Below the pieces are notes generated by a model. That model did no database searches. It had not been told where the DNA came from and worked only from the letters and a program-made list of their open reading frames with translations. DNA of 64,000 nt from Sedimentibacter hydroxybenzoicus DSM 7310 (GTDB lineage: Bacteria > Bacillota > Clostridia > Tissierellales > Sedimentibacteraceae), in the NCBI RefSeq assembly GCF_013403245.1, contig NZ_JACBNQ010000005.1, positions 1 to 64,000 of the forward strand, read 5' to 3'. A program made the position numbers and the translations under genes. Positions 1 through 64,000 of the stretch are shown one piece after another (positions within the stretch are counted from its first letter, which is position 1; each line of letters begins with the position of its first letter).

Positions 1-157
<157 letters not shown>

Positions 158-384
158 TTTTCCTTAGCCCAAGCTTTCGCTTAGCTTTTTTTACTTTTTG
201 TTTGTTTGTTCTTTTTTTCTTTAGAACTCTCAAAGGTTTCTTATGCTGTTTTATTGTCTATGTTCGGGTTTGCTGTTCCTCATCTCTTGGGACAGCTTGA
301 ACAGATTATCACATCTTTTCGATGTTGTCAACTGCCAATTTTTGTTTTTGTTTTTTTCTCTAACCCCTGTAGGTTAGGAATAAA

Positions 385-413
385 ATTTTATCATACGAGA
401 CATGTGATGTCAA
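385..413 (-). promoter_or_regulatory. rrn promoter, proximal
   Basis: On the minus strand TTGACA (408-413), a 17-bp spacer and TAAAAT (385-390) form a near-consensus promoter about 230 bases upstream of the 16S gene. It pairs with the one at 459-487 as a tandem rrn promoter set. Confidence 0.75.
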
Positions 414-458
414 GTATTTTTTGTCTTTTGTTATACTGTCTAATCTGACAGCTTTGTT

Positions 459-487
459 AGTTTAACACAACTATATGTTATTGTCAA
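459..487 (-). promoter_or_regulatory. rrn promoter, distal
   Basis: On the minus strand TTGACA (482-487), a 17-bp spacer and TAAACT (459-464). Tandem promoters upstream of rRNA operons are usual in Firmicutes. Confidence 0.7.
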
Positions 488-839
488 CTATGTTTTTGCA
501 CATTTTTTCTGTTGATTTCCAACTGAGTCGAAAATGCTTTTTAATTTTAGCTTACTTAATTATCTTTGTCAATCCCCTATTTGGGATTTTTAATTTCCAT
601 TTTCTGTACAATGCAATTTTTTAAACAATTTATTGTCTTGATAAATTACCATCACTACACAGAACATATTTATTGTATAGAAAAATAGGAATTTTGATAC
701 TTTATAGTTCATATATTTTTTGAAATATTTAAAAATAATTACTGTATTTTGCGAAAAATGTAAAATTATATATAATAATGTTGAGTTTTAAAAGTTCTTA
801 TAATATAATTAAAGAAACATTTAGGAACAGGTGAAACCA
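488..839. other. AT-rich intergenic region, no gene seen
   Basis: This region between the divergent rrn and pilus operons is very AT-rich. I see no convincing ORF, riboswitch or strong plus-strand promoter. The operon promoter for 840-4752 probably lies in the last 100 bases but I cannot place it. Confidence 0.5.
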
Positions 840-1898
840 ATGGAAAATACCTCAATTAAAAAACTGTCCTCTTCAGAATTGTCATATTTCTGTTCGCAAA
901 TTGCAATGGTTCTAAAATCAGGAATGCTGATAGCCGATGGAATAGAGTGGATGCACAACGATATAGAAGAAGGAAATATGAAAAACGTTCTGAAATTATT
1001 GAAAGATAATTTATCTAATAAGATTCCTCTTTATAAAGCAATGGAAAATACAAAGTTCTTCCCTTCATATATAGTAAACATGAGCCAGATAGGAAGTGTT
1101 ACGGGTAGACTTGACGACGTAATGAGCTCCTTATCGGATTATTATGAGAGAGAGGACTTTTTAAAAGGCAAAATTAAAAGTTCTATATTTTATCCAATGC
1201 TTTTATTTGCTATGATGTCTTTCGTTATAGCATTATTGGTTACAAAGATATTTCCTATATTTGAAAATATGATAAACGAATTAGGCGGAGAATCTGTCGG
1301 ACAGTCTTCGTTCTTAATGTCTTTTTCTACAGGAGTTTTAATAGGAAGGTTTACCTTAATGTTAGTTATAGCAATTTTATTATTAATTGTTTGTATATAC
1401 ATATTAAATAAGACTGAAAACGGCAAGTCATCAATCAGAAGATTTTTAAATAATTTTATTTTTACAAAATCAATAATGAAAAAAATAACTGCTTACAGGT
1501 TTTCTTCCTCTTTATCTTTATTGTTATCAAGCGGCATGCATATTGATAAATCCATAGATATATTATTAGATGTTGTAGAGGACCCTCTACTCAAACATAA
1601 TATCCAGGCATGCAGCACATCCATGAGCAAGGGAGAAAGCTTTATTGATTCTATTTCAAAATTATCTTTGTTCTCAAGCATGCATATACAAATGCTCAAC
1701 ATGGGACAACGTACCGGAGAGATGGATGTTGTTATGAAAAAATTAACCAATATCTACGAAAACGAAGCAGACCATTCAATAACCAATGCTGTTTCATTAA
1801 TTGAGCCTGCATTGGTTGGAACGTTGTGTATTGTTATTGGTTTTATTTTAATATCAGTTATGCTTCCTTTAATGAATATAATGTCATCAATCGGTTAA
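840..1898 (+). CDS. Type IV pilus / type II secretion inner-membrane platform protein (PilC/GspF family)
   Basis: Two T2SSF-type repeats flank and follow transmembrane segments near residues 115-145, 165-190 and 325-350. Motifs such as FCSQIAMVLKSGM and, in the second half, RFSSSLSLLLSSGM are the family's repeated signature. PilC is the membrane platform that couples the cytoplasmic ATPase to pilin assembly or retraction. I use the ATG at 840 (AGG eight bases upstream) rather than the in-frame GTG at 831. It is first in a tightly packed operon ending with pilT. Length (about 350 aa) is slightly below the usual 400. Confidence 0.88.
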   Translation: MENTSIKKLSSSELSYFCSQIAMVLKSGMLIADGIEWMHNDIEEGNMKNVLKLLKDNLSNKIPLYKAMENTKFFPSYIVNMSQIGSVTGRLDDVMSSLSDYYEREDFLKGKIKSSIFYPMLLFAMMSFVIALLVTKIFPIFENMINELGGESVGQSSFLMSFSTGVLIGRFTLMLVIAILLLIVCIYILNKTENGKSSIRRFLNNFIFTKSIMKKITAYRFSSSLSLLLSSGMHIDKSIDILLDVVEDPLLKHNIQACSTSMSKGESFIDSISKLSLFSSMHIQMLNMGQRTGEMDVVMKKLTNIYENEADHSITNAVSLIEPALVGTLCIVIGFILISVMLPLMNIMSSIG

Positions 1899-1910
1899 TA
1901 GGGGTATTAA

Positions 1911-2213
1911 ATGAAAAAACACAGTTTTACTGCAATTACATTTATATTATTATTTTTACTCTTCTTATATATGTCTGTTAAAAATGTAAATATACGAAGA
2001 GATAATGAAAAAACGCATATTTTAGAAGATGCGATTATTAGAAGTGCTGTCCAGGCTTATGCCATAGAAGGATTTTATCCTCCGGATATAGAGTATATGG
2101 AAAACAACTACGGACTCATTGTAGACCATGAGAAGTATGTAATAAGCTATAATATTTTCGCTTCAAATATAATGCCCGAGGTTGAAATATTTTTAAAAAT
2201 AGGAAAGGATTAA
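1911..2213 (+). CDS. Small membrane protein of the pilus operon
   Basis: A 100-residue protein with a short basic N-terminus, one hydrophobic helix (residues 8-24) and a soluble extracellular-looking tail. This topology matches a pilin-like or minor pilin subunit, but I see neither a canonical G/FTLxE prepilin site nor a conserved Glu5. It starts 12 bases after pilC and ends 1 base before the next gene, so it is translated with the operon. Function beyond pilus association is not known. Confidence 0.7.
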   Translation: MKKHSFTAITFILLFLLFLYMSVKNVNIRRDNEKTHILEDAIIRSAVQAYAIEGFYPPDIEYMENNYGLIVDHEKYVISYNIFASNIMPEVEIFLKIGKD

Positions 2214-2214
2214 T

Positions 2215-2715
2215 ATGCTTAGTCAAAATCACAATAAACAGTTTTCATTCCAACTAATCTTTATAATGTTATTATTTTTGATTATTGTTATTATGTCTGT
2301 AATGGTAATTTTGCTTGGTCAGAATATATACGAAAATATAAATAAAGACAGAGCAGACAATTATGAAAAGCGTGTATCTCTTTCTTACATAGCAAATAAA
2401 GTCAGGCAAGCCGATAAAGAAAATTCTATCAGAGTAGAAAAATCAGAAGATGTTCAAGCTTTGGTAATAAATGAAGTATATGACGAAGATTATTACGAAA
2501 CTTGGATTTATTATTATAACGACGGATTATATGAATTGTTTACCGGCGAAAGCATTCAATTCAACCCTGAGGACGGTATGAAAATCATGAATATAGACAG
2601 CTTTTCTATCGAAAGATTAAGTAATAAATTGTATAAGTTTACAGTAGGATATGATAAATCTAATACAGAATTAATAATAAATGTAAATTCCAATCAACAG
2701 CAGGGTGAAATATGA
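2215..2715 (+). CDS. DUF4860-like membrane-anchored pilus-operon protein
   Basis: A 166-aa protein with one N-terminal transmembrane helix (residues 14-34) and a soluble domain with the pattern AxxVRQAD...YYETWIYYYNDGLYELFT. This resembles the DUF4860 family, which sits in clostridial type IV pilus-like operons. It may be a pseudopilin or an assembly factor. Its stop overlaps the next start by 4 bases, indicating translational coupling. The family assignment is from memory of its pattern. Confidence 0.68.
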   Translation: MLSQNHNKQFSFQLIFIMLLFLIIVIMSVMVILLGQNIYENINKDRADNYEKRVSLSYIANKVRQADKENSIRVEKSEDVQALVINEVYDEDYYETWIYYYNDGLYELFTGESIQFNPEDGMKIMNIDSFSIERLSNKLYKFTVGYDKSNTELIINVNSNQQQGEI

Positions 2716-3197
2716 AAAATAAATTTTCTATTAATTTAGAAGTAACATTGGTCGAAATAATATTATCCGTATTAATTTTTGCCATAGCCGGAGTAATAAG
2801 CTTAAATTGCTTTTTTATCGCAAGATTCACTCAGGTAAAAGCTAATGATAAAGTTATTGCCGGCAATTTAATCCAATATGATATAGAAATAATAAAGTCG
2901 CTTAACAGCTCTGATGAATCAGAGGAATTTCTGCTTCAAAACTTTAAGCTTTTAAAAACCGAAAGCAATGTACACACCTATATTAACTTCTACAATAAAA
3001 GCTGGAAATTAAGCAATGAGGCTGATAAAGAATATTTAATTACGGTGAATATATCTGATGAATTTTCCAATAACGGAACATTAACGGATATTGAGATAAT
3101 GGCTGAAAGGATCAAGCCCTATCCTTTTATAAATAAAGCCAATAATAATCAACCTATATATGCAATAGAAACTAAGAAGTTTTACCCAAACTATTAA
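2712..3197 (+). CDS. Type IV pilin-like protein with atypical prepilin site
   Basis: The N-terminus reads LE-VTLVEIILSVLIFAIAG, which is the pilin core (hydrophobic +1, T2, L3, Glu5, then a 20-residue helix) after a 10-residue leader. The residue before the cut would be Glu10 instead of the near-invariant Gly. A globular domain of about 125 residues follows. It is probably a minor pilin or pseudopilin. Whether a prepilin peptidase can process it is open, and none is in this window. Confidence 0.75.
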   Translation: MKNKFSINLEVTLVEIILSVLIFAIAGVISLNCFFIARFTQVKANDKVIAGNLIQYDIEIIKSLNSSDESEEFLLQNFKLLKTESNVHTYINFYNKSWKLSNEADKEYLITVNISDEFSNNGTLTDIEIMAERIKPYPFINKANNNQPIYAIETKKFYPNY

Positions 3198-3208
3198 CGG
3201 GGGTTGTT

Positions 3209-3694
3209 ATGAAAAATAATATATCGATGGGAATGGGCGGAACCTTGGTATTAGTTATCTTTGTAGTACTGTGCTTAACAGTTTTTGCAACATTGTCATT
3301 TACTACTGCTTATTCTGACTTGAAATTAGTTAATAAAACTCAGGAAATGACTTATGACTATTATATAATAGAAGGAATTGCAGAAAAAAAATTGTCTGAA
3401 ATTTTTAATATTATGACTGCAGCGGCACATGGTGACATTAATGATTACTATCATAGGTTATCTGAATTGTTATCACGAACAGAAGACGTAACTGTAATAA
3501 ATAGTGATAAGAATAACTTTAATATATATTATGAGGTTCATGGTGATAAAAATCAAAAGATATGTGTAACTCTAAGGATTTCAAATGATATAGCGAATAA
3601 ACCAACATACGAAATACTGACTTGGAACTTAGCAAATATTGAATTGCCTGTTTACGAAGAGGAATACATTGATTTATGGGAAGGTATTGAATGA
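3209..3694 (+). CDS. Pilin-like membrane protein of the pilus operon
   Basis: The N-terminus MGMGGTLVLVIFVVLCLTVFA gives a Gly-Gly followed by TLVL and a hydrophobic helix. This looks like a prepilin leader, but Glu5 is missing. About 130 polar residues follow. It ends by ATGA overlap with the PilT gene, so it is the penultimate gene of the operon. Pseudopilins lacking Glu5 exist (GspK-like tip subunits), which could be its role. That is inference. Confidence 0.68.
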   Translation: MKNNISMGMGGTLVLVIFVVLCLTVFATLSFTTAYSDLKLVNKTQEMTYDYYIIEGIAEKKLSEIFNIMTAAAHGDINDYYHRLSELLSRTEDVTVINSDKNNFNIYYEVHGDKNQKICVTLRISNDIANKPTYEILTWNLANIELPVYEEEYIDLWEGIE

Positions 3695-4752
3695 TGAAAA
3701 TTATAGACATATTTAATTATGCCATCGAAAAGAAAGCTTCAGATATTTTTATAGTTGCAGGACGACCTTTATCATACAAAATAATGGGTGAAATTGTTTC
3801 GTTTAATGAGGTTCCTCTTACAGCGGAACAATCATATGTAATAATATACGATATATTCAAGTTAGCCAAAAATGACAGCATGGATGACCTTTATTCTAAG
3901 GGGGATGTTGATTTTTCATTTTCGATTCCTAAGCTTGGAAGATTCAGAGTAAGTGCTTACATGCAGCGCAATTCTTGTGCTGCGGTAATAAGGGTTGTGT
4001 TTTTTCAGCTACCCAATCCCCAAAGACTGGGAATACCTGACACAGTAATGAATATGTATAAAAAAACAAAGGGTCTGATTTTAATAACTGGTCCTGCAGG
4101 CAGCGGAAAATCAACAACTCTTGCATGTATAATCGATAGAATAAACTCTGAAAGAAACTGCCATATTATGACCTTTGAAGACCCTATTGAATTTATTCAT
4201 AGACACAAGAAATCCATAGTGAGCCAAAGAGAAATTTCTTCAGACACTAAAAGCTATATTTCAGCACTCAGGTCCTCATTGAGGCAGGCACCTGATGTTT
4301 TATTGATCGGAGAAATGAGGGATTTAGAAACTATTGAAATTGCTCTCACTGCTGCAGAAACAGGTCATCTTGTACTTTCGACCCTACACACTACCGGTGC
4401 GGCAAACACCATTGACAGAATAATTGACGTATTTCCTGCAAACCAGCAGCAGCAAATAAGAATTCAATTATCTATGCAATTGCATGCAGTTATATCTCAA
4501 CAGCTTATTCAGTCTCCTACAAACGGAAGAGTACCCGCTTTTGAAATAATGACCGTAAACAATGCCATTTCAAATTTAATAAGAGAATCGAAGATTCATC
4601 AATTAAACAGCGTTATATATTCATCGGAAGAACGCGGAATGAAATCAATGGATACGAGTATATTGGATTTATATAAAGAAGGTATGATAAATAAAGAAAA
4701 TGCATTAATGCATTGCATTGACCCTGATTTGATATTAAAGAAATTAAAATAA
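3691..4752 (+). CDS. pilT: PilT-family pilus retraction ATPase
   Basis: Hexameric secretion ATPase. Walker A is GPAGSGKST at residues 134-142, the Asp box is TFEDPIEF, Walker B is LLIGEMRD and the His box is GHLVLSTLHT. The C-terminal NAISNLIRESKIHQ is the AIRNLIRE motif specific to PilT retraction ATPases with one substitution, so PilT is favoured over PilB/GspE. At 353 residues it has the normal PilT length. It is the only ATPase of this operon. Starts at 3691 and 3694 are both ATG and equally possible. Confidence 0.92.
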   Translation: MMKIIDIFNYAIEKKASDIFIVAGRPLSYKIMGEIVSFNEVPLTAEQSYVIIYDIFKLAKNDSMDDLYSKGDVDFSFSIPKLGRFRVSAYMQRNSCAAVIRVVFFQLPNPQRLGIPDTVMNMYKKTKGLILITGPAGSGKSTTLACIIDRINSERNCHIMTFEDPIEFIHRHKKSIVSQREISSDTKSYISALRSSLRQAPDVLLIGEMRDLETIEIALTAAETGHLVLSTLHTTGAANTIDRIIDVFPANQQQQIRIQLSMQLHAVISQQLIQSPTNGRVPAFEIMTVNNAISNLIRESKIHQLNSVIYSSEERGMKSMDTSILDLYKEGMINKENALMHCIDPDLILKKLK

Positions 4753-4754
4753 GC

Positions 4755-4812
4755 GAAGGATCTTGTAGAACAAAAGATGAGATTCTTCGAGCAAAGCTCT
4801 CAGAATAACAAA
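4755..4812. repeat. Degenerate copy of a dispersed GAAGGATCT/GAGATTCTTCG element
   Basis: GCGAAGGATCT and GAGATTCTTCGAGC...GCTCTCAGAAT lie between pilT and its terminator. Related sequence occurs at 52343-52405 and 59930-60005. This matches the widespread intergenic GTCATTCTGAGCGAAGCGAAGAATCT-type repeat seen in many bacteria. Confidence 0.45.
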
Positions 4813-4816
4813 AAAA

Positions 4817-4848
4817 TAAAAGCCCCCGAGGAGGAGGAGGGGCTTTTA
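4817..4848. terminator. Bidirectional terminator between pilT and the transglutaminase gene
   Basis: TAAAAGCCCC and GGGGCTTTTA form a 10-bp stem with flanking A and T runs on both sides. It suits both converging operons. Confidence 0.88.
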
Positions 4849-4851
4849 TTA

Positions 4852-5721
4852 TTAGTACTCAAATTTCTTTGTGTAATATTGTCTATCAATAAGTTTATTT
4901 GTGTGTTCCATTGTTTGCGTGCTGTTTGATTGCTTTGCGCTGGAAGCAATAGTTGAATCCATTAACCTCCACTCCTTACCGTCAAAGTACAATTTATCCA
5001 AGGCTATCCATCCCGTTTCCTCTGTATATACTTCATTCCATGCGTGGAATGCACTTACGTTCTGAGAATATCCTGTTACCAATTTGGTAGGTATTGAATT
5101 TGATCGAAGCATTGCCGCCAACAGTGACGAATAATCATAGCATATGCCCTTATTTTCCTTTAAAATTTCGTCAACATCAGGCAAGTAATCACTTTTTACA
5201 TTTTTAGCTTTATCATTATCATATTTAATATTAGATATTACATAATCATATATCGCTTCTACTTTTTCTAAGTCATTTGTCTTGTTTGCTGCAAGCTCCT
5301 GTGCTTTCTTAACCGTTTCAGATTCTTCAGTATAATTAACCATCTGGCTTGATATTAAATACGGAGCATTTTCATCTTTCAATTTTACATCTATATCTAC
5401 AGTTTGTGTAGTTGCATATCTGTTATCACTGATGTTTTCAAATACTCTAACTTTATATTTTCCATCTCCGAGTTGAAGCGGATATGTATCATATTCACCC
5501 TTATTGTTTAAATTATATGTATATTGAATTGAATTATTTTCTATTATTACCTTTAATTTTTTTGTAGTTTCATTTAAATATCTAACCTTTATATATCCGT
5601 CAACTGCATTTGAAGCGTCTATTTCTGATTTTGAACCCTTATATATGTCCGCACCATAAGCAACAGATGAAAAAGCAAATATTAGTATCAAAGTAAATAG
5701 AGTTATTTTAAATTTTTTCAT
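4852..5721 (-). CDS. Secreted transglutaminase-like (TGc domain) protein
   Basis: A 289-aa protein with a clear signal peptide (cut near ...SVAYGA-DIY, residue 24). The first half (25-125) looks like a beta-sandwich. The second half holds a transglutaminase/protease core: GICYDYSSL carries the nucleophilic Cys, FHAWNEVY the His, and WIALD the likely Asp. Bacterial TGc proteins act as cell-surface cysteine proteases or cross-linkers. A c-di-GMP-I riboswitch with a terminator sits in the 5' UTR, so synthesis should follow the motile-to-sessile switch. A surface or adhesion role is inference. Confidence 0.85.
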   Translation of the reverse strand: MKKFKITLFTLILIFAFSSVAYGADIYKGSKSEIDASNAVDGYIKVRYLNETTKKLKVIIENNSIQYTYNLNNKGEYDTYPLQLGDGKYKVRVFENISDNRYATTQTVDIDVKLKDENAPYLISSQMVNYTEESETVKKAQELAANKTNDLEKVEAIYDYVISNIKYDNDKAKNVKSDYLPDVDEILKENKGICYDYSSLLAAMLRSNSIPTKLVTGYSQNVSAFHAWNEVYTEETGWIALDKLYFDGKEWRLMDSTIASSAKQSNSTQTMEHTNKLIDRQYYTKKFEY

Positions 5722-5743
5722 ATGTTTGCCCCCTACTTTCCAA

Positions 5744-5771
5744 TAAAAAAGCTTTGCAAAAATTGCAAAGC
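5744..5771 (-). terminator. Riboswitch terminator upstream of the transglutaminase gene
   Basis: On the minus strand GCTTTGCAA (5763-5771) and TTGCAAAGC (5751-5759) pair, followed by a run of T (5745-5750). The arm GCTTTGC can also pair with GCAAAGC inside the aptamer (5842-5848), a plausible antiterminator. Confidence 0.85.
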
Positions 5772-5799
5772 ATATAATCCGAATAATGTACCTACGTAC

Positions 5800-5876
5800 A
5801 GCAACTGGCTGTCATACCATTTTCATGGCTTAGACCCTATAGCTTTGCGTCATTTCCTTTAGGAAATTTTGCCTAT
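5800..5876 (-). promoter_or_regulatory. Cyclic di-GMP-I (GEMM-I) riboswitch aptamer
   Basis: Minus-strand sequence shows the conserved GEMM-I blocks in order: AGGAAATGACGCAAAG, GGGTCTAAGCCATG, a tetraloop-type hairpin ATGAAAATGGT, then GACAGCCAGTTGC. The aptamer is directly upstream of an intrinsic terminator and the transglutaminase start. Family knowledge: the fold binds the second messenger c-di-GMP. Confidence 0.9.
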
Positions 5877-5936
5877 TTAATTGTCTATATAATAACATGA
5901 CTGTCTAAATTTGTCAATAAATATTTTGATATAATT

Positions 5937-6443
5937 TCATTCTCTCACAGCACTATAAAAAACTGATTCTGAACCGTTATAATATCCATATTTCATAAAT
6001 TTCATACCACAATTTTCAAGAGATTTAATTGCTCCTACATTATTAATATCCGTTACGGCAACAATTTCATCTATTTCTAATTCATATAATCCATATTCGA
6101 TGACTGCCTTAGTCAATTCTGAAGCATATCCCTTACTCCAATATTCCGGCAAAATTTTTGTTCCGATTTCTACAGCTTTAATTTTATTGGAATACATTAA
6201 TTGAGTTATTCCGATTACTTCTCCGGTATCCTTAAGAGTAACTGCCCAACTGTTAAGCTGATTTTTTCTATTTTTTTCAATTATTCTTCTGAGTTGTCTT
6301 CTGCATTCGCCTAATGTACTCAATTTATACCATGGAATAAATTCCAATAATCTTCTATTACTTTCAATTTCATATAAACTTGAAATATCTTCTTCTTCAA
6401 ATTCCCTGATTATCAATCTATTAGTTTCAACAATTTTATTCAT
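5937..6443 (-). CDS. GNAT acetyltransferase, RimJ/RimL type
   Basis: 168 residues with the RimJ/RimL pattern: N-terminal ETNRLIIREFEEEDI, central VIGITQL and EIGTKILPEYWSKGYASE (acetyl-CoA pyrophosphate loop region), then NVGAIKSLENCGMKF. It transfers an acetyl group from acetyl-CoA to an amine. The substrate (ribosomal protein N-terminus, other protein or small molecule) cannot be told. GAGGCG lies 6-7 bases before the ATG. It appears to be monocistronic. Confidence 0.87.
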   Translation of the reverse strand: MNKIVETNRLIIREFEEEDISSLYEIESNRRLLEFIPWYKLSTLGECRRQLRRIIEKNRKNQLNSWAVTLKDTGEVIGITQLMYSNKIKAVEIGTKILPEYWSKGYASELTKAVIEYGLYELEIDEIVAVTDINNVGAIKSLENCGMKFMKYGYYNGSESVFYSAVRE

Positions 6444-6533
6444 TGGATCGCCTCACAATATTTAATGATATAGTTTATCTTATGAAGCAAGGCTATAGAT
6501 TGTGAAAGAATTTGGTATTTGTGCGGTTGTTGT

Positions 6534-6588
6534 ATAAGCAGGTAACCCGAATTTTTAATTTGGTGTCAATCACTTATACTATAAGTAT
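6534..6588 (-). repeat. Dispersed palindromic repeat, copy A
   Basis: Read on the minus strand, this matches 56552-56602 over about 50 bases at roughly 80% identity. Shared blocks include AGTATAAG, TGACACCAAATT and CTGCTTAT. Each copy has an outer ATAAG...CTTAT and an inner AAATT...AATTT inverted repeat. Confidence 0.65.
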
Positions 6589-6589
6589 G

Positions 6590-6620
6590 AAAAAAGCACC
6601 TATCTTAAAAGATAGATGCC
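6590..6620 (-). terminator. Original chromosomal terminator of the tRNA-Leu gene
   Basis: On the minus strand GCATCTATCTT and AAGATAGGTGC form a stem followed by TTTTTT. It directly follows the 3' tRNA fragment at attL, so before prophage insertion it ended the tRNA transcript. Confidence 0.85.
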
Positions 6621-6626
6621 GCATAT

Positions 6627-6685
6627 TTGGTGCGGATGAGAGGAGTCGAACCCCCACGGTATCCCGCTAGATCCTAAGTCTAGTG
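6627..6685 (-). other. attL core: duplicated 3' part of tRNA-Leu
   Basis: 59 bases identical to 43007-43065, covering the tRNA from the anticodon stem-loop through the CCA end (CCA at 6628-6630). Sequence diverges exactly after TAGTG at 6685. This fragment lacks the 5' half and is not a functional tRNA. Confidence 0.95.
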
Positions 6686-6806
6686 ATTTACATATTGCAA
6701 TCATTTTGCTTTCCCTTGATTTTACAAGGCATTGAATTTAATTGTTTTTATTGCTATATGCAACATGTCATTGTATAAATTAACATTGTTATTAGCGTTA
6801 ATTATG

Positions 6807-6830
6807 TTTTGTGCGGTATTTTGTGCGGTA
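6807..6830 (+). repeat. Putative integrase arm-type sites, left arm
   Basis: Two adjacent direct copies of TTTTGTGCGGTA (6807-6818 and 6819-6830). The same TTTTGTGCGGT occurs at 42950-42960, beside the integrase gene and attR. Direct repeats on both arms of attP are typical arm-binding sites of tyrosine integrases with an N-terminal arm-binding domain. Confidence 0.7.
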
Positions 6831-7065
6831 TATGAAACCGTCAAAAGACATCAAGCAACCCGCTTTAAGCACTTTTGATAAATACAAGCATATAATATAA
6901 TTAGAGATGACAACTCTTAAACAGCCACCTCCTACGAACATACTTGAATCGTTATATGAGCTGGCTGGATAGGTAACACAATAACAGGGCAGTAAACGGT
7001 ACCTTTATGGTAGTCCGGCTGCCCTATTATTATAGCTTGTTTAGGTTATATTTAGTGATTATAAC
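6831..7065. other. Prophage left-end noncoding stretch with stem-loop
   Basis: No clear gene. A 21-codon micro-ORF (6907-6972, plus strand, weak RBS) and a stem-loop with arms AGGGCAG (6986-6992) and CTGCCCT (7019-7025) are visible. The stem-loop lies downstream of the HTH gene on the minus strand and may act as its terminator, though the T run is poor. Confidence 0.4.
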
Positions 7066-7245
7066 CTATGCTCGGCATAATTCATCTAAAGTGACATTCA
7101 GAGCATCGGCTAATTTAATAGCCGTAGATACTTTACAATCGTCATTGCGTTCAATGTTTTCAATCGTTCTTATAGGCACTTTTGATTTTCTAAATAGGTC
7201 AGGTACAGTCAGGTCCTGCTGCAACCGTATTTTTCTAAGATTCAT
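7066..7245 (-). CDS. Small XRE-family HTH regulator at the prophage end
   Basis: A 59-aa protein that is essentially one helix-turn-helix domain: MNLRKIRLQQDLTVPDLFRKSKVPIRTIENIERNDD...TAIKLADALNVTLDELC is a textbook XRE/Cro fold. I prefer the ATG at 7245 (AGG eight bases upstream) to the GTG at 7254. It lacks any dimerisation or peptidase domain. It lies downstream of the 7527-7802 gene on the same strand, the position often held by anti-CRISPR-associated (Aca) regulators. That link is inference. A half-site (GTGGTA) of the 7838-7854 operator occurs upstream, on the minus strand at about 7279-7284. Confidence 0.85.
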   Translation of the reverse strand: MNLRKIRLQQDLTVPDLFRKSKVPIRTIENIERNDDCKVSTAIKLADALNVTLDELCRA

Positions 7246-7312
7246 TGCATTCACCTTTTATTTTATATTCGTTTTCGTACCACTATTTTTTAATCCTTAT
7301 TAGATTTTTAAA

Positions 7313-7342
7313 TTACGTTCTATCGTTATTTTTGAGATTCAT
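7313..7342 (-). CDS. Possible micro-ORF with strong RBS
   Basis: AAGGAG (7348-7353) is placed 5 bases before an ATG that opens 9 codons (MNLKNNDRT) and a TAA. Such a strong site before so short a frame is unusual. It lies opposite and upstream of the crRNA-like unit, and its 3' end overlaps the 12-base match to the unit's spacer (7315-7326). It could be a leader peptide for the HTH gene, a CreT-like mini-ORF, or chance. Confidence 0.28.
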   Translation of the reverse strand: MNLKNNDRT

Positions 7343-7363
7343 TTCTTCTCCTTGAAAAAATTC

Positions 7364-7392
7364 TTGACATTAAATAATTTATAATCTAAAAT
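7364..7392 (+). promoter_or_regulatory. Promoter of the CRISPR-like RNA unit
   Basis: TTGACA (7364-7369), 17-bp spacer, TAAAAT (7387-7392). Transcription would start near 7399, just at the first repeat, with no room for a leader or coding region. Confidence 0.8.
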
Positions 7393-7401
7393 AAAACCAT
7401 A

Positions 7402-7501
7402 AGCACATAGATTACCTATAAGGAATTGAAATATGTTCTATCGTGTGTGCTTGATTGTACAAACATGATTAAACTTTAGATTACCTATAAGGAAGCAAGC
7501 T
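7402..7501 (+). CRISPR. Single-spacer CRISPR-like unit (repeat-spacer-repeat), orphan
   Basis: Two copies of TAGATTACCTATAAGGAA (7408-7425 and 7477-7494) are 69 bases apart. The first continues as TTGAAAT, the 3' end typical of clostridial type I-B repeats (ACCTATAAGGAATTGAAAC/T). With a 30-base repeat (7403-7432 and 7472-7501) the spacer is about 39 bases, normal for I-B. CCTATAAGG gives the small stem-loop expected for Cas6 recognition. Repeat 1 diverges only at its 5' end and repeat 2 only at its 3' end, parts absent from a mature crRNA. Own promoter and terminator flank the unit. No cas genes are in the window, so processing would rely on host Cas6. Confidence 0.72.
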
Positions 7502-7521
7502 GGGATAATACCCAGCTTTTT
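7497..7521 (+). terminator. Intrinsic terminator of the CRISPR-like RNA unit
   Basis: AAGCTGGG (7497-7504) and CCCAGCTT (7511-7518) pair and run into TTTTT. It overlaps the end of repeat 2, so the predicted transcript is only about 120 bases. Confidence 0.85.
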
Positions 7522-7526
7522 GCATT

Positions 7527-7802
7527 TTATAATTTCTCAAAATAAGGATTTTCAAAGAAAAATGCATTTCTTGCTTTCAATTTTTTAAGCTTTTCGACAT
7601 GAGATAATGCTATCTCAAGTATTTTTTCTTTTGTATCCCAAGAAACGTCAATATCTTCAGAGTTTGTAGTTTTAAAAAACGTTCCAAACTTGCCATTTTC
7701 ATAAACAACATTTTCACCGCCCGATAATTGCATCAAGTATCTTCCATCCTGCTTTAATTCTACTTTGTCAAATTCGTTTTTAATTATTTGCATCATTTTC
7801 AT
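7527..7802 (-). CDS. 91-aa orphan protein, prophage cargo region
   Basis: No family recognised. The protein is small, soluble, roughly charge-neutral, with a predicted beta-rich first half (YLMQLSGGENVVYENGKFGTFF) and a helical second half (EKILEIALSHVEKLKKLKARN) ending in an aromatic-rich tail. GGAG lies 6-7 bases before the ATG. It has its own perfect-consensus promoter with a palindrome in the spacer, so it is strongly expressed but repressible. It sits between lysis genes and attL, where phages carry accessory genes, beside a CRISPR-like RNA. An anti-CRISPR or superinfection role is only a hypothesis. Confidence 0.8.
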   Translation of the reverse strand: MKMMQIIKNEFDKVELKQDGRYLMQLSGGENVVYENGKFGTFFKTTNSEDIDVSWDTKEKILEIALSHVEKLKKLKARNAFFFENPYFEKL

Positions 7803-7831
7803 TTTTTTCTCCTTTTTTTATTTTATAATTC

Positions 7832-7860
7832 ATTATACCACCTTTTAAGGTGGTTGTCAA
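7832..7860 (-). promoter_or_regulatory. Perfect consensus promoter with palindromic operator in the spacer
   Basis: On the minus strand TTGACA (7855-7860) and TATAAT (7832-7837) are separated by exactly 17 bases (7838-7854). These are filled by the palindrome ACCACCTT-AA-AAGGTGGT, whose last T overlaps the -10 box. A dimeric repressor bound here would block RNA polymerase. Confidence 0.87.
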
Positions 7861-7941
7861 TACTTTTTTATAATTATTTTAAAATATTTTTTGTTGAAAT
7901 TTAAACACTTATAGGCATTGCAAGAAAAAAGTTCAAAAAAT

Positions 7942-7970
7942 AAAAAAATCCCGGGCATTACACCCGGGAA
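7942..7970 (-). terminator. Terminator of the late/lysis operon
   Basis: Minus strand TCCCGGG (7963-7969) and CCCGGGA (7949-7955) form a GC-rich stem followed by seven T. It lies 77 bases after the endolysin stop. Confidence 0.88.
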
Positions 7971-8046
7971 GTGCTAAGTTGCTATGTCAACAAAATTAAC
8001 CATGTCATATCCTTATTGTATGCTTGTACGATAAATGTGTTACAAA

Positions 8047-8646
8047 TTACTTCATAGCTGCAGCTAACTTCAATAAAAGCGGTTCACTATACTTGTAGAA
8101 AAGCAGATATTGTATAGTATTTTCATCAATGCCTGTCTTTTCTTGTATTATATTTATAGCTTCTTGTACTGTCATTTCCTTTACAAAATAACCTGCAGGA
8201 TTCACGCACATTATATATTGACCTGCATAAGTGCCTTTAGTCCAGAAATGCGGATGACTATACAAGCAATTTCTAACTTCGAAGTGCAGATGTGCTGCTG
8301 TGCTTGTCCCCGTATTGCCCATGTGAGCAACGATATCGCCCGCCTTGACTGTTTGTCCTACCTTCAATTCCAAACTTGCCAGATGGGCGTATAATGTGCA
8401 GTATCCCTCATGTTCTATAACTATGTAATATCCATATCCGACATTCTTATTTCCGCTATCTGCCTTACTTACCTTTACAATACCATCATCCACGGCATAT
8501 AAAGCATCTCCCTCAACTCCGGGAGTTATTGCTCCAAAATCTATACCCGAATGAAATTGAAGTCCGGCAAAATCTCTCTTGCCGAACTCTGATGTGATTC
8601 TTTGATTTTTGGTTGGATTATGTTTAAACTTTATCACCGTCACCAC
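8047..8646 (-). CDS. Phage endolysin, M23 metallopeptidase
   Basis: LytM-type M23 fold. HSGIDFG supplies the first zinc ligands (His, Asp), and AHLHFEVRN supplies the HxH pair. A C-terminal tail of about 50 residues (VQEAINIIQEKTGIDENTIQ...) does not match a wall-binding domain I know. M23 enzymes cut peptide cross-bridges in peptidoglycan. The protein starts with GTG inside the end of the holin gene (23-base overlap) and lacks a signal peptide, fitting holin-dependent release. The start codon is uncertain because three GTG codons lie close together. Confidence 0.88.
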   Translation of the reverse strand: MVTVIKFKHNPTKNQRITSEFGKRDFAGLQFHSGIDFGAITPGVEGDALYAVDDGIVKVSKADSGNKNVGYGYYIVIEHEGYCTLYAHLASLELKVGQTVKAGDIVAHMGNTGTSTAAHLHFEVRNCLYSHPHFWTKGTYAGQYIMCVNPAGYFVKEMTVQEAINIIQEKTGIDENTIQYLLFYKYSEPLLLKLAAAMK

Positions 8647-9118
8647 CGCCTACAATTGCATCTCCTGCATTGTCAATTTTATCCTTAGCTATACCCAGAA
8701 CTTTAATCAAGAATGTAGGAAGTTCTATTCCTGCGTGTTGCAAGTTTTCAGCATTAGATATAATTTCTCTTACAAGTATATATGCCATAACGAGAGCCGT
8801 TACTAATATTTTAGCTACTATGTTAATCCCTAATACAGAAGCTAATATTAATAGTGCTTTATCTACCATTAAAGCAAGCATAATCAATAAACACAAACCA
8901 ACTTTTTTATATAAACCTTTCATAACTTTTTTGCTTTCTGGACGTTCATCAGGACGAACACACGCAGCATATATTCTTGTTATTAGGTCTGCGAACATTG
9001 CAATTAGTGTTATTATTAAAAGAGGTGTAAGAGCTCCGAATATATTTGCTAAAAAAGCATATATAATAGCTATTACACCTACTATTGATATTTTAATCTC
9101 ATTAAATTTCTCTCCCAT
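8624..9118 (-). CDS. Phage holin (TcdE/holin 4 family-like)
   Basis: 164 residues with hydrophobic segments at about 11-30, 31-45, 78-95 and 98-117, a charged loop and a charged C-terminus. It matches the Bhl/TcdE-like holin family, which makes membrane lesions that release the endolysin. The start overlaps the preceding stop by 1 base and the end overlaps the endolysin gene, a classic lysis cassette. Confidence 0.85.
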   Translation of the reverse strand: MGEKFNEIKISIVGVIAIIYAFLANIFGALTPLLIITLIAMFADLITRIYAACVRPDERPESKKVMKGLYKKVGLCLLIMLALMVDKALLILASVLGINIVAKILVTALVMAYILVREIISNAENLQHAGIELPTFLIKVLGIAKDKIDNAGDAIVGGGDGDKV

Positions 9119-10101
9119 TATACTCTCCCTTCAATCTCTTGCATAATTTTTTCATAAATTCGTCTTGTTGTTGCAGCTTCTTCTGCTCTTGTAACAGGCT
9201 TTTGCGGTTCAAATGTATCATCTCCGTCCCCTTGCATCAAGCCATTTTCTACACAAAATTTAACATCATCATAGAACCAATCTGATTCATTTACATCAGT
9301 AAAATTTAATGTAGCGGGTTTATCTGGCATGGTATCAGTTCCTCCTTTCCTTAGAGTTTCTAAAATCTCTAATTTCTCCGTTAATGGCAGCACGGGTATT
9401 CCCCAACCTGTACGCTCGTCCCATCCATCAACATCCATATTATAAGTTATAGATTTGAATACTTCTCTCAACTCGGCTTGATTCATATCACCGTATCTTT
9501 GACAAAGCAATATAGAAAGACTTAAGAGTGCTGGAGATGCTGAACTTGTGCCATTGCCTGTACCCATAGTGCACATAAAATCTAATTCTTCTCCAATACC
9601 ACTATAATATACGCGTGATACTTTCCCCTTTTCGTCTATAACAGCTGCACCAACAGCTATTGCTGTATCATACCTATTCCAATCTTTGCGTACACTTTCT
9701 GCATCATTCCCAGCAGCCGAAAAAAAGAACACTCCATAACGTTCTTGCAATTCTTTGTAGTAGTCCATAGTTGTCTTGTCAAATGATGCAGAGTGTGAAG
9801 ACGTAAAGGCTTTAATATTAAGCCTTGTAATAGCTTCCTCCAGTGGTATGTACTCTCCTTGATAATTTATATGTCTATTTCTGCCAGAGCCGCCAATAAT
9901 ACTATTTATAACTCTACACTCAGGAATAAAATCATTTATCACTCCTGTTGTCATCGCTCCATGGTCATCCTTGCCAGGATAGTTTTCCGCGTTTACGACT
10001 GTGAAGCCTTGTCCCTTATACCCAAGCTCATGGTACTTGTCCACATTTAAAAATGCAAACTGTCGAGACAATATCATTTTGTTGTATTCTTTAGCATCCA
10101 T
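9118..10101 (-). CDS. Subtilase (S8)-like protein with C-terminal SLH domain
   Basis: 327 residues. Subtilase hallmarks are His47 (DDHGAMTTGV), oxyanion Asn132 (FFFSAAGND) and Ser186 in GTSSASP. The usual catalytic Asp (V-I-D-T-G) reads VVNAEN, so Asn37 replaces it, and the Asp-His spacing is only about 10 residues instead of about 30. After a linker, residues 267-320 form one S-layer homology domain (FTDVNESDWFYDDVKFCVENGLMQGDG). There is no signal peptide. It lies between tail genes and the holin. It may be a virion or lysis-released protein acting on the host S-layer, or a degenerate non-proteolytic fold. Confidence 0.85.
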   Translation of the reverse strand: MDAKEYNKMILSRQFAFLNVDKYHELGYKGQGFTVVNAENYPGKDDHGAMTTGVINDFIPECRVINSIIGGSGRNRHINYQGEYIPLEEAITRLNIKAFTSSHSASFDKTTMDYYKELQERYGVFFFSAAGNDAESVRKDWNRYDTAIAVGAAVIDEKGKVSRVYYSGIGEELDFMCTMGTGNGTSSASPALLSLSILLCQRYGDMNQAELREVFKSITYNMDVDGWDERTGWGIPVLPLTEKLEILETLRKGGTDTMPDKPATLNFTDVNESDWFYDDVKFCVENGLMQGDGDDTFEPQKPVTRAEEAATTRRIYEKIMQEIEGRV

Positions 10102-10116
10102 TATTTTTTCCCCTTT

Positions 10117-10266
10117 CTATTCCTCGTTTAACATTCCTGTTAATTCGTTATAGTTTTCTTGTGTTATGCGATTGTTTAATAAAAAAACATCCAGTTTCAA
10201 TTGCATGTCTTCAACACTTTCATAACTCTTGTTTTCAATGATCTTTTTACAGTAAACATATGTCAT
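10117..10266 (-). CDS. XkdX-like small phage protein (49 aa)
   Basis: Starts ATG after GGGGGTGTAAGGGT. MTYVYCKKIIENKSYESVEDMQ and RITQENYNELT match the short XkdX family found downstream of tail fibre genes in Firmicutes phages, where xkdX itself has no proven function. It precedes the subtilase gene by 15 bases. Confidence 0.72.
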   Translation of the reverse strand: MTYVYCKKIIENKSYESVEDMQLKLDVFLLNNRITQENYNELTGMLNEE

Positions 10267-10270
10267 ACCC

Positions 10271-10573
10271 TTACACCCCCAATTCTATAAGTGAAACTCT
10301 AAAATCTAAATCAACGAGATAATCTTCAATGGTCGGTTCTTTTGATGGTTCAGGAATAACAGATTCTACAGGCATAACATCAAATATAACCCCATTTACC
10401 ACCTTAAGTTTGAAACTGTTGTACAGCAATGCTTTATTACACAATTCTTCATCTTCTGTGCCTATAATTTCCTTATCAAATGCTTCAGACATTTCTAAAA
10501 TACGATTATCTATATCGGTATTAAAGTTTCCAAATTGTATTAGATTTCCCTCTAAATCAGATAATATATACAT
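10271..10573 (-). CDS. Hypothetical phage protein after the tail fibre gene
   Basis: 100 residues beginning MYILSDLEGNLIQFGNFNTDIDN, acidic, with a Pro/Glu linker near residue 75 and a short C-terminal helix. Comparable small proteins sit between fibre and XkdX in Bacillus and Clostridium siphophages (XkdW position). A baseplate or fibre accessory role is likely from position alone. Confidence 0.65.
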   Translation of the reverse strand: MYILSDLEGNLIQFGNFNTDIDNRILEMSEAFDKEIIGTEDEELCNKALLYNSFKLKVVNGVIFDVMPVESVIPEPSKEPTIEDYLVDLDFRVSLIELGV

Positions 10574-10584
10574 TTCTTCCCTCC

Positions 10585-11910
10585 TTAAATAACATCAACT
10601 GCATATTCTTTGACAGATACATCTCCCTTTATCGCTATGTATACACGATTTCCGGATTTTCTCATGTAAATTTCTTGGTAAGAAAGACTTTGATTCGAGG
10701 TAGTAAGAGACATCCGTATATAAGATGGAATGCTTGAAGAACCTTCATATGTTCCAACTACAATTACAGTATCGGAAACATAACTAATATCTAAAAATAT
10801 GAAATGCTTACCGTAAGATGCACCTGTATCTGTACATATAATTATTCTTTTATAAGGATTTGCTACAATATCAAAATTTACGATATCTGTTATTGGAGCA
10901 TTGATAGGCAAATTTCCCGTTACTCTTAGTGGTGCAGGGTTTTTGCTATCAATCTTTTCGTTAACGTTTTTAATCGCTAGGGGAGTTGCTGCTATTCCTC
11001 CACTTACTCCGCTTGCGTTGTTAGTGGCATCACTTAGTTTTACGTGCCCATAGTTCGCTGCTGTTCCCACACCGTACGATGTGCCTGTCGATGCATGGTT
11101 CGTAGGCGCTTTGCTGTTAAGCTGTGTCTGTATTGCAGATGTAACTCCCTTTACAAAATTAAGCTCTGCTATAGTAGCTGTTAAACCGTTTAAGGTAATT
11201 GCCTTTCCTACTGCTGTTGTTCCGCTGATTATATTTTTAAATTTCTTTAAGATTTTTCCGAACATTACGGATAACTTTTCACCGCTTGCAATGTCTGCTT
11301 CGATGGCTGCTTCTGTGAATGTTACTGTTATGTCTTTGCCTTCTCCTGTTTTTTCTAATTTGTTAGGTAGGACAATGTCTATAGCGTCTATTCTATCACT
11401 TAACAGATTAACGTTACCTGCTATTAGCGAATCAACTATACCGCAGTAGTCGGAATTGTTTCTTAAATCCGTTATATTTGCATGTATGATGCTTGTGGCG
11501 CCTGCGTTTATATAGACATCAGCTAATGCTAATTCGTAAGAGTCCGAATCTCGTTGAATGTCAGGAGCTACCGGAGAGCTTGAGAATGTACCTTTTTTTA
11601 CTTCAAGCCGTATTTCCCTGTCTATTACATCATATCTTGCTACTATTCTGTCTATCCTGTTTAAGGTTCCGTCTGCATTTTCTATAGTTAATATATAGTT
11701 ATCATCATTTACAAGAAAATAACCGTTAATCCACGCTTTGCCCACTTGGACTGCAACAGTCATATCGTTGTTTGCAATTACCTTTAAGCTATTTTCGGGC
11801 TCCGGAAATATCCCATTGCCTATGAAACTGCCGAAGTATTCTGCGAATCTTGCAGCGTCATATTTTCTGTCCCCGCCTATGCTGTTAAAGAATCCGCTTT
11901 TTACTGTCAT
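10585..11910 (-). CDS. Phage tail fibre / upper baseplate protein
   Basis: 441 residues. The N-terminal 130 residues (KSGFFNSIGGDRKYDAARFAEYF...VGKAWINGYF) are typical of Firmicutes baseplate or fibre attachment proteins. The middle has tail-fibre repeats (NYGHVKLSDATNNASGVSGG). The C-terminal about 120 residues are beta-rich and probably bind the receptor. It sets host range. It overlaps the upstream tail protein gene by 4 bases. Confidence 0.82.
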   Translation of the reverse strand: MTVKSGFFNSIGGDRKYDAARFAEYFGSFIGNGIFPEPENSLKVIANNDMTVAVQVGKAWINGYFLVNDDNYILTIENADGTLNRIDRIVARYDVIDREIRLEVKKGTFSSSPVAPDIQRDSDSYELALADVYINAGATSIIHANITDLRNNSDYCGIVDSLIAGNVNLLSDRIDAIDIVLPNKLEKTGEGKDITVTFTEAAIEADIASGEKLSVMFGKILKKFKNIISGTTAVGKAITLNGLTATIAELNFVKGVTSAIQTQLNSKAPTNHASTGTSYGVGTAANYGHVKLSDATNNASGVSGGIAATPLAIKNVNEKIDSKNPAPLRVTGNLPINAPITDIVNFDIVANPYKRIIICTDTGASYGKHFIFLDISYVSDTVIVVGTYEGSSSIPSYIRMSLTTSNQSLSYQEIYMRKSGNRVYIAIKGDVSVKEYAVDVI

Positions 11911-12986
11911 CTTATCACCTTCTTTATTTTTTCTATCAGAGTTGGAATATCATTTCCGAATGTTATATTTATTTTGAAACCATCACTTTCATATACTTCT
12001 TCAATTTCAGTAATTCTTGTATTAATTGTAATTCCCCACTTTTTAGAAACACATGTTACAATGTCGCCCAAGTCAAAATTAACTTTGTAAGTTAAGTTGC
12101 TGAGAACATTTACTTTGCTGTTAAATGTCTGTATTATACTATTTTCTGAAAGCTTTTCATTTCCTCTCTGCTGGAGCTGCGATGTGTAATCTTCTGTGCT
12201 CATTTCCCCCTGCTGCAGATCCCTTGCATCAACGAACAATTCAAATCTGTCAACTCCGATTCCGGAGCCGACCGTTGTCAATACCCTTTCTGTCCCCTCT
12301 CCCTCACCGGCAATCAGAGCTATGTTCTTGTAGTCGTTTATGCTGTCTGTGTATTCCTGCTCGAGGACGTTTTCAAATTCCTTGCTAAAAATTGCCCGCG
12401 GATTGTCACTTTGCCCGGCTGTCCTGTTAAGTCCTTCGTATATATCAAATACAATTCTTCTGTTTTGCACGTCAATGGGTGTCCGGATTCCTAATTCATT
12501 TATACTTGCTTTTTCCTCTATTGTGCTGAGCAAATTTGAATAACTTACTTGAAAATTAGCTGACTGTGTAAATCCTTTCAACTCTCCCAACTGCAGCAGG
12601 TCAATTTTTCTGCTTGTATCAGCTGGGCTGATACAATTGTTATTAATCAAATTCCGTATTGCAAGCTCAATTGTTCCATTGAGGTTTTCTGTTCCCCAAA
12701 TTATGCGTCGCCCCAAATATCCGGTTATAAATCTTCCTCTTACGGCTAAAACTTCTCTGCCTTCAACATTTTCAGTCAGTTTACGGTATTCAATATATCC
12801 GGCTTCGCGGTCATCTTTTTTATGAATTATATTGCCTTTTCTGAGCAAATTTAAGTTTTCTGCGGTAATCGGTAAATGCAGTTCAAAATCACCGCACCGG
12901 GAATACCGCCGGCGCCATATGAAACTATCAAATGCATCAACCAATCCCTGAAAATCTAACTCTTTGTTAAAAACATAAAGCTCCAT
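11907..12986 (-). CDS. Tail protein, ReqiPepy6 Gp37-like (tail-associated lysin/hub)
   Basis: 359 residues starting MELYVFNKELDFQGLVDAFDSFIWRRRYSRCGDFELHLP, the signature of the siphovirus ReqiPepy6 Gp37-like family. It follows the distal tail protein directly (1-base gap), where the Tal/hub protein of Gram-positive siphophages is encoded. It closes the tail tube and contacts the fibre. I see no separate peptidoglycan hydrolase domain. Confidence 0.83.
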   Translation of the reverse strand: MELYVFNKELDFQGLVDAFDSFIWRRRYSRCGDFELHLPITAENLNLLRKGNIIHKKDDREAGYIEYRKLTENVEGREVLAVRGRFITGYLGRRIIWGTENLNGTIELAIRNLINNNCISPADTSRKIDLLQLGELKGFTQSANFQVSYSNLLSTIEEKASINELGIRTPIDVQNRRIVFDIYEGLNRTAGQSDNPRAIFSKEFENVLEQEYTDSINDYKNIALIAGEGEGTERVLTTVGSGIGVDRFELFVDARDLQQGEMSTEDYTSQLQQRGNEKLSENSIIQTFNSKVNVLSNLTYKVNFDLGDIVTCVSKKWGITINTRITEIEEVYESDGFKINITFGNDIPTLIEKIKKVIR

Positions 12987-12987
12987 A

Positions 12988-13872
12988 TCACACCCCCAAA
13001 TATTGCGGTGTATAATAAATTGATATGCTCAAGTTGTCCAGTCCGTCATCAGCATCATATCGAAGTAAATTATCTCCTACATCCAGCTGCAGGAACGTGC
13101 TTTCAAAGTCAATGAAATTGAATGCATTGCTTTTTATGCCGCTTTTTTCAAGCTCCGCCCTCTTATTTCCAAAGTGGGTAGTAACAGTTATTACCTCGCC
13201 CTCAGTCATGGTCTTGTTTATTTTTATGAATTCCATAGTGTTTATGTTGAGAAGTAAAGGCTTTACTACTGTGGCAAGTGCTTTGAATTCTACCTTAATA
13301 CCGCATTCTACATCACCGGCATTAAAAATATTTACAATAACCGAAGGCTGCCGCATTCCTATCTCAATTCCACCTTCAGGAATTTCAAGGGGAAATTCAA
13401 ATAATCCTGTCCATTGTGCTATATTCTGTTCAATTTCATTTAAGTTCTGCCAATATGGGTTTGTGCAAAGAAGATCAATTAAAAAATCCTGATACTTATA
13501 CACGGTAAATTTCTTTGAGAACTTAGGTCCGCTTTCAACATGACAGCGGATTTTTCTTTTCGCATCACCGTATTCATACTGCAGCCAGCCTTGTACTTTA
13601 GGATTAAATACCTGCAATAATTTTTTTCTGTGTGTTTCTATCTCTGTCTTGGAATTTCCTTTTATAACTCCTAATAAACGCAGCGGGCGGTCTGACATGT
13701 TTACATTTGTAACAGTCGTTCCGTCCTGCCCTGCTGCATTTATTTTTGTTAAGTTGGCACTAATGCCATCAGATCCATTTAATTCTTGAAAGAAAAAAGG
13801 GAAAGAATATGCTATTTCCACTCTTTGCCCTTTGTCATTTTCGTATAATATTTTTTCATGCATATGTTGCAT
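12988..13872 (-). CDS. Distal tail protein (Dit)
   Basis: 294 residues. The N-terminal half, with PLRLLGVIKGNSKTEIETHRKKLLQVFNPK and the later IDLLCTNPYWQ, matches the phage tail/Dit family. The protein forms the ring linking tail tube and baseplate. It sits between tape measure and Gp37-like genes in the conserved order. Confidence 0.87.
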   Translation of the reverse strand: MQHMHEKILYENDKGQRVEIAYSFPFFFQELNGSDGISANLTKINAAGQDGTTVTNVNMSDRPLRLLGVIKGNSKTEIETHRKKLLQVFNPKVQGWLQYEYGDAKRKIRCHVESGPKFSKKFTVYKYQDFLIDLLCTNPYWQNLNEIEQNIAQWTGLFEFPLEIPEGGIEIGMRQPSVIVNIFNAGDVECGIKVEFKALATVVKPLLLNINTMEFIKINKTMTEGEVITVTTHFGNKRAELEKSGIKSNAFNFIDFESTFLQLDVGDNLLRYDADDGLDNLSISIYYTPQYLGV

Positions 13873-13884
13873 ATTCTCACCGCC

Positions 13885-16800
13885 TTAGAACCCTAATGCC
13901 AATTCTTGCTGTGCCTTTTTAGCTTGTCGTGCTACCTCAGAAGGACTCGACACAGGAACGTATATATTTTGAACTATATTTACATCATTTGATTTTTGCG
14001 AATCATTATTAGTGGTCTTCATATTATTTGTACGGGTATCTGTCTCTAACTCTTTTCTGTATATTTCTTGTGCGATACCAACATCTACGTTTTCTCTTCG
14101 TGATATAGCATCTATTTCGGATTTGTTCATCGAATAGAAATCGTATTTTTGAGATGCAGAGCTTGAACCGCTACTACTGCCTATCCCTGCATTGCCTCCA
14201 CTGCCTGAATAGCTCGTTTCAAATGTTTTCTTTTCAGGTGTCCAACTGCTCCACCAGCTCTTTAACTTATCCCACCATGTTAATATATTACCGGTTGATA
14301 TATCTACTTCGTTTTCAAGATCACTATGCATTTCCTTAATTCTGTTCAATGCTTCGGTGTGAGTGTTTTCGGCTTCTTTGATAATACCATCACGTTGCCT
14401 TTGCGCTTCTTTTATCAAATCATCTGCTTGTTCTGCGCTTATTACTTTAGCTTCGTCACGCATTTTAATAATTGTTGCTAATCTCTCCTCGTACTCTTCA
14501 TTGGCAGCCGTGACAGCTCCATCTTTCTGTCTGATTAATTCGGTTATGTGAGCTGATGCTTGTTCAGCTGTTATTCTGCCGTCATACTCCTTCATGCGCT
14601 CCAAGATTATTTTAGCTTCTATTTCATTATCCGAAAGAGTTTTAATCGCCTGCGTCTTCATTAATTCTTGTAATCTATTTATTTCATTAACTTCGTCAAT
14701 CTGCAGCTCTCTTCTTTCCCTTGACGCTCTGTCAATCATTTCATTTATGCCATCTTGATAAATCTGTGTGTCACTATTTAATTTATTGTAATATTCGTTT
14801 GTTTTGAATATTAAATCTGCTTGTTCTAATTCGGTTATATCCTTAGAGTTTTTAAAGAAATTCTCCAAGCTGGCTATATTTTCAGCTCTTTTTTGTTCTG
14901 TGCCTACGTTAATTTGTGTAGCCATTTCATCGTATTTAGCAACTAATTCGTTTTTCATATCCTCGGTTATGGTTGTCGAATTAATATAAATACTATCCAA
15001 ATGACTTTTTACGCCCTCGTCAAGTTCTAAATAAGAACCTACTGCTTCTTTTGTAGATTCAGATATTTTAGTTGTAGTTGTTTCCACGGCTGTATTTATT
15101 CGCCCGTAATTTTCTTCTGTCGATATTGCTGCATATTCGATTTTATCTGCAAACAAATCAACTTCCGGAATCACTTCGGTATCTAATGCTTTTTTAATGC
15201 CTACTCCCGCCGCAACTACTCCCGCAGCTGCCAATGCAAATGGAGCTACCGCTGCCGCTGCTGTTCCTAATCCAGCTGTTAAAGCGCCCATTCCACCAAT
15301 ACCACCTGCGGTTGCTGCTGCTGTCCCTATTCCTGCCGTAGCCGTTGTAGCAGTACCTAATAACCCCGCTAATGTACCTACTCCTTTGGTTATTCCGCCT
15401 ATTGTGGATATTGCACCGCCACCAACTTTTAGAATCCCACCAATCGCTGCTGCAAACCCTACCATTTTAGCAGTATTTTCTAAGGTTTCTTTGTCAAGAT
15501 TTCCTAACCAATCAGCAAATTCACCGACTTTATCAATTCCTTTTTCCATGTAAGGAATAAGAACTTCACTTAATTTCAATCCTGCTTCAACAAATTGATT
15601 TTTAAGCATTGATAATTCGGATGCAGTTGTTTCATAACGCTGCGCTGCTTCGTTGCTAAGAGCTGTGTTTTCTTCCCATGCCTTAGTGCCGATTTCCAAC
15701 GATGACGTAAATACATCACTTGCACCACTTGCCCTTAACAAGGCATCTCTCATTCTAATTTCAGTGATGCCCATGTCATCAAGAACTTTGATTGCAGATG
15801 CACCTTGCTCTTCTGCGTTTGACAGACCTTTTATAAATTCTGTTATTGCGCCTGCGGCATCATCTTTGAATGCTCTTGAAAATTCTTCCCCTGTCATCCC
15901 CGCGACGCTCGCAAAGTCTACTAATTTCTCAGAATTAGTTTCGACTGCTAACTGCATTTCAATCATCGTTTTGCTAAATGCACTGCCGCCTGCTTCTGCT
16001 TCAATTCCTACAGAACTTAAAGCGCCCGCAAAAGACATTATTTCAGCTTCAGTTAATCCTATTTGACTTCCTGCACCAGCAAGCCTCTTTCCCATATTTA
16101 CTATGTCCGCTTCCGTGGTTGCAAGATTATTTCCTAAATCAACTATAGTCGAACCCAGTTTGTCAAAATCTTCTTGACTCATCTGAGTTATGTTTGCAAA
16201 TTGAGCTAAAGCTGTAGCAGCATCATTGGCGCTTAAATTAGTAGCTTCCCCTAAGTCAATCATTACCCTTGAAAACTCTAAGATGTTTTCAGTCTGAATA
16301 CCTAATTGTCCTGCCGCTTCTGCTACTCCTGCTATAGCCGTAGCACTTGCCGGTATATCTTTAGTCATACCTCTTATACCAGCCTCTAATCGTTTAAATT
16401 CTTCATCCGTAGCATCAACAGTTTTCTTAACTCCTGCGAATGCTGATTCAAAGTCAATACCGGCTTTTAAACTTGCAGCACCTACCGCAACAAGGGGAGC
16501 TGTAGCCTTTAATATACCTTCCCCGGCTTTCTCCATGCCTTTACCGATATTTTGCAATCTATCTCCATGCTCTTTAAGTACTTCGCTTGCCTGTAACCAT
16601 TTGTTATTTGATTTGTCAAGTTCGGCATTGATCTTGTTTAATTCGCCCTGAGCTATAGTCATTTGTGCATTAGCTTTGTTCATATTTGTTTCATAATTCT
16701 GAATTTGCTTGGCGTTCGTTTCTATGGCTTTTTCTTTTTTAGAGTATTCGGCGGTAAGTTTTTCAACTTCTGACTTTGCGTTTTTAGCTTGGTCGGATTC

Positions 16801-17148
16801 TTTTCCGTAAAGTTTAACAGCTTCATCATAAGCTTTATTTGCATTATCTAAACTACTTTTTAACTTGTCCCGGATGGAGATGTTCTCATTCATCTTTGTA
16901 GATGTTTGTTCCATGCTCTGTTTGTATGTATCTACTTTCTTAGCATGTAGTTCTACTTGCTTTGCTAATGCTTCCTGAACCGATTTAAGTTTTTCGCTGT
17001 CCTTGCCGAATACACCTAATTCTGTACTTGCATTTTTAAATTCTGATTGTGCATTCCTTAGTTCTGCGTTTATGCCTTTTATAGAGTTATTAAACCCTGA
17101 GCTATCAAGGACAAATTTAGCGGTTACTAATTGGTCTACTACTGACAC
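13885..17148 (-). CDS. Tape measure protein
   Basis: 1087 residues. Residues 1-200 are coiled coil, followed by the phage TP901-type domain (SLKAGIDFESAFAGVKKTVDAT, TNLSANDAATALAQFANITQMS). A Gly/Ala-rich hydrophobic stretch lies at about 560-660 and long helices beyond. At roughly 0.15 nm per residue the tail would be about 160 nm. GTG start, seven bases after GGAGG. It is immediately downstream of the frameshifted chaperone gene. Confidence 0.95.
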   Translation of the reverse strand: MSVVDQLVTAKFVLDSSGFNNSIKGINAELRNAQSEFKNASTELGVFGKDSEKLKSVQEALAKQVELHAKKVDTYKQSMEQTSTKMNENISIRDKLKSSLDNANKAYDEAVKLYGKESDQAKNAKSEVEKLTAEYSKKEKAIETNAKQIQNYETNMNKANAQMTIAQGELNKINAELDKSNNKWLQASEVLKEHGDRLQNIGKGMEKAGEGILKATAPLVAVGAASLKAGIDFESAFAGVKKTVDATDEEFKRLEAGIRGMTKDIPASATAIAGVAEAAGQLGIQTENILEFSRVMIDLGEATNLSANDAATALAQFANITQMSQEDFDKLGSTIVDLGNNLATTEADIVNMGKRLAGAGSQIGLTEAEIMSFAGALSSVGIEAEAGGSAFSKTMIEMQLAVETNSEKLVDFASVAGMTGEEFSRAFKDDAAGAITEFIKGLSNAEEQGASAIKVLDDMGITEIRMRDALLRASGASDVFTSSLEIGTKAWEENTALSNEAAQRYETTASELSMLKNQFVEAGLKLSEVLIPYMEKGIDKVGEFADWLGNLDKETLENTAKMVGFAAAIGGILKVGGGAISTIGGITKGVGTLAGLLGTATTATAGIGTAAATAGGIGGMGALTAGLGTAAAAVAPFALAAAGVVAAGVGIKKALDTEVIPEVDLFADKIEYAAISTEENYGRINTAVETTTTKISESTKEAVGSYLELDEGVKSHLDSIYINSTTITEDMKNELVAKYDEMATQINVGTEQKRAENIASLENFFKNSKDITELEQADLIFKTNEYYNKLNSDTQIYQDGINEMIDRASRERRELQIDEVNEINRLQELMKTQAIKTLSDNEIEAKIILERMKEYDGRITAEQASAHITELIRQKDGAVTAANEEYEERLATIIKMRDEAKVISAEQADDLIKEAQRQRDGIIKEAENTHTEALNRIKEMHSDLENEVDISTGNILTWWDKLKSWWSSWTPEKKTFETSYSGSGGNAGIGSSSGSSSASQKYDFYSMNKSEIDAISRRENVDVGIAQEIYRKELETDTRTNNMKTTNNDSQKSNDVNIVQNIYVPVSSPSEVARQAKKAQQELALGF

Positions 17149-17159
17149 TTACTCACCTC

Positions 17160-17698
17160 CTACAAGAACGGTATTTCATCAATAAATTTTACTTCGTTGT
17201 CTTCCCCTTTGAATCTCCATCCGTTGAACTTACAATGAATGTCAAATAAGGTGTTTACCATAGCTGGGTTACTTCTCCAGAACTTCTCTTCGGAGAAGTT
17301 TAAAATTACTGTTGCAACATAATAAAACCAGTCAAAATCAACTATATGTTCTTGTTCTGACTGGCTTGCTCGTTTTTTTGCGCTTTACCCTCTGTTTTAG
17401 TAATCATTCCCTCTACTAAGGCAAATGTAATCTTGTCCATTAATTGCATGGTCTGGAAGTCAAAGCTTAACAGTCGCGCTAATTCAGTCTCTTCGAATTC
17501 TCTTTCTTCACATGAACAGGATAAGATTTTTATTATGCTGTCATACACATCTTCACCTTTTAGAAAATTATTAAAAAGAATCAATCCATCTTTACCGTAT
17601 TTTTTTTCAAACTTAATTAACGCCCTAAAATCTAATCTAAATGTATATTCTTTACCGTTTAATCGTATTTTAAATTCTCTTACTTCGATATTTATCAT
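17160..17698 (-). CDS. Tail assembly chaperone gpGT, product of programmed -1 frameshift
   Basis: The 118-aa frame contains the heptamer A AAA AAC at 17372-17378 (zero-frame codons CAA AAA AAC). A -1 slip there opens 70 more codons down to TAG at 17160-17162, giving a 179-aa fusion. The extension EHIVDFDWFYYVATVIL...FWRSNPAMVNTLFDIH is the conserved C-terminal part of Firmicutes gpGT proteins. As in lambda G/GT, the long form binds tail tube subunits and the tape measure during assembly. Join is 17698..17372 then 17372..17160. Confidence 0.9.
17342..17698 (-). CDS. Tail assembly chaperone gpG (unshifted form)
   Basis: 118 residues (MINIEVREFKIRLNGKEYTFRLDFRALIKFEKKYG), a common N-terminus for phage tail chaperones located between the major tail protein and the tape measure. 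It binds the tape measure before tube polymerisation. The last nine codons are used only when no frameshift occurs. Confidence 0.9.
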   Translation of the reverse strand: MINIEVREFKIRLNGKEYTFRLDFRALIKFEKKYGKDGLILFNNFLKGEDVYDSIIKILSCSCEEREFEETELARLLSFDFQTMQLMDKITFALVEGMITKTEGKAQKNEQASQNKNI

Positions 17699-17739
17699 AC
17701 TTCCTCCTATAAAAAGAAAAGGATAGAAATTAATCTATC

Positions 17740-18318
17740 CTATGGTTCTGTCACCTTTTTAGTTGGTATTATCACATTCTCAAAAAACGCAGTTTCGATA
17801 TCAGTTGGACAATCGGGATCATCTGTATCGACCTGATATTTCCAATTACCATCATTTATAGTCGGCTGGAATATACCTGACATTTGCGGTGTTTGGTATT
17901 CTGTTTGTCCCTCTTTTGTTTTATTGTTTTCCTGCGGCAATGATAACTTACCCTTATAAAGCACCTGATACCTTGCCTGCTTGTTTGATTTGTTTGCCTT
18001 GTAAAGCAATGCAAGGTATGGGGGTTCATCTGCTTCATTCGCAAACACTCCACCTTCAGCAGCTACTGTTTGTCCCAACATTATAGCACTATCTTTGTTT
18101 GAAACATCAGCTAAGTTGATTCCTATTTGAACCTCATCAAGTGCTGTATCCTGGTCCCATAATTTATTTTCTGCAAACAATTTAGCAGTTTGGGTAGTAG
18201 GATTCACTGTTATTTCTTTTACTCCTGGTAAATAAACAGGAGCTTCGTATGTCAATCCTGTTTTGTCATCTTTTGTTAATATTGCATAGTATAATTTTTC
18301 TAAACCTACTTTAGGCAT
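17740..18318 (-). CDS. Major tail (tube) protein
   Basis: About 192 residues starting MPKVGLEKLYYAILTKDD, the pattern of the phi13-type major tail protein family, which polymerises into the tail tube. ATG at 18318 has AGAGGG seven bases upstream and is preferred over TTG at 18324. It lies between the tail completion proteins and the chaperone gene. Confidence 0.88.
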   Translation of the reverse strand: MPKVGLEKLYYAILTKDDKTGLTYEAPVYLPGVKEITVNPTTQTAKLFAENKLWDQDTALDEVQIGINLADVSNKDSAIMLGQTVAAEGGVFANEADEPPYLALLYKANKSNKQARYQVLYKGKLSLPQENNKTKEGQTEYQTPQMSGIFQPTINDGNWKYQVDTDDPDCPTDIETAFFENVIIPTKKVTEP

Positions 18319-18320
18319 AT

Positions 18321-18668
18321 TCAATCCCTCTCTTTCGTATAGTTAAATCTTAAAACACAATGATATAATTGAGTGTCATTTTCATAAAAATCATTGGCAC
18401 TTGTCCTATAAAAATCATTGTCTTTCATTTTTACTTTTATTTTATTTGCTAATTCCGTAAAATCACCCTTTGAGAATATGTCAACTTGTACATTATAGTT
18501 AGTTGCTATTTCTTCATTTTCTGCAAACTCCGCTCCCCATTCATCTATAAATGTATAAACTACATACGGAGCTGTTGCGTTAGTCCCTTTAATCAAATAA
18601 ACTTTTTTATCTGCAGTTAAATCAGTAATTTCTTTATCCATTAATACGTTTCTAACAAATTGATACAT
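18321..18668 (-). CDS. Tail completion/terminator protein
   Basis: 115 residues, MYQFVRNVLMDKE...GTNATAPYVVYTFIDEWGAEFAENEEIATNYNVQVDIFSKGDF. This matches small tail-terminator proteins (gpU or DUF3168-like) placed before the major tail gene in HK97-type phages. It caps the tail tube and joins it to the head. Confidence 0.75.
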   Translation of the reverse strand: MYQFVRNVLMDKEITDLTADKKVYLIKGTNATAPYVVYTFIDEWGAEFAENEEIATNYNVQVDIFSKGDFTELANKIKVKMKDNDFYRTSANDFYENDTQLYHCVLRFNYTKERD

Positions 18669-18676
18669 TTAATCAC

Positions 18677-19039
18677 CTACTTTAACCTGGTCAGCAATTC
18701 GGCTTTTAAAACTTTCATAGCCTCACCTTTGCTTTTTCTGATACTTCTTGCAAAGAAGCCTACATTTTTATTTTGCGTGCTTGTTCCGTATTCTTGGAAC
18801 CTTCCGTAATACTCATCTAATATAACCTTACCTATAACTTGACCGTCTTCTTTGCCTACTTTTGTTTTGACAGATGCTTTTAATTTTCTTGTCTTACCTT
18901 CAGGAGTATTCTTTTCGACCTCTTTTTTAACAGGCTCTAAAGCAGCTGATATAGATTTTTTTTCATCCTCTTCGGAAATAGTCATACTTTCAAGAAGTTT
19001 ATTCAATTCATCAAAACCATCAAGCTCTATTCTTGCCAT
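18677..19039 (-). CDS. HK97 gp10-like head-tail/tail protein
   Basis: 120 residues starting MARIELDGFDELNKLLESM, with VKKEVEKNTPEGKTRKLKASVKTK and YYGRFQEYGTS. This is the HK97 gp10 (minor tail/tail completion) family signature. The start lies within the end of the upstream gene (13-base overlap). Confidence 0.88.
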   Translation of the reverse strand: MARIELDGFDELNKLLESMTISEEDEKKSISAALEPVKKEVEKNTPEGKTRKLKASVKTKVGKEDGQVIGKVILDEYYGRFQEYGTSTQNKNVGFFARSIRKSKGEAMKVLKAELLTRLK

Positions 19040-19419
19040 ATGCCATTCTCCAAAGTCTTAATAACGAGCCATTCATTCCGATATTGAAAATTGTCAATGT
19101 AGGTTATGTCATAGATTTTTCCATCGTGGATTATTCGGTATTTTGTAGAGTTCAACTCATCAAGCAACTTTTGATATCTGACCTCAAACTTGACAGTCTT
19201 TTCTTCGTTAAATTGTTTTGCTGCAAAATACTCCTTACCCGATAAATTGTTTTTACTGGCCCATACTTCTGTCCAATCAACCCACTTTTCCTCTTCAAAA
19301 CCGTTATCATTTGTCACAGTGTCATATTTCTGTATGATGATTTTTTTATTCAATACTTTAGAAATATTTTTAATTGCATGTTGTTCGGTTTTAAGAACGG
19401 TTTCATACTTTGTCTTCAT
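19027..19419 (-). CDS. Head closure / head-tail adaptor protein
   Basis: 130 residues. The central part VWASKNNLSGKEYFAAKQFNEEKTVKFEVRY and the C-terminal YRIIHDGKIYDITYIDNFQYRNEWLVI are typical of the phage head-tail joining family (SPP1 gp16/HK97 gp7-like). It seals the connector after DNA packaging. It overlaps both neighbours. Confidence 0.85.
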   Translation of the reverse strand: MKTKYETVLKTEQHAIKNISKVLNKKIIIQKYDTVTNDNGFEEEKWVDWTEVWASKNNLSGKEYFAAKQFNEEKTVKFEVRYQKLLDELNSTKYRIIHDGKIYDITYIDNFQYRNEWLVIKTLENGIWQE

Positions 19420-19675
19420 TATCTTTCACCGCTTCCTTTAACTGCAATCTTAATATTTCTTTTTGAAAGTTATCCTCAAAATATTCTAAAGCATTATTAT
19501 AGGCATATCGGCAATAATCAAGGAGTAGAGTTTTTGCTTGATTATTTTCATCAAAATTCAACTCCACTCCTGTTAAATCATTAAAATAGTTTTTACCTCT
19601 ATCTATAATTTTTTGAATGCCAGCATCTTCATCTTCCCATGTAATTTTAAGGTAATCCTTTATTTCCTGTAACAC
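19403..19675 (-). CDS. Head-tail connector protein (gp6/gp15-like)
   Basis: 90 residues, mostly helical: MLQEIKDYLKITWEDEDAGIQKIIDRGKNYFNDLTG...YCRYAYNNALEYFEDNF. This is the phage_connect_1/QLRG family pattern. The protein forms the adaptor ring below the portal. Confidence 0.85.
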   Translation of the reverse strand: MLQEIKDYLKITWEDEDAGIQKIIDRGKNYFNDLTGVELNFDENNQAKTLLLDYCRYAYNNALEYFEDNFQKEILRLQLKEAVKDNEDKV

Positions 19676-19683
19676 TTAATCAC

Positions 19684-19848
19684 CTACTTCTTAGTAGATT
19701 TCTTTTCTACTACTTCCTCCACTAATACACCAAAAGCGGTTGAGTTTATTTCCTCAAACCGCTTTTTAGTCACATCTATTTCTGTGCCTTTTTTGTGGAG
19801 GGATTGTGTTTCCTTATCTCTAAAAGTTCTTATAACTTTAACCCTCAT
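19684..19848 (-). CDS. Small phage protein between capsid and connector (54 aa)
   Basis: GGAGGTAATTT precedes an ATG opening 54 codons: MRVKVIRTFRDKETQSLHKKGTE...RFEEINSTAFG...KKSTKK. Short basic proteins of this type lie directly after the capsid gene in many Firmicutes siphophages. The exact role is not established. Confidence 0.75.
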   Translation of the reverse strand: MRVKVIRTFRDKETQSLHKKGTEIDVTKKRFEEINSTAFGVLVEEVVEKKSTKK

Positions 19849-19858
19849 AAATTACCTC

Positions 19859-21067
19859 CTAAGCAACTGGGAAATCGTCTATGTTTGTCACTACTACCTT
19901 AAGGTCTCCAGGAGCTTCCATGTTTGTAATATCAAACACTAAGAACGAATCATTGTCTGTAGGTTTCCCGTTCGCATATTGCTTAGCAATGTAAGTTCTT
20001 TCATCCTCTAAGAATTTATAATGGTCTGAGTGTTCTATTTTTTGAGTAGAACCTACACCCATAAAATAATCTTTTGCCATACCAGCAACTAACTTATTCT
20101 GCGGTACTGCTACTGATTGAACTATCTTAGCAGGGATAGGTAATACGCCATAAACATAAGTTCCCATTGAAGTAGGTATGGTTGTATTTGGGAATATCTT
20201 CGCCCAATAATCCAACGGATTAACCATCATCAATACATTTGGTACTGCTCTTGTACCACCTTTTGTTAAAGGAGCCATTATTTTAGTACCTAAAGATACT
20301 GGTTTTAAATCATTCAATGCAGTTGCTTCTTTGTCAGGATATACTCCTTCGACAACTGCGCCTGCTAAATCCTTTAACATACCTATAGGTTGTTCTTTTC
20401 CTGTTCCTGCTACGATTGCAAGTTCTAAAGCTATTGCAAGAGATTCAAATAGGATTTCTCTTACAAATCTATCTAACCAAACAGGACCTAAATCAAGCAT
20501 AGCTTTTGCTACAGGCACATAAGCGCTAAGTTTAAATAATTCTGTTCTTTCTTTTTTGAAGGATGCTTCTAATTTCTTAGTAATCTCTGCTGTTAGAGTT
20601 CCCCACCATGCAGCTTCGCATTCGCTGTTTCTTGTTATCCACTCAGTCACTCCAGTAGTATTAACAAAATCAATCTCACTTAAAAGAGGATGATTTTGTC
20701 TTAAATCTTCGAATACTCTGTCAAATACCGTTGCAGGTACAAGCGTTTCAACACCTGCAAATCCACCAGCGCCTATAACTTCATTGTAGTACTTCTTTTC
20801 CTCTGATGTTAAGGGATTTAAACCTCTTTTAACCATAACAGCATCATCATTAATGTCTTCACTGATGGCTGCTTTTGCCTCTCTTAGAATTCTGTCTTGA
20901 ATTCCTTGAGCCATTTTTACCTGTGCTTTTACAAATGCCTCGCTATCTCCGTTTTCGATAGCTTCTTTCATTTCATTTTGAATTTCTATATCTGTTTGTG
21001 CTTCTGCATCCGGATTAACCATTTTTCCGAATAATTGTAATTTTAAATCTGCAATTTTTTTACTCAT
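19859..21067 (-). CDS. Major capsid protein, HK97 fold
   Basis: About 402 residues. The N-terminal about 95 residues are helical and charged, the expected scaffold-like delta domain removed by the prohead protease. The rest matches the HK97 phage_capsid family (AGGFAGVETLVPATVFDRVFEDLRQNHPLLSEIDFVNTTG and AIVAGTGKEQPIGML). ATG at 21067 has GGAGG five bases upstream and is preferred over 21079. It overlaps the protease gene by a few bases. Confidence 0.94.
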   Translation of the reverse strand: MSKKIADLKLQLFGKMVNPDAEAQTDIEIQNEMKEAIENGDSEAFVKAQVKMAQGIQDRILREAKAAISEDINDDAVMVKRGLNPLTSEEKKYYNEVIGAGGFAGVETLVPATVFDRVFEDLRQNHPLLSEIDFVNTTGVTEWITRNSECEAAWWGTLTAEITKKLEASFKKERTELFKLSAYVPVAKAMLDLGPVWLDRFVREILFESLAIALELAIVAGTGKEQPIGMLKDLAGAVVEGVYPDKEATALNDLKPVSLGTKIMAPLTKGGTRAVPNVLMMVNPLDYWAKIFPNTTIPTSMGTYVYGVLPIPAKIVQSVAVPQNKLVAGMAKDYFMGVGSTQKIEHSDHYKFLEDERTYIAKQYANGKPTDNDSFLVFDITNMEAPGDLKVVVTNIDDFPVA

Positions 21068-21791
21068 TGTTTCCTCCATTTTTATTAAATTTTTTGAATA
21101 GTGTTTCTTTTGTGTTTTTTTCTTCGGCGGTTATCTTGTATTTTTCAAACAAAGATACCTTAATGTCCGCGTTATTTTCTGCATCTAACTTATCTTCCAT
21201 TTCTTCAAGAATGTTATCGCATAAACCAAACACTTTACATTCCTCAGCCGTCAGATAAGTTTCTTCTTTAATTAGATTTTTCAATTCTTCAACAGTTCCC
21301 ACAAATCTACTTTTATAGCTATTAAGAACAGTTTCATCGAATTTATCTAATGTGTGTGCTGCTTTTCTAAAGTCTTCAGCATTACCATAAACACCAGCAG
21401 CAGCTCGATGTATCATCATTGTCGTGTTAGATGGCATATTAATTTCATCACCAGCCATTGCAATAATAGATGCTCCACTTGCAGCTATTCCATCGATGTA
21501 AACATTAATCCTATTCTTACATTGCTTTAAAAAATTATTGATCGCTATTGATGCATAAATGCTACCGCCTGTTGAATTAATGTGTAAGTTTATTTCTCTT
21601 TCCCCAGCTTCTTTAACTAAATTTCTTACATCCTCAGGATATATAAAATCTCCTGGAACTGGTTCGCCTGTCCACCAATCAATAGGTTGTTGGTCTACTA
21701 TTCTTCCATACATGTAAATATCAACTGATTTTTCAGTTTCATTTACTAATTCACATCTGACATCTAAGATTTGTTTTATATCAGGTTTCAA
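21060..21791 (-). CDS. Prohead (head maturation) protease, ClpP-like
   Basis: S14/ClpP fold. Nucleophile Ser in GIAASGASIIAMAG, His in TMMIHRAAAGVYG, and Asp likely in the LTAEECKVFGLCD region. It cleaves the capsid delta domain during maturation. I choose TTG at 21791 because AAAGGGAGG lies seven bases upstream. The ATG at 21833 would add 14 residues but has no spaced RBS. Confidence 0.9.
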   Translation of the reverse strand: MKPDIKQILDVRCELVNETEKSVDIYMYGRIVDQQPIDWWTGEPVPGDFIYPEDVRNLVKEAGEREINLHINSTGGSIYASIAINNFLKQCKNRINVYIDGIAASGASIIAMAGDEINMPSNTTMMIHRAAAGVYGNAEDFRKAAHTLDKFDETVLNSYKSRFVGTVEELKNLIKEETYLTAEECKVFGLCDNILEEMEDKLDAENNADIKVSLFEKYKITAEEKNTKETLFKKFNKNGGNNE

Positions 21792-21825
21792 CTGCCCACC
21801 TCCCTTTACGTTTTCATTTTTCAAG

Positions 21826-22980
21826 TTATCCATCCCCTTTCGCCATTTTTTCTATTGGACTATAATTTTTAGTCATCCATCTTGCTTTACTCCACTCTGT
21901 ATTAAGCGGCTCCATGCCTAAAGCTCTTAAACTATCATCTACACAGTAAGCGCCTATTCTTGTTAATATATCAAGAGCATTAGCAATGTCTTTTAATTCC
22001 ACAACCTTAATTCTTGTAGTATCTAATTTGCAGTATGTTCTTTCAAGGTATAGTTTTTTGCCGTATAGTTTCCTGTTAATTTCATCACTTAAAATTTTAG
22101 CAAGCGGATTAATGCAGAATGTTAAAAAATCATTTACCGCTTTGCCCGTATCAGCTACATTACCCTTTAACAGTGCCGGAGGTATCTGTAACCCTATCGC
22201 AGTAAAGTCGAAAATATCATCAACAAAAGCCCTGATGTGCCTACCTTCTATTGAGCTACTTTGCGTTTTGTTGTCTTGTCCTATTTCCTCGTAGCCTAAT
22301 CCATTGGTCAATGGTAGTACTGCGTCGCCTTCGGCTTCAAAGAATGTCTTAAATCTTTCCTCTAACAGCTTCTTTAAATCCTCTTGGGCTTTTTCTGTTT
22401 GCGGATAATTCGTAGGAATTGTTAGTTTTGCTTTTTTTCCTTTACCCTTTAAATAGCCTTTACTACTTGCCTTTATTAATTTTGAATAGCTTTCGCATAA
22501 GTTATCTATCACAGTCTTAATTCTTTGATTATGTAATTCAAAGTGAAAGACTTGCGATTCTGTATAAACATTTTTTAGATTGTAACCCTCGACTACAATG
22601 TTTTTATAGATGTTTTCTTTAAACGCAAACTTTACTGGGTTGAAACTATCAGCAACATAAAACATCTTGTCTTGTTGAATTACAAGGCATTCATTATCAT
22701 AAATTAGCTTATGTATTACATCTCTCCAAAATTTACTCGCTGATTTGTTTTGATTAGGTTCGATGTTTAAAAGATAATAATTGTCATTTTTTACTTCTTT
22801 GCCTTTTTCGTATGTTAAAAACTCACTTCTTGTAATAGTATTTGCTATTAAATTTACGCTTGCCTGTAAAGCTAATTCTTTATAAAACACTTCGCCGACT
22901 ACATTGCCTACATAGGCATCAAGAGGCAATGTACCATCATGCAAATTAAATAAACCTCTAAACCAGTCTGTTATATACAT
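21826..22980 (-). CDS. Portal protein, HK97 family
   Basis: About 384 residues with portal signatures YKELALQASVNLIANTITRSEFLTY, FWRDVIHKLIYDNECLV and GLQIPPALLKGNVADTGKAVNDFLTFCINPLAKILSDEINRKL. It forms the dodecameric DNA entry ring. ATG at 22980 follows AGGAGG by six bases. Confidence 0.94.
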   Translation of the reverse strand: MYITDWFRGLFNLHDGTLPLDAYVGNVVGEVFYKELALQASVNLIANTITRSEFLTYEKGKEVKNDNYYLLNIEPNQNKSASKFWRDVIHKLIYDNECLVIQQDKMFYVADSFNPVKFAFKENIYKNIVVEGYNLKNVYTESQVFHFELHNQRIKTVIDNLCESYSKLIKASSKGYLKGKGKKAKLTIPTNYPQTEKAQEDLKKLLEERFKTFFEAEGDAVLPLTNGLGYEEIGQDNKTQSSSIEGRHIRAFVDDIFDFTAIGLQIPPALLKGNVADTGKAVNDFLTFCINPLAKILSDEINRKLYGKKLYLERTYCKLDTTRIKVVELKDIANALDILTRIGAYCVDDSLRALGMEPLNTEWSKARWMTKNYSPIEKMAKGDG

Positions 22981-22994
22981 TCTCAACCTCCTTT

Positions 22995-24638
22995 CTAATA
23001 AGTATAGACATCTAAAAACAAGCCTTCTCCCATTTCTATAAGCTCTTCATCTGCGCTCATGCAATGTAAAAAACAGAAAAAGCCATCAGTTTTTCTCTTG
23101 ATTGGCTCTATCTTTAGATAACTCTTATTTCCTTTTTTATCTGTGTCAACATATACATTATTACAAAACCACCGCATTAATTTATCATCACCAAATATCA
23201 AATCGCCATTAGCAAATAGTTGTGTTATTAACGGATGTAATTTTGTGTGAGTAATGTATCCGTTCGGTATTCCCTGTAACTCCAAGCCTTTAGCATCAAA
23301 AACTTCTTTTAATGCAGAATATCTATGTCTATCTGCCACTACTTTTTTAATAACATACCATTCGGCTTGTTCTTCAAACCAATTATATACAATATCAGCG
23401 GAAATAACAGGAATTCCTTTAACTATAGTAGCAAGCCCTAAGTTAACCGCCTCTTGAATATCTATGTTAAACTTTGTGAATTGTAAGCTCTTTTCATGTA
23501 TAAACGTGTGCTGTTTAAATATTCTCTTACCATTCTTTTTGAATAACAATCCTACAGAGCACCAGTCTTTTAAATCAGCAAAATCAACTCCGCCTATGCA
23601 CTCTAAACCGACTAAATCCGGTACAGGTTGATTAGTTGCTTTTATTTCTTGCCACTCCGCAACGGCTTTAGCTTCATCCTGTGTAGGTAAATTCATTCTC
23701 TTAGTTAGGAATGCTACCTTTAACTCAGAATTACTTTGCATTGCAATATATTGTTTCATAACAGTTCTTTTTAATGTTCTGTCGTGGTTGATACGAGGAT
23801 TTGCTTTTTCCCACAAATCCGGATTATCAACTTCCCCTAAACTGTCCATCTTGAATATAAAAGGGAAAAATCCATTGTGAGGATCTTCGCCTAATAATAT
23901 TCTTTTGGCTCTTTCTTTTAAATCATCAAGAACCGACTCTCTGACCTCTCCATCAGTTGTTAAGTAAAATATTCTCGGTTTATCTACTTTACCTAAACCG
24001 CCAATGAAAACATTTATATTATCATAATTTTCGTATTGGTGAACTTCGTCGAATATTATTGCTCCGGGTCTACCGCCGTCTTTTGTCTTAGCGTTAGATG
24101 TCCTGTATCGCAAAGTTGAATTTGTTTTTTTATAAGTTATTTCCTCTTTTGTCTTGTCGAAAAGTCTTTTTAATTTTTGACTATCATCAATAACCTGATC
24201 CACTTCCTCAAAAGAAGTTTTAGCTTGATCTTCAGATGTGGCAACAATATCAATGTCATAATTTTTTATACCATGCTTATCGCTTTGCAGATAAAAACAT
24301 ATACATGATATTAAGCCATTCTTGCCTCCGCCCCTACCCATGTAGTCAAAGTATTCATCAAATACTAAATCGCCGGTATCTTTATAAAAAACACCATCCA
24401 CAAACGAAAAAAAGAATTTCTGAAAATCAAGTAATTTAAAAGGGAAGTAATCCTCTACTACTCTAACTGATTCATAAATTCTTTCACTATCTATGTATAT
24501 GTTATCATCATCGAGTACTTTTCTGACAAAACTCATTAACAACTTTTGTTCTTCGCATGAATGAACTTTACCGCTTTCAACTAAATTCATCCATGTGTCT
24601 ATGTATTCATGATACTTATAATTCTTCATCCTCCTCAA
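22995..24638 (-). CDS. Terminase large subunit
   Basis: 547 residues. ATPase domain: DYMGRGGGKNGLISCI (Walker A variant) and IIFDEVHQYENYDN (Walker B). Nuclease domain: GVDFADLKDWCSVG with later acidic residues. It packages DNA into proheads and cuts it. It overlaps the small subunit by 23 bases. Either the TTG at 24638 or the ATG at 24629 may be the start, both having unusually close GG-rich sites. Confidence 0.95.
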   Translation of the reverse strand: MRRMKNYKYHEYIDTWMNLVESGKVHSCEEQKLLMSFVRKVLDDDNIYIDSERIYESVRVVEDYFPFKLLDFQKFFFSFVDGVFYKDTGDLVFDEYFDYMGRGGGKNGLISCICFYLQSDKHGIKNYDIDIVATSEDQAKTSFEEVDQVIDDSQKLKRLFDKTKEEITYKKTNSTLRYRTSNAKTKDGGRPGAIIFDEVHQYENYDNINVFIGGLGKVDKPRIFYLTTDGEVRESVLDDLKERAKRILLGEDPHNGFFPFIFKMDSLGEVDNPDLWEKANPRINHDRTLKRTVMKQYIAMQSNSELKVAFLTKRMNLPTQDEAKAVAEWQEIKATNQPVPDLVGLECIGGVDFADLKDWCSVGLLFKKNGKRIFKQHTFIHEKSLQFTKFNIDIQEAVNLGLATIVKGIPVISADIVYNWFEEQAEWYVIKKVVADRHRYSALKEVFDAKGLELQGIPNGYITHTKLHPLITQLFANGDLIFGDDKLMRWFCNNVYVDTDKKGNKSYLKIEPIKRKTDGFFCFLHCMSADEELIEMGEGLFLDVYTY

Positions 24639-24933
24639 CCACCTTTAAGTCGGATGCTCTTATGCCTAAATCATAAAGTATAGTTAGCATTTGCTTATTG
24701 ACTTTAAGCAATTCCGATATACTTTCGTTTTTCTTGTAACCTTCTTGCCCTCCACCATTACACCAATAAACAGAAACACCTCTTTTTTCTATATCTTCTT
24801 GAAGCATGTTTTTTATATCCCAAAATTTCATATAGTCAGTTACAAGATTTTGATAATGGGCAAATTGGTATACTTGCTTTTTCTTTAATTGATTTATGAT
24901 TGCTAATTCTATCTTTCGTCTTAACTTGTCCAT
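24616..24933 (-). CDS. Terminase small subunit, P27 family
   Basis: 105 residues, helical, with MDKLRRKIELAIINQLKKKQVYQFAHYQNLVTDYMKFWDIKNMLQEDI and CNGGGQEGYKKNESISEL. This matches P27-type small terminases, which recognise the packaging site. GGGAGGG lies upstream of the ATG. Confidence 0.88.
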   Translation of the reverse strand: MDKLRRKIELAIINQLKKKQVYQFAHYQNLVTDYMKFWDIKNMLQEDIEKRGVSVYWCNGGGQEGYKKNESISELLKVNKQMLTILYDLGIRASDLKVVEEDEEL

Positions 24934-25039
24934 ATGCCCACCCTCCCTATATATGAGAATTCTGAAAAATCTCCGGAGCCGATACCCTACCCCGCTGTAC
25001 AGCTTTTGAAAATAAAATCAATTTTCAGACCCGGGGGTA
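24934..25039. other. Candidate cos/packaging region
   Basis: A 106-bp noncoding gap between the HNH and small terminase genes. It contains GC-rich blocks (CTCCGGAGCCGATACCC, TACCCCGCTGTAC, ACCCGGGGGT) and an inverted repeat with arms TTTTGAAAAT and ATTTTCA in otherwise AT-rich DNA. In HNH-encoding HK97-like phages cos lies here. Confidence 0.42.
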
Positions 25040-25351
25040 TTATTCCCATCGCTCCTCTGTAGTAAATTTTTCTTTTGTATTTTTTATAAGCTTCTCCGGA
25101 TGCTCTTCGTTATGACATGTATCGCATAAGCTTTCGAGGTTATCATCATCTAATGCAAGTAAAGGATATTCCTTTAGATGCTTCTTATGATGCACGCATG
25201 TAGCTTTACTATAGCCGCCTTTTCTTTTGCACTTTTGGCACTCTTTATTATCTCTTTCTATAATGTATCTTCTTTTCTTTCGCCAGATCCTATCATTATA
25301 AAACTTATCTACATCTCCTGTTATTATGTAGTTATATAACTTCTTGTTCAA
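25040..25351 (-). CDS. HNH endonuclease next to terminase
   Basis: 103 residues. Two CxxC knuckles (ECQKCKR and SLCDTCHNEEH) flank ATCVHHKKH, the HNH core. In cos phages of this type the HNH protein works with terminase in specific cleavage of cos. The start overlaps the upstream gene by 20 bases. Confidence 0.9.
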   Translation of the reverse strand: MNKKLYNYIITGDVDKFYNDRIWRKKRRYIIERDNKECQKCKRKGGYSKATCVHHKKHLKEYPLLALDDDNLESLCDTCHNEEHPEKLIKNTKEKFTTEERWE

Positions 25352-25607
25352 TTCTTTTCCTCAACACATTCATATCAATTGCAGTATGTTTTTTAAGTCT
25401 TTCAATCTTATTAGCGTCCTTGAGCTTTCTTATCTTCTTTTGTTTATTTCTTATAGCTTCATCTGTGTAGAATGCTATGAACTCCTTGCCACAGTTAGGA
25501 CATTTGAAATATGTTTTCTCTATGCCATCATCTAACTGTTCAATTTCAAGTTTTTCTAAATTAAATTCTTGATTACATCCATTATTGCCATCACACACCG
25601 CTAACAT
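25332..25607 (-). CDS. Zinc-ribbon phage protein
   Basis: 91 residues with CDGNNGC near the start and FKCPNCGKEFIAFYTD at about residue 35, giving a four-Cys zinc ribbon, followed by a Lys-rich helical tail (RNKQKKIRKLKDANKIERLKK). Proteins of this type precede HNH/terminase genes in clostridial phages. DNA or RNA binding is likely but not shown. Confidence 0.75.
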   Translation of the reverse strand: MLAVCDGNNGCNQEFNLEKLEIEQLDDGIEKTYFKCPNCGKEFIAFYTDEAIRNKQKKIRKLKDANKIERLKKHTAIDMNVLRKRIEQEVI

Positions 25608-25663
25608 ATTAGCCTCCTTGTATTTAAAAAGACACCCTCTTTGGATGCCTAAAATTTATTTTA

Positions 25664-26515
25664 TTATGGTTTACATACCCCACAAGCAGTATAACCTGCA
25701 TTTTGCGCTTCATCTGTTGTATCAAACCATATTTCATTATAACTTTCTATATTTTTCGCATATCTGCATGAAGGTTTATGATATTTATCTGAATTCAAAC
25801 TTCCTACATAGTTACCTGAAGTCTTTACTTCCAGAACTACTTCATTGTTAAAATTTTCCTCGTTCCATAGTCCTTTGTTATTTTCCCTTGCCGTTCGTTG
25901 TGTTTCTGTAAATTCTTCTACATACTTTACATTTGGAGGATAAGTTGATACTTGAGCATATCCTTCGGCTAATAAAGTTTTATTAAACATTACTCCATCT
26001 AAATAAACATAGGCTAATAACCTTCCATATTGATCTCTTTCCTGTACATCAAATTCAAGTTCTATTTCTTTGCCTTCAAGCTTATCTTTAGTAAAGTTAG
26101 ATGCTATTTTACCTTCTTCAACATTCTTTGATGCGTCTGGATGAACGCTTTCTGGTGTATCTATCCCTATAAGTCTCACTTTTTCTTCTCGCCCTTGAAA
26201 GTTTACAACTAACGTATCTCCATCAACCACTCTAATTACTTTCACGGTTTCTGCCTTGTCGTTTATAGTTGCTGTCTTAGTTTCCTGATTCCAGCCCACT
26301 TCTTTGTCGAGAGCTTCAGCGACTGCTCTAAGAGGTACATATGTTGTGCCGTTATATAGAATGTTGTCTGCATTAATCTTCTGTCCATTTACTGTTAAAT
26401 TGACCGAATTGTACACAACCTCAATTGTACTTGTTATAGTCTGTCCTATCGCTGTCCCTATTAAAAGAGTTAGTATAATAGCTCCAATTACAAAATATCT
26501 TAACACTTTTTTCAT
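25664..26515 (-). CDS. Secreted thermonuclease with copper-amine-oxidase-like N-domain
   Basis: 283 residues in four parts: a signal peptide or anchor (7-24), a copper amine oxidase N-terminal (stalk) domain (32-85, VNLTVNGQKINADNILYNGTTYVPLRAVAEAL), a staphylococcal-nuclease domain (92-220; VVDGDTLVV, VRLIGIDTPES, YGRLLAYVYLDGVMFN), and a C-terminal Cys motif (YHKPSCRYAKNI...CGVCKP) seen at the end of several secreted SNase proteins. It should degrade extracellular DNA or RNA. It has its own promoter (26542-26570), so it is a cargo gene rather than part of the packaging operon. Confidence 0.9.
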   Translation of the reverse strand: MKKVLRYFVIGAIILTLLIGTAIGQTITSTIEVVYNSVNLTVNGQKINADNILYNGTTYVPLRAVAEALDKEVGWNQETKTATINDKAETVKVIRVVDGDTLVVNFQGREEKVRLIGIDTPESVHPDASKNVEEGKIASNFTKDKLEGKEIELEFDVQERDQYGRLLAYVYLDGVMFNKTLLAEGYAQVSTYPPNVKYVEEFTETQRTARENNKGLWNEENFNNEVVLEVKTSGNYVGSLNSDKYHKPSCRYAKNIESYNEIWFDTTDEAQNAGYTACGVCKP

Positions 26516-26541
26516 TTGTTGAATACCTCCCTTTTTTAAAT

Positions 26542-26570
26542 ATTATAACCATACAGGAAAGATTTTACAA
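26542..26570 (-). promoter_or_regulatory. Own promoter of the secreted nuclease gene, with operator-like motif
   Basis: Minus strand TTGTAA (26565-26570), 17-bp spacer, TATAAT (26542-26547). On the plus strand the spacer and -35 read ACAGGAAAGATTTTACA, close to the palindrome in the promoter at 27211-27239. Confidence 0.78.
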
Positions 26571-26787
26571 CATTAAATTCCCCACCCCTCACCCTATGCA
26601 GTCTAATTTATATCTGCATCGTCACAAAATCGTAAAATTTAAAATGTGTATTTTCTAACGTAAAATGAACTTACTCCACCGTCCGGATACAACAAAACCG
26701 TGTCGAATTGCACACGGTTAAAATTATATTGCATCCCGGTTAACGAATAGTGTCGTTGTATTAAAAAAGAACCCGATTAGGAGTTCT
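26571..26787. other. Noncoding stretch with two hairpins
   Basis: No gene seen. AACCGTGT (26696-26703) and ACACGGTT (26712-26719) form an 8-bp stem followed by A or T runs on either side. A second, terminator-type stem lies at 26764-26790. Together they insulate the nuclease gene from the upstream unit. Confidence 0.6.
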
Positions 26788-26790
26788 TTA
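26764..26790 (-). terminator. Terminator of the 143-aa cargo gene
   Basis: Minus strand AAAGAAC and GTTCTTT form a stem followed by a T run. The stem begins at the stop codon of the 26788-27183 gene. Confidence 0.75.
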
Positions 26791-27183
26791 TATACTTATT
26801 TTCAATAGCTTAAATCCATCTTTCAAATAATTAACTAATGGGAATTTTTCTGTCATTAGATATATTTCTATCATTTTATCTTCATGCCAACCTCTGGAAT
26901 CAAAATATTCACGCGCCCTTTCGTATATTTGTTGCGGGCTTATATCTTTTTCATCTATGCCATCTCTTCCAATATACATAATTGTTTGCAGTACTTTTAT
27001 AACTTCATAATCTAACTTATCCAAATAGTCTTCCAGTGCCTTTTCTTCGATGTCCTTTTTCAAATCTTCTAATGCGTCAAAATCTATAGTTGATTCATAT
27101 GTTTCTTTTGTGCATTCCGCTTTATAATAAGCCTCCGCCAATTCTATTACTTTTCTGAACATCTCATTGTATTCTTCAAACAT
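26788..27183 (-). CDS. Prophage cargo protein, DUF3775-like pattern
   Basis: 131 residues from the ATG at 27183 (GGGAGG upstream). It is acidic and helical. The segment YLDKLDYEVIKVLQTIMYIGRDG recalls DUF3775, a family without a known function, though the match is weak. It is framed by its own promoter and terminators on both sides, so it is an independent transcription unit of the lysogen. The same operator-like motif appears in the promoter of the neighbouring nuclease gene. Confidence 0.7.
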   Translation of the reverse strand: MFEEYNEMFRKVIELAEAYYKAECTKETYESTIDFDALEDLKKDIEEKALEDYLDKLDYEVIKVLQTIMYIGRDGIDEKDISPQQIYERAREYFDSRGWHEDKMIEIYLMTEKFPLVNYLKDGFKLLKISI

Positions 27184-27210
27184 ATAAAATCCTCCCGATA
27201 TTTTACCACA

Positions 27211-27239
27211 ATTATACAACAGAAAACCTTTCCTGTCTA
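27211..27239 (-). promoter_or_regulatory. Promoter with palindromic operator for the 143-aa ORF cargo gene
   Basis: Minus strand TAGACA (27234-27239), 17-bp spacer, TATAAT (27211-27216). The spacer region holds ACAGGAAA-GG-TTTTCTGT, an 18-bp near-palindrome shared in part with the nuclease promoter. Confidence 0.75.
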
Positions 27240-27251
27240 CAAAATAACGTA

Positions 27252-27283
27252 AAAAGAGACACTATATTTCAAATGTCTCTTTT
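27252..27283 (-). terminator. Terminator after the late regulator gene
   Basis: Minus strand AAAAGAGACA and TGTCTCTTTT form a 10-bp stem with a T run. It ends the early leftward operon. Confidence 0.85.
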
Positions 27284-27375
27284 GAGGAGGATTTAAGAAG
27301 AATCAATAACAGTCAATCTTGGACACTATCATAATATCATATTGACAAGGTGCTACTACTGCAAACTTTTAAAAA

Positions 27376-27822
27376 TTATTTTCTTAATCCTCTCTCGAAT
27401 GCAAATATATCTCTTGCCTTTTTAAGATAATAATACACACTGCGCTCGCTCGCCGGTATATGTATGACTGCTTTTTGTACTCTCATAGAAATATCATTTT
27501 TCTCAAGCTCCCTGTGTGGTCTTTCAAAATACACTATCTCCACTGCTTGTCTCTCCCATATATGTAACTGTGCTAATGTCTTCTCTACAGCAAGCACGTC
27601 CCATAATTCCGCTTGCTTTTGTCTTAAAATACCTTCAGCATACATAACAGCTTGCTCTGTTGGTTTACTTATGCCTGTCCCACCCAACCGCCGCCTCCTT
27701 TCATATTCTTCAAGCGCTTCTTGGTAGTATTTCTTCTCTAAGTCTTCTTTGTGAGGTTTCCCCATGAAGGCATAGTATCTAAATGCTTCTGTTGCATAAT
27801 CTCTTATGTGGTCTTTCTTCAA
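27376..27822 (-). CDS. Late-gene transcription regulator, ArpU/sigma-70 region 4-like
   Basis: 148 residues. The C-terminal half (AVEIVYFERPHRELEKNDISMRVQKAVIHIPASERSVYYYLKKARDIFAFERGL) is an HTH of the sigma-region-4/ArpU/RinA-like type. Such proteins sit at the end of the early operon of Firmicutes phages and switch on the late (packaging to lysis) genes. Position here fits: directly before the terminator and the late module. Confidence 0.75.
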   Translation of the reverse strand: MKKDHIRDYATEAFRYYAFMGKPHKEDLEKKYYQEALEEYERRRRLGGTGISKPTEQAVMYAEGILRQKQAELWDVLAVEKTLAQLHIWERQAVEIVYFERPHRELEKNDISMRVQKAVIHIPASERSVYYYLKKARDIFAFERGLRK

Positions 27823-27823
27823 T

Positions 27824-28018
27824 TTACCCCTCCTCTATAGTGATTTTTATCTTAGCAATCCTATACCATATCCCTGGCATCCGCGCTGTTAGCTTGTCTA
27901 TACCTCTTTTAAGCTGCTTTGTATCGGCATAGGGCTTGTATATGTACTCTTGATTAAATGCCTTGCAGATGATTGCATATCGGTATTCTATTGTTTTAAT
28001 CGACTTCACACCATCCAT
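27824..28018 (-). CDS. Hypothetical phage protein (64 aa)
   Basis: Basic 64-residue protein, MDGVKSIKTIEYRYAIICKAFNQEYIYKPYADTKQLKRGIDKL. Its ATG overlaps the end of the RusA gene by 13 bases, and it ends 1 base before the late regulator, so it is cotranslated. No family recognised. Confidence 0.65.
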   Translation of the reverse strand: MDGVKSIKTIEYRYAIICKAFNQEYIYKPYADTKQLKRGIDKLTARMPGIWYRIAKIKITIEEG

Positions 28019-28413
28019 ATCTCTACTTCAACTCTTGGGTTGTCACTGTAATACTTATCCACCTTGCAGCTCACAATATCCTTATCATCCGCATATGCAA
28101 GTCCGTTTAAGCTATCAAATATTATCTTGCATATATTATCAATGTCAGGCTTCTTTGTAGGTCTTAAAATACAATTAGAAGCATCTTTTTTCTTTTTCTT
28201 TGTAAAGCTCTTGGGTATAGAATAAAAGCATTTTAACTCGGCGTGCAATTGCCCTGTGAGCATTTGTTGTCTCGCTTCTTGAAAACATATCTTAACCCAA
28301 TTTTCGTAATTCACTGTAGTCTCAGGCGTATAAGCTTTTACAAATTTTCCTTTACTGCTGAATTTAGGGCGTCCTTTGCCTTTTGGTTCTCCTGGTATTG
28401 TAAATTTAATCAA
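28006..28413 (-). CDS. rusA: RusA-type Holliday junction resolvase
   Basis: 135 residues. KGKGRPKFSSKG near the N-terminus and KKPDIDNICKIIFDSLNGLAYADDKDIV carry the conserved acidic active-site residues of RusA. It cuts four-way junctions during phage recombination or replication. Adjacent (1 base) to the 392-aa upstream gene. Confidence 0.93.
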   Translation of the reverse strand: MIKFTIPGEPKGKGRPKFSSKGKFVKAYTPETTVNYENWVKICFQEARQQMLTGQLHAELKCFYSIPKSFTKKKKKDASNCILRPTKKPDIDNICKIIFDSLNGLAYADDKDIVSCKVDKYYSDNPRVEVEIWMV

Positions 28414-29592
28414 TTAATCATCTCCTAACAAATCATTAATCCCTATCTGTTCTCTTATTTCAATTCCATTTTCCTTTAATTTTTCTTTAGCATGTTCTAA
28501 GAGTTCCGATGTTAAAGGTACTATATTTCCATCCAAATCCTTATACATTCCCGTCCTTATTTTCTTTTCGAGCCTTTTTAATTGTTCTTTCTTTATGCGC
28601 TTTTGTTTATCCTTTTGATACTTCTCTCTGCGATTCCTTTTGTCTGCTTTATTTTTCTTCACCTTGTCACTTTCATGTACAACTTCTATTCCATCTCTTA
28701 TATCCTCAAGGTCTTGCATCAGGTCCCGACTTTCCCGCTTTTCAACTCGGATGTTGAGCACTTCCAATTCAAATTTTTCATCACAGTATTTAGCCCGATG
28801 CAATTGTATGTGATGTCTCATTCTTTCTTTTTCATAAACTGCATCTGGATATAATTTCAGATACATTTCCAAATCGGTCATTGCCTTTCTACTGTCAAAT
28901 AATTTTTTACCTTTTACAATCTGTATAACAGGCTCGACTATAAAGCCTTTTCTATATTCTGTTGTTGTTTTTACATCGTAATAGATGTTTGCAAGAGTTA
29001 AATCTCTTTCTTTTCCTGTACACCAGCATGTCCCATTCCAACATCCGTTTTTTGTGAAGTTAATGCAATTATACGGTTCATATTTGAAATATGGCTCACA
29101 GGTATCTTCATTGATATGGCAGCAGGTACAACTTATCATCCCGTTTGTTCCAAATTTCTTATTGAGGTTTTCTAATGTAAGTTTCTGTCTTTCGTCCTTA
29201 ATTTTCTCTGCACTATTGTCATAATCATATGGCTTATCAGACAAATGCCATGAACATTGACCGCCTACATTTATTTTATCTTTCAATAGCGGGTGCCGTA
29301 ATTCACATTCTTTTTTACGATACGGACAATGGAAGTTGTAATTATTGTTCTCTACCCTCCATTGAATTCCTGCATAACACATGTAACCAGATGTAAAGCA
29401 TCCCTTCCTCATTACACCGCATGGGGCTTCCCACACACTGTCATATAGAAATTTTGATGTGTACTCGAATTCATGCATACCGCTATGCCACTTGACGTAT
29501 TCAGGATGATTGTCCTTTGTGTATCCTTGTTCTAACAAATCCAAAGTTAGTTTGTTTTTCGTTTTATTCCAATCGTCTATATTCCCATACAT
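28414..29592 (-). CDS. Cys-rich phage protein of unknown function (392 aa)
   Basis: The first 200 residues have about 16 Cys and several His (CGVMRKGCFTSGYMCYAG, CPYRKKECELRH, CTCCHINEDTC, CINFTKNGCWNGTCWC), suggesting several zinc sites. The C-terminal 140 residues are a Lys/Arg/Glu-rich coiled coil. Similar proteins occur in the replication region of clostridial phages. No enzymatic motif is apparent. A nucleic-acid-binding role is a guess. Confidence 0.75.
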   Translation of the reverse strand: MYGNIDDWNKTKNKLTLDLLEQGYTKDNHPEYVKWHSGMHEFEYTSKFLYDSVWEAPCGVMRKGCFTSGYMCYAGIQWRVENNNYNFHCPYRKKECELRHPLLKDKINVGGQCSWHLSDKPYDYDNSAEKIKDERQKLTLENLNKKFGTNGMISCTCCHINEDTCEPYFKYEPYNCINFTKNGCWNGTCWCTGKERDLTLANIYYDVKTTTEYRKGFIVEPVIQIVKGKKLFDSRKAMTDLEMYLKLYPDAVYEKERMRHHIQLHRAKYCDEKFELEVLNIRVEKRESRDLMQDLEDIRDGIEVVHESDKVKKNKADKRNRREKYQKDKQKRIKKEQLKRLEKKIRTGMYKDLDGNIVPLTSELLEHAKEKLKENGIEIREQIGINDLLGDD

Positions 29593-29777
29593 GGTCTTAC
29601 TCCGAAGAAATTTTCTAACTTATCTCTTAATTCATCTGTGGTTATTCCGTACTCTTTAGCGATACACTTTTCGCAGACGAGATTTTTATAAGCTAAGGCT
29701 TTAGAACATTTAGCATCCCAAGTATTTAATTGTTTTCCACATACATTGCAATTTTTATCAATTAATTTACCTTGCAT
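29577..29777 (-). CDS. Small zinc-ribbon phage protein (66 aa)
   Basis: MQGKLIDKNCNVCGKQLNTWDAKCSK...VCEKCIAKEYGITTDELRDKLENFFGVRPCMGI: two CxxC pairs form a zinc ribbon, then a short helical domain. It overlaps the next gene by 16 bases. Role unknown. Confidence 0.72.
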   Translation of the reverse strand: MQGKLIDKNCNVCGKQLNTWDAKCSKALAYKNLVCEKCIAKEYGITTDELRDKLENFFGVRPCMGI

Positions 29778-29808
29778 AATTCCTCCTTGGGAGCCGAAGC
29801 TCCCTTAA

Positions 29809-30345
29809 TCAAACTCCTATAAAATCCATGATTGATAATTGTGTTTTTACAAATACTTCAGGTTCTTTGAGTATTTCTTCAACTCTCTTTCTGCATTCCC
29901 TGAAGCTCTGTAAATAACGTTCATACCTTTCATGTCTTCTCATATCAACCAAAGCATCACGCTTTATAAACTCTTCTAACCCTCTACAATATCCAATTAC
30001 GTTTTTTATACAAGTATCCTCTATCTGCCTTTTATTCAATCTGTCAACTACTGATATGAGGTACTGATAATCTTTATCTTTTTTATATATTGATAGTGAT
30101 TTATTTGCATTCTTCCTTATCTCATCCGCTCTTGCAATGTACGTCCTATCAACCTCTGGAGGAATTTCTTTGTCAAGTAGTTCCGATTGTATGCCCTGCT
30201 CCTCCATTTGACGTTTTATATAGATTATGTGGTTTCTTACAAGGTTCATGTTACATCCATCTTCCCAGAAAGGATCTTGACAGCCATACTGTTTTAAGTG
30301 ATTCCAGTGTTCGTATCTTTCTTTTAATTCTTCTTCTAAGGTCAA
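29809..30345 (-). CDS. Hypothetical phage protein (178 aa)
   Basis: Highly charged and helical: LEEELKERYEHWNHLKQYGCQDPFWEDGCNMNLVRNHIIYIKRQMEEQG, with CQDP...DGCNMNLVRNHI reminiscent of phage replication-region proteins that stabilise or load replication factors. No known family assigned. Part of the early operon, 12 bases after the upstream gene. Confidence 0.65.
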   Translation of the reverse strand: MTLEEELKERYEHWNHLKQYGCQDPFWEDGCNMNLVRNHIIYIKRQMEEQGIQSELLDKEIPPEVDRTYIARADEIRKNANKSLSIYKKDKDYQYLISVVDRLNKRQIEDTCIKNVIGYCRGLEEFIKRDALVDMRRHERYERYLQSFRECRKRVEEILKEPEVFVKTQLSIMDFIGV

Positions 30346-30357
30346 ATTCTCACCCCT

Positions 30358-30651
30358 TTAAAACGGAATATCTATCACATCAAAATACATGCACCTATAA
30401 CCTTCCTGTTTCTCTGCCCAACCAATTACATCTTTTAATGGTTTATAAGCTCCTGTTCCCGCAATAATCTGCTCTGCTGTGTAATTGTCTACAATAAAGC
30501 TATCTGATGCAGTAGTTGCTATACATTCACCTCTGGAAGTTTCAACGAACACTTTTTCACCTTTTTCAAGTGATACTTTCAAATGTAATTTAAAAAGATA
30601 ATTCTTACCGCTATTCCCATGGTTTATAAATACTAAGTTATAATATTTCAT
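30358..30651 (-). CDS. Hypothetical phage protein (97 aa)
   Basis: MKYYNLVFINHGNSGKNYLFKLHLKVSLEKGEKVFVETSRGECIATTASDSF looks like a small beta-barrel domain, with a helical end. It lies 9 bases after ssb. Role unknown; a partner of replication proteins is possible from context. Confidence 0.65.
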   Translation of the reverse strand: MKYYNLVFINHGNSGKNYLFKLHLKVSLEKGEKVFVETSRGECIATTASDSFIVDNYTAEQIIAGTGAYKPLKDVIGWAEKQEGYRCMYFDVIDIPF

Positions 30652-30660
30652 AGTTCCCTC

Positions 30661-31101
30661 CTAAAATGGTATATCTTCATCCTCAAACGGGTTATAATCT
30701 GTCGCCTCAAATACTTCATGTGCATATAAATCTTGGTCCTGAGGTTTAGCTTGTCTATCTGCTTTGCTTTCTAAAAACTCTACCCTATCTGCTACAACCT
30801 CTGTTGTAAATCTCTTTTCCCCATTCTTGTCGGTATAACTACCGGTCGAAATTCTGCCAAGTACAGCACATTTATTGCCTTTGCTTAGATAATTAGCACA
30901 GTTCTCAGCTTGTTTTCCAAATACAGTTATGTTAATAAAATCTGCTGTAGGTTTACCTTGGTTTATTGCTTGTTGCTTCTTTTCGCCAAATAACTCTTTA
31001 TCTACCGCTAATGTCATTTTTACTACTGCTAATCCTGTAGCAGGTACAAATGCAAGCTCAGGATCACGAGTAAGACGCCCTATTAAAACTACTGAATTCA
31101 T
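30661..31101 (-). CDS. ssb: Single-stranded DNA-binding protein
   Basis: 146 residues from ATG at 31101. OB-fold signatures MNSVVLIGRLTRDPEL, DFINITVFGKQAENCANYLSKGNKCAVLGRI and a typical acidic C-terminal tip ending DEDIPF. It coats ssDNA for phage replication and the ERF pathway. The start overlaps the stop of the 40-aa upstream gene (ATGA). Confidence 0.96.
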   Translation of the reverse strand: MNSVVLIGRLTRDPELAFVPATGLAVVKMTLAVDKELFGEKKQQAINQGKPTADFINITVFGKQAENCANYLSKGNKCAVLGRISTGSYTDKNGEKRFTTEVVADRVEFLESKADRQAKPQDQDLYAHEVFEATDYNPFEDEDIPF

Positions 31102-31220
31102 TCCTTTTCCTCCCAATCATCGCAATATTCACATACTCCGGTTTCTTCATCGTGCTTTGTGCAATTTCCCCAAAATTCAACTTTTGGTATAAAATATTTG
31201 CATTCTCTACATAGTTCCAT
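31098..31220 (-). CDS. Cys-rich mini-protein (40 aa)
   Basis: AGGAGG lies six bases before ATG. The product MELCRECKYFIP...GNCTKHDEETGVCEYCDDWEEKE has six Cys and one His, typical of small phage zinc-binding proteins. Its TGA overlaps the ssb ATG, so the frame is real and coupled to ssb. Confidence 0.75.
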   Translation of the reverse strand: MELCRECKYFIPKVEFWGNCTKHDEETGVCEYCDDWEEKE

Positions 31221-31230
31221 TGTCATCCTC

Positions 31231-32211
31231 CTAAAATAAACTTAGTTGATTTTCTTCGTCTATTACACTATGACAATTCTTAACTGCTTGATTGTAGTAA
31301 CTTTCTTTTAATTCAATTCCTACGGCTCTGCGTTTCATTTTTAATGCTATGTAGGCTTCACTGCCGATGCCAAGGAATGGAGTTAAAACTATATCTCCCG
31401 GATTCGTCCACAATTCTACGGCTCTCTCTATTACTTGGAGTTGCAGGGGACATATATGCCTTTCGTCTTTTTCTTCCCTTGCGTCAGTCCGATTTAAAGT
31501 ATATCCTTGGTCTATGTCCATCCATACCGGGCTTGCATATCTTCGCCATACTTGATGAGAATAAACCGGGTCTTCTTTTGCCATTGATATGTTTCTGTGC
31601 TTCTTGCTATCTTTGAGAGTTGGTTCTTTTTTAGGTGCATCCGGTTCATCTTCGCCGATAAACCTCGTAAGCCCGTCAGGATGTTTTATAGGCTCCTCAT
31701 TATCTCCCGGTTTTCTCATAGTGATTAAGTAATCAGGAAGCCCATTCCTGCACATTGCAGAATCTTTACATAGCTGCTTGTGCATTAATCCAAGTGCTTT
31801 AGTCCTTGTTGCTTCAACTAAAGGATCTTTCCAGATTATTGTCCTCGAATGATATATAAATCCGCAATCTTGAAATAATTTAATTAAATCTCCCGGGAAG
31901 TCTTTAAGTCCTATGTATCCGTCTCTTTCTTTCATCGCTGGAATATCCATGCAATGTACACTCATGAGCCTACCCGTTTTTAATATACGATAGAGTTCGA
32001 CTACAATAAATTTAAATTGTTGAAAGAATTCTTCATATGTCCTACAGTTTCCTAAATCTCTATCGCTATTTGAGTATGTGTATAAACTTACAAATGGTGG
32101 GCTGTAAATTTCAAAATGTATACTATTATCCGGTATATCTTTCAATATTTCACAGCTATCGCCGTTGTATAAACTCATTCTATCTGTAATATATTGATTA
32201 TTTACATTCAT
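31231..32211 (-). CDS. Phage DNA methyltransferase (beta-class, N4-cytosine or N6-adenine)
   Basis: 326 residues from ATG 32211 (AGAGGTG five to six bases upstream, sharing TAATG with the helicase stop). Motif IV SPPF comes first, then the AdoMet motif LTPFLGIGSEAYIALKMKRRAVGIELKESYYNQA near the C-terminus, which is the beta order. SPPF favours N4-cytosine. It may shield phage DNA from host restriction. No cognate restriction enzyme is present. Confidence 0.87.
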   Translation of the reverse strand: MNVNNQYITDRMSLYNGDSCEILKDIPDNSIHFEIYSPPFVSLYTYSNSDRDLGNCRTYEEFFQQFKFIVVELYRILKTGRLMSVHCMDIPAMKERDGYIGLKDFPGDLIKLFQDCGFIYHSRTIIWKDPLVEATRTKALGLMHKQLCKDSAMCRNGLPDYLITMRKPGDNEEPIKHPDGLTRFIGEDEPDAPKKEPTLKDSKKHRNISMAKEDPVYSHQVWRRYASPVWMDIDQGYTLNRTDAREEKDERHICPLQLQVIERAVELWTNPGDIVLTPFLGIGSEAYIALKMKRRAVGIELKESYYNQAVKNCHSVIDEENQLSLF

Positions 32212-33584
32212 TAAATCACCTCTTTTAACCATGAAGGTATTTCCAGTTTCTGTTTTGGGTTGTAATCTATGACATTCCTCGTTGTGTTTCTAATCTCATT
32301 CTTAAGTATTTCAGAGGTCAGATCTACCATATTTCTTGACATCTTTTGAGCCTGTTCTTCTTTTCTCTTAATGTTTTCAAGTACACTTTCCTCTTTCTCC
32401 GAGATAACAACATGTACATTAACTTCTTTAGTTTGTCCAAATCTATAGCATCTTCTGATTGCTTGATAGAATCTTTCGTAGCTGTCTGATAGTCCGCAAA
32501 ATATCACGTCGTTACAATTCTGCCAGTTCATCCCGAATCCTGCTATCTTAGGTTTTGTTACTAAATATTTAACGTCATTCGTTGCAAACCCTATCAAAGC
32601 ATTTTCTTTATGTTCCGGTGTGTCAGATCCTTTTACTTCTACTGCTCCCGGAATTGCTTTAGTTAAAGCTGTGCTTTCATCATTGTAATCGCACCATACC
32701 AAGCAGTTATCCGTTCCTTGAACTAATTCAACCGTCTTATTAACCCTCTCCTTTAAACTTTCTTTTCTAGCTTGTCTTCTTTCATCTAATGTTTGAGCCG
32801 GCAGCACTATAAACATATTTTCATTGACAGGACTTTCTACAAAGTGAGTCTGGATGTTCAGTTTAGGAAGCTTATACTTACTTCCGTCATATCCTAAATC
32901 TTCAGGATTCTTAACTACCATAGCCCAAGATGCTATCCACTTCCAAAATTCTGTCTCTGCATGTCCTTTCAGTCTCCATTTTGCTGTATCTCCACTATCA
33001 TGCACAAAGAATGTTGCAAGCATTTCTGACCTTGACATAACCCCCAAGAATTCCGCATGATTGCCTAATTCTTCATAATCATTTGGAGCCGGTGTTGCTG
33101 TACATGCTAATTTGTAGGGTGTATATATGAATAGGTCAAGCATTTGCTGTGTTGTTTTACCTGAGAAACTTTTTATAATAGAGCTTTCATCCAAAACTAC
33201 ACCTACAAAATCATTAATATCAAAGCGATGCAGCATTTCATAGTTTGTAATATTAATCCCATCTTTAGCATCTATCTGACTTCTGCAAGCATTGACTTTT
33301 ATGCCGAACTTTTGACCTTCTCTTACTGTCTGTTTGCTAACTGCCAATGGGGCAAGGATTAATATTTTACCGCCTGTGTACTTACAAATTTCATCGGCCC
33401 ATGATAATTGTGTTATTGTCTTGCCTAATCCTGTATCTAAAAACATTGCGGATTTACCCTTTTTTAATGCCCACCCTGTAATGTCTCTCTGAAAATCAAA
33501 CAAATATTTGTTATTAGACTCGCAATCAAATCCGGAAGGATTTATAGTTATTTGTTTACTTTTTAAAAATTCCTCGTATGTCAT
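32211..33584 (-). CDS. SNF2-family DNA helicase/ATPase
   Basis: 457 residues. Walker A region FLDTGLGKTITQL, motif II VVLDESSIIKS (DESS instead of DEAH), motif III ACTATPAPND, and motif VI QAIRRCYRFGQTKEVNVHVV. This is the compact SNF2 helicase common in Firmicutes phage replication modules. It overlaps the upstream gene by 4 bases. Confidence 0.92.
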   Translation of the reverse strand: MTYEEFLKSKQITINPSGFDCESNNKYLFDFQRDITGWALKKGKSAMFLDTGLGKTITQLSWADEICKYTGGKILILAPLAVSKQTVREGQKFGIKVNACRSQIDAKDGINITNYEMLHRFDINDFVGVVLDESSIIKSFSGKTTQQMLDLFIYTPYKLACTATPAPNDYEELGNHAEFLGVMSRSEMLATFFVHDSGDTAKWRLKGHAETEFWKWIASWAMVVKNPEDLGYDGSKYKLPKLNIQTHFVESPVNENMFIVLPAQTLDERRQARKESLKERVNKTVELVQGTDNCLVWCDYNDESTALTKAIPGAVEVKGSDTPEHKENALIGFATNDVKYLVTKPKIAGFGMNWQNCNDVIFCGLSDSYERFYQAIRRCYRFGQTKEVNVHVVISEKEESVLENIKRKEEQAQKMSRNMVDLTSEILKNEIRNTTRNVIDYNPKQKLEIPSWLKEVI

Positions 33585-33823
33585 TTATCCCCCTTTCTGA
33601 ACTTCTCCTGTAGCTCGAGTAATTTCTTATCCATATCAGCTATCTCTTCAATCATATTCACGTTACTAAAGTTCAACAGATGCTGATCTCCGGTTCCTGT
33701 TTTTATAAGCACTGCATTACCCTCTTGTGTTATCTCGGCAACGTTGTAAAAATTCCTGCTTGTAGATATAGCGTTGAACCATACTTTTATAGTCGATCCA
33801 TCAAATAATGCTTTCATTTTCAA
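33581..33823 (-). CDS. Hypothetical phage protein (80 aa)
   Basis: MKMKALFDGSTIKVWFNAISTSRNFYNVAEITQEGNAVLIKTGTGDQHLLNFSNVNMIEEI: a small beta-rich domain then a coiled-coil tail. Overlaps both neighbours by 4 bases (dnaC-like upstream, helicase downstream). No family recognised. Confidence 0.68.
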   Translation of the reverse strand: MKMKALFDGSTIKVWFNAISTSRNFYNVAEITQEGNAVLIKTGTGDQHLLNFSNVNMIEEIADMDKKLLELQEKFRKGDK

Positions 33824-34578
33824 CTCCTTAACCTATAATTGTTGCTTGTATTGTTTTGAACCTCTACCATGTAATCCTTGCACATTTCATAGATTCTGCT
33901 ACCGATGGCTTCATCGAAATTCAATAGGTCTTCTATTCCGTATTCGCTTGATACGATGATAGGCTTGCGGTTGATATATCTGTAGTTGATTATCTCAAAC
34001 ATGATGTTTTTATCCGAATCTGATGTTTTACCTTTTAGCATATCATCAATCAGCAGTACTTTTGCATTTTGAAATCTATCAAGTTGCCTGCGGTAATATT
34101 CTTCATCGGTCATGTTTTGCTTTATGGATGTAATTGTATCCCTGTAACTGAAATACACTACCGGAAGCTTTTTACTTTTCATGATGTTTAGTCCCAACGC
34201 CAAAGTTAAATGCGTCTTGCCTGAGCCTACTTGTCCAAGAAGAGCTATTGAATTTTGCCTGTCATTCATTATCTTCGTGAAGTTCTGATAATATTGTGTT
34301 GCTGTGATTTTCATACTCTTTGAAGTTTCGTTCCACTCCTGAAAGTTTGAAAATGTATAGTTCTCATCCTTAATACCGCTATTTTCAAACATCATCAATG
34401 CTTCTTTCACAGCAAAACATTCACATCGTTTAAAAATATTTCCATCAACCAGCCATCCCGTATCTTTGCATTTATCACATTCATATTGGCTCGTCTCCGA
34501 TGTCGTCTGTCGATTCTCCTGTATTCTTTTCACTACACTTTTTAGGTGTAAACTGAATTCTGTTTCCGTATTTTCCAA
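33820..34578 (-). CDS. DnaC/IstB-like helicase loader ATPase
   Basis: N-terminal CDKCKDTGW...RCEC zinc knuckle, then an AAA+ core: GQVGSGKTHLTLAL (Walker A), VLLIDDML (Walker B) and SSEYGIEDL. It loads the replicative helicase with the upstream organizer. I choose TTG at 34578, which has AAGGGGG about eight bases upstream. An ATG at 34611 also exists. Either way it overlaps the organizer gene by about 100 bases in another frame. Confidence 0.9.
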   Translation of the reverse strand: MENTETEFSLHLKSVVKRIQENRQTTSETSQYECDKCKDTGWLVDGNIFKRCECFAVKEALMMFENSGIKDENYTFSNFQEWNETSKSMKITATQYYQNFTKIMNDRQNSIALLGQVGSGKTHLTLALGLNIMKSKKLPVVYFSYRDTITSIKQNMTDEEYYRRQLDRFQNAKVLLIDDMLKGKTSDSDKNIMFEIINYRYINRKPIIVSSEYGIEDLLNFDEAIGSRIYEMCKDYMVEVQNNTSNNYRLRS

Positions 34579-35305
34579 CTTTTTCGCCCCCTTGATTAAG
34601 GTAACCCTCAAATTTATTTCCGAACAAAGTCTCTGGTCTTAGATATTTCTGCATCTTAGCGTCGTTGAGCCATTCACACACTTTTATATCAATGACTTTT
34701 TTAAAATCATCTAAGGTGAACCCCTCTTCTAATCTTGCTTTTATCTTAGCCGTCGTTGGCTTTGTATTGTGCTTATAGTTCCTGTTGGCTTTTTCATTTA
34801 GGTAGTTTATTATTTCTTTGCAGGCATCAGAGGTCGAGCCTGCTCGATTATATATATCTCTATCTATCTCTTTATCTATCTCTATATCTATCTCTGTGTT
34901 ACCATTTGTTACATGAGTGTTACATTGTAACAATTTTTGTTGCTCTCTATACTTTCTAACCCTTGCAGCAACGGATGTTTCACTTCCTATGAGTTCAATT
35001 GTATTTGGAAGTAAAAACTGTTCATCATTTATAGGTTCAACTATTCCGTGCTTTTCTAAATAAAGCCATGTAACCTTAACATTTTCAACGTCTTCATCTA
35101 ATTCTAAGGCTAATTCTTCAATAATGTTGTTTTCTATGCCCTCAAATATCAAAACCCCATCTGTTTTTAAGCTTAAAAGTTGCAATTTTAGGTATATTAT
35201 TGTGTATGTATCTCCACCGGCTATCTTACGGAGTTTTTTAATCTCTTTTCGTTTAAAAAAATCATCCTTAAGCTTCAGCCAATAGTATTTTTTGTTGTCT
35301 GACAA
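34481..35305 (-). CDS. Phage replisome organizer with conserved C-terminal domain
   Basis: 274 residues. The N-terminal 100 residues (YYWLKLKDDFFKRKEIKKLRKIAGGDTYTIIYLKLQLLSLK) are the phage replisome organizer winged-helix domain. The C-terminal IINYLNEKANRNYKHNTKPTTAKIKARL...YLRPETLFGNKFEGYLNQ is the Phg_2220_C type. It binds the origin, probably within or near its own gene, and recruits the DnaC-like loader. A low-complexity IDIEIDKEID linker is coded by the repeat at 34848-34894. Confidence 0.92.
   Translation of the reverse strand: MSDNKKYYWLKLKDDFFKRKEIKKLRKIAGGDTYTIIYLKLQLLSLKTDGVLIFEGIENNIIEELALELDEDVENVKVTWLYLEKHGIVEPINDEQFLLPNTIELIGSETSVAARVRKYREQQKLLQCNTHVTNGNTEIDIEIDKEIDRDIYNRAGSTSDACKEIINYLNEKANRNYKHNTKPTTAKIKARLEEGFTLDDFKKVIDIKVCEWLNDAKMQKYLRPETLFGNKFEGYLNQGGEKVGKYGNRIQFTPKKCSEKNTGESTDDIGDEPI
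34848..34894. repeat. TATC/TCTATC microsatellite within the replisome organizer gene
   Basis: About 47 bases of (TATC)n-like repeats code for alternating Ile/Asp/Glu residues in the linker between the two domains. It could be iteron-like or simply a slippage-prone linker. Confidence 0.6.
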
Positions 35306-35309
35306 TTTA

Positions 35310-35852
35310 TCACCTGCCCCACCGTTCTTTAAGTTGCTCTATCTCTTTAGGTGTCATAGTGTTTATTCCTAATTCTTTAGCTTGTGTTATTATTTCATCT
35401 AAAAGCAAACTCATTTCTTTTGTATCGTATGTGCTACTTCCGTAATAATTTATTATGGTTGTGTAACCCTCTAATTTACTGTCTCGCATAATTTCGGATT
35501 GCCAACCTAAACCTTTACTTTCCCATACCTCAATCCAACGTTCTACAGCGTCGTTTCGTATAGGTGTTATCTCAAATGGACCTACCTGTCTAACAGCTTG
35601 TTTGTATACAAATTCCTTTGTATTCCCTATTACCTCTGATATCTTCTGACAAAGTACGAAACAATAAGCATTAGCATCCAACGACCGCTTTTTCTTTTTA
35701 TGGTCTATCTTGCACACCTTTAACTTTTCATCACTCAGCAATTGATTTAACGGCTCCATGTTACCTTGTTCTTCCTTGGGGACTATCAATGTAACATGAT
35801 AATCCCCTGTAAAATCTCTTGTTATACTTCCTGACTTAACTGTTACTTCCAT
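35310..35852 (-). CDS. NinB-like recombination protein
   Basis: 180 residues from ATG 35852 (AGGTG upstream). The segment KKKRSLDANAYCFVLCQKISEVIGNTKEFVYKQAVRQVG matches the RSLDxNA core of NinB-like phage recombination proteins (ssDNA-binding, lambda Orf functional group). It sits directly between an HNH-type protein and the replisome organizer. Family assignment is moderate. Confidence 0.65.
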   Translation of the reverse strand: MEVTVKSGSITRDFTGDYHVTLIVPKEEQGNMEPLNQLLSDEKLKVCKIDHKKKKRSLDANAYCFVLCQKISEVIGNTKEFVYKQAVRQVGPFEITPIRNDAVERWIEVWESKGLGWQSEIMRDSKLEGYTTIINYYGSSTYDTKEMSLLLDEIITQAKELGINTMTPKEIEQLKERWGR

Positions 35853-35856
35853 AGCA

Positions 35857-36141
35857 TCACCTGTAATTTTTTCCAAACAGCTTCATAAACTCTTCAAAGG
35901 AAAAGTTCTTTTCAAATTCTATCTGTGCAAGTTGCTTGATCCGAATGTCTAACTCTTTGTTATGATGCACTCCATTAGGTCCGGTATGACAATTCATACA
36001 AAGAGGAACTTTCATACCATGCTTTTCTGACTGTTTTCTATTTGCAGTCCCGAAGAATACATGATGCTCTTGTAGATTTTGAGTAGTACCGCATATAAAG
36101 CAATGCTCCCAATCAGTTGTCACTATACTATTCCGTTTCAT
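35857..36141 (-). CDS. HNH-like putative nuclease/recombination protein
   Basis: 94 residues with HCFICGTTQNLQEHHVFFG and VPLCMNCHTGPNGVHHN: a CxxC pair, HH core and CxxCH, a treble-clef HNH layout. Such proteins lie beside ERF/NinB in phage recombination modules. Start chosen at ATG 36141 because GGTG is spaced 7 bases upstream. An ATG at 36153 is also in frame. Confidence 0.75.
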   Translation of the reverse strand: MKRNSIVTTDWEHCFICGTTQNLQEHHVFFGTANRKQSEKHGMKVPLCMNCHTGPNGVHHNKELDIRIKQLAQIEFEKNFSFEEFMKLFGKNYR

Positions 36142-36727
36142 TGATTTCACCATCTTTGAGCTTTAATAGCTTTTTATATCCGGTCAAGAGTTGGTCATAT
36201 TCTGCTTTTGTCAACAAATCAGGAGTTTCCTTGTGATAATTTTTCTCTATCTGCTTGAAAATAGTTGCTTTACTGTATCCTGCTTGCGTTGCAGTTTCAA
36301 AGAGTTTTAGAATATCTTCATTTGAAACATCGCCAGTTTGATTAGTTATATCGCTATCCGAATTATCATCAATGCAGAACAATCCGTTTAATGCATACTT
36401 TCTTGCGTAACTGCTTGCTGCCCCGGTTATTTGACTGCCATCCATTCCTTTTTTGGTTTCTTCTTCTCTTGCAAATGCTGATACGCTTGTTTTTTCTGTT
36501 GTTTCTACGTCAACCAATGTTGCAATAGCCTGTACATAAAACCGTTCGCCCTCTTTAATTAATTGGTCGTGTAATTGGAGTACTAACCCCTCTTTTTTCA
36601 ACAAAGGTTTTACGGCTTCAAGTATATTTTCACAACTTCTATATTTATATTTGCCGAATGTGTTATATTGACCTTTAGGGGCTTTTAACTCGGCTTGTAC
36701 ATTTAAGAGTTTATTGAAGATGCTCAT
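36128..36727 (-). CDS. erf: ERF-family single-strand annealing protein
   Basis: 199 residues. The N-terminal two thirds (KAPKGQYNTFGKYKYRSCENILEAVKPLLKKEGLVLQL ... GSQITGAASSYARKYALNGLFCIDDNSDSD) is the ERF core. It anneals complementary ssDNA and works with SSB (30661-31101). Overlaps the coiled-coil protein gene by 17 bases. Confidence 0.94.
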   Translation of the reverse strand: MSIFNKLLNVQAELKAPKGQYNTFGKYKYRSCENILEAVKPLLKKEGLVLQLHDQLIKEGERFYVQAIATLVDVETTEKTSVSAFAREEETKKGMDGSQITGAASSYARKYALNGLFCIDDNSDSDITNQTGDVSNEDILKLFETATQAGYSKATIFKQIEKNYHKETPDLLTKAEYDQLLTGYKKLLKLKDGEINETE

Positions 36728-36953
36728 AGTATTTGCCTATCCTTTCTTCTTTTTCGCTTTTCTCACGTTCTAAATACCTTTGGTGTATTTCTAATTCCTC
36801 GATGGAATATTTAATTATCTCTTCAAAGCTATCATTTACAATGTCTTGTAGTCTGAATATAGCTGTCTGAACATTATTAATATCCTCTTCTAGTTGGTCT
36901 CTTTCTTCTTCTAAATCATCAATGTTTATTGATATAAACTCGTTGTATGTCAT
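36711..36953 (-). CDS. Coiled-coil phage protein (80 aa)
   Basis: Strongly helical and acidic: INIDDLEEERDQLEEDINNVQTAIFRLQDIV. Short proteins of this sort precede ERF or RecT genes and may be structural or regulatory partners. No family recognised. ATGA overlap with the upstream gene. Confidence 0.68.
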   Translation of the reverse strand: MTYNEFISINIDDLEEERDQLEEDINNVQTAIFRLQDIVNDSFEEIIKYSIEELEIHQRYLEREKSEKEERIGKYYEHLQ

Positions 36954-37837
36954 TGTTCATCACACGCCACAAACTTATTATTTTTCAACATGTAGAATGT
37001 GTTTTCTTTTATCTTCTTGCCGTCTATTCTTTTGGTCTGAACATTAACACGATGCCATTTTCCATGCTCGTCCTGTTCCCACTCAGCTAAGGTTAACCAG
37101 CAACCTTTTGCGCCCTTTGCCTTACCCTTTCTTCCAAGTGCAATAGCACAACCTTCAGCTAATTTCTTACCTTCTTTGATTTCCGCACTTCCACAATCCC
37201 CGATGGCGGTTGCTACAGCCCAATCACCCTCGGCTTGTGCTCCTGCTCGGTATCCTGTGGCTTGTGCTCCTGCTCGGTCTCCTGTGGCTTGTGCTCCTGC
37301 TTGGTATCCTGTGGCTTGTGCTCCTGCTTGGTATCCTGTGGCTTGTGCTCCTGCTCGGTCTCCTGTGGCTTGTGCTCCTGCTTGGTATCCTGTGGCTTGT
37401 GCTCCTGCTTGGTATCCTGTGGCTTGTGCTCCTGCTTGGTCTCCTGTGGCTTGTGCTCCTGCTTGGTATCCTGTGGCTTGTGCTCCTGCTCGGTCTCCTG
37501 TGGTGCTATTTTCTTTTTTCCAATCCACTCTATCTAAAATAAACTTTACGCCAGCTTCTATGATTCCTTTTAAGCCTATCTCTACGCCTACACGAATTTT
37601 AGATACCGCTACCTTGCTATCTCTGCCATCCCTATCAACATCTCCATCTCCTTCAACTTCGCAATATCTACTGTCCGATGGAGGATAATATTCAAACACA
37701 TTTAGAGGATCTTCGCAAAAGTGGAATCCTTTGCTACAAGCTTTTATATTTCCTTCTTGTTCGTATTCCTTGCCTACTTCGTACTTAAAGCCTCTGCATT
37801 TTAAATCTTTATCGAACCCCTTATATCCTTTTATCAT
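36950..37837 (-). CDS. DUF7666-like phage protein with ten 9-residue repeats
   Basis: 295 residues. The N-terminus (YKGFDKDLKCRGFKYEVGKEYEQEG...ACSKGFHFCEDPLNVFEYYPP) resembles the DUF7666 phage family. Residues about 114-203 are ten copies of AGAQATG(Y/D)(Q/R), followed by a decayed set (AGAQAEGDWAVATAIG) and a globular tail (KKLAEGCAIALGRKGKAKGAKGCWLTLAEWE). Such Gly/Ala repeats probably form a beta-roll or helix. The role is unknown. Located in the early region, so not a tail fibre. Confidence 0.75.
   Translation of the reverse strand: MIKGYKGFDKDLKCRGFKYEVGKEYEQEGNIKACSKGFHFCEDPLNVFEYYPPSDSRYCEVEGDGDVDRDGRDSKVAVSKIRVGVEIGLKGIIEAGVKFILDRVDWKKENSTTGDRAGAQATGYQAGAQATGDQAGAQATGYQAGAQATGYQAGAQATGDRAGAQATGYQAGAQATGYQAGAQATGDRAGAQATGYRAGAQAEGDWAVATAIGDCGSAEIKEGKKLAEGCAIALGRKGKAKGAKGCWLTLAEWEQDEHGKWHRVNVQTKRIDGKKIKENTFYMLKNNKFVACDEQ
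37228..37497. repeat. Ten 27-bp tandem repeats
   Basis: Units CTCCTGCTCGGTATCCTG + TGGCTTGTG (27 bp) differ only in a few bases that switch Y/D and Q/R in the protein. Because 27 is a multiple of 3, the opposite strand also stays open in three frames, creating false ORFs. Confidence 0.97.
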
Positions 37838-38119
37838 CTATATTTCCTCCTCGATTTTATTTTCATCACCTTCAAATAAAAGTGTTTGTGCTATGCAGTA
37901 AAATGTCATTCCTGCTATTACAACGCTATACTTGTATGGATATTCTTCGTCGGATGATTTACTAATTGTGTATTTTCTATCCCCTAAAATATTTATAAAT
38001 GTTTCTCTTGTAACATGAAATCCGCTATATTCTCCGTAACTGTATATTCCTAATTTATCTGCTTTCATCACGGATACTTTTAATTCAGATGCAATATTTG
38101 TAAATTCTTCTATATTCAT
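37838..38119 (-). CDS. Hypothetical phage protein (93 aa)
   Basis: MNIEEFTNIASELKVSVMKADKLGIYSYGEYSGFHVTRETFINILGDRKYTISKSSDEEYPYKYSVVIAGMTFYCI: alpha/beta, acidic. GGAGG precedes the start. It abuts the repeat protein gene. No family recognised. Confidence 0.65.
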   Translation of the reverse strand: MNIEEFTNIASELKVSVMKADKLGIYSYGEYSGFHVTRETFINILGDRKYTISKSSDEEYPYKYSVVIAGMTFYCIAQTLLFEGDENKIEEEI

Positions 38120-38179
38120 ATAAATTTCCTCCTTGATTTTTCTTACTGTGTTTTGTATAATAAAGAAAATGTTTTATTT

Positions 38180-38365
38180 TTATTTGCCCATTGCCGTGGG
38201 CTTTTTTCTTTTATTCTGTATCTTTAATCCTAATTTGTTTCTGTACGTTCCTACAGATGAAGCCGATACCTTCAAGACATCTGATATCTCTATGTCGTTG
38301 TAGTTATTTAGATATAGATTCATGAAGTGTTTATCCAAAATATCTTTTACCGACTCACAACCCAT
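38180..38365 (-). CDS. Small HTH phage protein (61 aa)
   Basis: DILDKHFMNLYLNNYNDIEISDVLKVSASSVGTYRNKLGLK is a helix-turn-helix of the resolvase or sigma-region-4 sort. A basic tail follows. Likely a transcription factor of the early region. Confidence 0.68.
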   Translation of the reverse strand: MGCESVKDILDKHFMNLYLNNYNDIEISDVLKVSASSVGTYRNKLGLKIQNKRKKPTAMGK

Positions 38366-38384
38366 TGTAGGTGTAGCGATTGAC

Positions 38385-38567
38385 CTAGTAACTTTCTACA
38401 ATTCCATAAAATGAATCATCTGCAAAATTAACTTGCATTCCGTCGAGTGTGTCAGTGTGGTTGCCTAAGTTTTGCTTAATGCCCCTTTGAGCATTCTTTA
38501 AAAATTTTTCCTTGCTGAATTTCCTTGTAATTGCTCTATCTTGAGCCGGTTCAAATATCCGTGCCAT
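38385..38567 (-). CDS. Hypothetical phage protein (60 aa)
   Basis: MARIFEPAQDRAITRKFSKEKFLKNAQRGIKQNLGNHTDTLDGMQVNFADDSFYGIVESY. Basic N-terminal half, acidic C-terminal half. It starts inside the end of the 56-aa gene upstream (17-base overlap). No family recognised. Confidence 0.65.
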   Translation of the reverse strand: MARIFEPAQDRAITRKFSKEKFLKNAQRGIKQNLGNHTDTLDGMQVNFADDSFYGIVESY

Positions 38568-38721
38568 TTGTTGCCTCCAGTTCCTTTTCGAGCTCTTTAA
38601 GTTTCTCTTTGTATTGCTTAGCCTTTTGGATTGCTCTCCATTCAGCTATCTCTACAGCTCCAATTTCCATTTTTATCTCATTAACTGTTCTTTTTTTCGG
38701 TTCTCCTGCAAATAGACCCAT
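38551..38721 (-). CDS. Small coiled-coil phage protein (56 aa)
   Basis: Opens at an ATG directly after the stop of the 3D-domain gene: MGLFAGEPKKRTVNEIKMEIGAVEIAEWRAIQ, then KEKLKELEKELEATNG. It is a short helical protein with its stop inside the next gene. The gap it fills and the overlaps on both sides support that it is real. Confidence 0.68.
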   Translation of the reverse strand: MGLFAGEPKKRTVNEIKMEIGAVEIAEWRAIQKAKQYKEKLKELEKELEATNGTDI

Positions 38722-39279
38722 TTATTTTTCCCCCTCTACTATCCAAACATCCGCCATATGCCGCCCTGCTTCTAATGCTGCCTCATGGCTATCCATATAC
38801 ACATCAAGTCTATTTCCTTTTATAGCTCCGCCTTTGTCTTCCACGACCCGGTAACCAATCCCATCTATGTATATCTGCGTGCCTACCTTAAATACATCCC
38901 AATCAGCAGCGATAGTTTGTCCCTCTGTCGCAAGTGTACCGGATGCCGTTATACCGTAGTAGGGATCTCCGGGATATTTGCCTGTTGATTCGGGTCCGGC
39001 GGTGTAATATGTTACTTCAAATTCGCCTACATACTTCATTTTCAATTCTTCTTGTGTCAGATCTTCCTCTACTTCCATATGTAAAAACGCAATCTCTAAC
39101 ATTTCTATGTACTCCTGCTTGTCCTTTAATCGTGCAGCTTGTCTACTGTTTTGGTACTGTAGTTCTGCGATATCTGTCTGCATTGCCTTTGCATCTAATC
39201 CGGTTATTACGAGAGCTACAAGACAGATGATAAGACATATAAGGAATATTGTTCTTTCGAGTTTTAGTTTTTTAATCAA
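38722..39279 (-). CDS. Membrane-anchored 3D-domain protein
   Basis: 185 residues: one transmembrane helix (12-30), a coiled coil (35-75) and a C-terminal 3D domain (VTYYTAGPEST...YGITASGTLATEGQTIAAD...VGTQIYIDGIGYRVVEDKGGAIKGNRLDVYM) with the three conserved Asp. 3D domains occur in RpfB/YabE-like cell-wall lytic proteins. In a prophage early region it may modify the host wall or exclude other phages. That is inference. Confidence 0.83.
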   Translation of the reverse strand: MIKKLKLERTIFLICLIICLVALVITGLDAKAMQTDIAELQYQNSRQAARLKDKQEYIEMLEIAFLHMEVEEDLTQEELKMKYVGEFEVTYYTAGPESTGKYPGDPYYGITASGTLATEGQTIAADWDVFKVGTQIYIDGIGYRVVEDKGGAIKGNRLDVYMDSHEAALEAGRHMADVWIVEGEK

Positions 39280-39584
39280 TTTTTCACCCCTTCTTTCACT
39301 GAGATTATTTGAGAAGATGCAGCTAATATCTGGCTAATTATCCCTTTTAGTTTAGTGTTTTCTGCTTGAAGTTCTTCGAGTTCTCTTTCCAATCGCCTGC
39401 GCTCCAAAGGTGAAAATCTTTCAAGTTTAATTCCTTCGAGTTCTGCGATATGCTGTTCTGAAAATCTTGGCGCAGGTATCCCTTTACAAGGTGTTAAGAT
39501 ACCTTCTTTTCTCCAATTGTCTATTGTTGCTTCATTCACTTGCCAACGTTCAGCAAGGTCTTTACGGGTTAATAGTTGTGCCAT
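39276..39584 (-). CDS. MerR/HTH_17-type DNA-binding phage protein
   Basis: 102 residues: LLTRKDLAERWQVNEATIDNWRKEGILTPCKGIPAPRFSEQHIAELEG is a winged HTH of the excisionase/HTH_17 class, followed by a leucine-rich coiled coil (RRRLERELEELQAENTKLKG). It could be an early regulator. An excisionase role is possible but it is far from attR. Confidence 0.8.
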   Translation of the reverse strand: MAQLLTRKDLAERWQVNEATIDNWRKEGILTPCKGIPAPRFSEQHIAELEGIKLERFSPLERRRLERELEELQAENTKLKGIISQILAASSQIISVKEGVKN

Positions 39585-39595
39585 ACGAAGACCTC

Positions 39596-40363
39596 CTACA
39601 CAGCGCTTTGATATTTTATAAGCATATTTCTGATAATCGCTGTATATATTTCTTTCAGTTTTTTGTCCTGCTCAATTACTTCAAGATTACTTGTCCTTAA
39701 AATTTTAGTTTTAGGAAGTCCTGCTTTTTCAAGCCGTTCTTTGAGGTTTTTCAGTCTCTGCTTCAGATTACAACCGGAGCGTGTTTCGAGTTCCTTGTAA
39801 GTATTAGCTCTAACTTTCTGATATCTTAAATCCCCGAATTCATCTATAACTAACTCTGATTCAGCTAATTTGTTGATTGAGGTATTTATCCATTTACGCC
39901 AATTCTGTGTATCAACAACGACCGCATCTTGAATACTATCAATTCGAGCGTTAGTATCAGTTAAAGCTGTTTCAAGTTGTTTTTGCTTAAGCTCCATACC
40001 AATTAGTAATTGTAGCTGCGGACTTAAGCCGCTCATTTCTGACGGTATCATAGCTTGTTCCATTTCATTGAACCGCTTCACATATTTTGCCGTGAAGATA
40101 ACTCCTTTTTCTCCGGTGAATTTATTTGCTATAAACTCACACCCCATTTTAGTAAATTGGTAGCAAGGATATTTTCTTTTATTATTCTTTACGCTATATG
40201 TATCTGGCACAAAGTAATCAAGAGAGCGTAATTTTGCGCTTTCTAAAATTTCGTTGAAACTTGAAATCTTTCTTAGTAATTCCTTGTGTTCCATTTCTAC
40301 CATTTCCGCTATGTCTCTGCTGTCGATTGTTTTTGCTTGATTATTGATTTGTATTTCATTCAT
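39596..40363 (-). CDS. Rha-family phage regulator with ORF6C domain (antirepressor)
   Basis: 255 residues from ATG 40363 (GGAG about eight bases upstream). N-terminal Rha domain (IDSRDIAEMVEMEHKELLRKI...YPCYQFTKMGCEFIANKFTGEKGVIFTAKYVKRFNEME). C-terminal ORF6C domain (DTQNWRKWINTSINKLAES...YKELETRSGCNLKQRL). Such proteins interfere with lysogeny control. It is in the first block of leftward early genes. Confidence 0.9.
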   Translation of the reverse strand: MNEIQINNQAKTIDSRDIAEMVEMEHKELLRKISSFNEILESAKLRSLDYFVPDTYSVKNNKRKYPCYQFTKMGCEFIANKFTGEKGVIFTAKYVKRFNEMEQAMIPSEMSGLSPQLQLLIGMELKQKQLETALTDTNARIDSIQDAVVVDTQNWRKWINTSINKLAESELVIDEFGDLRYQKVRANTYKELETRSGCNLKQRLKNLKERLEKAGLPKTKILRTSNLEVIEQDKKLKEIYTAIIRNMLIKYQSAV

Positions 40364-40401
40364 CTTTGGTGCTCCTTTCTTTTTACATATTTTGACTTCT
40401 G

Positions 40402-40410
40402 TGTTATAAT
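40402..40410 (+). promoter_or_regulatory. Extended -10 promoter of the 77-aa gene
   Basis: TGTTATAAT (TGnTATAAT) lies 22 bases before the ATG at 40433. The -35 (TTTTAC, 40381-40386) is poor, as tolerated by extended -10 promoters. Confidence 0.6.
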
Positions 40411-40432
40411 CTCCTTGAAAGGGGGTGATTAT

Positions 40433-40666
40433 ATGACATGGATAGCTGATATACATTTAAAATCCGGGGGCAATGTCGTTGTAGAAAATTTGGAATGCAT
40501 ACAAACGAAATATGATGCGGATATAAATCATATGCCCAGAAAATATACAGATTTTAAAGATTTTATTTTTTTAAATCAAAATTTCTTATCGTTCTCCGGC
40601 AAAGATATTACGGTTACTCTGCCCGGGAACACAATAGAATACATAGTTTTAATCAGCAGAGCTTAG
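40433..40666 (+). CDS. Small plus-strand prophage protein (77 aa)
   Basis: GAAAGGGGGTG precedes the ATG. The product MTWIADIHLKSGGNVVVENLECIQTKYDADINHMPRKYTDFKDFIFLNQNFLSFSGKDITVTLPGN is a small beta-rich protein with no family that I recognise. It is the only plus-strand gene within the early leftward block, and its own promoter suggests lysogenic or independent expression. Confidence 0.75.
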   Translation: MTWIADIHLKSGGNVVVENLECIQTKYDADINHMPRKYTDFKDFIFLNQNFLSFSGKDITVTLPGNTIEYIVLISRA

Positions 40667-40668
40667 CG

Positions 40669-40803
40669 TTATTGATATTCTATTTCTAAAAGAGTGCAGT
40701 TACAGCTGTGCTCTTTTTCTATGTCTCGAATTGTGCGAACAAAATCTTTCAATTCTTCAGCTGTAGACAACTTAGCCTTAATTCTAATTTCTATACTTGA
40801 CAT
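40669..40803 (-). CDS. Small prophage protein (44 aa)
   Basis: GGAGGTGAGGAAAAG precedes the ATG at 40803. MSSIEIRIKAKLSTAEELKDFVRTIRDIEKEHSCNCTLLEIEYQ reads as a compact beta-alpha-beta fold with a CNC motif. It converges on the 77-aa gene (2-base gap). Role unknown. Confidence 0.72.
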   Translation of the reverse strand: MSSIEIRIKAKLSTAEELKDFVRTIRDIEKEHSCNCTLLEIEYQ

Positions 40804-40818
40804 CTTTTCCTCACCTCC

Positions 40819-41085
40819 TTAATTTTTATAGTGTGGATTATTGTTTTTCGTTGCATTTTGCAACATTGAAGGAAAAAAATATTTTACTACTTCGTCAGAC
40901 AAAAGATCTAACCTATTTGCAATCCTTAAAATTTCGTTAGCCGTAAAAGGAGTGTACCCATTTAACTTTGAATTAAGAGCATTTAAACTCATTTCAATGT
41001 CTTTAGATAGCGCTCTATAGGATATACTTTCCTCTCTAAGACGACCTTTAAGCGCTGAAAATTCTTTCTTGTTGGACTTTTGCAT
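40819..41085 (-). CDS. Cro-like/DUF739-type HTH regulator
   Basis: 88 residues from ATG 41085 (GAGG eight to nine bases upstream). FSALKGRLREESISYRALSKDIEMSLNALNSKLNGYTPFTANEILRIANRLDL is an XRE-type HTH like the phage DUF739 family. As the first gene transcribed from the lytic promoter opposite the repressor, it is the Cro counterpart. An operator-like palindrome lies inside its coding sequence (40850-40864). Confidence 0.83.
   Translation of the reverse strand: MQKSNKKEFSALKGRLREESISYRALSKDIEMSLNALNSKLNGYTPFTANEILRIANRLDLLSDEVVKYFFPSMLQNATKNNNPHYKN
40850..40864. promoter_or_regulatory. Operator-like palindrome inside the cro-like gene
   Basis: GTTGCATTTTGCAAC is a near-perfect palindrome (GTTGCA, 3-base centre, TGCAAC). 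It matches the two sites in the divergent promoter region at 11 to 13 of 15 positions. Confidence 0.55.
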
Positions 41086-41106
41086 TAAATTCACCTCTTT
41101 TCTTTT

Positions 41107-41121
41107 GTTTCATTTTGTAAC
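41107..41121. promoter_or_regulatory. Operator at the lytic promoter
   Basis: GTTTCATTTTGTAAC, close to the consensus GTTGCAnnnTGCAAC, lies just downstream of the lytic -10 box (41125-41130). A bound repressor would block lytic transcription. Confidence 0.6.
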
Positions 41122-41124
41122 AAC

Positions 41125-41153
41125 ATAATACCAAATTAAAATAAGCATGTCAA
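41125..41153 (-). promoter_or_regulatory. Lytic (PR-like) promoter
   Basis: Minus strand TTGACA (41148-41153), 17-bp spacer, TATTAT (41125-41130), leading into the cro-like gene and the leftward early operon. Confidence 0.88.
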
Positions 41154-41192
41154 TACTTTTTGTAACATTTTTAAAATTATTTTATTTTTGTT

Positions 41193-41207
41193 ATTGCATT
41201 TAGCAAC
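41193..41207. promoter_or_regulatory. Operator at the repressor promoter
   Basis: ATTGCATTTAGCAAC matches the operator consensus at 13 of 15 positions and covers the -35 box of the repressor promoter, which suggests autorepression. Confidence 0.6.
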
Positions 41208-41222
41208 AATATGTGTTAAGAT
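41194..41222 (+). promoter_or_regulatory. Repressor maintenance promoter
   Basis: TTGCAT (41194-41199), 17-bp spacer, TAAGAT (41217-41222), upstream of the LexA-like repressor start at 41257. Confidence 0.72.
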
Positions 41223-41256
41223 GTTGTCATTCCAATAAATACATTAGGAGGAGAAA

Positions 41257-41874
41257 ATGAAAATTAATGAAAATTTATTTCCGGAGAGGTTAAAAGAAGT
41301 AATGGAAGATAATAATTTAACTATTTATTCTGTCGGAGAAGCGCTAAATTTAAGCGCAGCAACCATATCTAGATATATGAACGGTTTAGTATCTCCTAAA
41401 TTACCCGTTATTGAAACTCTTTCTTTGAAATATAATGTTAATCCTGTATGGTTGATGGGTATTAGTAATGAAAAATATTTAAATAGACCAAGTTTTATAA
41501 AAGTGCCTATCTTGGGTAAAATCGCTTGCGGACTACCACTTTTAGCTGAAGAAAACATAATTGACTATGAATTTGCTGAATATAGCGACAATGTAGATTT
41601 TGCGCTTATAGCACGAGGAGATAGCATGATAAATGCTCGCATATACGATGGCGATATAGTATTTATCCGGCGCCAAGATGATGTAAATGACGGTGAAATC
41701 GCAGCGGTGCTAATTGATGATGAAGCTACGTTAAAAAGAGTGTACAAGCTCAATGGCGACCTGTTGTTGAAGGCAGAAAACCCAATGCGTGAAGATATGC
41801 GAATTACAGCTAAGGATAGAAAGCAAGTAAAAATTCTTGGAAAAGCAGTTGCTTTTAAAAGCAGATTAATTTAG
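41257..41874 (+). CDS. Prophage CI-like repressor (XRE HTH + S24 peptidase)
   Basis: 205 residues. HTH at 8-65 (LKEVMEDNNLTIYSVGEALNLSAATISRYMNGLVSPKL). LexA/S24 half: IACGLP is the likely autocleavage region (Cys-Gly), GDSM carries the catalytic Ser, and ATLKRVYK the Lys. DNA damage via RecA should trigger self-cleavage and induction. GGAGG precedes the ATG, and the integrase gene follows after 10 bases. Confidence 0.95.
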   Translation: MKINENLFPERLKEVMEDNNLTIYSVGEALNLSAATISRYMNGLVSPKLPVIETLSLKYNVNPVWLMGISNEKYLNRPSFIKVPILGKIACGLPLLAEENIIDYEFAEYSDNVDFALIARGDSMINARIYDGDIVFIRRQDDVNDGEIAAVLIDDEATLKRVYKLNGDLLLKAENPMREDMRITAKDRKQVKILGKAVAFKSRLI

Positions 41875-41884
41875 AGGTGGTTTT

Positions 41885-42934
41885 ATGGCTAGTGTGCGAA
41901 AGATGAAAAATGGTAAATTTCAAGCTACCGTTTATATAGGCAGGGATTCAGACGGAAAGCAATTACGCAAATATATAACGGCTGACACAGAAAGAGAGTG
42001 CAAGGCAAAAGCTAGGAAATTGGAGACGGAGATAGACGAGGGTGTATTTGTAAATATAGAAAATAAAAAGGTCGGTAAGTATCTTGACGAATGGTTGGAG
42101 TTGCAAAAGAACTCTATAGCTCCCTCTACTTACTTATTATATAAAGGGTATATAAGAGCTCATTACAAGCCGGCTTTTGGTGATATAAAAATGTCAAAAT
42201 TAAATGAACTACACATTCAGAAATTTAAAAATGACAAATTACAAGAGTTAGCGGTTAATACAGTTAGAAAGCTTTTATTTGTTCTTCGTAAAGCCTTGCA
42301 AGACGGAATGAAGAACAAAAATCCTGCTCGAGACATAGAAGTCCCGCAAAAAGAAAAAACTCGTTTTAGGCTTTTAACCGATGATGAGTTTAATATTATT
42401 CATAAAGAAGCTAAAAAGAATATATTTGATGAATGTATAATACTTTTAGCCGCATGGGGTGGATTGAGACGCGGTGAAATATTTGCATTAAAACCTAATG
42501 ATTTATATTTGAAAGATAACTTTATTAGAGTTGATGAAGCTAGGTCAATATCTGAAAATGGGTATATTGATAAGGACCCTAAATCTGAAAACGGTTTTAG
42601 AGATGTTGTTATCCCTAAATACTTATCGGATTTATTGAGCCGATATATAAAACAAAAAGGTGAGATACCTGATAGATTATTTGATGTTCGTCCAGACCAC
42701 TACACTCATAGATTTGCTACCCTCAAAGACCGCACATCTTTAAAAGGCGAAGATATGGTTTTCCAAGATTTAAGACATTATCAGGCAAGTTGGTTGTATA
42801 AAAACGGAATGCCTGACCAGTATTCAGCCGAAAGATTAGGGCACGATATTATAACAATGAAAAAAATATACCAGCACTTAGATAAGTCTATAAAGATTGA
42901 AAACGACAAGAAAGTTATTGAAATGTTTAAGTAA
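41885..42934 (+). CDS. int: Prophage tyrosine integrase
   Basis: 349 residues: an AP2-like arm-binding domain (1-60), SAM-like core-binding domain (62-150, KVGKYLDEWLELQKNSIAPSTY), and catalytic domain with GGLRRGEIFAL (Arg), FQDLRHYQA (Arg-His box, the usual first His read as Gln), ERLGHD and nucleophile Tyr in KKIYQHL. It catalyses insertion at and excision from the tRNA-Leu gene. It is cotranscribed with the repressor and lies next to attR and arm sites. Confidence 0.96.
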   Translation: MASVRKMKNGKFQATVYIGRDSDGKQLRKYITADTERECKAKARKLETEIDEGVFVNIENKKVGKYLDEWLELQKNSIAPSTYLLYKGYIRAHYKPAFGDIKMSKLNELHIQKFKNDKLQELAVNTVRKLLFVLRKALQDGMKNKNPARDIEVPQKEKTRFRLLTDDEFNIIHKEAKKNIFDECIILLAAWGGLRRGEIFALKPNDLYLKDNFIRVDEARSISENGYIDKDPKSENGFRDVVIPKYLSDLLSRYIKQKGEIPDRLFDVRPDHYTHRFATLKDRTSLKGEDMVFQDLRHYQASWLYKNGMPDQYSAERLGHDIITMKKIYQHLDKSIKIENDKKVIEMFK

Positions 42935-42938
42935 AAAA

Positions 42939-42960
42939 TTTTGTGCGTTTTTTGTGCGGT
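42939..42960 (+). repeat. Putative integrase arm-type sites, right arm
   Basis: TTTTGTGCGT (42939-42948) and TTTTGTGCGGT (42950-42960), direct repeats matching the pair at 6807-6830, placed between the integrase stop and the att core. Confidence 0.7.
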
Positions 42961-42974
42961 TTTTGCATAAAATA

Positions 42975-43001
42975 GACACCTACCTAAAAGCGATAGATGC
43001 C
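42975..43001 (-). terminator. Phage-supplied terminator for the tRNA-Leu gene
   Basis: Minus strand GGCATCTATC and GGTAGGTGTC form an imperfect stem, then CTATTTT. It resembles the chromosomal terminator at 6590-6620 and lies at the same distance from the tRNA end, so the phage replaces the terminator it displaces. Confidence 0.75.
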
Positions 43002-43006
43002 TTGTC

Positions 43007-43065
43007 TTGGTGCGGATGAGAGGAGTCGAACCCCCACGGTATCCCGCTAGATCCTAAGTCTAGTG
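43007..43065 (-). other. attR core within tRNA-Leu
   Basis: 59-bp copy identical to 6627-6685. It supplies the 3' part of the intact tRNA. Divergence begins after TAGTG at 43065, inside the anticodon stem region. Confidence 0.95.
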
Positions 43066-43090
43066 CGTCTGCCAATTCCGCCACATCCGC
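43008..43090 (-). tRNA. tRNA-Leu(UAG)
   Basis: Acceptor arms GCGGATG and CATCCGC pair. The anticodon loop CTTAGGA gives anticodon UAG (CUA codon). A long variable arm marks a type II tRNA, the T-arm GGGGGTTCGACTCC is present, and CCA is encoded. The gene is rebuilt at the right prophage junction with its 3' half supplied by the element. Confidence 0.97.
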
Positions 43091-43148
43091 GAAATTTGCC
43101 GTCTTCGCCAACAGCAAGATTGATTATACTATATACATAAATACTTTG

Positions 43149-44027
43149 TCAAGCACCTTTTTCACATATTTTATTTTTAAATTCCACCAGCTTTTCAAAG
43201 CTGTCTATAATTTCTATATTATTATTTGATAATGATGTTTGTACAATATTTAAGTGGTTGCTTATCGTATAAGCAACAGGTTTATTGTAAGATGAGGCAA
43301 ATCTGACCGTGTGAGATGTTCCGCCTTTTTGTCCTCCCTCAATAACTATAACTCCATCCGATATGGCTGCTATTATTCTGTTTCTGTCTATAAATGTATA
43401 GCTTTGTGACCTTAAGTTAGGAGGCAGTTCGGATACTATTGCACCTCCGCTTAAAATTATCCTGTTATACAATACTTTGTTTGCTTTTCGAGCATATAAA
43501 TGACCGGAAGGAATTACCGCAACTGTCTTTCCGTTTGCCTGCAGGCAGCCGTAATGAGCGGCTTCGTCACAACCGGATGCCAGTCCGCTTACGATACAGC
43601 ATTGTTCTTCTGTAAGCTTTTCTGCAAAAATAGAACTTATTTCGTAGCCTTGCTGAGAAGGATTTCTTGTTCCGACAATAGCAATATTATTATCCTGATT
43701 AAGCAGATTTTCATCACCATCAACATACAACAACAAAGGTTTATCTTCTATAATTCTTAATTTGCGAGGATATTCCTTGTCATATATTCCTATTATCTTC
43801 AATTTAGCCTTCTTACAGGACTCAATTACGCTTAAAGCTTCCTGTTCAATTTTGTTTATGTCAATATGTACTTTTCTTATCCCAATACTGTTCAGCAATT
43901 TTACAATTTCAGAAAAGTTATTTAATTTTAAGTTCTTGGAATATATGTAACTTAAAATTTTGCTGATTGATTTTCTCCCTAATCCGTCAATCAACTGCAG
44001 CTTGATAATATCCTCATTGCTAATCAT
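43149..44027 (-). CDS. dprA: DNA processing protein DprA
   Basis: 292 residues. N-terminal helix-hairpin-helix-like part (IIKLQLIDGLGRKSISKIL) and the DprA/Smf Rossmann core (IVGTRNPSQQGYEIS, IVSGLASGCDEAAHYG, TVAVIPSGH, EGGQKGGTSHTVRFA). DprA loads RecA onto incoming ssDNA in transformation. The C-terminal winged-helix domain of longer homologues is absent, which is common. With the type IV pilus-like operon it hints at competence genes, though ComEC/ComEA are not in view. Confidence 0.95.
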   Translation of the reverse strand: MISNEDIIKLQLIDGLGRKSISKILSYIYSKNLKLNNFSEIVKLLNSIGIRKVHIDINKIEQEALSVIESCKKAKLKIIGIYDKEYPRKLRIIEDKPLLLYVDGDENLLNQDNNIAIVGTRNPSQQGYEISSIFAEKLTEEQCCIVSGLASGCDEAAHYGCLQANGKTVAVIPSGHLYARKANKVLYNRIILSGGAIVSELPPNLRSQSYTFIDRNRIIAAISDGVIVIEGGQKGGTSHTVRFASSYNKPVAYTISNHLNIVQTSLSNNNIEIIDSFEKLVEFKNKICEKGA

Positions 44028-44093
44028 TTTTTCCCCTTGTTATACTTGCTAAAGATAGTGTTTTACATTTTAACACATAATTAGACAAAAGAA

Positions 44094-44118
44094 AACTCTT
44101 CTTTTGAAAAGAAGAGTT
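44094..44118 (-). terminator. Terminator of the carboxyltransferase operon
   Basis: AACTCTTCTTTT and GAAAAGAAGAGTT form a 12-bp stem. Minus-strand reading ends in TTTTC TTTTG. Confidence 0.85.
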
Positions 44119-44134
44119 AAGAAAATTTAATTAT

Positions 44135-44548
44135 TTAGCCGATTGTTACAAGTGCATCTCCCGTGCTCACATTAGATGACTTAGTTGTGTGAATTTTATT
44201 AACAACTCCATCATTTGGTGCTACAATTTCATTTTCCATTTTCATTGCTTCTAATATTAAAACAACATCCCCTGCATTTATAGCTTGACCTTCCGTTACT
44301 TTAATATCTAAAATTGTTCCCGGCATAGGCGATGTTATTAATTCGCCTGTTGCTGGTCCTTCCGGTGATTTTACTGCTTTGGGAGCTGACTGAGCTGCCG
44401 GTGCCGGCTGTGTTGCCGGTTGTGGTTGAACTGCCGGTTGTGATACACTTTGTACCGGTTGGTAAGTAAAACCTCCCTGTCCTGCTCCGACTTCTTCTAC
44501 CTCTACTGCATACAATTTGCCATTTACTGTGATGTTAAATTTCTTCAT
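44135..44548 (-). CDS. Biotin carboxyl carrier protein (decarboxylase gamma subunit)
   Basis: 137 residues: a short N-terminal fold (MKKFNITVNGKLYAVEVEEVG), a Pro/Ala/Gln linker (residues 31-60) and a biotinyl domain with EAMKMEN, whose Lys carries biotin. It shuttles CO2 between the carboxyltransferase and a decarboxylase or acceptor. It is the last gene of the operon, matching MmdC/GcdC/OadA-C-type subunits. Confidence 0.93.
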   Translation of the reverse strand: MKKFNITVNGKLYAVEVEEVGAGQGGFTYQPVQSVSQPAVQPQPATQPAPAAQSAPKAVKSPEGPATGELITSPMPGTILDIKVTEGQAINAGDVVLILEAMKMENEIVAPNDGVVNKIHTTKSSNVSTGDALVTIG

Positions 44549-44564
44549 TTTTCCTCCGTTGCAA

Positions 44565-44843
44565 TTATCTCATCAATTTCATCCTGCCCTTTAATGCCCA
44601 TACTGAATCCAATCCATGTGTTCTGGTTATGTTTCTTACTATAAATTCACTCGTACTTTTCCCTAAAATGCATGATATTGCAGCTGTTATTGCAGCAACC
44701 GTTTCTTCTTCCTCATCCATTGAAGCAACTGCAGCCGCAATTACAGCAGTAATCTCATCTTCATTCGTAATTTCAGAATCAGTATTGACTATACTCAGCT
44801 CTTCTTCCTTATTTTTTCTGAACAAATTACTAAAAAAACTCAC
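44565..44843 (-). CDS. OadG/MmdD-like small subunit without membrane anchor
   Basis: 92 residues. The C-terminal RNITRTHGLDSVWALKGRMKLMR is the conserved tail of sodium-pump decarboxylase delta/gamma subunits. The N-terminus is polar (FSNLFRKNKEEEL) where family members normally have a transmembrane helix. Residues 30-65 are acidic and Ala-rich. It should bridge the carboxyltransferase to a membrane subunit, but the missing helix argues for a soluble complex. Confidence 0.75.
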   Translation of the reverse strand: MSFFSNLFRKNKEEELSIVNTDSEITNEDEITAVIAAAVASMDEEEETVAAITAAISCILGKSTSEFIVRNITRTHGLDSVWALKGRMKLMR

Positions 44844-44854
44844 TTAATTTCCTC

Positions 44855-46402
44855 CTATAGAGGTATGTTGCCATGTTTCTTTTCAGGTCTCAAAACTCTC
44901 TTTCCTGCTAACATGTCAAAGGCACTTATTATTCTCTTTCTTGTTTCAGCCGGCTCTATAACTGCATCAACATAGCCTCTTGCTGCGGCAGTATATGGAT
45001 TTGCTACCTTATTTCTATATTCAGCAATCATTTCGTTGCGTTTTACATTTTTATCTTCAGCTTCTTCTATTTCTTTCTTAAATATGATATTTGCGGCTCC
45101 TTCCGGTCCCATAACAGCTATTTCAGCCGTAGGCCATGCCAATACCATGTCAGCTCCTAATTCTTTGTTACACATTGCAATATATGAACCGCCGTATGCT
45201 TTTCTTGTTATTACAGTTACCTTTGGTACTGTTGCTTCTGAAAATGCATAAAGCATTTTTGCACCATGTCTTATAATTCCACCAAACTCCTGAGTTGTTC
45301 CCGGTAAAAATCCCGGTACGTCCATTAATGACAGCAATGGGATATTAAAAGCATCACAAGTTCTTATAAATCTTGCTGCTTTGTCAGATGCATTGATATC
45401 CAGACATCCGGCCAACACCTTAGGCTGACTTGCCACAACACCGATACTTGAACCGTTTAATCTCATAAAGCCGGTAATAATATTCATTGCATAGTATGGC
45501 TGATATTCTAAAAATTCACCGTTATCTGATAAATTTTGTATGATTTCCTTCATATCGTATGCTCTGTTCGGATTATCAGGCACTATTTCGTTTAAGGCTT
45601 CATCCATTCTGTTCAAGTCATCTGAGACAGTCTGTGAAGGAGTTAATTCTAAATTATTCTGAGGTAAAAAGCTTATTAACTTCTTTATGTGATTCATGCA
45701 TTCTTCTTCCGAATCATCAACAAAATGCGCAACTCCGCTTATGCTGTTATGTGTCATAGCTCCACCCAACTTTTCGGGAGAAACCTTTTCACCTGTAACA
45801 GTTTCAATTACGTTTGGACCTGTTATAAACATTTTGCTTGTATTTTGGACCATAAATATAAAGTCAGTGATAGCCGGGGAATAAACAGCTCCGCCTGCAC
45901 AAGGACCTAAAATTACTGAAATTTGGGGAATTACTCCTGAGCTGATCGTGTTGTTGTAAAATATTTTTCCGTATCCTGACAGCGCATCTACACCTTCTTG
46001 TATTCTTGCTCCACCCGAATCGTTTATTCCGATTATAGGTGCTCCGACTCTAAGTGCCATCTCTTGTGTCTTAGCAATTTTTGCAGCGTGCATTTCTCCT
46101 AAGGACCCACCAATCACAGTGAAATCCTGTGCGTATATGTAAACTAATCTTCCGTTAATTGTCCCGTATCCGGTAACTACACCTTCACCGGGAACCACCT
46201 TCTTTTCCATACCAAAGTTTACACATCTGTGTTCTACAAAGGCGTCTATTTCCACGAAGCTTTTTTCGTCAAGCAAGCTTAATATCCTTTCTCTTGCTGT
46301 TAACTTACCGCTTCCATGCTGTTTGTCGATTGCCTTTTGTCCTCCGCCTAATTTTACATTCTCAATTTTTTCTCTAAGCTCATTTAATTTTTCGTTTGGC
46401 AA
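44855..46402 (-). CDS. mmdA: Acyl-CoA carboxyltransferase (MmdA/PccB type)
   Basis: 515 residues with both crotonase-fold halves of the carboxyltransferase: GGSLGEMHAAKIAKTQEMA and PIIGINDSGGARIQEG in the first, and FIRTCDAFNIPLLSLMDVPGFLPGTTQEFGGIIRHGAK and GAANIIF in the second. It moves carboxyl from methylmalonyl-, propionyl- or similar acyl-CoA onto biotin of the carrier. Substrate choice between methylmalonyl- and glutaconyl-CoA cannot be certain, but length and motifs favour methylmalonyl/propionyl. Confidence 0.92.
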   Translation of the reverse strand: MPNEKLNELREKIENVKLGGGQKAIDKQHGSGKLTARERILSLLDEKSFVEIDAFVEHRCVNFGMEKKVVPGEGVVTGYGTINGRLVYIYAQDFTVIGGSLGEMHAAKIAKTQEMALRVGAPIIGINDSGGARIQEGVDALSGYGKIFYNNTISSGVIPQISVILGPCAGGAVYSPAITDFIFMVQNTSKMFITGPNVIETVTGEKVSPEKLGGAMTHNSISGVAHFVDDSEEECMNHIKKLISFLPQNNLELTPSQTVSDDLNRMDEALNEIVPDNPNRAYDMKEIIQNLSDNGEFLEYQPYYAMNIITGFMRLNGSSIGVVASQPKVLAGCLDINASDKAARFIRTCDAFNIPLLSLMDVPGFLPGTTQEFGGIIRHGAKMLYAFSEATVPKVTVITRKAYGGSYIAMCNKELGADMVLAWPTAEIAVMGPEGAANIIFKKEIEEAEDKNVKRNEMIAEYRNKVANPYTAAARGYVDAVIEPAETRKRIISAFDMLAGKRVLRPEKKHGNIPL

Positions 46403-46442
46403 TTTTAAACCTCCTAAGTTGATTTACCATACCTATGTATAT

Positions 46443-46471
46443 AAAATAATAAATTTTGCGAACAAAGTCAA
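46443..46471 (-). promoter_or_regulatory. Promoter of the carboxyltransferase operon
   Basis: Minus strand TTGACT (46466-46471), 17-bp spacer, TATTTT (46443-46448), about 40 bases upstream of the first start. Confidence 0.6.
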
Positions 46472-46559
46472 CATTTATATAAGTTTATTTTAATCATATT
46501 TTTTTTTAATGCATATATTGATTATTAAACAGGTTAAATAACTTGAGAGGTGTGTTGCT

Positions 46560-47018
46560 ATGAATGTCAAAAATACAAAATCGTATAGAGTTAAAAATAT
46601 GATATCAAAAAAATTAGAAATACCAACTCAACCTGAAGAAGATTCGGTAGGATATATTTCAACTGTAGTATATACTGCCTCGGGTGCGCTCCCTGTACCT
46701 GATGCGATAATTACTGTATACAATATAAATGAAACAGGTGAAGAAAATGTTTTATTTCATCTTGTTACGGACAGAAGCGGAAGCTCTCCCTTAATTACAC
46801 TGCCTGTTATGCGTGGAGAAAGAGAATATGAATTTACAACATATAATATAAGGGTTCAGGCAATCGGTTATTATACCACAAATGTACTTGATGTAAGAGT
46901 TTTTCCTGATGTAACCACAACCTACAGAATAAATCTCATTCCTACAGCACGGGGGACAGACAATGAAAACGGTCAGACCGTCATAATTCCGCCTATACCG
47001 CTTGACATAACAAATTAA
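46560..47018 (+). CDS. Carboxypeptidase-regulatory-like (CarboxypepD_reg) domain protein
   Basis: 152 residues. GYISTVVYTASGALPVPDAIITVYNINETGEEN...TDRSGSSPLITLP...YNIRVQAIGYYTTNVLDVRVFPDVTTTYRINLIP is a transthyretin-like seven-strand domain. No signal peptide. It is the first gene of a three-gene unit whose other members bind peptidoglycan, so a structural role in the envelope or spore is likely. GAGGTGTG precedes the start. Confidence 0.75.
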   Translation: MNVKNTKSYRVKNMISKKLEIPTQPEEDSVGYISTVVYTASGALPVPDAIITVYNINETGEENVLFHLVTDRSGSSPLITLPVMRGEREYEFTTYNIRVQAIGYYTTNVLDVRVFPDVTTTYRINLIPTARGTDNENGQTVIIPPIPLDITN

Positions 47019-47029
47019 AGGAGAATGAT

Positions 47030-47947
47030 ATGAGTGTAAGAATATCCAATGTATCGCCAATTGTTGTAATTGATACGCCATTTCCGGGAGAGCTTCAATT
47101 AGGTGATATTAATGAACACGTACTTACTTTAAAGAATGAATTAAATGTAATTTCTGTTAATTATCCGGATATTCCAAGGTTGTATCCGGTAGATCAGGTA
47201 TTTGATGAATCTACGGAAACAGCAGTAAGAAACTTCCAGAGTATTTTTCAATTGCCCGTTACAGGAACTGTAGGCAAAGCAACATGGTTTGAAATAAAAA
47301 GAATTTATGATGCAGTAAGGAGGTTGGCTTCTTCTTCTTCTGAAGTAATTATTCCAATAGAAATTTATCAGGAAAATATACCCGAGCCCGGAGCTAATGA
47401 AGTTTTTCCGACAATTCAGCTCGCACAATATTTTCTCAATGTTTTATCTGTATATTATGATGCGATACCAGCGGTAGATATTAACGGTATACTTGAGAAT
47501 GAAACTCAATATTCAATACGTCAATTTCAGAGAGTAATGGGCTTGCCTGCTACCGGCTTGTTAGATGATGAAACATGGAATCTTATGTACAGTTACATAT
47601 TGGGGATACTTGAAACATTGCCCTCCTCTGCTATATCTCTTCCTGCATTGTTATATCCCGGTGTAGTATTGACTGAGGGCTCTGAAGGTGCAAATGTATT
47701 TATAATGCAGCTTTTTCTGTCATATATATCATCAATAATACTAAGTATTCCTCCTGTAAATACAAGCGGATTATTTGATGCGCAAATGACAACTGCGGTA
47801 ACAGAATTTCAGAGATTAAGTGGTATCGAACCCACCGGTATGATAGATGAAGAAACCTGGAGCGAAATTGTTGATGTTTATCGGCAAATGAGATTTTCGA
47901 GTTACAGACCGATAGGTCAATATCCAGGTACATTAATAGGAGAATAG
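47030..47947 (+). CDS. Protein with three peptidoglycan-binding-like repeats
   Basis: 305 residues with three PG_binding_1-type modules: about 25-92 (VFDESTETAVRNFQSIFQLPVTGTVGKATW), 125-190 (ILENETQYSIRQFQRVMGLPATGLLDDETW) and 222-285 (LFDAQMTTAVTEFQRLSGIEPTGMIDEETW). No signal sequence or catalytic domain. It follows the regulatory-domain gene by 11 bases and is related to the second half of its downstream neighbour. Confidence 0.85.
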   Translation: MSVRISNVSPIVVIDTPFPGELQLGDINEHVLTLKNELNVISVNYPDIPRLYPVDQVFDESTETAVRNFQSIFQLPVTGTVGKATWFEIKRIYDAVRRLASSSSEVIIPIEIYQENIPEPGANEVFPTIQLAQYFLNVLSVYYDAIPAVDINGILENETQYSIRQFQRVMGLPATGLLDDETWNLMYSYILGILETLPSSAISLPALLYPGVVLTEGSEGANVFIMQLFLSYISSIILSIPPVNTSGLFDAQMTTAVTEFQRLSGIEPTGMIDEETWSEIVDVYRQMRFSSYRPIGQYPGTLIGE

Positions 47948-47959
47948 CGAGGTTATTTT

Positions 47960-49372
47960 ATGATTCAAGAATTAACTGATTTTAATCTTCCGGCTGATAT
48001 GCTGCCTCATTTGATAGTTCCCTTTCCTGTAGAAATAACCGTACACTTAGGAGCACCGGACGATCCAAACGCTTTAAATGTAACTGTCCCCTATTTAGAC
48101 TATATTAAAAACGTCGGGTCAAGTGAACTGTACCCCACATGGCCTGAAGAAGCAATCAGGGCTAATTTATATGCCATTAACTCTGTTGCCATGAACAGAA
48201 TTTTTACAGAATGGTACAGAAGCAGAGGTTACGACTTTGATATTACCAGCTCAACCGCTTACGACCAGGCATACGTACACGGCAGAGGTATCTTTGATAC
48301 CATAGCGAATATAGCAAATGAAATGTTTGACCAATATGTTGTTCAGGAAGGTCATATAGAGCCGCTGTTTACAACATTTTGCGATGGGAGAATTGCACAG
48401 TGCAACGGTATGGCTCAGTGGGGAACAGTCGAGTTAGCTAATCAGGGATACGACGCTTTAGATATCCTTAGATATTATTATGGAGATAATATCAGAATAG
48501 AGCAAAGTGCAGCACCCGGTGTAATCGTAGGAACTTATCCAGGAAGACCTTTAACTATTGGTGATTCCGGAATTACGGTTTTCAGAATGCAGCATTCATT
48601 AAACAGAATATCGGATAATTATCCCGCTATACCTAAAATTACTATAACCGGATACTATGATGATCAAACTGCAAATGCTGTAAGAGTTTTTCAGGAGGTG
48701 TTTGGTTTGCCTGCTACCGGAATAGTGGATGAAGAAACCTGGTACTATATAAGACGTATCTATATAGCCGTAACGCGCCTGGGCGAATTAACCTCAGAAG
48801 GACTTTTGATACGCGATTTAATAGAACTGTATTCATCAATTATTTTGGAAGGAGGAAACAGACCTGTAGTAGTTTTAATTCAATATTTTTTAGATTTGCT
48901 ATCGATATTTTATCCGACGATTCCAGCCGTACAAATAGACGGTTATTATGGGCCGGAAACAACAGAAGCGGTCAAAGCATTTCAAACACTCATGGGATTT
49001 CCACCTTCAGGAATCGTTGACCAGCAAACATGGAATGCATTGTACGGTACAGCTTACGGAATTTTGATAAATTTACCGATTGAGGAAATATATTTACCGA
49101 GCATAAACTTTTTGGGATTAGAATACAGTGAAGGTATGGGAAGATATTATCCCGGGATATTCATATTGGAAGTTATGCTTTCATATTTATCTACGCAATT
49201 CCCGGATATACCGCCTATTGAAGCAGAAGGAATCTTTGATGTCAATACCAGAAATGCTGTTATTGCATTTCAAAATATGGAAGATCTTACTCCTACAGGT
49301 GTAGTTGACGAAAATACATGGAATGCATTGGTAAATGTTTATCAAAGCTTACGAAACAATAGCACGGCATAA
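47960..49372 (+). CDS. SpoIID/LytB-like protein with three peptidoglycan-binding repeats
   Basis: 470 residues. The first 185 residues (VPYLDYIKNVGSSELYPTWPEEAIRANLYAINSVAMNRIFTEWYRSRGYDFDITSST...FCDGRIAQCNGMAQWGTVELANQGYDALDILRYYYG) match the SpoIID-type fold seen in lytic transglycosylases of sporulation. Three PG_binding_1 repeats follow (about 205-270, 300-365, 395-460). No signal peptide, so export may be via the forespore or another route. Possibly a spore cortex or coat factor. Confidence 0.82.
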   Translation: MIQELTDFNLPADMLPHLIVPFPVEITVHLGAPDDPNALNVTVPYLDYIKNVGSSELYPTWPEEAIRANLYAINSVAMNRIFTEWYRSRGYDFDITSSTAYDQAYVHGRGIFDTIANIANEMFDQYVVQEGHIEPLFTTFCDGRIAQCNGMAQWGTVELANQGYDALDILRYYYGDNIRIEQSAAPGVIVGTYPGRPLTIGDSGITVFRMQHSLNRISDNYPAIPKITITGYYDDQTANAVRVFQEVFGLPATGIVDEETWYYIRRIYIAVTRLGELTSEGLLIRDLIELYSSIILEGGNRPVVVLIQYFLDLLSIFYPTIPAVQIDGYYGPETTEAVKAFQTLMGFPPSGIVDQQTWNALYGTAYGILINLPIEEIYLPSINFLGLEYSEGMGRYYPGIFILEVMLSYLSTQFPDIPPIEAEGIFDVNTRNAVIAFQNMEDLTPTGVVDENTWNALVNVYQSLRNNSTA

Positions 49373-49390
49373 ACTAATGTCATTTAGCTC

Positions 49391-49449
49391 TTGACAAATT
49401 AAGGTCCTTTGTTAAAATAGATTTAGCACTCATAACTTCAGAGTGCTAA
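49391..49449 (+). promoter_or_regulatory. htpG promoter with CIRCE operator
   Basis: TTGACA (49391-49396), 16-bp spacer, TAAAAT (49413-49418). Perfect CIRCE TTAGCACTC-N9-GAGTGCTAA at 49423-49449, overlapping the expected start site. HrcA should repress it and heat shock release it. Confidence 0.95.
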
Positions 49450-49473
49450 TACGTTTTAGGGAAGGATGATAAA

Positions 49474-51345
49474 ATGGCTAAAAAACAATTCAAATCTGAA
49501 TCTAAAAGATTGTTGGATTTAATGATCAATTCAATTTACACGCATAAGGAAATATTTCTTAGGGAACTTATTTCAAATGCAAGCGATGCTATAGATAAAA
49601 GCTATTACAAATCACTTACAGATAACGGCATCGAATTTAACAAGGATGATTTTTACATAAGAATTACCGTTAATGAGGATGAAAGAATTTTAAAAATATC
49701 CGATACGGGAATAGGAATGACAAGGGAAGAACTTGATTCTAACCTTGGAATTATTGCAAAAAGCGGTTCACTTGATTTTAAGGAAAACAATGAAATCAAG
49801 GATGGTGTCGATATAATCGGACAATTCGGAGTAGGCTTTTATTCTGCATTTATGGTTGCTGAAAAGGTAACGGTTATCAGTAAACCAATGGGGAGCAGCG
49901 AAGCATATAAATGGGTTTCTACAGGTGCTGACGGCTATACAATAACCCCTTGTGAAAAAGAAGAAGCAGGTACCGACATTATAATTAATGTAAAGCAAAA
50001 TACAGAAGACATTGATTATGATGAATTCCTTGATGAATATCATATCAAATCTTTAGTTAAAAAATATTCTAATTTCATTAAGTATCCTATAAAAATGATG
50101 GTTAAGAAAAGAAGATTAAAGGAAGGAACCGAAAACGAATATGAAAATTATCAGGAAGATGAAACATTAAACAGCATGGTTCCTATCTGGAGAAGAAATA
50201 AGAGCGAATTAAAACCTGAGGATTATGAAAATTTCTATAAAGAAAAACATTTTGGTTTTGAAAAACCTTTAAAATATACACACATCAGTGCCGAAGGATT
50301 AGTTAGTTACAATGCAATACTATATATACCTTCAAGAACTCCTTTTGATTTCTACACAAAAGAATTCGAAAAAGGGCTTGAACTTTATTCCAACGGTGTG
50401 TTGATAATGAACAAGTGCGGAGATTTGCTTCCTGATTATTTCAGCTTTGTACAAGGCTTGGTTGATTCCGCAGATTTATCTTTGAATATATCAAGAGAAA
50501 TATTGCAGCATGACAAACAGCTTCAATTTATAGCAAAAAATATAAAAAACAAAATAAAAGGTGAGCTGTTATCACTTTTAAATGACGAAAGAGAAACATA
50601 CGAAGAATTCTTCCGCAATTTTGGAAAGACACTAAAATTCGGCTTATACAGCGAATGGGGAGCTAATAAGGAAGACCTTCAGGATTTAGTTATGTTCTAT
50701 TCATCAACGGAAAAAAAATTAGTTACACTTGATGAATATGTATCCCGCATGAAGGAAGACCAAAGATATATTTACTATGCAACAGGTGAAAATGTAAACA
50801 CTCTGTCAAAATTACCGCAGAGCGAGCTTTTATCAGATAAAGGATACGAAATATTGTACTTTACAGATGAAATTGATGAATTCGCCATAAAGGTTCTTAT
50901 GAACTACAAGGATAAGGAATTCAAAAATACTTCAAGCTCAGATTTGGATATAAAAACTGATGAAGAAGAAAAGCAGGATGATGAAAATAAAGATATATTC
51001 AATTTCATGAAGGAAGCTTTATCAGGTAAAATAAAAGAAGTAAAAGCATCTAAAAGGTTAAAAACTCACCCTGTATGCCTTGCGACAGAAGGTGAATTAT
51101 CTATCGAAATGGAAAAGATTTTGAAATCAATGCCCGACAGTACAGGAAAAGACATAAGTGCAGAAAAAATACTTGAAATAAATACAGGGCATCAAATGTT
51201 TGAAAAGATCAAAAATGCATACGACAATGATAAAGAGAAATTAAAGAAGTTGTCTAATGTATTGTATAATCAGGCTTTATTGATTGAAGGACTTCAAATA
51301 GAAGACCCGGTACAATACGCTAATGATATTTATGATTTAATGTAG
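49474..51345 (+). CDS. htpG: Molecular chaperone HtpG (Hsp90)
   Basis: 623 residues. GHKL ATP site: [41 protein letters not shown]. Middle domain contains [15 protein letters not shown], then the dimerisation domain. Length is normal for bacterial HtpG. It is transcribed alone from a CIRCE-controlled promoter. GGAAGG lies about nine bases before the ATG. Confidence 0.97.
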
Positions 51346-51375
51346 TAAAAACAGCTGAATAATTGATAAAGACGT

Positions 51376-51400
51376 GAGGGCACAATATGCCCTCTTAATA
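51376..51400 (+). terminator. htpG terminator
   Basis: GAGGGCA (51376-51382) and TGCCCTC (51388-51394) form a stem followed by TTAATAATTG. The T run is weak. Confidence 0.6.
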
Positions 51401-51508
51401 ATTGTTCTCCAATTGCGGAAAATTAAAATTTGTTTAATTTTTCATGTACTTCTTGAATAAACATTATAATATTGATATACTGAATATTATTTGTTTGGAG
51501 GTATTATT

Positions 51509-52327
51509 TTGATTGTTTTTATAGAAATAATAAAGGCGATTATACTGGGAATTGTGCAGGGTATTACCGAATGGTTGCCTATAAGCAGTACCGGCCACAT
51601 GATTTTGGTTGATGAATTCATTAAAATGAGATTCTCAGATATATTTGTAAACACTTTTTTAGTAGTAATTCAGTTCGGCTCAATTTTAGCCGTAATCACA
51701 CTGTATTTTACTAAGCTTAACCCTTTTGCGAAGCAAAAGACGTCACAACAAAAAAGAGATACATTTTCTCTTTGGTTTAAAGTAATTGTTGCTATTATAC
51801 CTTCAGGAGTAGTAGGCGTTCTATATGATGACTTGATTTTCGATCTTTTTTACAATCCTGTTACGGTAGCACTTGCTCTGGTTGTCTACGGAGTAATAAT
51901 GGTTGTTATTGAAGCCGGAAGAAAAAGGTCAAGAATAAATCATTTCAATGATATGTCCTATTTAAAAGCATTTTCCATAGGGATTTTTCAATGCCTTGCA
52001 TTAATTCCGGGAACTTCACGTTCAGGTTCAACCATAATAGGTGCTATGCTGCTCGGAACATCCAAATTTGTTGCTACCGAGTTTTCATTTTTTATGGCAG
52101 TTCCGACAATGTTAGGCGCAAGCGCGATTAAGCTTTTAAAGGCGGGCTTTGCATTTTCGGGATTTGAATGGATGGTTTTAGGAATAGGCTCATTGGTTGC
52201 ATACATAGTTTCAATCTTTGCAATTAAATTCTTGATGGATTACATAAGAAAGCATGATTTCAAAGCATTCGGTTATTACAGAATCGTATTGGGATTTTTG
52301 GTATTAGGATATTTTTATCTGTTATAA
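51509..52327 (+). CDS. uppP: Undecaprenyl-diphosphate phosphatase (UppP/BacA)
   Basis: 272 residues, polytopic. Motif 1 GIVQGITEWLPISSTGHM and motif 2 ALIPGTSRSGSTIIGAMLLG are diagnostic of UppP. It recycles undecaprenyl phosphate for wall synthesis and can give bacitracin resistance. The TTG at 51509 follows GGAGG by seven bases and is preferred to the upstream TTG at 51491, which lies before the RBS. Confidence 0.96.
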   Translation: MIVFIEIIKAIILGIVQGITEWLPISSTGHMILVDEFIKMRFSDIFVNTFLVVIQFGSILAVITLYFTKLNPFAKQKTSQQKRDTFSLWFKVIVAIIPSGVVGVLYDDLIFDLFYNPVTVALALVVYGVIMVVIEAGRKRSRINHFNDMSYLKAFSIGIFQCLALIPGTSRSGSTIIGAMLLGTSKFVATEFSFFMAVPTMLGASAIKLLKAGFAFSGFEWMVLGIGSLVAYIVSIFAIKFLMDYIRKHDFKAFGYYRIVLGFLVLGYFYLL

Positions 52328-52334
52328 CGAGTAC

Positions 52335-52414
52335 AAAAAAGAGATTCTTCGTTATTGCCTATGATGACACAATTCATGTCATTCAAAGAGTGTACCCGAA
52401 GAATCTCATTTTTT
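52335..52414. terminator. Bidirectional terminator / long hairpin between uppP and vanY-like gene
   Basis: AAAAAAGAGATTCTTCG (52335-52351) and CGAAGAATCTCATTTTTT (52397-52414) pair over about 17 bp with a 45-base loop. The arms belong to the GAGATTCTTCG repeat family seen near 4780 and 59930. Confidence 0.75.
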
Positions 52415-53258
52415 ATTCAAAATACTCTTCTAAAGTCAAACCTGACTCATAAACCTCTTTTGCTAACTCAGTTCCTAAATATCTTATATGCCACGGCTCA
52501 TACATATATCCTGTTACATCCTCTTTACCCTTGGGATATCTGATTATAAAGCCAAATCTGTATGCATTTTCGGCAACCCATTTTCCTTCATCGGTCTCTC
52601 CGAATGTCTCATCTAACTGAAAGTTCATGACTTCGCAGGTTATATCCATCGCCAAACCGGTCTGATGCTCGCTTTGACCTGCCTTAGCACTGAATTTATC
52701 CGCAGCCGCTTTTCCCCAATTGGCTACATACGAATTGTATAACGATTCTTGTGTACCATATGAACGGTATCCTGAACGCGCGTACAATTCATAATCTGCC
52801 TCTTCTTTTGCTGCCTTAAACAGTTCAATTAACGCATTGTATGCCACTTCCCTAAGCTGATTAATTTCAGGATTCTCCAACACGGTAGGAACCTCAGTTA
52901 ATTTAACTAAGTCCTGCGGCACATACGTTTTTGAAAGAGTTCTTTTTTTATTTACTAATACATCATAAACCTCAGGGCTCTCAATTAAAATCAAATTGTC
53001 ATTATCAATATTAACAGGTTCTTCCGGTATATCTTCATCCGGACCCTCTGATATTGGATTTTCGGTTGGATCTTCTGTAGGATTTTCCTCTGCCGGATCT
53101 TCATCCTTTGGTCTTTCAACAACAGGATCGTCATTTTCCGGATCCTTTTCATTATTAATTTTTCCTTCTATCAAAAAAATTGCTCCAAACAAAACTATTA
53201 ATAAACTTGTAACTGTTATTATTGCCTTTTTCATCTTGCGTCTGTTTTTTCTTTTCAT
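52413..53258 (-). CDS. D-Ala-D-Ala carboxypeptidase, M15B (VanY-like)
   Basis: 281 residues: basic N-terminus, membrane anchor (12-30), an acidic Pro/Glu/Asp linker (35-85) and an M15B domain. SGYRS, SEHQTGLAMDIT (zinc His and Asp) and EPWHIRYLG (Glu and zinc His) are the catalytic motifs. It trims the terminal D-Ala from peptidoglycan stems at the outer membrane face. Last gene of a tsaE-tsaB-rimI transcription unit. Confidence 0.93.
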   Translation of the reverse strand: MKRKNRRKMKKAIITVTSLLIVLFGAIFLIEGKINNEKDPENDDPVVERPKDEDPAEENPTEDPTENPISEGPDEDIPEEPVNIDNDNLILIESPEVYDVLVNKKRTLSKTYVPQDLVKLTEVPTVLENPEINQLREVAYNALIELFKAAKEEADYELYARSGYRSYGTQESLYNSYVANWGKAAADKFSAKAGQSEHQTGLAMDITCEVMNFQLDETFGETDEGKWVAENAYRFGFIIRYPKGKEDVTGYMYEPWHIRYLGTELAKEVYESGLTLEEYFE

Positions 53259-53270
53259 TTTATCTCCGTC

Positions 53271-53705
53271 CTATATTCTTTTCCACATTATGATCGCATC
53301 TTCGATAGGTGCCTGATAATATCTCGGTCTTTTCCCATGCTCTAAAAATCCGAATTTTTTATATAAATTAATTGCAGGTATATTGGACTCTCTGACTTCA
53401 AGAGTCATTTGGGTAATTTCGGAGCACTTACATATTTCGATCATTTTATTAATCAGGTGCGTGGCTACTCCCTTTTTTCTGTACTGAGGAAGTACTGCTA
53501 CATTTGTTATATGGCACTCATCAAGTATGCGCCACATACCCATGTACCCCATAACAACCCCGTTTTCTTCAGCACATTGGTAATAAGCTAATTTATTGTC
53601 TAATTCCCTTTCGTATGATTCTCTTGACCAAGGCAATGAAAAACACGTTTTTTCTATCTCGGTTATTTGATCTAAATCGTCACGTTTAATTCCTCTAACA
53701 AGCAT
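53271..53705 (-). CDS. rimI: Ribosomal protein alanine acetyltransferase RimI
   Basis: 144 residues: GNAT fold with DLDQITEIEKTCFSLPWSRESY at the N-terminus, VLPQYRKKGVATHLI (acetyl-CoA loop) and LEVRESNIPAINLYKKFGF. Acetylates the N-terminal alanine of S18 in well-studied species. Its place after tsaB is conserved in Firmicutes. Confidence 0.94.
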   Translation of the reverse strand: MLVRGIKRDDLDQITEIEKTCFSLPWSRESYERELDNKLAYYQCAEENGVVMGYMGMWRILDECHITNVAVLPQYRKKGVATHLINKMIEICKCSEITQMTLEVRESNIPAINLYKKFGFLEHGKRPRYYQAPIEDAIIMWKRI

Positions 53706-53714
53706 AAACCCTCC

Positions 53715-54404
53715 TTATTTTTTATTCCTCTCGGCTTGGGATAATCTTAAATATTGAGGTTTGAAATCAAAAGCATCAGATAATTCACCTCTCAATGCTT
53801 TATTATATGCTAAATATGATAAGGTTGAAGCACGTAAATTATTAAATACTCCCGGAGCAAAATATATTTCTTTATTAAGCTTTTCCTCAATTATGTCTTT
53901 ATAGTTAACCGACCCGTCTCCGTTGAATATAATAGGATTATTATATTCATTAAGGATTTCAATTAATTCATCTATGTTGCAAGGAAATTGTTCCTTCACT
54001 CCGACCAAATTTCCTTTTCCCCATTTATATATGCCCGTATAAATACGTCCTGCCTTTGCATCCATTATAGGAACGATTAACTTATCAATATCATATATAT
54101 TACCGGCTAAAGCTTTTATTGTGGGAATATTTGCTATAGGTATGTTTGCTGCAAAGCTTAAGCTCTTTGCTATTGAGGCACCGATCCTAAGACCTGTATA
54201 CGAGCCCGGTCCTTCAGATATTGCTATAACATCAATATCCTTAATATTTAACTCCAATTCCTCCATTAATTTTTCTATTAACGGCATTAACTTTTCTGAA
54301 TGTGTTTTTTTATGATTTAATGATACCTCTCCTAATAAATCAGCTCCCTCTGAAACTGCACAGGATGCAGTTATAGAGCTTGATTCAATTGCAAGTATTT
54401 TCAT
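53715..54404 (-). CDS. tsaB: tRNA t6A biosynthesis protein TsaB
   Basis: 229 residues, ASKHA fold: MKILAIESSSITASCAVSEG, HSEKLMPLIE, DVIAISEGPGSYTGLRIGASIAKSLSF. It partners TsaD and TsaE to make threonylcarbamoyladenosine at A37 of ANN-decoding tRNAs. tsaD is not in the window. It overlaps tsaE by 20 bases. Confidence 0.96.
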   Translation of the reverse strand: MKILAIESSSITASCAVSEGADLLGEVSLNHKKTHSEKLMPLIEKLMEELELNIKDIDVIAISEGPGSYTGLRIGASIAKSLSFAANIPIANIPTIKALAGNIYDIDKLIVPIMDAKAGRIYTGIYKWGKGNLVGVKEQFPCNIDELIEILNEYNNPIIFNGDGSVNYKDIIEEKLNKEIYFAPGVFNNLRASTLSYLAYNKALRGELSDAFDFKPQYLRLSQAERNKK

Positions 54405-54855
54405 AACTATTCAACTCCCCAACTAATTTATCATAGGCTTTCCCACTACCGTCAACATACAGCACGCGTCTGACGTCATCGATTCTTTTTATGTATATGT
54501 TAATTCTTTCTTCCGGCAAAATTTCTTCAATTTTTTTAGACCATTCAATAACAGTTACACCCTCAGAATAAATATATTCTTCATAACCTAAATCATACAT
54601 ATCATCTGTTGAGTCCAACCTGTATACATCCATGTGATAAAAAGGTAATTTTCCTTCATATTCCTTTATTATTGTGAATGTGGGGCTCGTTATATACTCT
54701 TTGACACCGAATTCTTTCGCAATAAACTGTGTCAGGGCAGTTTTTCCCACACCCAAATCACCGTCTAAGCATAGAACATCTCCTTCGTCTAAGCATCTGC
54801 CTATAATCTTTCCTAATTGTTCTGTATCCTTTAAACTGTTTACCGTTATTTCCAT
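54385..54855 (-). CDS. tsaE: tRNA t6A biosynthesis ATPase TsaE
   Basis: About 156 residues. Walker A GDLGVGKTALTQ, then SPTFTIIKEYEGKLPFYHMDVYRL and VIEWSKKIEEILPEE, all diagnostic for TsaE. I place the start at the ATG 54855, which fits family N-termini. A GTG at 54879 with no better RBS would add 8 residues. Confidence 0.93.
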   Translation of the reverse strand: MEITVNSLKDTEQLGKIIGRCLDEGDVLCLDGDLGVGKTALTQFIAKEFGVKEYITSPTFTIIKEYEGKLPFYHMDVYRLDSTDDMYDLGYEEYIYSEGVTVIEWSKKIEEILPEERINIYIKRIDDVRRVLYVDGSGKAYDKLVGELNSYENTCN

Positions 54856-55006
54856 AGTAATTTTTTCTGCTCTCCTCACTCATCAATTGCTTATCCATTG
54901 CTAATCAACGCTAACCAATTGTTTTCATTATACATTTCTGAATTTAAAAAATCAAGAAAGAATAATATACTTGGTAAAATTGCTACTTTTAACAAATTAA
55001 AAACCA

Positions 55007-55035
55007 TTGAACAATGCAATGGGACATGTTATAAT
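55007..55035 (+). promoter_or_regulatory. murC promoter
   Basis: TTGAAC (55007-55012), 17-bp spacer, TATAAT (55030-55035), about 110 bases before the ATG. The leader contains a small hairpin (CTTACT...AGTAAG near 55075-55095). Confidence 0.78.
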
Positions 55036-55146
55036 GTTATGATTTGTTCATAGGACAAAAGTTAATAAATATCCTTACTAATAATAGTAGTAAGACATTT
55101 ATTGTATGAATAAAATGAATATATAAGAATATTCAAGGAGAAGATA

Positions 55147-56499
55147 ATGAATCAAAATTTCAAATCCATATATTTTATTGGTATTGGCGGAATAAGCATG
55201 AGTGCTTTGGCTGAAGTAATGATTAGTGAAGGAATTAAGGTTTCCGGTTCGGACAGAAGCAATTCTCACATAATAAAAAAATTAATAGACAACGGCGCTA
55301 AAATATACATAAATCACGACAGCAAAAATATTACTGATGATATAGATTTGGTAGTTTATACATCTGCAATTTCAGATGATAACCCGGAATTGTTGCGGGC
55401 TCAGGAATTGAATTTGAATATTATGGGCAGGGCAGAGTTTTTAGGTTATATCATGAAGAACTATAAAAATTCCATCTGTGTTTCCGGCACACACGGAAAA
55501 ACCACAACAACAGGCATGCTGTCTTCGATATTAATAGAAACAGATTTGCAGCCAACCATATTTTTGGGAGGTGAAATGGATTCTCTCGGAGGAAATTTAC
55601 TTAAAGGTTCATATGATTTAATGCTGACAGAAGCGTGCGAATACAGAAGAAACTTTTTGAAATTTAATCCGACAATGGAAATAATTCTGAATATAGAAGA
55701 AGACCACCTTGATTACTACAAGGATTTACTCGATATTGAAAGTGCTTTTGTTGAGTACGCCAATATATTACCTGAATCGGGACACCTGATAGTAAATGTA
55801 AAGCATAAAGAGCTTTTTAATAATCTAAAATGCAAGGTAGTAACATTTGGTCCCGACGACAGTGCCGACTATTATCCTGAAAATATAAAGTTGACTCCGG
55901 TTCCTTCTTATGATTTAATGAATGAAGGTAAAAAAGTTGCTGAAATCAGCCTGAAAATATTTGGCGAACACAATATTTTCAATTCTGTCGCTGCGGCTGC
56001 TGCTTGTATTTGTCTTGGTATTGATACTGAGACTATAAAGAGCGGATTATATCACTTTAAAGGTACCCACAGAAGATACGAATACAAAGGAAAATATAAT
56101 GGTGCAACAGTAATCGATGATTACGCACACCATCCTTCGGAAATGAAGGCAACGTTAAAAACGGCAAAAACATATGCCACAGGAAAAATCATAACCGTTT
56201 TTCAACCTCACACCTTTACGAGAACTAAAAAATTATTAAATGAGTTTGCTGAAGGATTATTGTTATCAGACGAAGTTATTCTGTTAGACATATATTCTGC
56301 CAGAGAAATTGATACCGGTGAAATTCATTCCAAAGATATAATAAGTAAAATGAAAGAATACAACAAAGACGGATATTATGCCGAAAGCTTTGAATCCGCT
56401 GCCAAAATAATAAAGTCTCTGGTAAAAGATGGAGATATAGTAATAACAATGGGTGCCGGCAACGTAAATGGGGTAGCCGACCTGTTGACAATGGATTAA
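55147..56499 (+). CDS. murC: UDP-N-acetylmuramate-L-alanine ligase MurC
   Basis: 450 residues. FIGIGGISMSALAE (nucleotide-binding start), SGTHGKTTTTGML (P-loop), NIEEDHLDYY and DDYAHHPSE are the Mur ligase motifs of MurC. It adds L-Ala to UDP-MurNAc. AAGGAG precedes the ATG. It stands alone with its own promoter and terminator. Confidence 0.97.
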   Translation: MNQNFKSIYFIGIGGISMSALAEVMISEGIKVSGSDRSNSHIIKKLIDNGAKIYINHDSKNITDDIDLVVYTSAISDDNPELLRAQELNLNIMGRAEFLGYIMKNYKNSICVSGTHGKTTTTGMLSSILIETDLQPTIFLGGEMDSLGGNLLKGSYDLMLTEACEYRRNFLKFNPTMEIILNIEEDHLDYYKDLLDIESAFVEYANILPESGHLIVNVKHKELFNNLKCKVVTFGPDDSADYYPENIKLTPVPSYDLMNEGKKVAEISLKIFGEHNIFNSVAAAAACICLGIDTETIKSGLYHFKGTHRRYEYKGKYNGATVIDDYAHHPSEMKATLKTAKTYATGKIITVFQPHTFTRTKKLLNEFAEGLLLSDEVILLDIYSAREIDTGEIHSKDIISKMKEYNKDGYYAESFESAAKIIKSLVKDGDIVITMGAGNVNGVADLLTMD

Positions 56500-56520
56500 C
56501 AATTGACTAATAATAAATTT

Positions 56521-56540
56521 AAGAGCGCAAATGCGCTCTT
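56521..56540 (+). terminator. murC terminator
   Basis: AAGAGCGC-AAAT-GCGCTCTT followed by TATATTTT. Confidence 0.88.
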
Positions 56541-56551
56541 TATATTTTGCA

Positions 56552-56602
56552 CTTACAGTATAAGCGACTGACACCAAATTGAAAATTTGGATCATCTGCT
56601 TA
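56552..56602 (+). repeat. Dispersed palindromic repeat, copy B
   Basis: Matches 6534-6588 (minus strand). Inner arms CCAAATT and AATTTGG, outer ATAAGC and GCTTAT. Located between the murC terminator and the end of the polyprenyl synthase gene. Confidence 0.65.
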
Positions 56603-56648
56603 TCTTATCGCTAATTCAAAGAAATCTCAAACCAATCCTGAGGTCGCC

Positions 56649-57536
56649 TCAGTGGTCTCTTTTTGTTAGTGACTCCGCCAACTCTATTAAGTATTTTGCC
56701 TTATCGCCAAATATGCTTAACGCTTCTGTTGCTTCTTTAGTAAGCTGCTCTGCGTGACTTTGTGCCTCTTCTATTGATACAAAAGACAAATAAGTAATTT
56801 TATCGTTAGCAATATCGCTGCCTGTTTTTTTACCTAGCTTTTCAAGTGTGCTTGTAACGTCCAATATATCATCTTCTATTTGAAAAGCTAAGCCTATTTT
56901 ATCTGCGAAAATTTCCAGCGACTTTAACTCTGATTCATCCGCACCACCCAATATCGCTCCTGCAATTATGCTGCTTTTAATTATAGCACCGGTCTTTAAA
57001 GAATACATATGTTTTAAATCCTCTAAAGTTTTAATTTTCTCATGACCGGACATATCAACTACCTGTCCCCCGATCATACCGTCAACTCCGGAAGCTTTTG
57101 CTATAATATTTAAAGCTCCTAAACCCCTGCTTTTATCATCACAGCTTAAGCATGCTTTAATCCCTGTTTCAAATGCCTTGTTCAGCAGTCCATCCCCTGC
57201 CAATATTGCAATTGCTTCACCATATCTTTTATGATTTGACAATTTTCCTCTTCTGTAGTCATCATTGTCCATAGCCGGTAAATCATCATGTATTAATGAA
57301 TATGTATGAATCATTTCCATCGAGCAAGCAAATGGCATTACATCTGTTGAGTTATCCTTAAACAATTCGTACGAAGCCAATAATAAAACAGGTCTTAACC
57401 TCTTGCCTCCCGACAGCAAGCTGTAGTTCATTGCTTCATAAATTACACCTTGAGGATTATTTTCCTCACCGATAATATTTATTATAAAATTTTCTATATT
57501 ATTTATTTTATTTTCTAACCAACTGTTAAAATTCAT
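56649..57536 (-). CDS. ispA: Short-chain polyprenyl diphosphate synthase (IspA, farnesyl-PP synthase)
   Basis: 295 residues from ATG 57536 (GGAGGAGG upstream). First Asp-rich motif DDLPAMDNDDYRRG, second QIEDDILDVT, plus GGKRLRPVLLLASYE. It condenses IPP with allylic diphosphates to farnesyl-PP, the precursor of undecaprenyl-PP. Neighbours xseA/xseB/dxs, often linked, are absent. A 31-bp perfect inverted repeat lies just upstream of its RBS. Confidence 0.94.
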   Translation of the reverse strand: MNFNSWLENKINNIENFIINIIGEENNPQGVIYEAMNYSLLSGGKRLRPVLLLASYELFKDNSTDVMPFACSMEMIHTYSLIHDDLPAMDNDDYRRGKLSNHKRYGEAIAILAGDGLLNKAFETGIKACLSCDDKSRGLGALNIIAKASGVDGMIGGQVVDMSGHEKIKTLEDLKHMYSLKTGAIIKSSIIAGAILGGADESELKSLEIFADKIGLAFQIEDDILDVTSTLEKLGKKTGSDIANDKITYLSFVSIEEAQSHAEQLTKEATEALSIFGDKAKYLIELAESLTKRDH

Positions 57537-57551
57537 ATTGCCTCCTCCAAC

Positions 57552-57617
57552 CAACCAATAGGGGACGGTCCTTTTTGGGACTGAATAGTCCCAAAAAGGA
57601 CCGTCCCCTATTGGTTG
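57552..57617. repeat. REP-like perfect 31-bp inverted repeat (GGGGACGG family), copy 1
   Basis: Arms 57552-57582 and 57587-57617 pair perfectly around a 4-base loop. The core GGGGACGGTCCTTTTTGGGA is shared with 58108-58136. It lies directly upstream of the ispA RBS. Confidence 0.95.
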
Positions 57618-57623
57618 ATGCTA

Positions 57624-57650
57624 AAAAAATCGGGAATATCCCGATTTTTT
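57624..57650 (-). terminator. cspA terminator
   Basis: Minus strand AAATCGGGAT-ATTCCCGATTT with a T run. Confidence 0.85.
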
Positions 57651-57665
57651 GTTTTTAGCTGCCAG

Positions 57666-57866
57666 TTATATTCTTGTAACGTTAGCTGCTTGGTCTCCTC
57701 TGTTTCCTTGAGTTACATCAAAACTAACTTTTTGACCTTCCTCTAAAGTCTTGAATCCATCTCCTTGGATAGCTGAGAAATGTACGAATACGTCATTTCC
57801 ATCTTCTTTTGTGATAAATCCAAATCCTTTTTCTGAGTTAAACCATTTAACTGTACCCTGTGCCAT
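57666..57866 (-). CDS. Cold-shock protein, CspA family
   Basis: 66 residues: [15 protein letters not shown] (RNP1 region), DVFVHFSAI (RNP2) and [13 protein letters not shown] single OB-fold RNA chaperone. GGAGG precedes the ATG. The 5' region (57867-58020) is long, AT-rich and gene-free, as for cold-shock mRNAs with structured leaders. Confidence 0.97.
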
Positions 57867-58093
57867 GAGTACCTCCTAAAAAAATAATAATTATATTGCA
57901 TTGTATAAAAAAATTCACACGCTTTTACATATTATATATACAGCAACCACATATAATATCTAAAAAACATGTGAAATCCATAAATACTCTGTAATACACA
58001 TATAGATTAGCATATAAGTCCGCATTTGTCAACCTTTTATGCTAAATTTTAATTGCTAATTATTTACAAAAACGTTTTTTGTAGTTCCAATGA
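57867..58093 (-). other. Gene-free region upstream of cspA
   Basis: AT-rich, with no ORF I can support. Likely holds the cspA promoter and cold-responsive leader; I cannot place the promoter with confidence. Confidence 0.45.
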
Positions 58094-58097
58094 TGGG

Positions 58098-58191
58098 CAA
58101 CCAAACGAACCAAACGGGGACGGTCCTTTTTGGGACGAAGTTCAGTCCCAAAAAGGACCGTCCCCGTTTGGTTGTAGTCCCCGTTTGGTTG
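58098..58191. repeat. REP-like inverted repeat (GGGGACGG family), copy 2, compound
   Basis: Arms 58108-58136 and 58145-58173 pair perfectly (29 bp, 8-base loop). Extra arms CAACCAAACG (58099-58108) and CGTTTGGTTG (58182-58191) extend it, suggesting partial duplication. It shares its core with 57552-57617. Confidence 0.92.
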
Positions 58192-58193
58192 TA

Positions 58194-59780
58194 TTATTTT
58201 CTTCTCTCTATATATTCATCGTAAGTCATAGCTCTGTCTATCATACCGTCTTCAGTAAGCTCGATAATTCTGTTTGCGATTGTTTGAATAAACTGATGGT
58301 CGTGTGATGAAAACAGCACAATTTCTTTAAAATCAATCAAACCGTTGTTCAATGCGGTAATTGATTCCAAATCCAAATGGTTTGTCGGTTGATCAAGCAT
58401 GAGTACATTAGAGCCTGAAAGCATCATTCTTGAAAGCATACATCTTACTCTCTCTCCTCCGGACAATACATTTGAAGGTTTCAATGCGTCATCTCCGGAG
58501 AACAACATACGACCTAAGAATCCTCTAAGGAAGCTTTCTGATTGATCCTCGGAAAACTGTCTCATCCAGTCAACAAGATTTAATTTAACATCGTCAAAAA
58601 ATACCGAGTTGTCTTTAGGAAAATACGACTTGGTAATTGTTTGTCCCCATTTAATAGTTCCTGTATCCGGTTCCATTTCACCTGTTAATATTTTAAACAA
58701 GGTTGTCTGAGCAAGCTCATTTTCACCTATAAAACATATTTTATCATCTCTGTTTACTCTGAATGAAACATCCTTTAATATGTCAATGCCGTCTATATTT
58801 TTTGATAACCCTTCAACCGTCAATATTTCGTTGCCTACTTCTCTGTCAGGAGTGAATTTAACGAACGGATATCTTCTGGATGATGCAGGCATTTCTTCAA
58901 TCTCTAATTTTTCAAGAAGCTTTCTTCTTGATGTTGCTTGCTTTGATTTAGATTTGTTGGCTGAGAATCTTTGAATAAAGTTTTGTAAATCCTTTATTTT
59001 ATCTTCTCTTTTTCTGTTCTGATCCCTCATCAACTGCTGCATTAACTGACTTGACTCATACCAGAAGTCATAGTTGCCCACATACATTTTAATTTTCTTG
59101 TAATCTATATCAACTATATGAGTACAAACAGTGTTTAAAAAGTGTCTGTCGTGGGATACAACAATTACTAAGCCTTCAAAGTCCAGCAAAAAATCCTCCA
59201 ACCAATCTATAGAATCAATATCTAAGTTGTTTGTCGGCTCATCAAGCAGGATTATCCCCGGTCTGCCGAACAATGCCTGAGCAAGCATTACCTTAACTTT
59301 GTCACCGCCGTTTAAATCACGCATATATAAATAATGAAGCTCCGTGCTTACACCTAAACCCTGAAGTATTTGCGCTACCTCTGTTTCGGCTTCCCATCCG
59401 TTCATTTCGGAAAATTCTCCCTCTAATTCGGATGCCTTCACACCGTCTTCATCGGTGAAATCTTCTTTTGCATAGAGGGCATCCTTTTCTTTCATTATTT
59501 CATACAATCTTTTATTGCCCATTATAACTGTTTCCATAACAGAATAATCGTCATACATAAAATGGTCCTGTTTTAACACAGACATTCTGACATTGTTTGG
59601 TATAGCTATTTCTCCCGTAGTATAATCAATCTCTCCTGACAATATTTTCAGGAAAGTAGATTTCCCTGCTCCATTTGCTCCGATTACGCCATAGCAGTTT
59701 CCCGGAACAAATTTTAAATTAACGTCATTAAAAAGCTTGCTTCCTCCAAATTGAAGCGATAAATTTGTTACTGTAATCAT
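58194..59780 (-). CDS. ABC-F family ATPase (YbiT/YkpA-like translation factor)
   Basis: 528 residues, two NBDs and no membrane part. NBD1: GANGAGKSTFLK, LDEPTNNLD. NBD2: signature LSGGERVR and LMLDQPTNHLD, but Walker A reads GENELAQTTL with Gln in place of Lys. The linker (about 245-300) carries KDLQNFIQRFSANKSKSKQATSRRK, typical of ABC-F. These proteins act on the ribosome E site and may give tolerance to ribosome-targeting drugs. Which subfamily this belongs to is unsure. Confidence 0.92.
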   Translation of the reverse strand: MITVTNLSLQFGGSKLFNDVNLKFVPGNCYGVIGANGAGKSTFLKILSGEIDYTTGEIAIPNNVRMSVLKQDHFMYDDYSVMETVIMGNKRLYEIMKEKDALYAKEDFTDEDGVKASELEGEFSEMNGWEAETEVAQILQGLGVSTELHYLYMRDLNGGDKVKVMLAQALFGRPGIILLDEPTNNLDIDSIDWLEDFLLDFEGLVIVVSHDRHFLNTVCTHIVDIDYKKIKMYVGNYDFWYESSQLMQQLMRDQNRKREDKIKDLQNFIQRFSANKSKSKQATSRRKLLEKLEIEEMPASSRRYPFVKFTPDREVGNEILTVEGLSKNIDGIDILKDVSFRVNRDDKICFIGENELAQTTLFKILTGEMEPDTGTIKWGQTITKSYFPKDNSVFFDDVKLNLVDWMRQFSEDQSESFLRGFLGRMLFSGDDALKPSNVLSGGERVRCMLSRMMLSGSNVLMLDQPTNHLDLESITALNNGLIDFKEIVLFSSHDHQFIQTIANRIIELTEDGMIDRAMTYDEYIERRK

Positions 59781-59865
59781 TTAATCATTCCTTACTATAT
59801 ATAATTATTTTTATCTTTCAAAATTCAAACATTAAACAGAATATCACATATATATAAATAATGCA

Positions 59866-59891
59866 AGAAAAAAGACGGTTTTCACCGCCTT
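59866..59891 (-). terminator. Terminator downstream of ftsZ
   Basis: Minus strand GGCGGTGAAAACCGTC with a T run (TTTTTTC). It lies between ftsZ and the ABC-F gene. Confidence 0.75.
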
Positions 59892-59929
59892 AGAATATCA
59901 ACATTACTATTTATCGTCACCCAACGATT

Positions 59930-60005
59930 TGTCACCCTGAGAGCTTAGCTCGAAGGATCTCAGTACTTGAAAACCTAAGATTCCTCACTATCGTTCGGAA
60001 TGACA
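59930..60005. repeat. Dispersed GTCACCCTGAG / GGAATGACA element
   Basis: TGTCACCCTGAGAGCTTAGC, TCGAAGGATCT, then AAGATTCCTCACTATCGTTC and GGAATGACAGG: imperfect inverted ends of the well-known bacterial intergenic repeat. Related fragments are at 4755-4812 and in the hairpin 52335-52414. Confidence 0.65.
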
Positions 60006-60028
60006 GGAACGGATTATACATGTTTAAC

Positions 60029-61090
60029 TTATTTTTTATTTAGAAATGATGGTATCTGGAAATCAAATGGATTTTCCTTTGATTTATCCTTCTCATCCTT
60101 GGCAGGTATCTTAGAATCCTTCAGTATTTTATCGCTATTTTCACCGAAGCCGGTCGCAATAACGGTAATTTTTATAGAATCTCCAATAGTTTCGTCAATA
60201 TTTGCTCCAAATATTATATTTGCTTCAGGGTCAGCAGCTTCTTCTACTAATTTAGCAGCTTCATTTACTTCATGGATGCCCATATTAGTTCCACCTGTAA
60301 TGTTTAACAATACACCTCTGGCTCCGTTTATTGAGGTCTCAAGCATCGGACTTTGAATAGCTTGTTTAACTGCATTCAATGCTCTGTTTTCGCCGGTTGC
60401 TTGTCCTATACCCATATGAGCTAAACCCTGATTAGACATAATGGTTTCAACGTCGGCAAAGTCCAAATTCATGATTGCCGGTATTGCAATCAAATCGGAA
60501 ATACCTTGAATCCCCTGTCTCAATACATCATCAGCAAGTGAAAATGCCTCAAGCATCGTTGTTTTCTTGTCTGAAATTTCTAACAGCTTATCATTAGGTA
60601 TAACTACCAATGTGTCTATATTTTCTTTTAATTTTTTCAATCCTAGTTCAGCATTCTTAGATCTGCTTCTGCCTTCAAATATAAAAGGCTTTGTAACAAC
60701 TGCAACAGTAAGTATTCCTTGTTGCTTGGCAATACCTGCTATATAAGGCGCCGCACCTGTACCGGTTCCGCCTCCCATACCGGCAGTTATAAATACCATG
60801 TCGGCTCCTTCAACTAACTCGGCAATATCCTGTTTATTTTCCTCAGCGGCTTTTTCACCTATTTCAGGCTTAGAGCCGGCACCGAGACCGTTAGTTAATT
60901 TTTCACCTATCTGGAATTTAATGTCTGCCTTCGATGTGTATAATGCTTGCTTGTCCGTATTTACGCTGATAAAAGTTACGCCTCTCACTCCGGCATCTAT
61001 CATTCTGTTAACGGCATTATTTCCGCCTCCGCCAACACCGATAACCTTTATATTTGCTAATCTTTCTGATGGTTCCTCAAATTGAAACAT
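60029..61090 (-). CDS. ftsZ: Cell division protein FtsZ
   Basis: 353 residues. Tubulin signature [11 protein letters not shown]1 loop [14 protein letters not shown], and [11 protein letters not shown]. The C-terminal peptide ([12 protein letters not shown]) resembles the FtsA/ZipA-binding tail. It polymerises with GTP into the Z-ring. It ends a minus-strand division cluster ftsQ-DUF881-DUF881-sbp-ftsZ. ftsA is absent from this stretch. Confidence 0.98.
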
Positions 61091-61246
61091 ATATTGACCT
61101 CCTATAAAAAGAGAAATTTCTTCAGTATTTTAAACATTATATCATAAGCTTATTAAATTTCATATATATTTTTATTTAGTTTGTCCGTTTTTTTTCAATA
61201 GTTACTTTGTACGTCAACCCTCCTGTTCAGAGAGAAAACATTTTAA

Positions 61247-61582
61247 TTATTTACGCTTTTCAAGCATAATATTAATAATGTTTCTTAAATTTTTATAAAT
61301 ATTGTTTCCGAATGCAAATACAGCTGCCAAGTATATAGGAAGTCCCAATTGTTCTCCCACATATCCCAGTAGCAATCCAAAAAACAAATCACATGCAAGA
61401 TAGGCAATGCTTTTAATTAATGTAAGCTCGCCTTTAATATTATCGTTTATCATATTGAAAATTACATTAATAATAGCCAATATACCAAGCGAAATATAAA
61501 CTGCATATTCGGGACTGTAAATTAAATTTAAATTCATTCCCGCAATAATACCAAGAACTACTCCGGCTATAACATAAATCAT
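61247..61582 (-). CDS. sbp: Small basic protein Sbp (DUF1290)
   Basis: 111 residues from ATG 61582 (AAAGGG upstream). MIYVIAGVVLGIIAGMNLNLIYSPEYAVYISLGILAIINVIFNM and LACDLFFGLLLGYVGEQLGLPIYLAAVFAFGNNIYKNL give three membrane segments. Sbp is conserved upstream of ftsZ in Firmicutes; its function is not established. Confidence 0.9.
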   Translation of the reverse strand: MIYVIAGVVLGIIAGMNLNLIYSPEYAVYISLGILAIINVIFNMINDNIKGELTLIKSIAYLACDLFFGLLLGYVGEQLGLPIYLAAVFAFGNNIYKNLRNIINIMLEKRK

Positions 61583-61592
61583 ACCCAACCCT

Positions 61593-62303
61593 TTACCTTT
61601 CTGCACTCGATGCAAAATTTATCCGATAATCATCTCCGTGGAATTTAGGAACCGTTACATAAGTCATTCTTGTAACAACCTCCATTCCATACTTATTTTT
61701 TAATTCATAAGCATACGTTCCTTCTTCGTTAACAGCATCATACAAAGCTTCCATATCACCAATCGCACTTATTAAGAACGGAGCGGAAACCTTATCTCCG
61801 TTTATTCCCAGCAGAGGTCCCGCACAAACCACTTCAGATACGTTGATAATTCTTTTGTTATTAACAGCTATAGCTTCCGCACCGGCTGCCTTTAAATCAT
61901 TGAGCAACACGGTTATATCAACATCATGAATAAGTCTTTTCATTATATCAATACTATCATCATCTATCAAGCTGTCCGAAACCGTTAAATATATCCCGGG
62001 TCCTCTTACATCGGTAAATCCGCTGTATTGCTTAAGTTTTTCTATTTCAGCGTTTATACTCATTATATCGGCTGAATATTGATTATTTTCATATTCATTT
62101 ACATGTTTTTTTTGCTCGGCCGTTTCTTTTTTTATATTTTCAACAACTATCTTCATATCTTCAATAGTTTTTTCATATTTATTTAAATCTTTTATAACAT
62201 ATATTGTGTTTTCATCTATTTTTAAATCCACACCGTTTACTACTGTGCAGGATGCAATTAAAACAAGAAGAAATAACAAAATATTCTGCGCTTTAAGTTT
62301 TAT
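61593..62303 (-). CDS. DUF881 division-cluster protein, possible AUA start
   Basis: DUF881 domain with an N-terminal anchor and coiled coil, then FTDVRGPGIYLTVSDS and AGAEAIAVNNKRIINVSEVVCAGPLLGING. In-frame TTG at 62279 has no RBS. Upstream, GGAGGAG is followed after six bases by ATA at 62303, which extends the protein to KLKAQNILLFLLVLIASC, a proper membrane anchor. No in-frame ATG, GTG or TTG lies at that distance, so a rare AUA start is my best reading. Confidence 0.82.
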   Translation of the reverse strand: MKLKAQNILLFLLVLIASCTVVNGVDLKIDENTIYVIKDLNKYEKTIEDMKIVVENIKKETAEQKKHVNEYENNQYSADIMSINAEIEKLKQYSGFTDVRGPGIYLTVSDSLIDDDSIDIMKRLIHDVDITVLLNDLKAAGAEAIAVNNKRIINVSEVVCAGPLLGINGDKVSAPFLISAIGDMEALYDAVNEEGTYAYELKNKYGMEVVTRMTYVTVPKFHGDDYRINFASSAER

Positions 62304-62321
62304 AACAATCTCCTCCGTTTC

Positions 62322-63038
62322 TTAAAGACCCATATCGTCTTCCACATACACAGGAACAGCGTATTTAAACTCTATTTCACCGTCATATCTATTAATAAAT
62401 ATTTCAGGAGAACTTTCAATTTCAACTGTATAACCTATGTTTCCAAGCTGAGAAACAATTCCTCCCACGAAGTTCAATGATGCTTCAATGGTTCTTGAAA
62501 ATCCTATTGCCTTTATTTCTAACGGCAACACCATTGCAACACCGTTAATGTTAATATGATCCAGCACAGGTACAATTTCAGTATAGTTTGTATATCTTTG
62601 ACCGTTAATTGAAATTGCTTCCACACCTGCATTGTTTAAGTAGCTTATCAATGCAAGTATATACTGATGACCGTACGCTATGCTGGCAGCGTTTGGTTCG
62701 GCATCTATAGTGATAATTGTTCCTTCACCCTTAACATCATAAAATCCGGACAATATCTTTTGTTTTTCAAGCTCTTTCATCAGCCTGTCAAGCTCTTCTT
62801 CTTTTCGCTTGTATGCTTCTTCATTTTTCCTTGAATTCTCTTTAAGCTGATCCAATTCTTCTCTCAGTTTGTTTTTCTCAAGAGTCAGTGCTGCAAATTC
62901 ACTGTTCAAATCAGAAGCTTTATTATGAGGAGTTTCATTTCCCAATACATTATTTGTTGTACGAATTTGAGTCATTAATACAATCCCCAAAATGACACTT
63001 ATTATAAACAACATAATTTTCTGCCAAAGTTTATTCAT
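62322..63038 (-). CDS. DUF881 division-cluster protein
   Basis: 238 residues: membrane helix (9-24), a coiled coil (48-95) and a DUF881 domain (VKGEGTIITIDAEPNAAS, AGVEAISINGQRYTNYTEIVPV, PLEIKAIGFSRTIEASLNFVGGIVSQL). Paralogue of the downstream gene. The family lies with ftsQ/sbp/ftsZ; function unknown. Overlaps ftsQ by 8 bases. Confidence 0.88.
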   Translation of the reverse strand: MNKLWQKIMLFIISVILGIVLMTQIRTTNNVLGNETPHNKASDLNSEFAALTLEKNKLREELDQLKENSRKNEEAYKRKEEELDRLMKELEKQKILSGFYDVKGEGTIITIDAEPNAASIAYGHQYILALISYLNNAGVEAISINGQRYTNYTEIVPVLDHININGVAMVLPLEIKAIGFSRTIEASLNFVGGIVSQLGNIGYTVEIESSPEIFINRYDGEIEFKYAVPVYVEDDMGL

Positions 63039-63834
63039 TATATTCCTCCATATTAAAGTCCTCTACGTATATTGTAATATCCCCCTTGGTAAAATCTATA
63101 AGTCCGTTGAAAACAGGTAAATTGTTATTTAATCTTTCATTGATTATTTTCATTGCAAATACTGCCTGATACTTAACATCTTCGCTAAGCATCATTTTAA
63201 TGAATGTACCATACTTGGTTTCCAATAAAATACTGTTGTTTTTATTAACCCAAAAATTTGTCACGGTTTCAGAATCAAATTCACTTTCTATGTAATCAAT
63301 TGCTTCAAAAATACTTTTAACATTGTCTATGCCGGTGAATTTAATTTCTTCTCCTACATTGTATAATACATCAGTTAAACTTTCAATAGTTTTTAGTTGA
63401 TTATTTGTTGTATCCGCCTTTAATGCAATCCCATTTTTATCTGTTACGACATAATTATTATTGTAATATATCTGATATTTTTCCTGTCTTTCGGTTATAT
63501 GTATGTAGATTTTATTCGGAAGCTCGTACACTACCCTTGCATGCTCAACGTATACCTGCTGCTGCAGCCTTTCTTTCACATCATTTCTGTCAACACTGAA
63601 TAATTTTTCGCCTGTTTCTATTTCTGAGCTGTCCAATATAAACTGATTATCATAGACTAAATTACCCTCAATTTTAACCTCTGCTACGTTAAAATAATCT
63701 GTTTCGTAATAAACATAGTAAATACAAAAAACAACAATTACAGCAGCTGTTATAAAAGCTGCTGTACTGACGAATAGCTTTCTAAACTTTCTTTTTTTCT
63801 TCTTTCGTTTTTTTATTGCTTTTTCTTTTGCCAT
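63031..63834 (-). CDS. ftsQ: Cell division protein FtsQ/DivIB
   Basis: 267 residues from ATG 63834 (AAGGA six to seven bases upstream). A strongly basic cytoplasmic start (AIKKRKKKKRKFRK), one transmembrane helix (19-43), a POTRA domain (FNVAEVKIEGNLVYDNQFILDSSEIETGEKLFSVDRNDVKERL) and a beta domain follow. It is a divisome component that links FtsL/FtsB and PBP activity. I reject the upstream in-frame start at 63885. Confidence 0.92.
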   Translation of the reverse strand: MAKEKAIKKRKKKKRKFRKLFVSTAAFITAAVIVVFCIYYVYYETDYFNVAEVKIEGNLVYDNQFILDSSEIETGEKLFSVDRNDVKERLQQQVYVEHARVVYELPNKIYIHITERQEKYQIYYNNNYVVTDKNGIALKADTTNNQLKTIESLTDVLYNVGEEIKFTGIDNVKSIFEAIDYIESEFDSETVTNFWVNKNNSILLETKYGTFIKMMLSEDVKYQAVFAMKIINERLNNNLPVFNGLIDFTKGDITIYVEDFNMEEYNE

Positions 63835-63877
63835 AGCAGTTCCTTTTGTATTTTGTCCTTCCGAACGCTCACATTTG

Positions 63878-64000
63878 GGGGACATTCCTTATACTCCAAA
63901 GACTATTCCTTCTATTGGGGACATTCCTTATACTTCAAAGACTATCCCTATACTAAAGGTGTGTCCCCATTCATATTAAGGTGTGTGTCCCCCTTCCTCT
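63878..64000. repeat. Tandem 39-bp and GTGTGTCCCC repeats at the right edge
   Basis: GGGGACATTCCTTATACT occurs at 63878 and again at 63917 (39-bp period, with CAAAGACTAT following both). Then AAGGTGTGTCCCC and AAGGTGTGTGTCCCCC appear, which can pair with GGGGACATTCCTT. This looks like a second REP-like palindromic family; the block continues beyond the window. Confidence 0.7.

Follow-up and report, generated by a model that had tools for sequence, protein, structure and literature searches.

At positions 7364-7521 of the window (the whole 64-kb stretch of DNA that was analyzed), a prophage carries a single-spacer CRISPR that has a promoter and a terminator of its own. It is almost certainly a CRISPR mini-array of the host's own type, and its guide is related to a cas-leader RNA of the host. 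CreRs, cas-regulating RNAs that arise from host mini-CRISPRs, were reportedly described by Liu et al. in Cell Host Microbe in 2023. On balance, we think that the prophage element is a phage-borne mimic of a CreR that would guide host Cascade to the cas promoter and act as an RNA-guided transcriptional anti-CRISPR.

The first-pass annotation of this DNA had called the unit prophage-borne, and this was confirmed by a 59-bp att duplication together with an integrase gene. The prophage is 36 kb long and is delimited by a 59-bp exact direct repeat at a tRNA-Leu gene, with the guide-RNA unit 0.7 kb inside attL. In addition to the integrase, it encodes a C1-type repressor with an S24 peptidase, a Rha protein, a terminase, a tape measure protein, a holin and an M23 endolysin. 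The unit lies in the end zone that extends from the lysis genes to attL, flanked by an HTH gene and a 91-aa ORF. Landmarks in window coordinates were as follows.

6627-6685, no strand: attL, 59-bp duplicate of the tRNA-Leu end
7066-7254, minus strand: small HTH (Cro/C1-type) gene, neighbor of the unit
7527-7802, minus strand: 91-aa ORF with no family assigned, neighbor of the unit
41885-42934: integrase
43007-43065, no strand: attR, overlapping the tRNA-Leu gene at 43008-43090

At the limits used, searches of PHROGs, Pfam and PADLOC gave no match for the 91-aa ORF, and no relatives of it turned up in IMG/VR or in 24 other genomes of the genus; it could be a further anti-defense candidate. Upstream of this ORF, at 7832-7860 on the minus strand, a perfect promoter (12/12, with TG) was observed beside the palindrome CCACCTTTTAAGGTGG. 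Two other genes of the window drew attention. One, at 9118-10101, encodes a subtilase (Peptidase_S8) with an S-layer homology domain and adjoins the phage holin and endolysin genes, and the other, at 36950-37837, encodes a DUF7666 protein with approximately ten near-identical GAQATG-type repeats in its translation.

The unit had also been read as a self-contained RNA gene, and each of the expected parts (promoter, repeat, spacer, repeat and terminator) is present.

7364-7392, plus strand: promoter TTGACA-17-TAAAAT, 11 of 12 consensus bases
7403-7432, plus strand: repeat 1, GCACATAGATTACCTATAAGGAATTGAAAT, 4/30 differences from the array repeat (positions 2, 3, 4 and 18)
7425-7432, plus strand: predicted crRNA 5′ handle, ATTGAAAT, the last 8 nt of repeat 1
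7433-7471, plus strand: spacer (guide), 39 nt, taken directly from the sequence and assuming that repeat 2 starts at 7472
7433-7449, plus strand: 17-nt stretch homologous to the host CreR-like spacer, differing from it at guide positions 6 and 10 alone
7472-7494, plus strand: repeat 2, truncated past the expected Cas6 site, with 7477-7494 identical to part of repeat 1
7472-7493, plus strand: predicted 22-nt 3′ handle, within repeat 2
7425-7493, plus strand: predicted mature guide RNA of 69 nt (8 + 39 + 22), by analogy with CreA processing
7497-7521, plus strand: intrinsic terminator, stem AAGCTGGG/CCCAGCTT (8 bp, at 7497-7518) followed by T's

The exact 18-nt copies of TAGATTACCTATAAGGAA occur at 7408-7425 and 7477-7494. 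When positions 1-43100 of the window were dinucleotide-shuffled, an 18-mer direct repeat within 100 nt arose in 1 of 200 shuffles. The real 64-kb window has 167 such close repeat positions, 165 of which fall in the tandem-repeat gene at 36950-37837; the two outside that gene are the guide-RNA unit and position 63917. A scan of 7000-8100 returned as many promoter-like sites as expected (6 vs. 6.0), a count of no significance in itself, and 4 terminator-like sites (the hairpin of the unit being counted on both strands) against 0.4 expected. Judging from the promoter, transcription would start at about 7399, just 5′ of the repeat unit at 7403-7432. Over its first 22 positions, repeat 2 has 5 differences from the array repeat. 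Folded on its own, the array repeat performed better than repeat 1 of either the phage unit or the ectopic host unit described below, and none of the three folded clearly better than its own shuffles.

The host assembly (G000; 3.8 Mb, 71 contigs, 98.91% complete, 3.19% estimated contamination) contains a complete type I-B operon, cas6-cas8b-cas7-cas5-cas3-cas4-cas1-cas2, at C40:611-9128. The array repeat, GTTTATAGATTACCTATGAGGAATTGAAAT, is present in 171 copies on two contigs (27 on C40 and 144 on C39). Thus, both the type I-B cas operon and the matching arrays that the first-pass annotation had proposed looking for in the host were found, so that its main refuting condition, a host lacking such a repeat, did not apply, and its assignment of the repeat to the clostridial type I-B class agrees with the 4/30 differences that separate repeat 1 from the host's 171-copy repeat. 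Matches to Cas6 were detected in 5 of 25 genomes of the genus (own included; best other, 42% identical) and to Cas8b in 10 of 391 genomes of the class (own included), and a cas6 search of genome_contigs gave no match. The prophage (contig C45) and the cas operon (contig C40) are on separate contigs; we take them to share one cell on the strength of the assembly and of array spacers that match the prophage.

From the host arrays, 168 spacers of 34-39 nt were extracted. Four of them matched the prophage, two with 4 mismatches each, one with 5 and one with 8; among 168 shuffled spacers, none came closer than 9 mismatches.

16099-16134, minus strand: match of array spacer L010-_30, 32/36, first 14 nt perfect, 5′ flank TTA
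16927-16965, minus strand: match of array spacer L010-_130, 34/39, mismatch at position 3, 5′ flank TTA
35840-35875, plus strand: match of array spacer L010-_27, 32/36, first 23 nt perfect, 5′ flank TAA
8465-8499, minus strand: weaker match of array spacer L010-_56, 27/35, 5′ flank TTA

Since the 5′ flank was TTA at three of the four sites and TAA at one, the PAM is probably TTA, which a Parageobacillus I-B system likewise uses (PMC10551041, from excerpts of that paper). The matches suggest that the host lineage probably encountered this phage family earlier, and the array spacer with a TTA flank, 14 perfect seed bases and 32/36 identity might recognize the prophage. Two further observations concern the host spacers and repeats. 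Array spacer L010-_110 matches a terminator-like hairpin at 7941-7975 of the window, with 2 mismatches in the first 28 nt, 9 overall and no TTA flank. Another single-spacer CRISPR occurs at approximately C5:828-923 of the host assembly (locus L036), in which a 36-nt spacer separates one perfect repeat from a degenerate end repeat.

An ectopic repeat-spacer-degenerate repeat was found at C40:348-424 on the minus strand (locus L009), divergent from cas6, and no further gene was seen in the 186 nt that separate the two. Its 17-nt spacer, ATGTTATATTGTGTGTG (C40:378-394), matches C40:576-586 (minus strand) with bases 1-11, beside a TTA flank. The cas6 promoter upstream of this guide site is a perfect TTGACA-18-TATAAT at C40:529-558, which places the site, just 3′ of that promoter, in the inferred cas6 5′ UTR. 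The 17-nt spacer tracks the cas leader except for one missing base (ATGTTATATTG-TGTGTG vs. ATGTTATATTGATGTGTG). A candidate promoter for the ectopic unit, TTGACA-17-TAATTT, was read by eye and is absent from the promoter scan list. According to excerpts of PMC8501985, CreA guides repress through pairing of bases 1-5 and 7-11, leaving 6 and 12 free, and CreA processing leaves handles of 8 and 22 nt. Excerpts of PMC10551041 report that spacers of 26 nt or less lead to repression, not cleavage, in the Parageobacillus I-B system. The host spacer falls inside that range, its pairing fits the 1-5/7-11 rule, and its predicted mature RNA would be 47 nt long. With a seed match at 1-5 and 7-11 beside a PAM and a position next to cas, we infer that C40:348-424 is the host's CreR, for which cas repression itself is predicted.

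The prophage spacer begins with ATGTTCTATCGTGTGTG, in which 15 of 17 bases agree with the host CreR-like spacer and only bases 6 and 10 do not. In a comparison of 328,260 17-mer positions, which counted part of C45 twice because of overlapping loci and included 18 kb of another genome of the genus, at least 15 matches occurred only in the phage spacer and in the host unit itself; the best agreement of any of the 168 array spacers with the phage guide was 10/17. In the alignment, the base missing relative to the cas leader is also missing in the phage guide. Both ectopic units carry CCTATAAGG vs. CCTATGAGG in 171 of 171 array repeats, and exact occurrences of CCTATAAGGAATTG in the assembly number two, one in phage repeat 1 and one in the host CreR-like unit. 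Taken together, the shared guide, missing base and repeat change suggest that the two units are most simply related by descent, rather than each being derived independently from the cas leader. A 13-nt piece of the phage promoter, AAAATTCTTGACA, is also exactly present upstream of the host CreR-like gene, and the local score of the promoter block was equaled in 27 of 2000 shuffles. Because this block includes the -35 consensus, its homology is only suggestive, and the 13 nt common to both promoters may reflect no more than that consensus.

The phage unit is not simply this host's allele, since its repeat 1 is nearer to the array repeat than is the host's (4/30 vs. 9/30 differences) and the distal parts differ: the two repeats 1 agree at only 3 of their first 11 positions, and the spacers diverge beyond guide base 17. 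Better preservation of repeat 2 in the phage was considered and ruled out (5/22 differences vs. 4/22 in the host). That the guide stayed mostly unchanged while its surroundings changed suggests selection on the guide, and capture of a short piece by the phage is also possible. A short CreR fragment gained by recombination and carried along under no selection would fit the single occurrence of the element, the shortness of the conserved block (40 nt at 93%) and the two mismatches already present in the guide; however, a promoter and a terminator frame the unit, and a phage repeat closer to the array repeat than the host's own rules out a simple copy of this allele. We consider such a relic improbable.

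With a spacer that nearly copies a guide RNA of the host cas leader, the unit suggests a mechanism beyond the two raised in the first-pass annotation (attack on a rival element and occupation of the host complex), namely repression of cas transcription. At the cas 5′ UTR site (C40:576-589, minus strand), with its TTA flank, the phage guide fits at positions 1-5, 7-9 and 11. It thereby matches 9 of the 10 seed positions (1-5, 7-11); position 10 mismatches, being C in the guide and T at the site. The string TTAATGTTNTATNG, which combines TTA with the matched guide positions, has a single occurrence in the 3.8-Mb assembly, namely the cas site, vs. three for the reversed control, and TTA with the 8-position seed has one more occurrence in L039 (C45:60001-80000). 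When the cas upstream region (C40:401-611) was searched under the rule of TTA plus 1-5 and 7-9, the phage guide matched and none of the 168 array spacers did; with TTA dropped from the rule, 2 of the 168 matched. By gapped alignment, the whole phage spacer was not significantly similar to this region (428 of 2000 shuffles), scoring 26 where the ten best of 168 array spacers scored 26-30. In a post hoc comparison, 113 of 5000 shuffles were as similar to the cas promoter as the distal spacer is. No site in the assembly offers the phage guide all ten seed positions beside TTA. The string ATGTTNTATCG occurs seven times in the host's own genome, spacer included, never beside TTA, and one of the six sites outside the spacer has a TAA flank and lies inside an ORF on C1. 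In the Haloarcula CreA of H. hubeiense, changing any one of positions 1-5 or 7-11 cost approximately 10^4-fold in a transformation assay (excerpts of PMC8501985). As the mismatched position 10 is essential there, the phage guide may have little or no activity on this allele. The guide may thus be weak on this cas allele, tuned to that of a sister strain, or mainly a means of occupying Cascade.

Occupation of the host complex by the phage RNA is possible. As a Racr-like decoy, a CreR-derived RNA loaded by Cas6/Cas7 would fill Cascade as a non-targeting crRNA, and its guide sequence would be irrelevant. This would suit a near-consensus promoter, repeats that look processable and a guide with no well-paired target; the mismatch at position 10 fits lost targeting, and a non-targeting crRNA cut interference and allowed phage infection in a type I-F system (PMC10651486, in excerpt). 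A decoy would not, however, predict 15/17 identity to a cas-targeting guide in a unit whose distal spacer and 5′ part of repeat 1 differ from the host's, and the Racrs in those excerpts are solitary repeats, whereas the phage unit has a second repeat within 100 nt. We therefore regard a decoy as unlikely. Also to be weighed was an antitoxin RNA like those of CreTA and CrePA, repressing a phage toxin gene through Cascade. The scale and architecture of the unit are those of creA genes (PMC8501985, in excerpt), and the small ORF at 7527-7802, with no family assigned, adjoins it. Apart from the spacer itself, however, the window contains no ten-of-ten seed site, none of the seven nine-of-ten sites is upstream of 7527-7802, and no toxin promoter carrying a guide target was found in the window, which makes this explanation highly improbable.

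Relatives of the unit were sought with the pattern GGAATTGAAATATGTTNTAT, allowing 1 mismatch, and matches were obtained in 6 of 100 genomes (own included). The host's own genome had three, one of them an ordinary array spacer; in the other five genomes the matches stood alone, their loci lacking a second repeat of this kind, and four of these matches resembled one another like a coding stretch. Accordingly, no homolog of the unit was found in the 99 other relatives. The same pattern had 0 exact matches in IMG/VR, and its single match in genome_contigs came from a Desulfotomaculum MAG, where it is one ordinary spacer among the many of a long array. A superficial inspection of 14 loci from the Cas6/Cas8b searches and extensions of them with a simple repeat-end pattern, L040 being treated in more detail, revealed no second CreR. 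Relatives of the tail protein encoded at 11907-12986 were present in 9 of 61 genomes (own included), and the 17 IMG/VR loci encoding such a relative had at most isolated repeat-end matches. A repeat search of three of these 17 loci turned up a 27-nt pair 33 nt apart in L051, which was judged not to be CRISPR-like. The 171-nt region queried against INPHARED gave 29 records, none of which covered 80% of it.

Protospacer searches were conducted with the whole spacer and with parts of it. Using blastn, the whole spacer had no match in PLSDB at E 1 and hit 9 records in INPHARED at E 10 (best E, 0.6), and two 19-nt pieces of it had 0 exact matches in IMG/VR. A search of IMG/VR for TTA plus bases 1-5 and 7-15 gave 8 loci with identities of 17-24 of 39, among them L084 (IMGVR_UViG_3300013947_000034), an A+T-rich 85-kb viral contig in which TTA precedes bases 1-16 of the guide (24/39 overall). 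Within the prophage itself, the terminase large-subunit gene has TTTTA followed by a 14/17 guide match at 23774-23790 (plus strand), which was equaled by 8 of 2000 shuffled guides. A 10-nt exact guide match with no TTA lies at 7317-7326, upstream of the HTH gene at 7066-7254 (56 of 3000 shuffles). The guide letters C6 and C10, which differ from the host CreR, are matched at both sites.

The attack on a rival element proposed in the first-pass annotation was thus not borne out by a full-length protospacer in INPHARED or PLSDB (blastn) or in IMG/VR (short exact patterns only); what was found were weak partial matches in the prophage and on one IMG/VR contig. Nevertheless, the guide might send Cascade to related phages or to the phage's own prophage DNA. 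Published viral mini-arrays mostly hold spacers against related viruses (PMC11656645, in excerpt), and the two prophage sites, with their C6 and C10 letters, and the 16-base match in L084 would accord with such a role. Yet site 23774 is mismatched at seed position 8 and identical at only 17/39 positions overall, 6 of 168 array spacers also reach at least 14/17 in the prophage, and no TTA flanks the site in front of the HTH gene. In addition, L084 was picked out by a pattern that fixes 14 of its 16 bases, from among 8 matches of 17-24/39, and targeting would leave the identity with the host CreR unexplained. The matches at 23774, 7317-7326 and L084 are therefore weak, post hoc signals that keep self- or inter-phage targeting open as a distinctly improbable explanation.

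Virus-borne mini-CRISPR arrays were reportedly described by Medvedeva et al. in 2019. Like the arrays in excerpts of PMC11656645 and PMC8616872, the phage unit has one spacer between host-type repeats (4/30 differences), a promoter and no cas genes. Unlike these arrays, which target mainly related viruses (PMC11656645, in excerpt), it has a spacer that matches a host cas-regulating guide, and no related virus was matched in full. Excerpts of PMC8616872 also mention larger orphan arrays in viruses, whose spacers match genes or intergenic regions of the host and for which a regulatory role has been suggested; these are the nearest precedent in print that we found. Racrs, as excerpted from PMC10651486, resemble the phage unit in being phage-borne, with their own promoter and a host-like repeat, and in that it too could sequester Cas proteins. 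They differ in being solitary repeat units with no second repeat, whereas the phage unit has a spacer and a second repeat at 7477-7494. The SRUFinder pipeline of the Racr survey excludes arrays and mini-arrays, according to the same excerpts. The unit shares with the CreA of CreTA a repeat-spacer-repeat layout, two divergent repeats and the 1-5/7-11 seed rule (PMC8501985, in excerpt), and differs from it in that no toxin with a guide-matched promoter was found. An 11-nt PAM-side match that represses a cas promoter without cleavage is also known for tracr-L and Cas9 (Workman et al., 2021, as related in excerpts of PMC8616872); unlike the phage unit, tracr-L belongs to a type II system and is host-encoded.

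The closest likeness is to CreRs, which excerpts of PMC12737573, PMC13131331 and PMC12948488 describe solely as host genes. The prophage unit is a crRNA-like gene whose spacer is flanked by ectopic, degenerate CRISPR repeats, with a seed-limited match (9 of 10 seed positions) to the cas promoter beside a PAM and a guide 15/17 identical to this host's CreR-like unit. It differs from a CreR in its 39-nt spacer, in the seed mismatch at position 10, in that it would serve the phage, and in being carried by a prophage on another contig (C45 vs. C40) instead of beside the cas operon that it would regulate. Because it is not beside that operon, we class it as a CreR mimic and not as a member; it most likely works like a CreR, though its seed match is incomplete. 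Among the matches listed in a search of open-license PMC titles and abstract beginnings, none described a CreR encoded by a phage or a phage crRNA directed at a cas promoter. Set beside the CreRs, Racrs and viral mini-arrays already known, our findings suggest something new, a phage-borne CreR mimic whose guide is related to the host CreR.

If so, the prophage would transcribe a repeat-spacer-repeat RNA of approximately 120 nt, which host Cas6 would trim to the 69-nt guide for loading into host Cascade. The first 11 nt of the guide would steer Cascade to the cas6 5′ UTR at the TTA PAM, where it would cover the start of the cas transcript and block transcription of cas6-8b-7-5-3-4-1-2. Cleavage by Cas3 would not be expected at the cas site because pairing stops at about base 11, past the seed. 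The phage would thereby gain protection in a host whose arrays hold spacers resembling it. The sequence supports the anatomy of the unit, the shared repeat, the 15/17 guide identity, the cas site with its TTA flank and the prophage-matching array spacers; from these we infer transcription, processing, Cascade loading, cas repression and benefit to the phage. The 39-nt spacer, unlike the short host guide, and the single known example of the element speak against a mimic, as do the mismatch at position 10, a host CreR that is itself predicted from sequence, the guide's likeness to the two prophage sites and to L084, and the separation of cas operon and prophage on different contigs of an assembly with 3.19% estimated contamination. 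There is about an even chance that a temperate phage captured or imitated a host CRISPR autorepressor RNA as a guide-dependent transcriptional anti-CRISPR.

In excerpts of PMC12737573 and PMC12948488, CreR autorepression is presented as a host counter to Acr proteins, in which blocked Cascade leads to derepression of cas. A phage-supplied CreR would reverse this circuit, with more Cascade giving more repressor complex and no phage protein involved. CreR mimicry could also provide a function for phage mini-arrays that lack viral targets, a class set aside by the Racr survey. If our reading is correct, the element would belong to an anti-CRISPR class of its own, separate from Acr proteins, from Racr decoys and from mini-arrays that target rivals, and a virus may be wielding the host's own CRISPR off-switch against it.

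Follow-up and report, generated by a model that had tools for sequence, protein, structure and literature searches.

The DNA analysed here, called the window throughout, is a 64,000-nucleotide stretch of Sedimentibacter hydroxybenzoicus DSM 7310 containing a prophage of about 36.4 kb, which is flanked by 59-bp tRNA-Leu repeat copies at 6627-6685 and 43007-43065. At the lysis/attachment end of this prophage, with the integrase and a CI-like repressor located at the opposite end, the holin and endolysin genes immediately precede a small cassette that includes an orphan 91-aa gene, a convergent crRNA-like RNA and a gene for a small HTH protein (Table 1), the last lying downstream of the 91-aa gene and on the same strand, as originally predicted. 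An IMG/VR relative of the prophage (L099), with an endolysin 89% identical, matches it up to 7937 and has different genes beyond that point, suggesting that 6686-7936 is an exchangeable accessory slot. In this relative, the post-endolysin slot (4823-5850) encodes 72-aa, 134-aa and 71-aa genes, and the 71-aa gene is unlike the 91-aa protein. The lysis region of the prophage also encodes, directly ahead of the holin, a protein that joins a subtilase-like protease to an S-layer homology repeat (9118-10101).

Table 1. Features of the cassette and its borders, in window coordinates
Feature	Position	Strand	Basis or remarks
Attachment-site copy (tRNA-Leu 3' remnant)	6627..6685	.	59 bp identical to 43007-43065
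59-aa Cro/CI-type HTH repressor (Aca-like regulator), last cassette gene	7066..7245	-	HTH_3, E=1e-8
9-codon mini-ORF with RBS, between RNA gene and HTH gene	7313..7342	-	5' end resembles HTH start
Possible second guide target, 5' of HTH gene	7315..7326	+	11/12; mismatch at position 2, without TTA PAM
RNA promoter TTGACA-17-TAAAAT, convergent to 91-aa gene	7364..7392	+	11/12 match
crRNA-like RNA	~7399..7525	+	Promoter, repeats, guide, terminator
First repeat	7403-7432	+	26/30 to host array repeat; 5' handle ATTGAAAT
Guide, 5' part ATGTTCTATCGTGTGTG	7433..7449	+	15/17 identical to host CreR-like guide ATGTTATATTGTGTGTG
Second, truncated repeat	7477-7494	+	Ends before Cas6 handle
Terminator and T-run	7497-7518	+	
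Orphan 91-aa cargo protein, 10.8 kDa, pI 6.6	7527..7802	-	Codon usage; no homologue
Consensus sigma-70 promoter TTGACA-17-TATAAT of 91-aa gene	7832..7860	-	12/12 match
Operator, perfect 18-bp palindrome ACCACCTTAAAAGGTGGT in spacer	7837..7854	.	Same operator/class 5' of 35/41 homologous HTH genes
Endolysin and terminator	7937..8646	-	Homology with IMG/VR relative runs to 7937, then ends

The original prediction of an exact consensus promoter for the 91-aa gene, with a palindrome occupying the 17-nt spacer and one base of the -10, is confirmed in both respects. The promoter at 7832-7860 is the sole zero-mismatch TTGACA-N17-TATAAT in the 64-kb window, for which about 0.05 would be expected with independent and identically distributed bases. 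The palindrome, with arms ACCACCTT-AA-AAGGTGGT, pairs without mismatch, the probability that eight pairs all form by chance at a given place being about 3e-5. At up to three mismatches, one other site is found in the window versus 0.12 expected, and at up to two mismatches the 3.8-Mb genome has a single other site, which carries one mismatch, sits directly 3' of a gene with TTTTTT after it, resembling a terminator. A CI operator as the source of the palindrome was rejected, since the CI/Cro region of the prophage bears TGTTNCATTTTGNAACA-like sites.

The 59-aa HTH protein gives only generic HTH matches in profile libraries that hold no Aca profiles; its relatives include proteins of a sister species (69% identical) and of the human gut phage MT835475.1 (74%). 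This unrelated gut phage has TTGACAACCACCTTTTAAGGTGGTATAAT 356 bp upstream of its HTH gene, so that promoter and operator are the same except for two central bases, and the sister species has TTGACAAGCACGTATATACGTGCTATAAT at the same place, with a different palindrome. A profile search of IMG/VR for the HTH family, carried out at the protein level only, added 53 further loci. Among the 41 distinct HTH proteins used for operator counts, 35 are preceded at 210-880 bp by a near-consensus promoter whose spacer holds a palindrome, compared to 1/41 and 1/41 in the controls. Moreover, the operator tracks two residues of the recognition helix, with EN going with ACCACC (9/9), ED with nCCACG (10/11) and QD with nGCACG (14/15), counts that kinship among the proteins could inflate; closely similar HTH proteins with Q or E (L141, L144) have operators that differ in the expected base only. 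The upstream promoter-palindrome and the residue/base covariation strongly support the link between HTH protein and operator, that is, that the 59-aa protein reads the spacer palindrome, and, judged from these sequence comparisons, it very probably represses the 7832-7860 promoter. Thus, the homologues, the covariation and the gut-phage match all favor the proposal that a strong promoter is shut off by a dimeric HTH repressor.

The 91-aa ORF has a good RBS (AAAGGAG, 6 nt 5' of the ATG) and is the only frame at its locus that matches prophage codon usage. Its status as an orphan is borne out, as searches of Pfam, PHROGs, NCBIfam, PADLOC, PDB, phages, plasmids, IMG/VR, an 84,980-species collection and the full sequences of about 590 genomes returned no homologue, only weak matches at chance level that lay mostly in longer unrelated frames. 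Compared with the host Cas proteins, in view of the Cas-derived AcrIB3/IB4, the protein has no similarity to them. Structure prediction, proposed originally as a check, was run and returned a single-sequence AlphaFold model (mean pLDDT 47.8) too poor for a fold search; the four strands and one helix that it suggests have low confidence. No hydrophobic segment is evident in the sequence, and with a pI of 6.6 the protein is not a membrane peptide.

Mapping the cargo of the HTH family, we found that the usual layout consists of a promoter-operator, a basic 28-45-aa peptide with one membrane segment, a hairpin, often an antisense promoter, and then the HTH gene. These loci (L105-L157 and L104) represent an undescribed phage cassette family, often with a second small peptide before the HTH gene, and no Pfam or NCBIfam family was found for the membrane peptides tested. 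Larger cargo proteins replace the membrane peptide in the window, the sister species and L105, suggesting a regulatory shell whose cargo can be exchanged. In the sister species, the same cassette also follows the endolysin (L103, G014:C22, 2317-3136), and its cargo gene, which belongs to no Pfam family, is apparently split by a frameshift into a 91-aa ORF and a second frame. Since the usual cargo is a membrane peptide, the architecture alone is not diagnostic of an acr gene. The original argument from an acr-then-aca architecture therefore loses the architecture as a marker and keeps its CRISPR link, which comes from the neighboring RNA.

Type I toxin-antitoxin cassettes of Firmicutes prophages have a small gene with a convergent RNA at its 3' end, an arrangement shared by the usual form of the HTH family. 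The locus could accordingly be a cassette of the type I-like toxin-antitoxin or membrane-peptide kind whose cargo has been swapped, in which the 91-aa protein would be a toxin or exclusion protein with a target other than CRISPR, the RNA would be an antisense regulator and the HTH protein would tune transcription. The canonical membrane-peptide layout argues for this, as do antisense promoters at up to two mismatches in 11 of 31 family loci (0.4 expected) and the same antisense position of the RNA in the window. We nevertheless regard this alternative as unlikely: unlike those cassettes, the window has a soluble orphan instead of a membrane peptide as cargo and an added HTH autorepressor, and its RNA alone in the family is crRNA-like, with an 18-nt direct repeat found in no other HTH-family cassette, and copies the guide of a host CreR.

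The CRISPR-like RNA mentioned in the original prediction is real and more informative than the 91-aa gene. Its two repeat-like units lie 69 nt apart. An Rfam search gave no match above threshold. The RNA gene lies between the 91-aa and HTH genes, which share the minus strand; no minus-strand promoter was found in the stretch that separates the RNA gene from the HTH gene, and a T-run follows the hairpin at 7497-7518 on the plus strand only, making read-through from the 91-aa gene to the HTH gene plausible, although the terminator between the two genes might still stop minus-strand transcription.

The host has a complete type I-B locus, cas6-8b-7-5-3-4-1-2, with 27 repeats (contig C40). Upstream of cas6, divergent and on the opposite strand, lies a unit for a CreR-like crRNA (L033, G000:C40, 300-612), itself a predicted RNA. 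The guide of this unit has an 11-nt match to the cas6 promoter behind TTTTA, the best site in 75 kb, which was equalled by 4 of 20000 shuffled guides; under a strict test, 30 loci of divergent relatives gave no such guide-promoter pair upstream of cas6. The agreement of the prophage guide with the host CreR-like guide has a chance of about 2.5e-7, and the best array spacer agrees at 7/17 positions. Handle and guide together were found nowhere else in 199 related genomes, the 84,980-species collection and IMG/VR. Moreover, the prophage RNA and the host CreR-like RNA have ACCTATAAGG in common, where the array has ACCTATGAGG, and beyond position 11 both are offset from the promoter by the same 2 nt, suggesting that derivation of the prophage RNA by copying a CreR is likelier than an independent origin. 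The CRISPR link proposed for the locus is thus supported by an RNA that appears to copy the CreR-like RNA of a host with a complete I-B system.

At the cas6 site, positions 1-5, 7-9 and 11 of the prophage guide are matched and positions 6 and 10 are not; the seed match (1-5, 7-9) was reached by 17 of 20000 shuffles. Type I effectors generally do not read position 6. Position 10 is read, and the mismatch there counts against targeting of the cas6 site. The truncation of the second repeat ahead of the Cas6 handle likewise speaks against the counter-defense reading given below. The prophage RNA probably acts either as a CreR mimic or as a Cascade decoy. A pure decoy would merely sequester Cas6/Cas7, as Racrs do (PMC10651486), and its CreR-like guide would be a relic of origin without targeting, consistent with a repeat part that is 26/30 array-like and a guide that is imperfect at the cas6 site. 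However, a decoy needs no guide, and the one found here is still 15/17 CreR-identical and keeps the cas6-site seed and PAM, so that we consider the pure decoy rather improbable.

A second possible target of the guide lies within the cassette itself. The 11/12 match at 7315-7326, which falls within the HTH gene leader, was reached by 5 of 5000 shuffles, includes both guide bases that differ from the host CreR and is overlapped by the mini-ORF with its RBS. These features would fit an addiction or self-regulation system like CreTA/CrePA, in which RNA-loaded Cascade would repress the HTH or 91-aa gene and loss of Cascade would alter the output of the cassette. Such modules (PMC8501985, PMC9458426) likewise have a crRNA-like RNA, two degenerate repeats and adjoining small genes. 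Unlike in these modules, however, the guide in the window has no good match to the promoter of a protein gene (7/12 at best in the 91-aa promoter region), so that the CrePA rule of a guide directed to the toxin promoter fails, and no rare-codon mini-ORF of the known kind was found. Together with a seed mismatch at position 2 and the flank ATT in place of TTA, this makes such a system very unlikely. The guide may act at 7315-7326 by direct RNA pairing or weak regulation; the seed mismatch and the flank speak against Cascade binding.

Spacer 24 of the host array agrees at 34/37 positions with an IMG/VR relative that shares 84% identity with the prophage across 1.07 kb, the flank there being TTA, suggesting that the host has a memory of this phage group. 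TTA is therefore a likely PAM of the host I-B system, a single protospacer being thin evidence; in the I-B system of P. thermoglucosidasius, TTA is the PAM for both cleavage and repression (PMC10551041). Spacer 13, which matches livM of relatives with the flanks TCA, TTA and TTA, adds little on the PAM and has no target in its own genome at up to three mismatches. The spacer 24 target gene is located at 4945-5475 of L098, with a diverged counterpart at 38722-39279 of the window. The prophage's own version of the target matches at 26/34 with the flank TGA, and self-targeting of the prophage by the host array was rejected, this being the best spacer match.

The best explanation of the locus as a whole, to which we give a probability of about one half, is that the lysis/attachment end of the prophage carries, at 6686-7936, an accessory (moron) cassette for counter-defense, autorepressed by its HTH protein, in which an orphan protein is paired with a phage-encoded mimic of a host cas-repressing RNA. 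The promoter, the operator, the HTH-operator pairing across the family, the copied CreR guide, the intact I-B system and the array memory are the parts of this reading drawn from sequence comparison. In the proposed mechanism, the near-maximal promoter would drive the 91-aa gene, and read-through would probably carry transcription into the HTH gene. On entry the promoter would fire, the 91-aa protein would be made and HTH protein would accumulate until its dimers occupy the palindrome between -35 and -10 and silence the promoter, giving a burst at infection and a quiet lysogen. The prophage RNA, with its own promoter, could persist in the lysogen and keep cas expression low: host Cas6 and Cascade would presumably process and accept it, and the loaded RNA would occupy Cascade and also guide it onto the cas6 promoter, beside the PAM TTA, so that cas expression would fall. 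A read-through minus-strand transcript would be antisense to this RNA, so that the protein and RNA phases would alternate.

The cargo protein would most likely be a counter-defense protein against the same host immunity. In another survey, racr candidates occur near acr genes above chance (PMC10651486), which makes an Acr the best single guess for the 91-aa protein, a tentative one, its function being assigned by guilt by association only. The 91-aa protein and the RNA are a good candidate for a two-part anti-CRISPR weapon. The fuller scenario, that a temperate phage stole the host CreR to switch off CRISPR transcription and paired it with an orphan Acr under an undescribed HTH family with a two-residue-readable operator, is possible but less probable than the cassette reading itself.

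Compared to known systems, the cassette resembles acr-aca operons with Aca repressors (PMC9410906) in having a small phage gene, an HTH gene 3' of it and a consensus core promoter that contains a single inverted repeat, here a palindrome between -35 and -10 to which, given the covariation in the family, HTH binding is predicted. It differs from them by the usual pairing of its HTH family with a membrane peptide, by a convergent RNA gene between the two genes and by the lack of a known Acr. Like a Racr (PMC10651486), the prophage RNA mimics the host CRISPR repeat, has its own promoter and lies beside a candidate acr gene in a host with the matching I-B subtype. Racrs are solitary repeat units, however, whereas this RNA has a second partial repeat and a conserved guide that copies the host CreR. 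Similarly, CreR RNAs (reviewed in PMC12737573 and PMC13131331) are crRNA-like, with degenerate repeats and a guide of limited complementarity to a cas promoter beside a PAM, as found both in the host (11 nt, TTTTA) and, for seed positions 1-5 and 7-9, in the prophage. In contrast to CreR, the prophage RNA is encoded outside the CRISPR-cas locus, and the host has a separate CreR-like copy beside cas6.

Phages are known to counter CRISPR by Acr proteins and Racr decoy repeats, and hosts to dampen their cas genes via CreR. A phage copy of CreR, for which no reported case was found in the part of the literature covered, would, if true, unite both by turning the host's own brake on the host. The two-residue operator code of the HTH family offers a handle for finding phage cargo genes, including candidate anti-defense genes. 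Elsewhere in the prophage, a protein rich in GAQATGYQA repeats is encoded at 36950-37837, and in the IMG/VR relative L098 an analogous protein with NSGNRNTGN repeats is encoded at a similar place.
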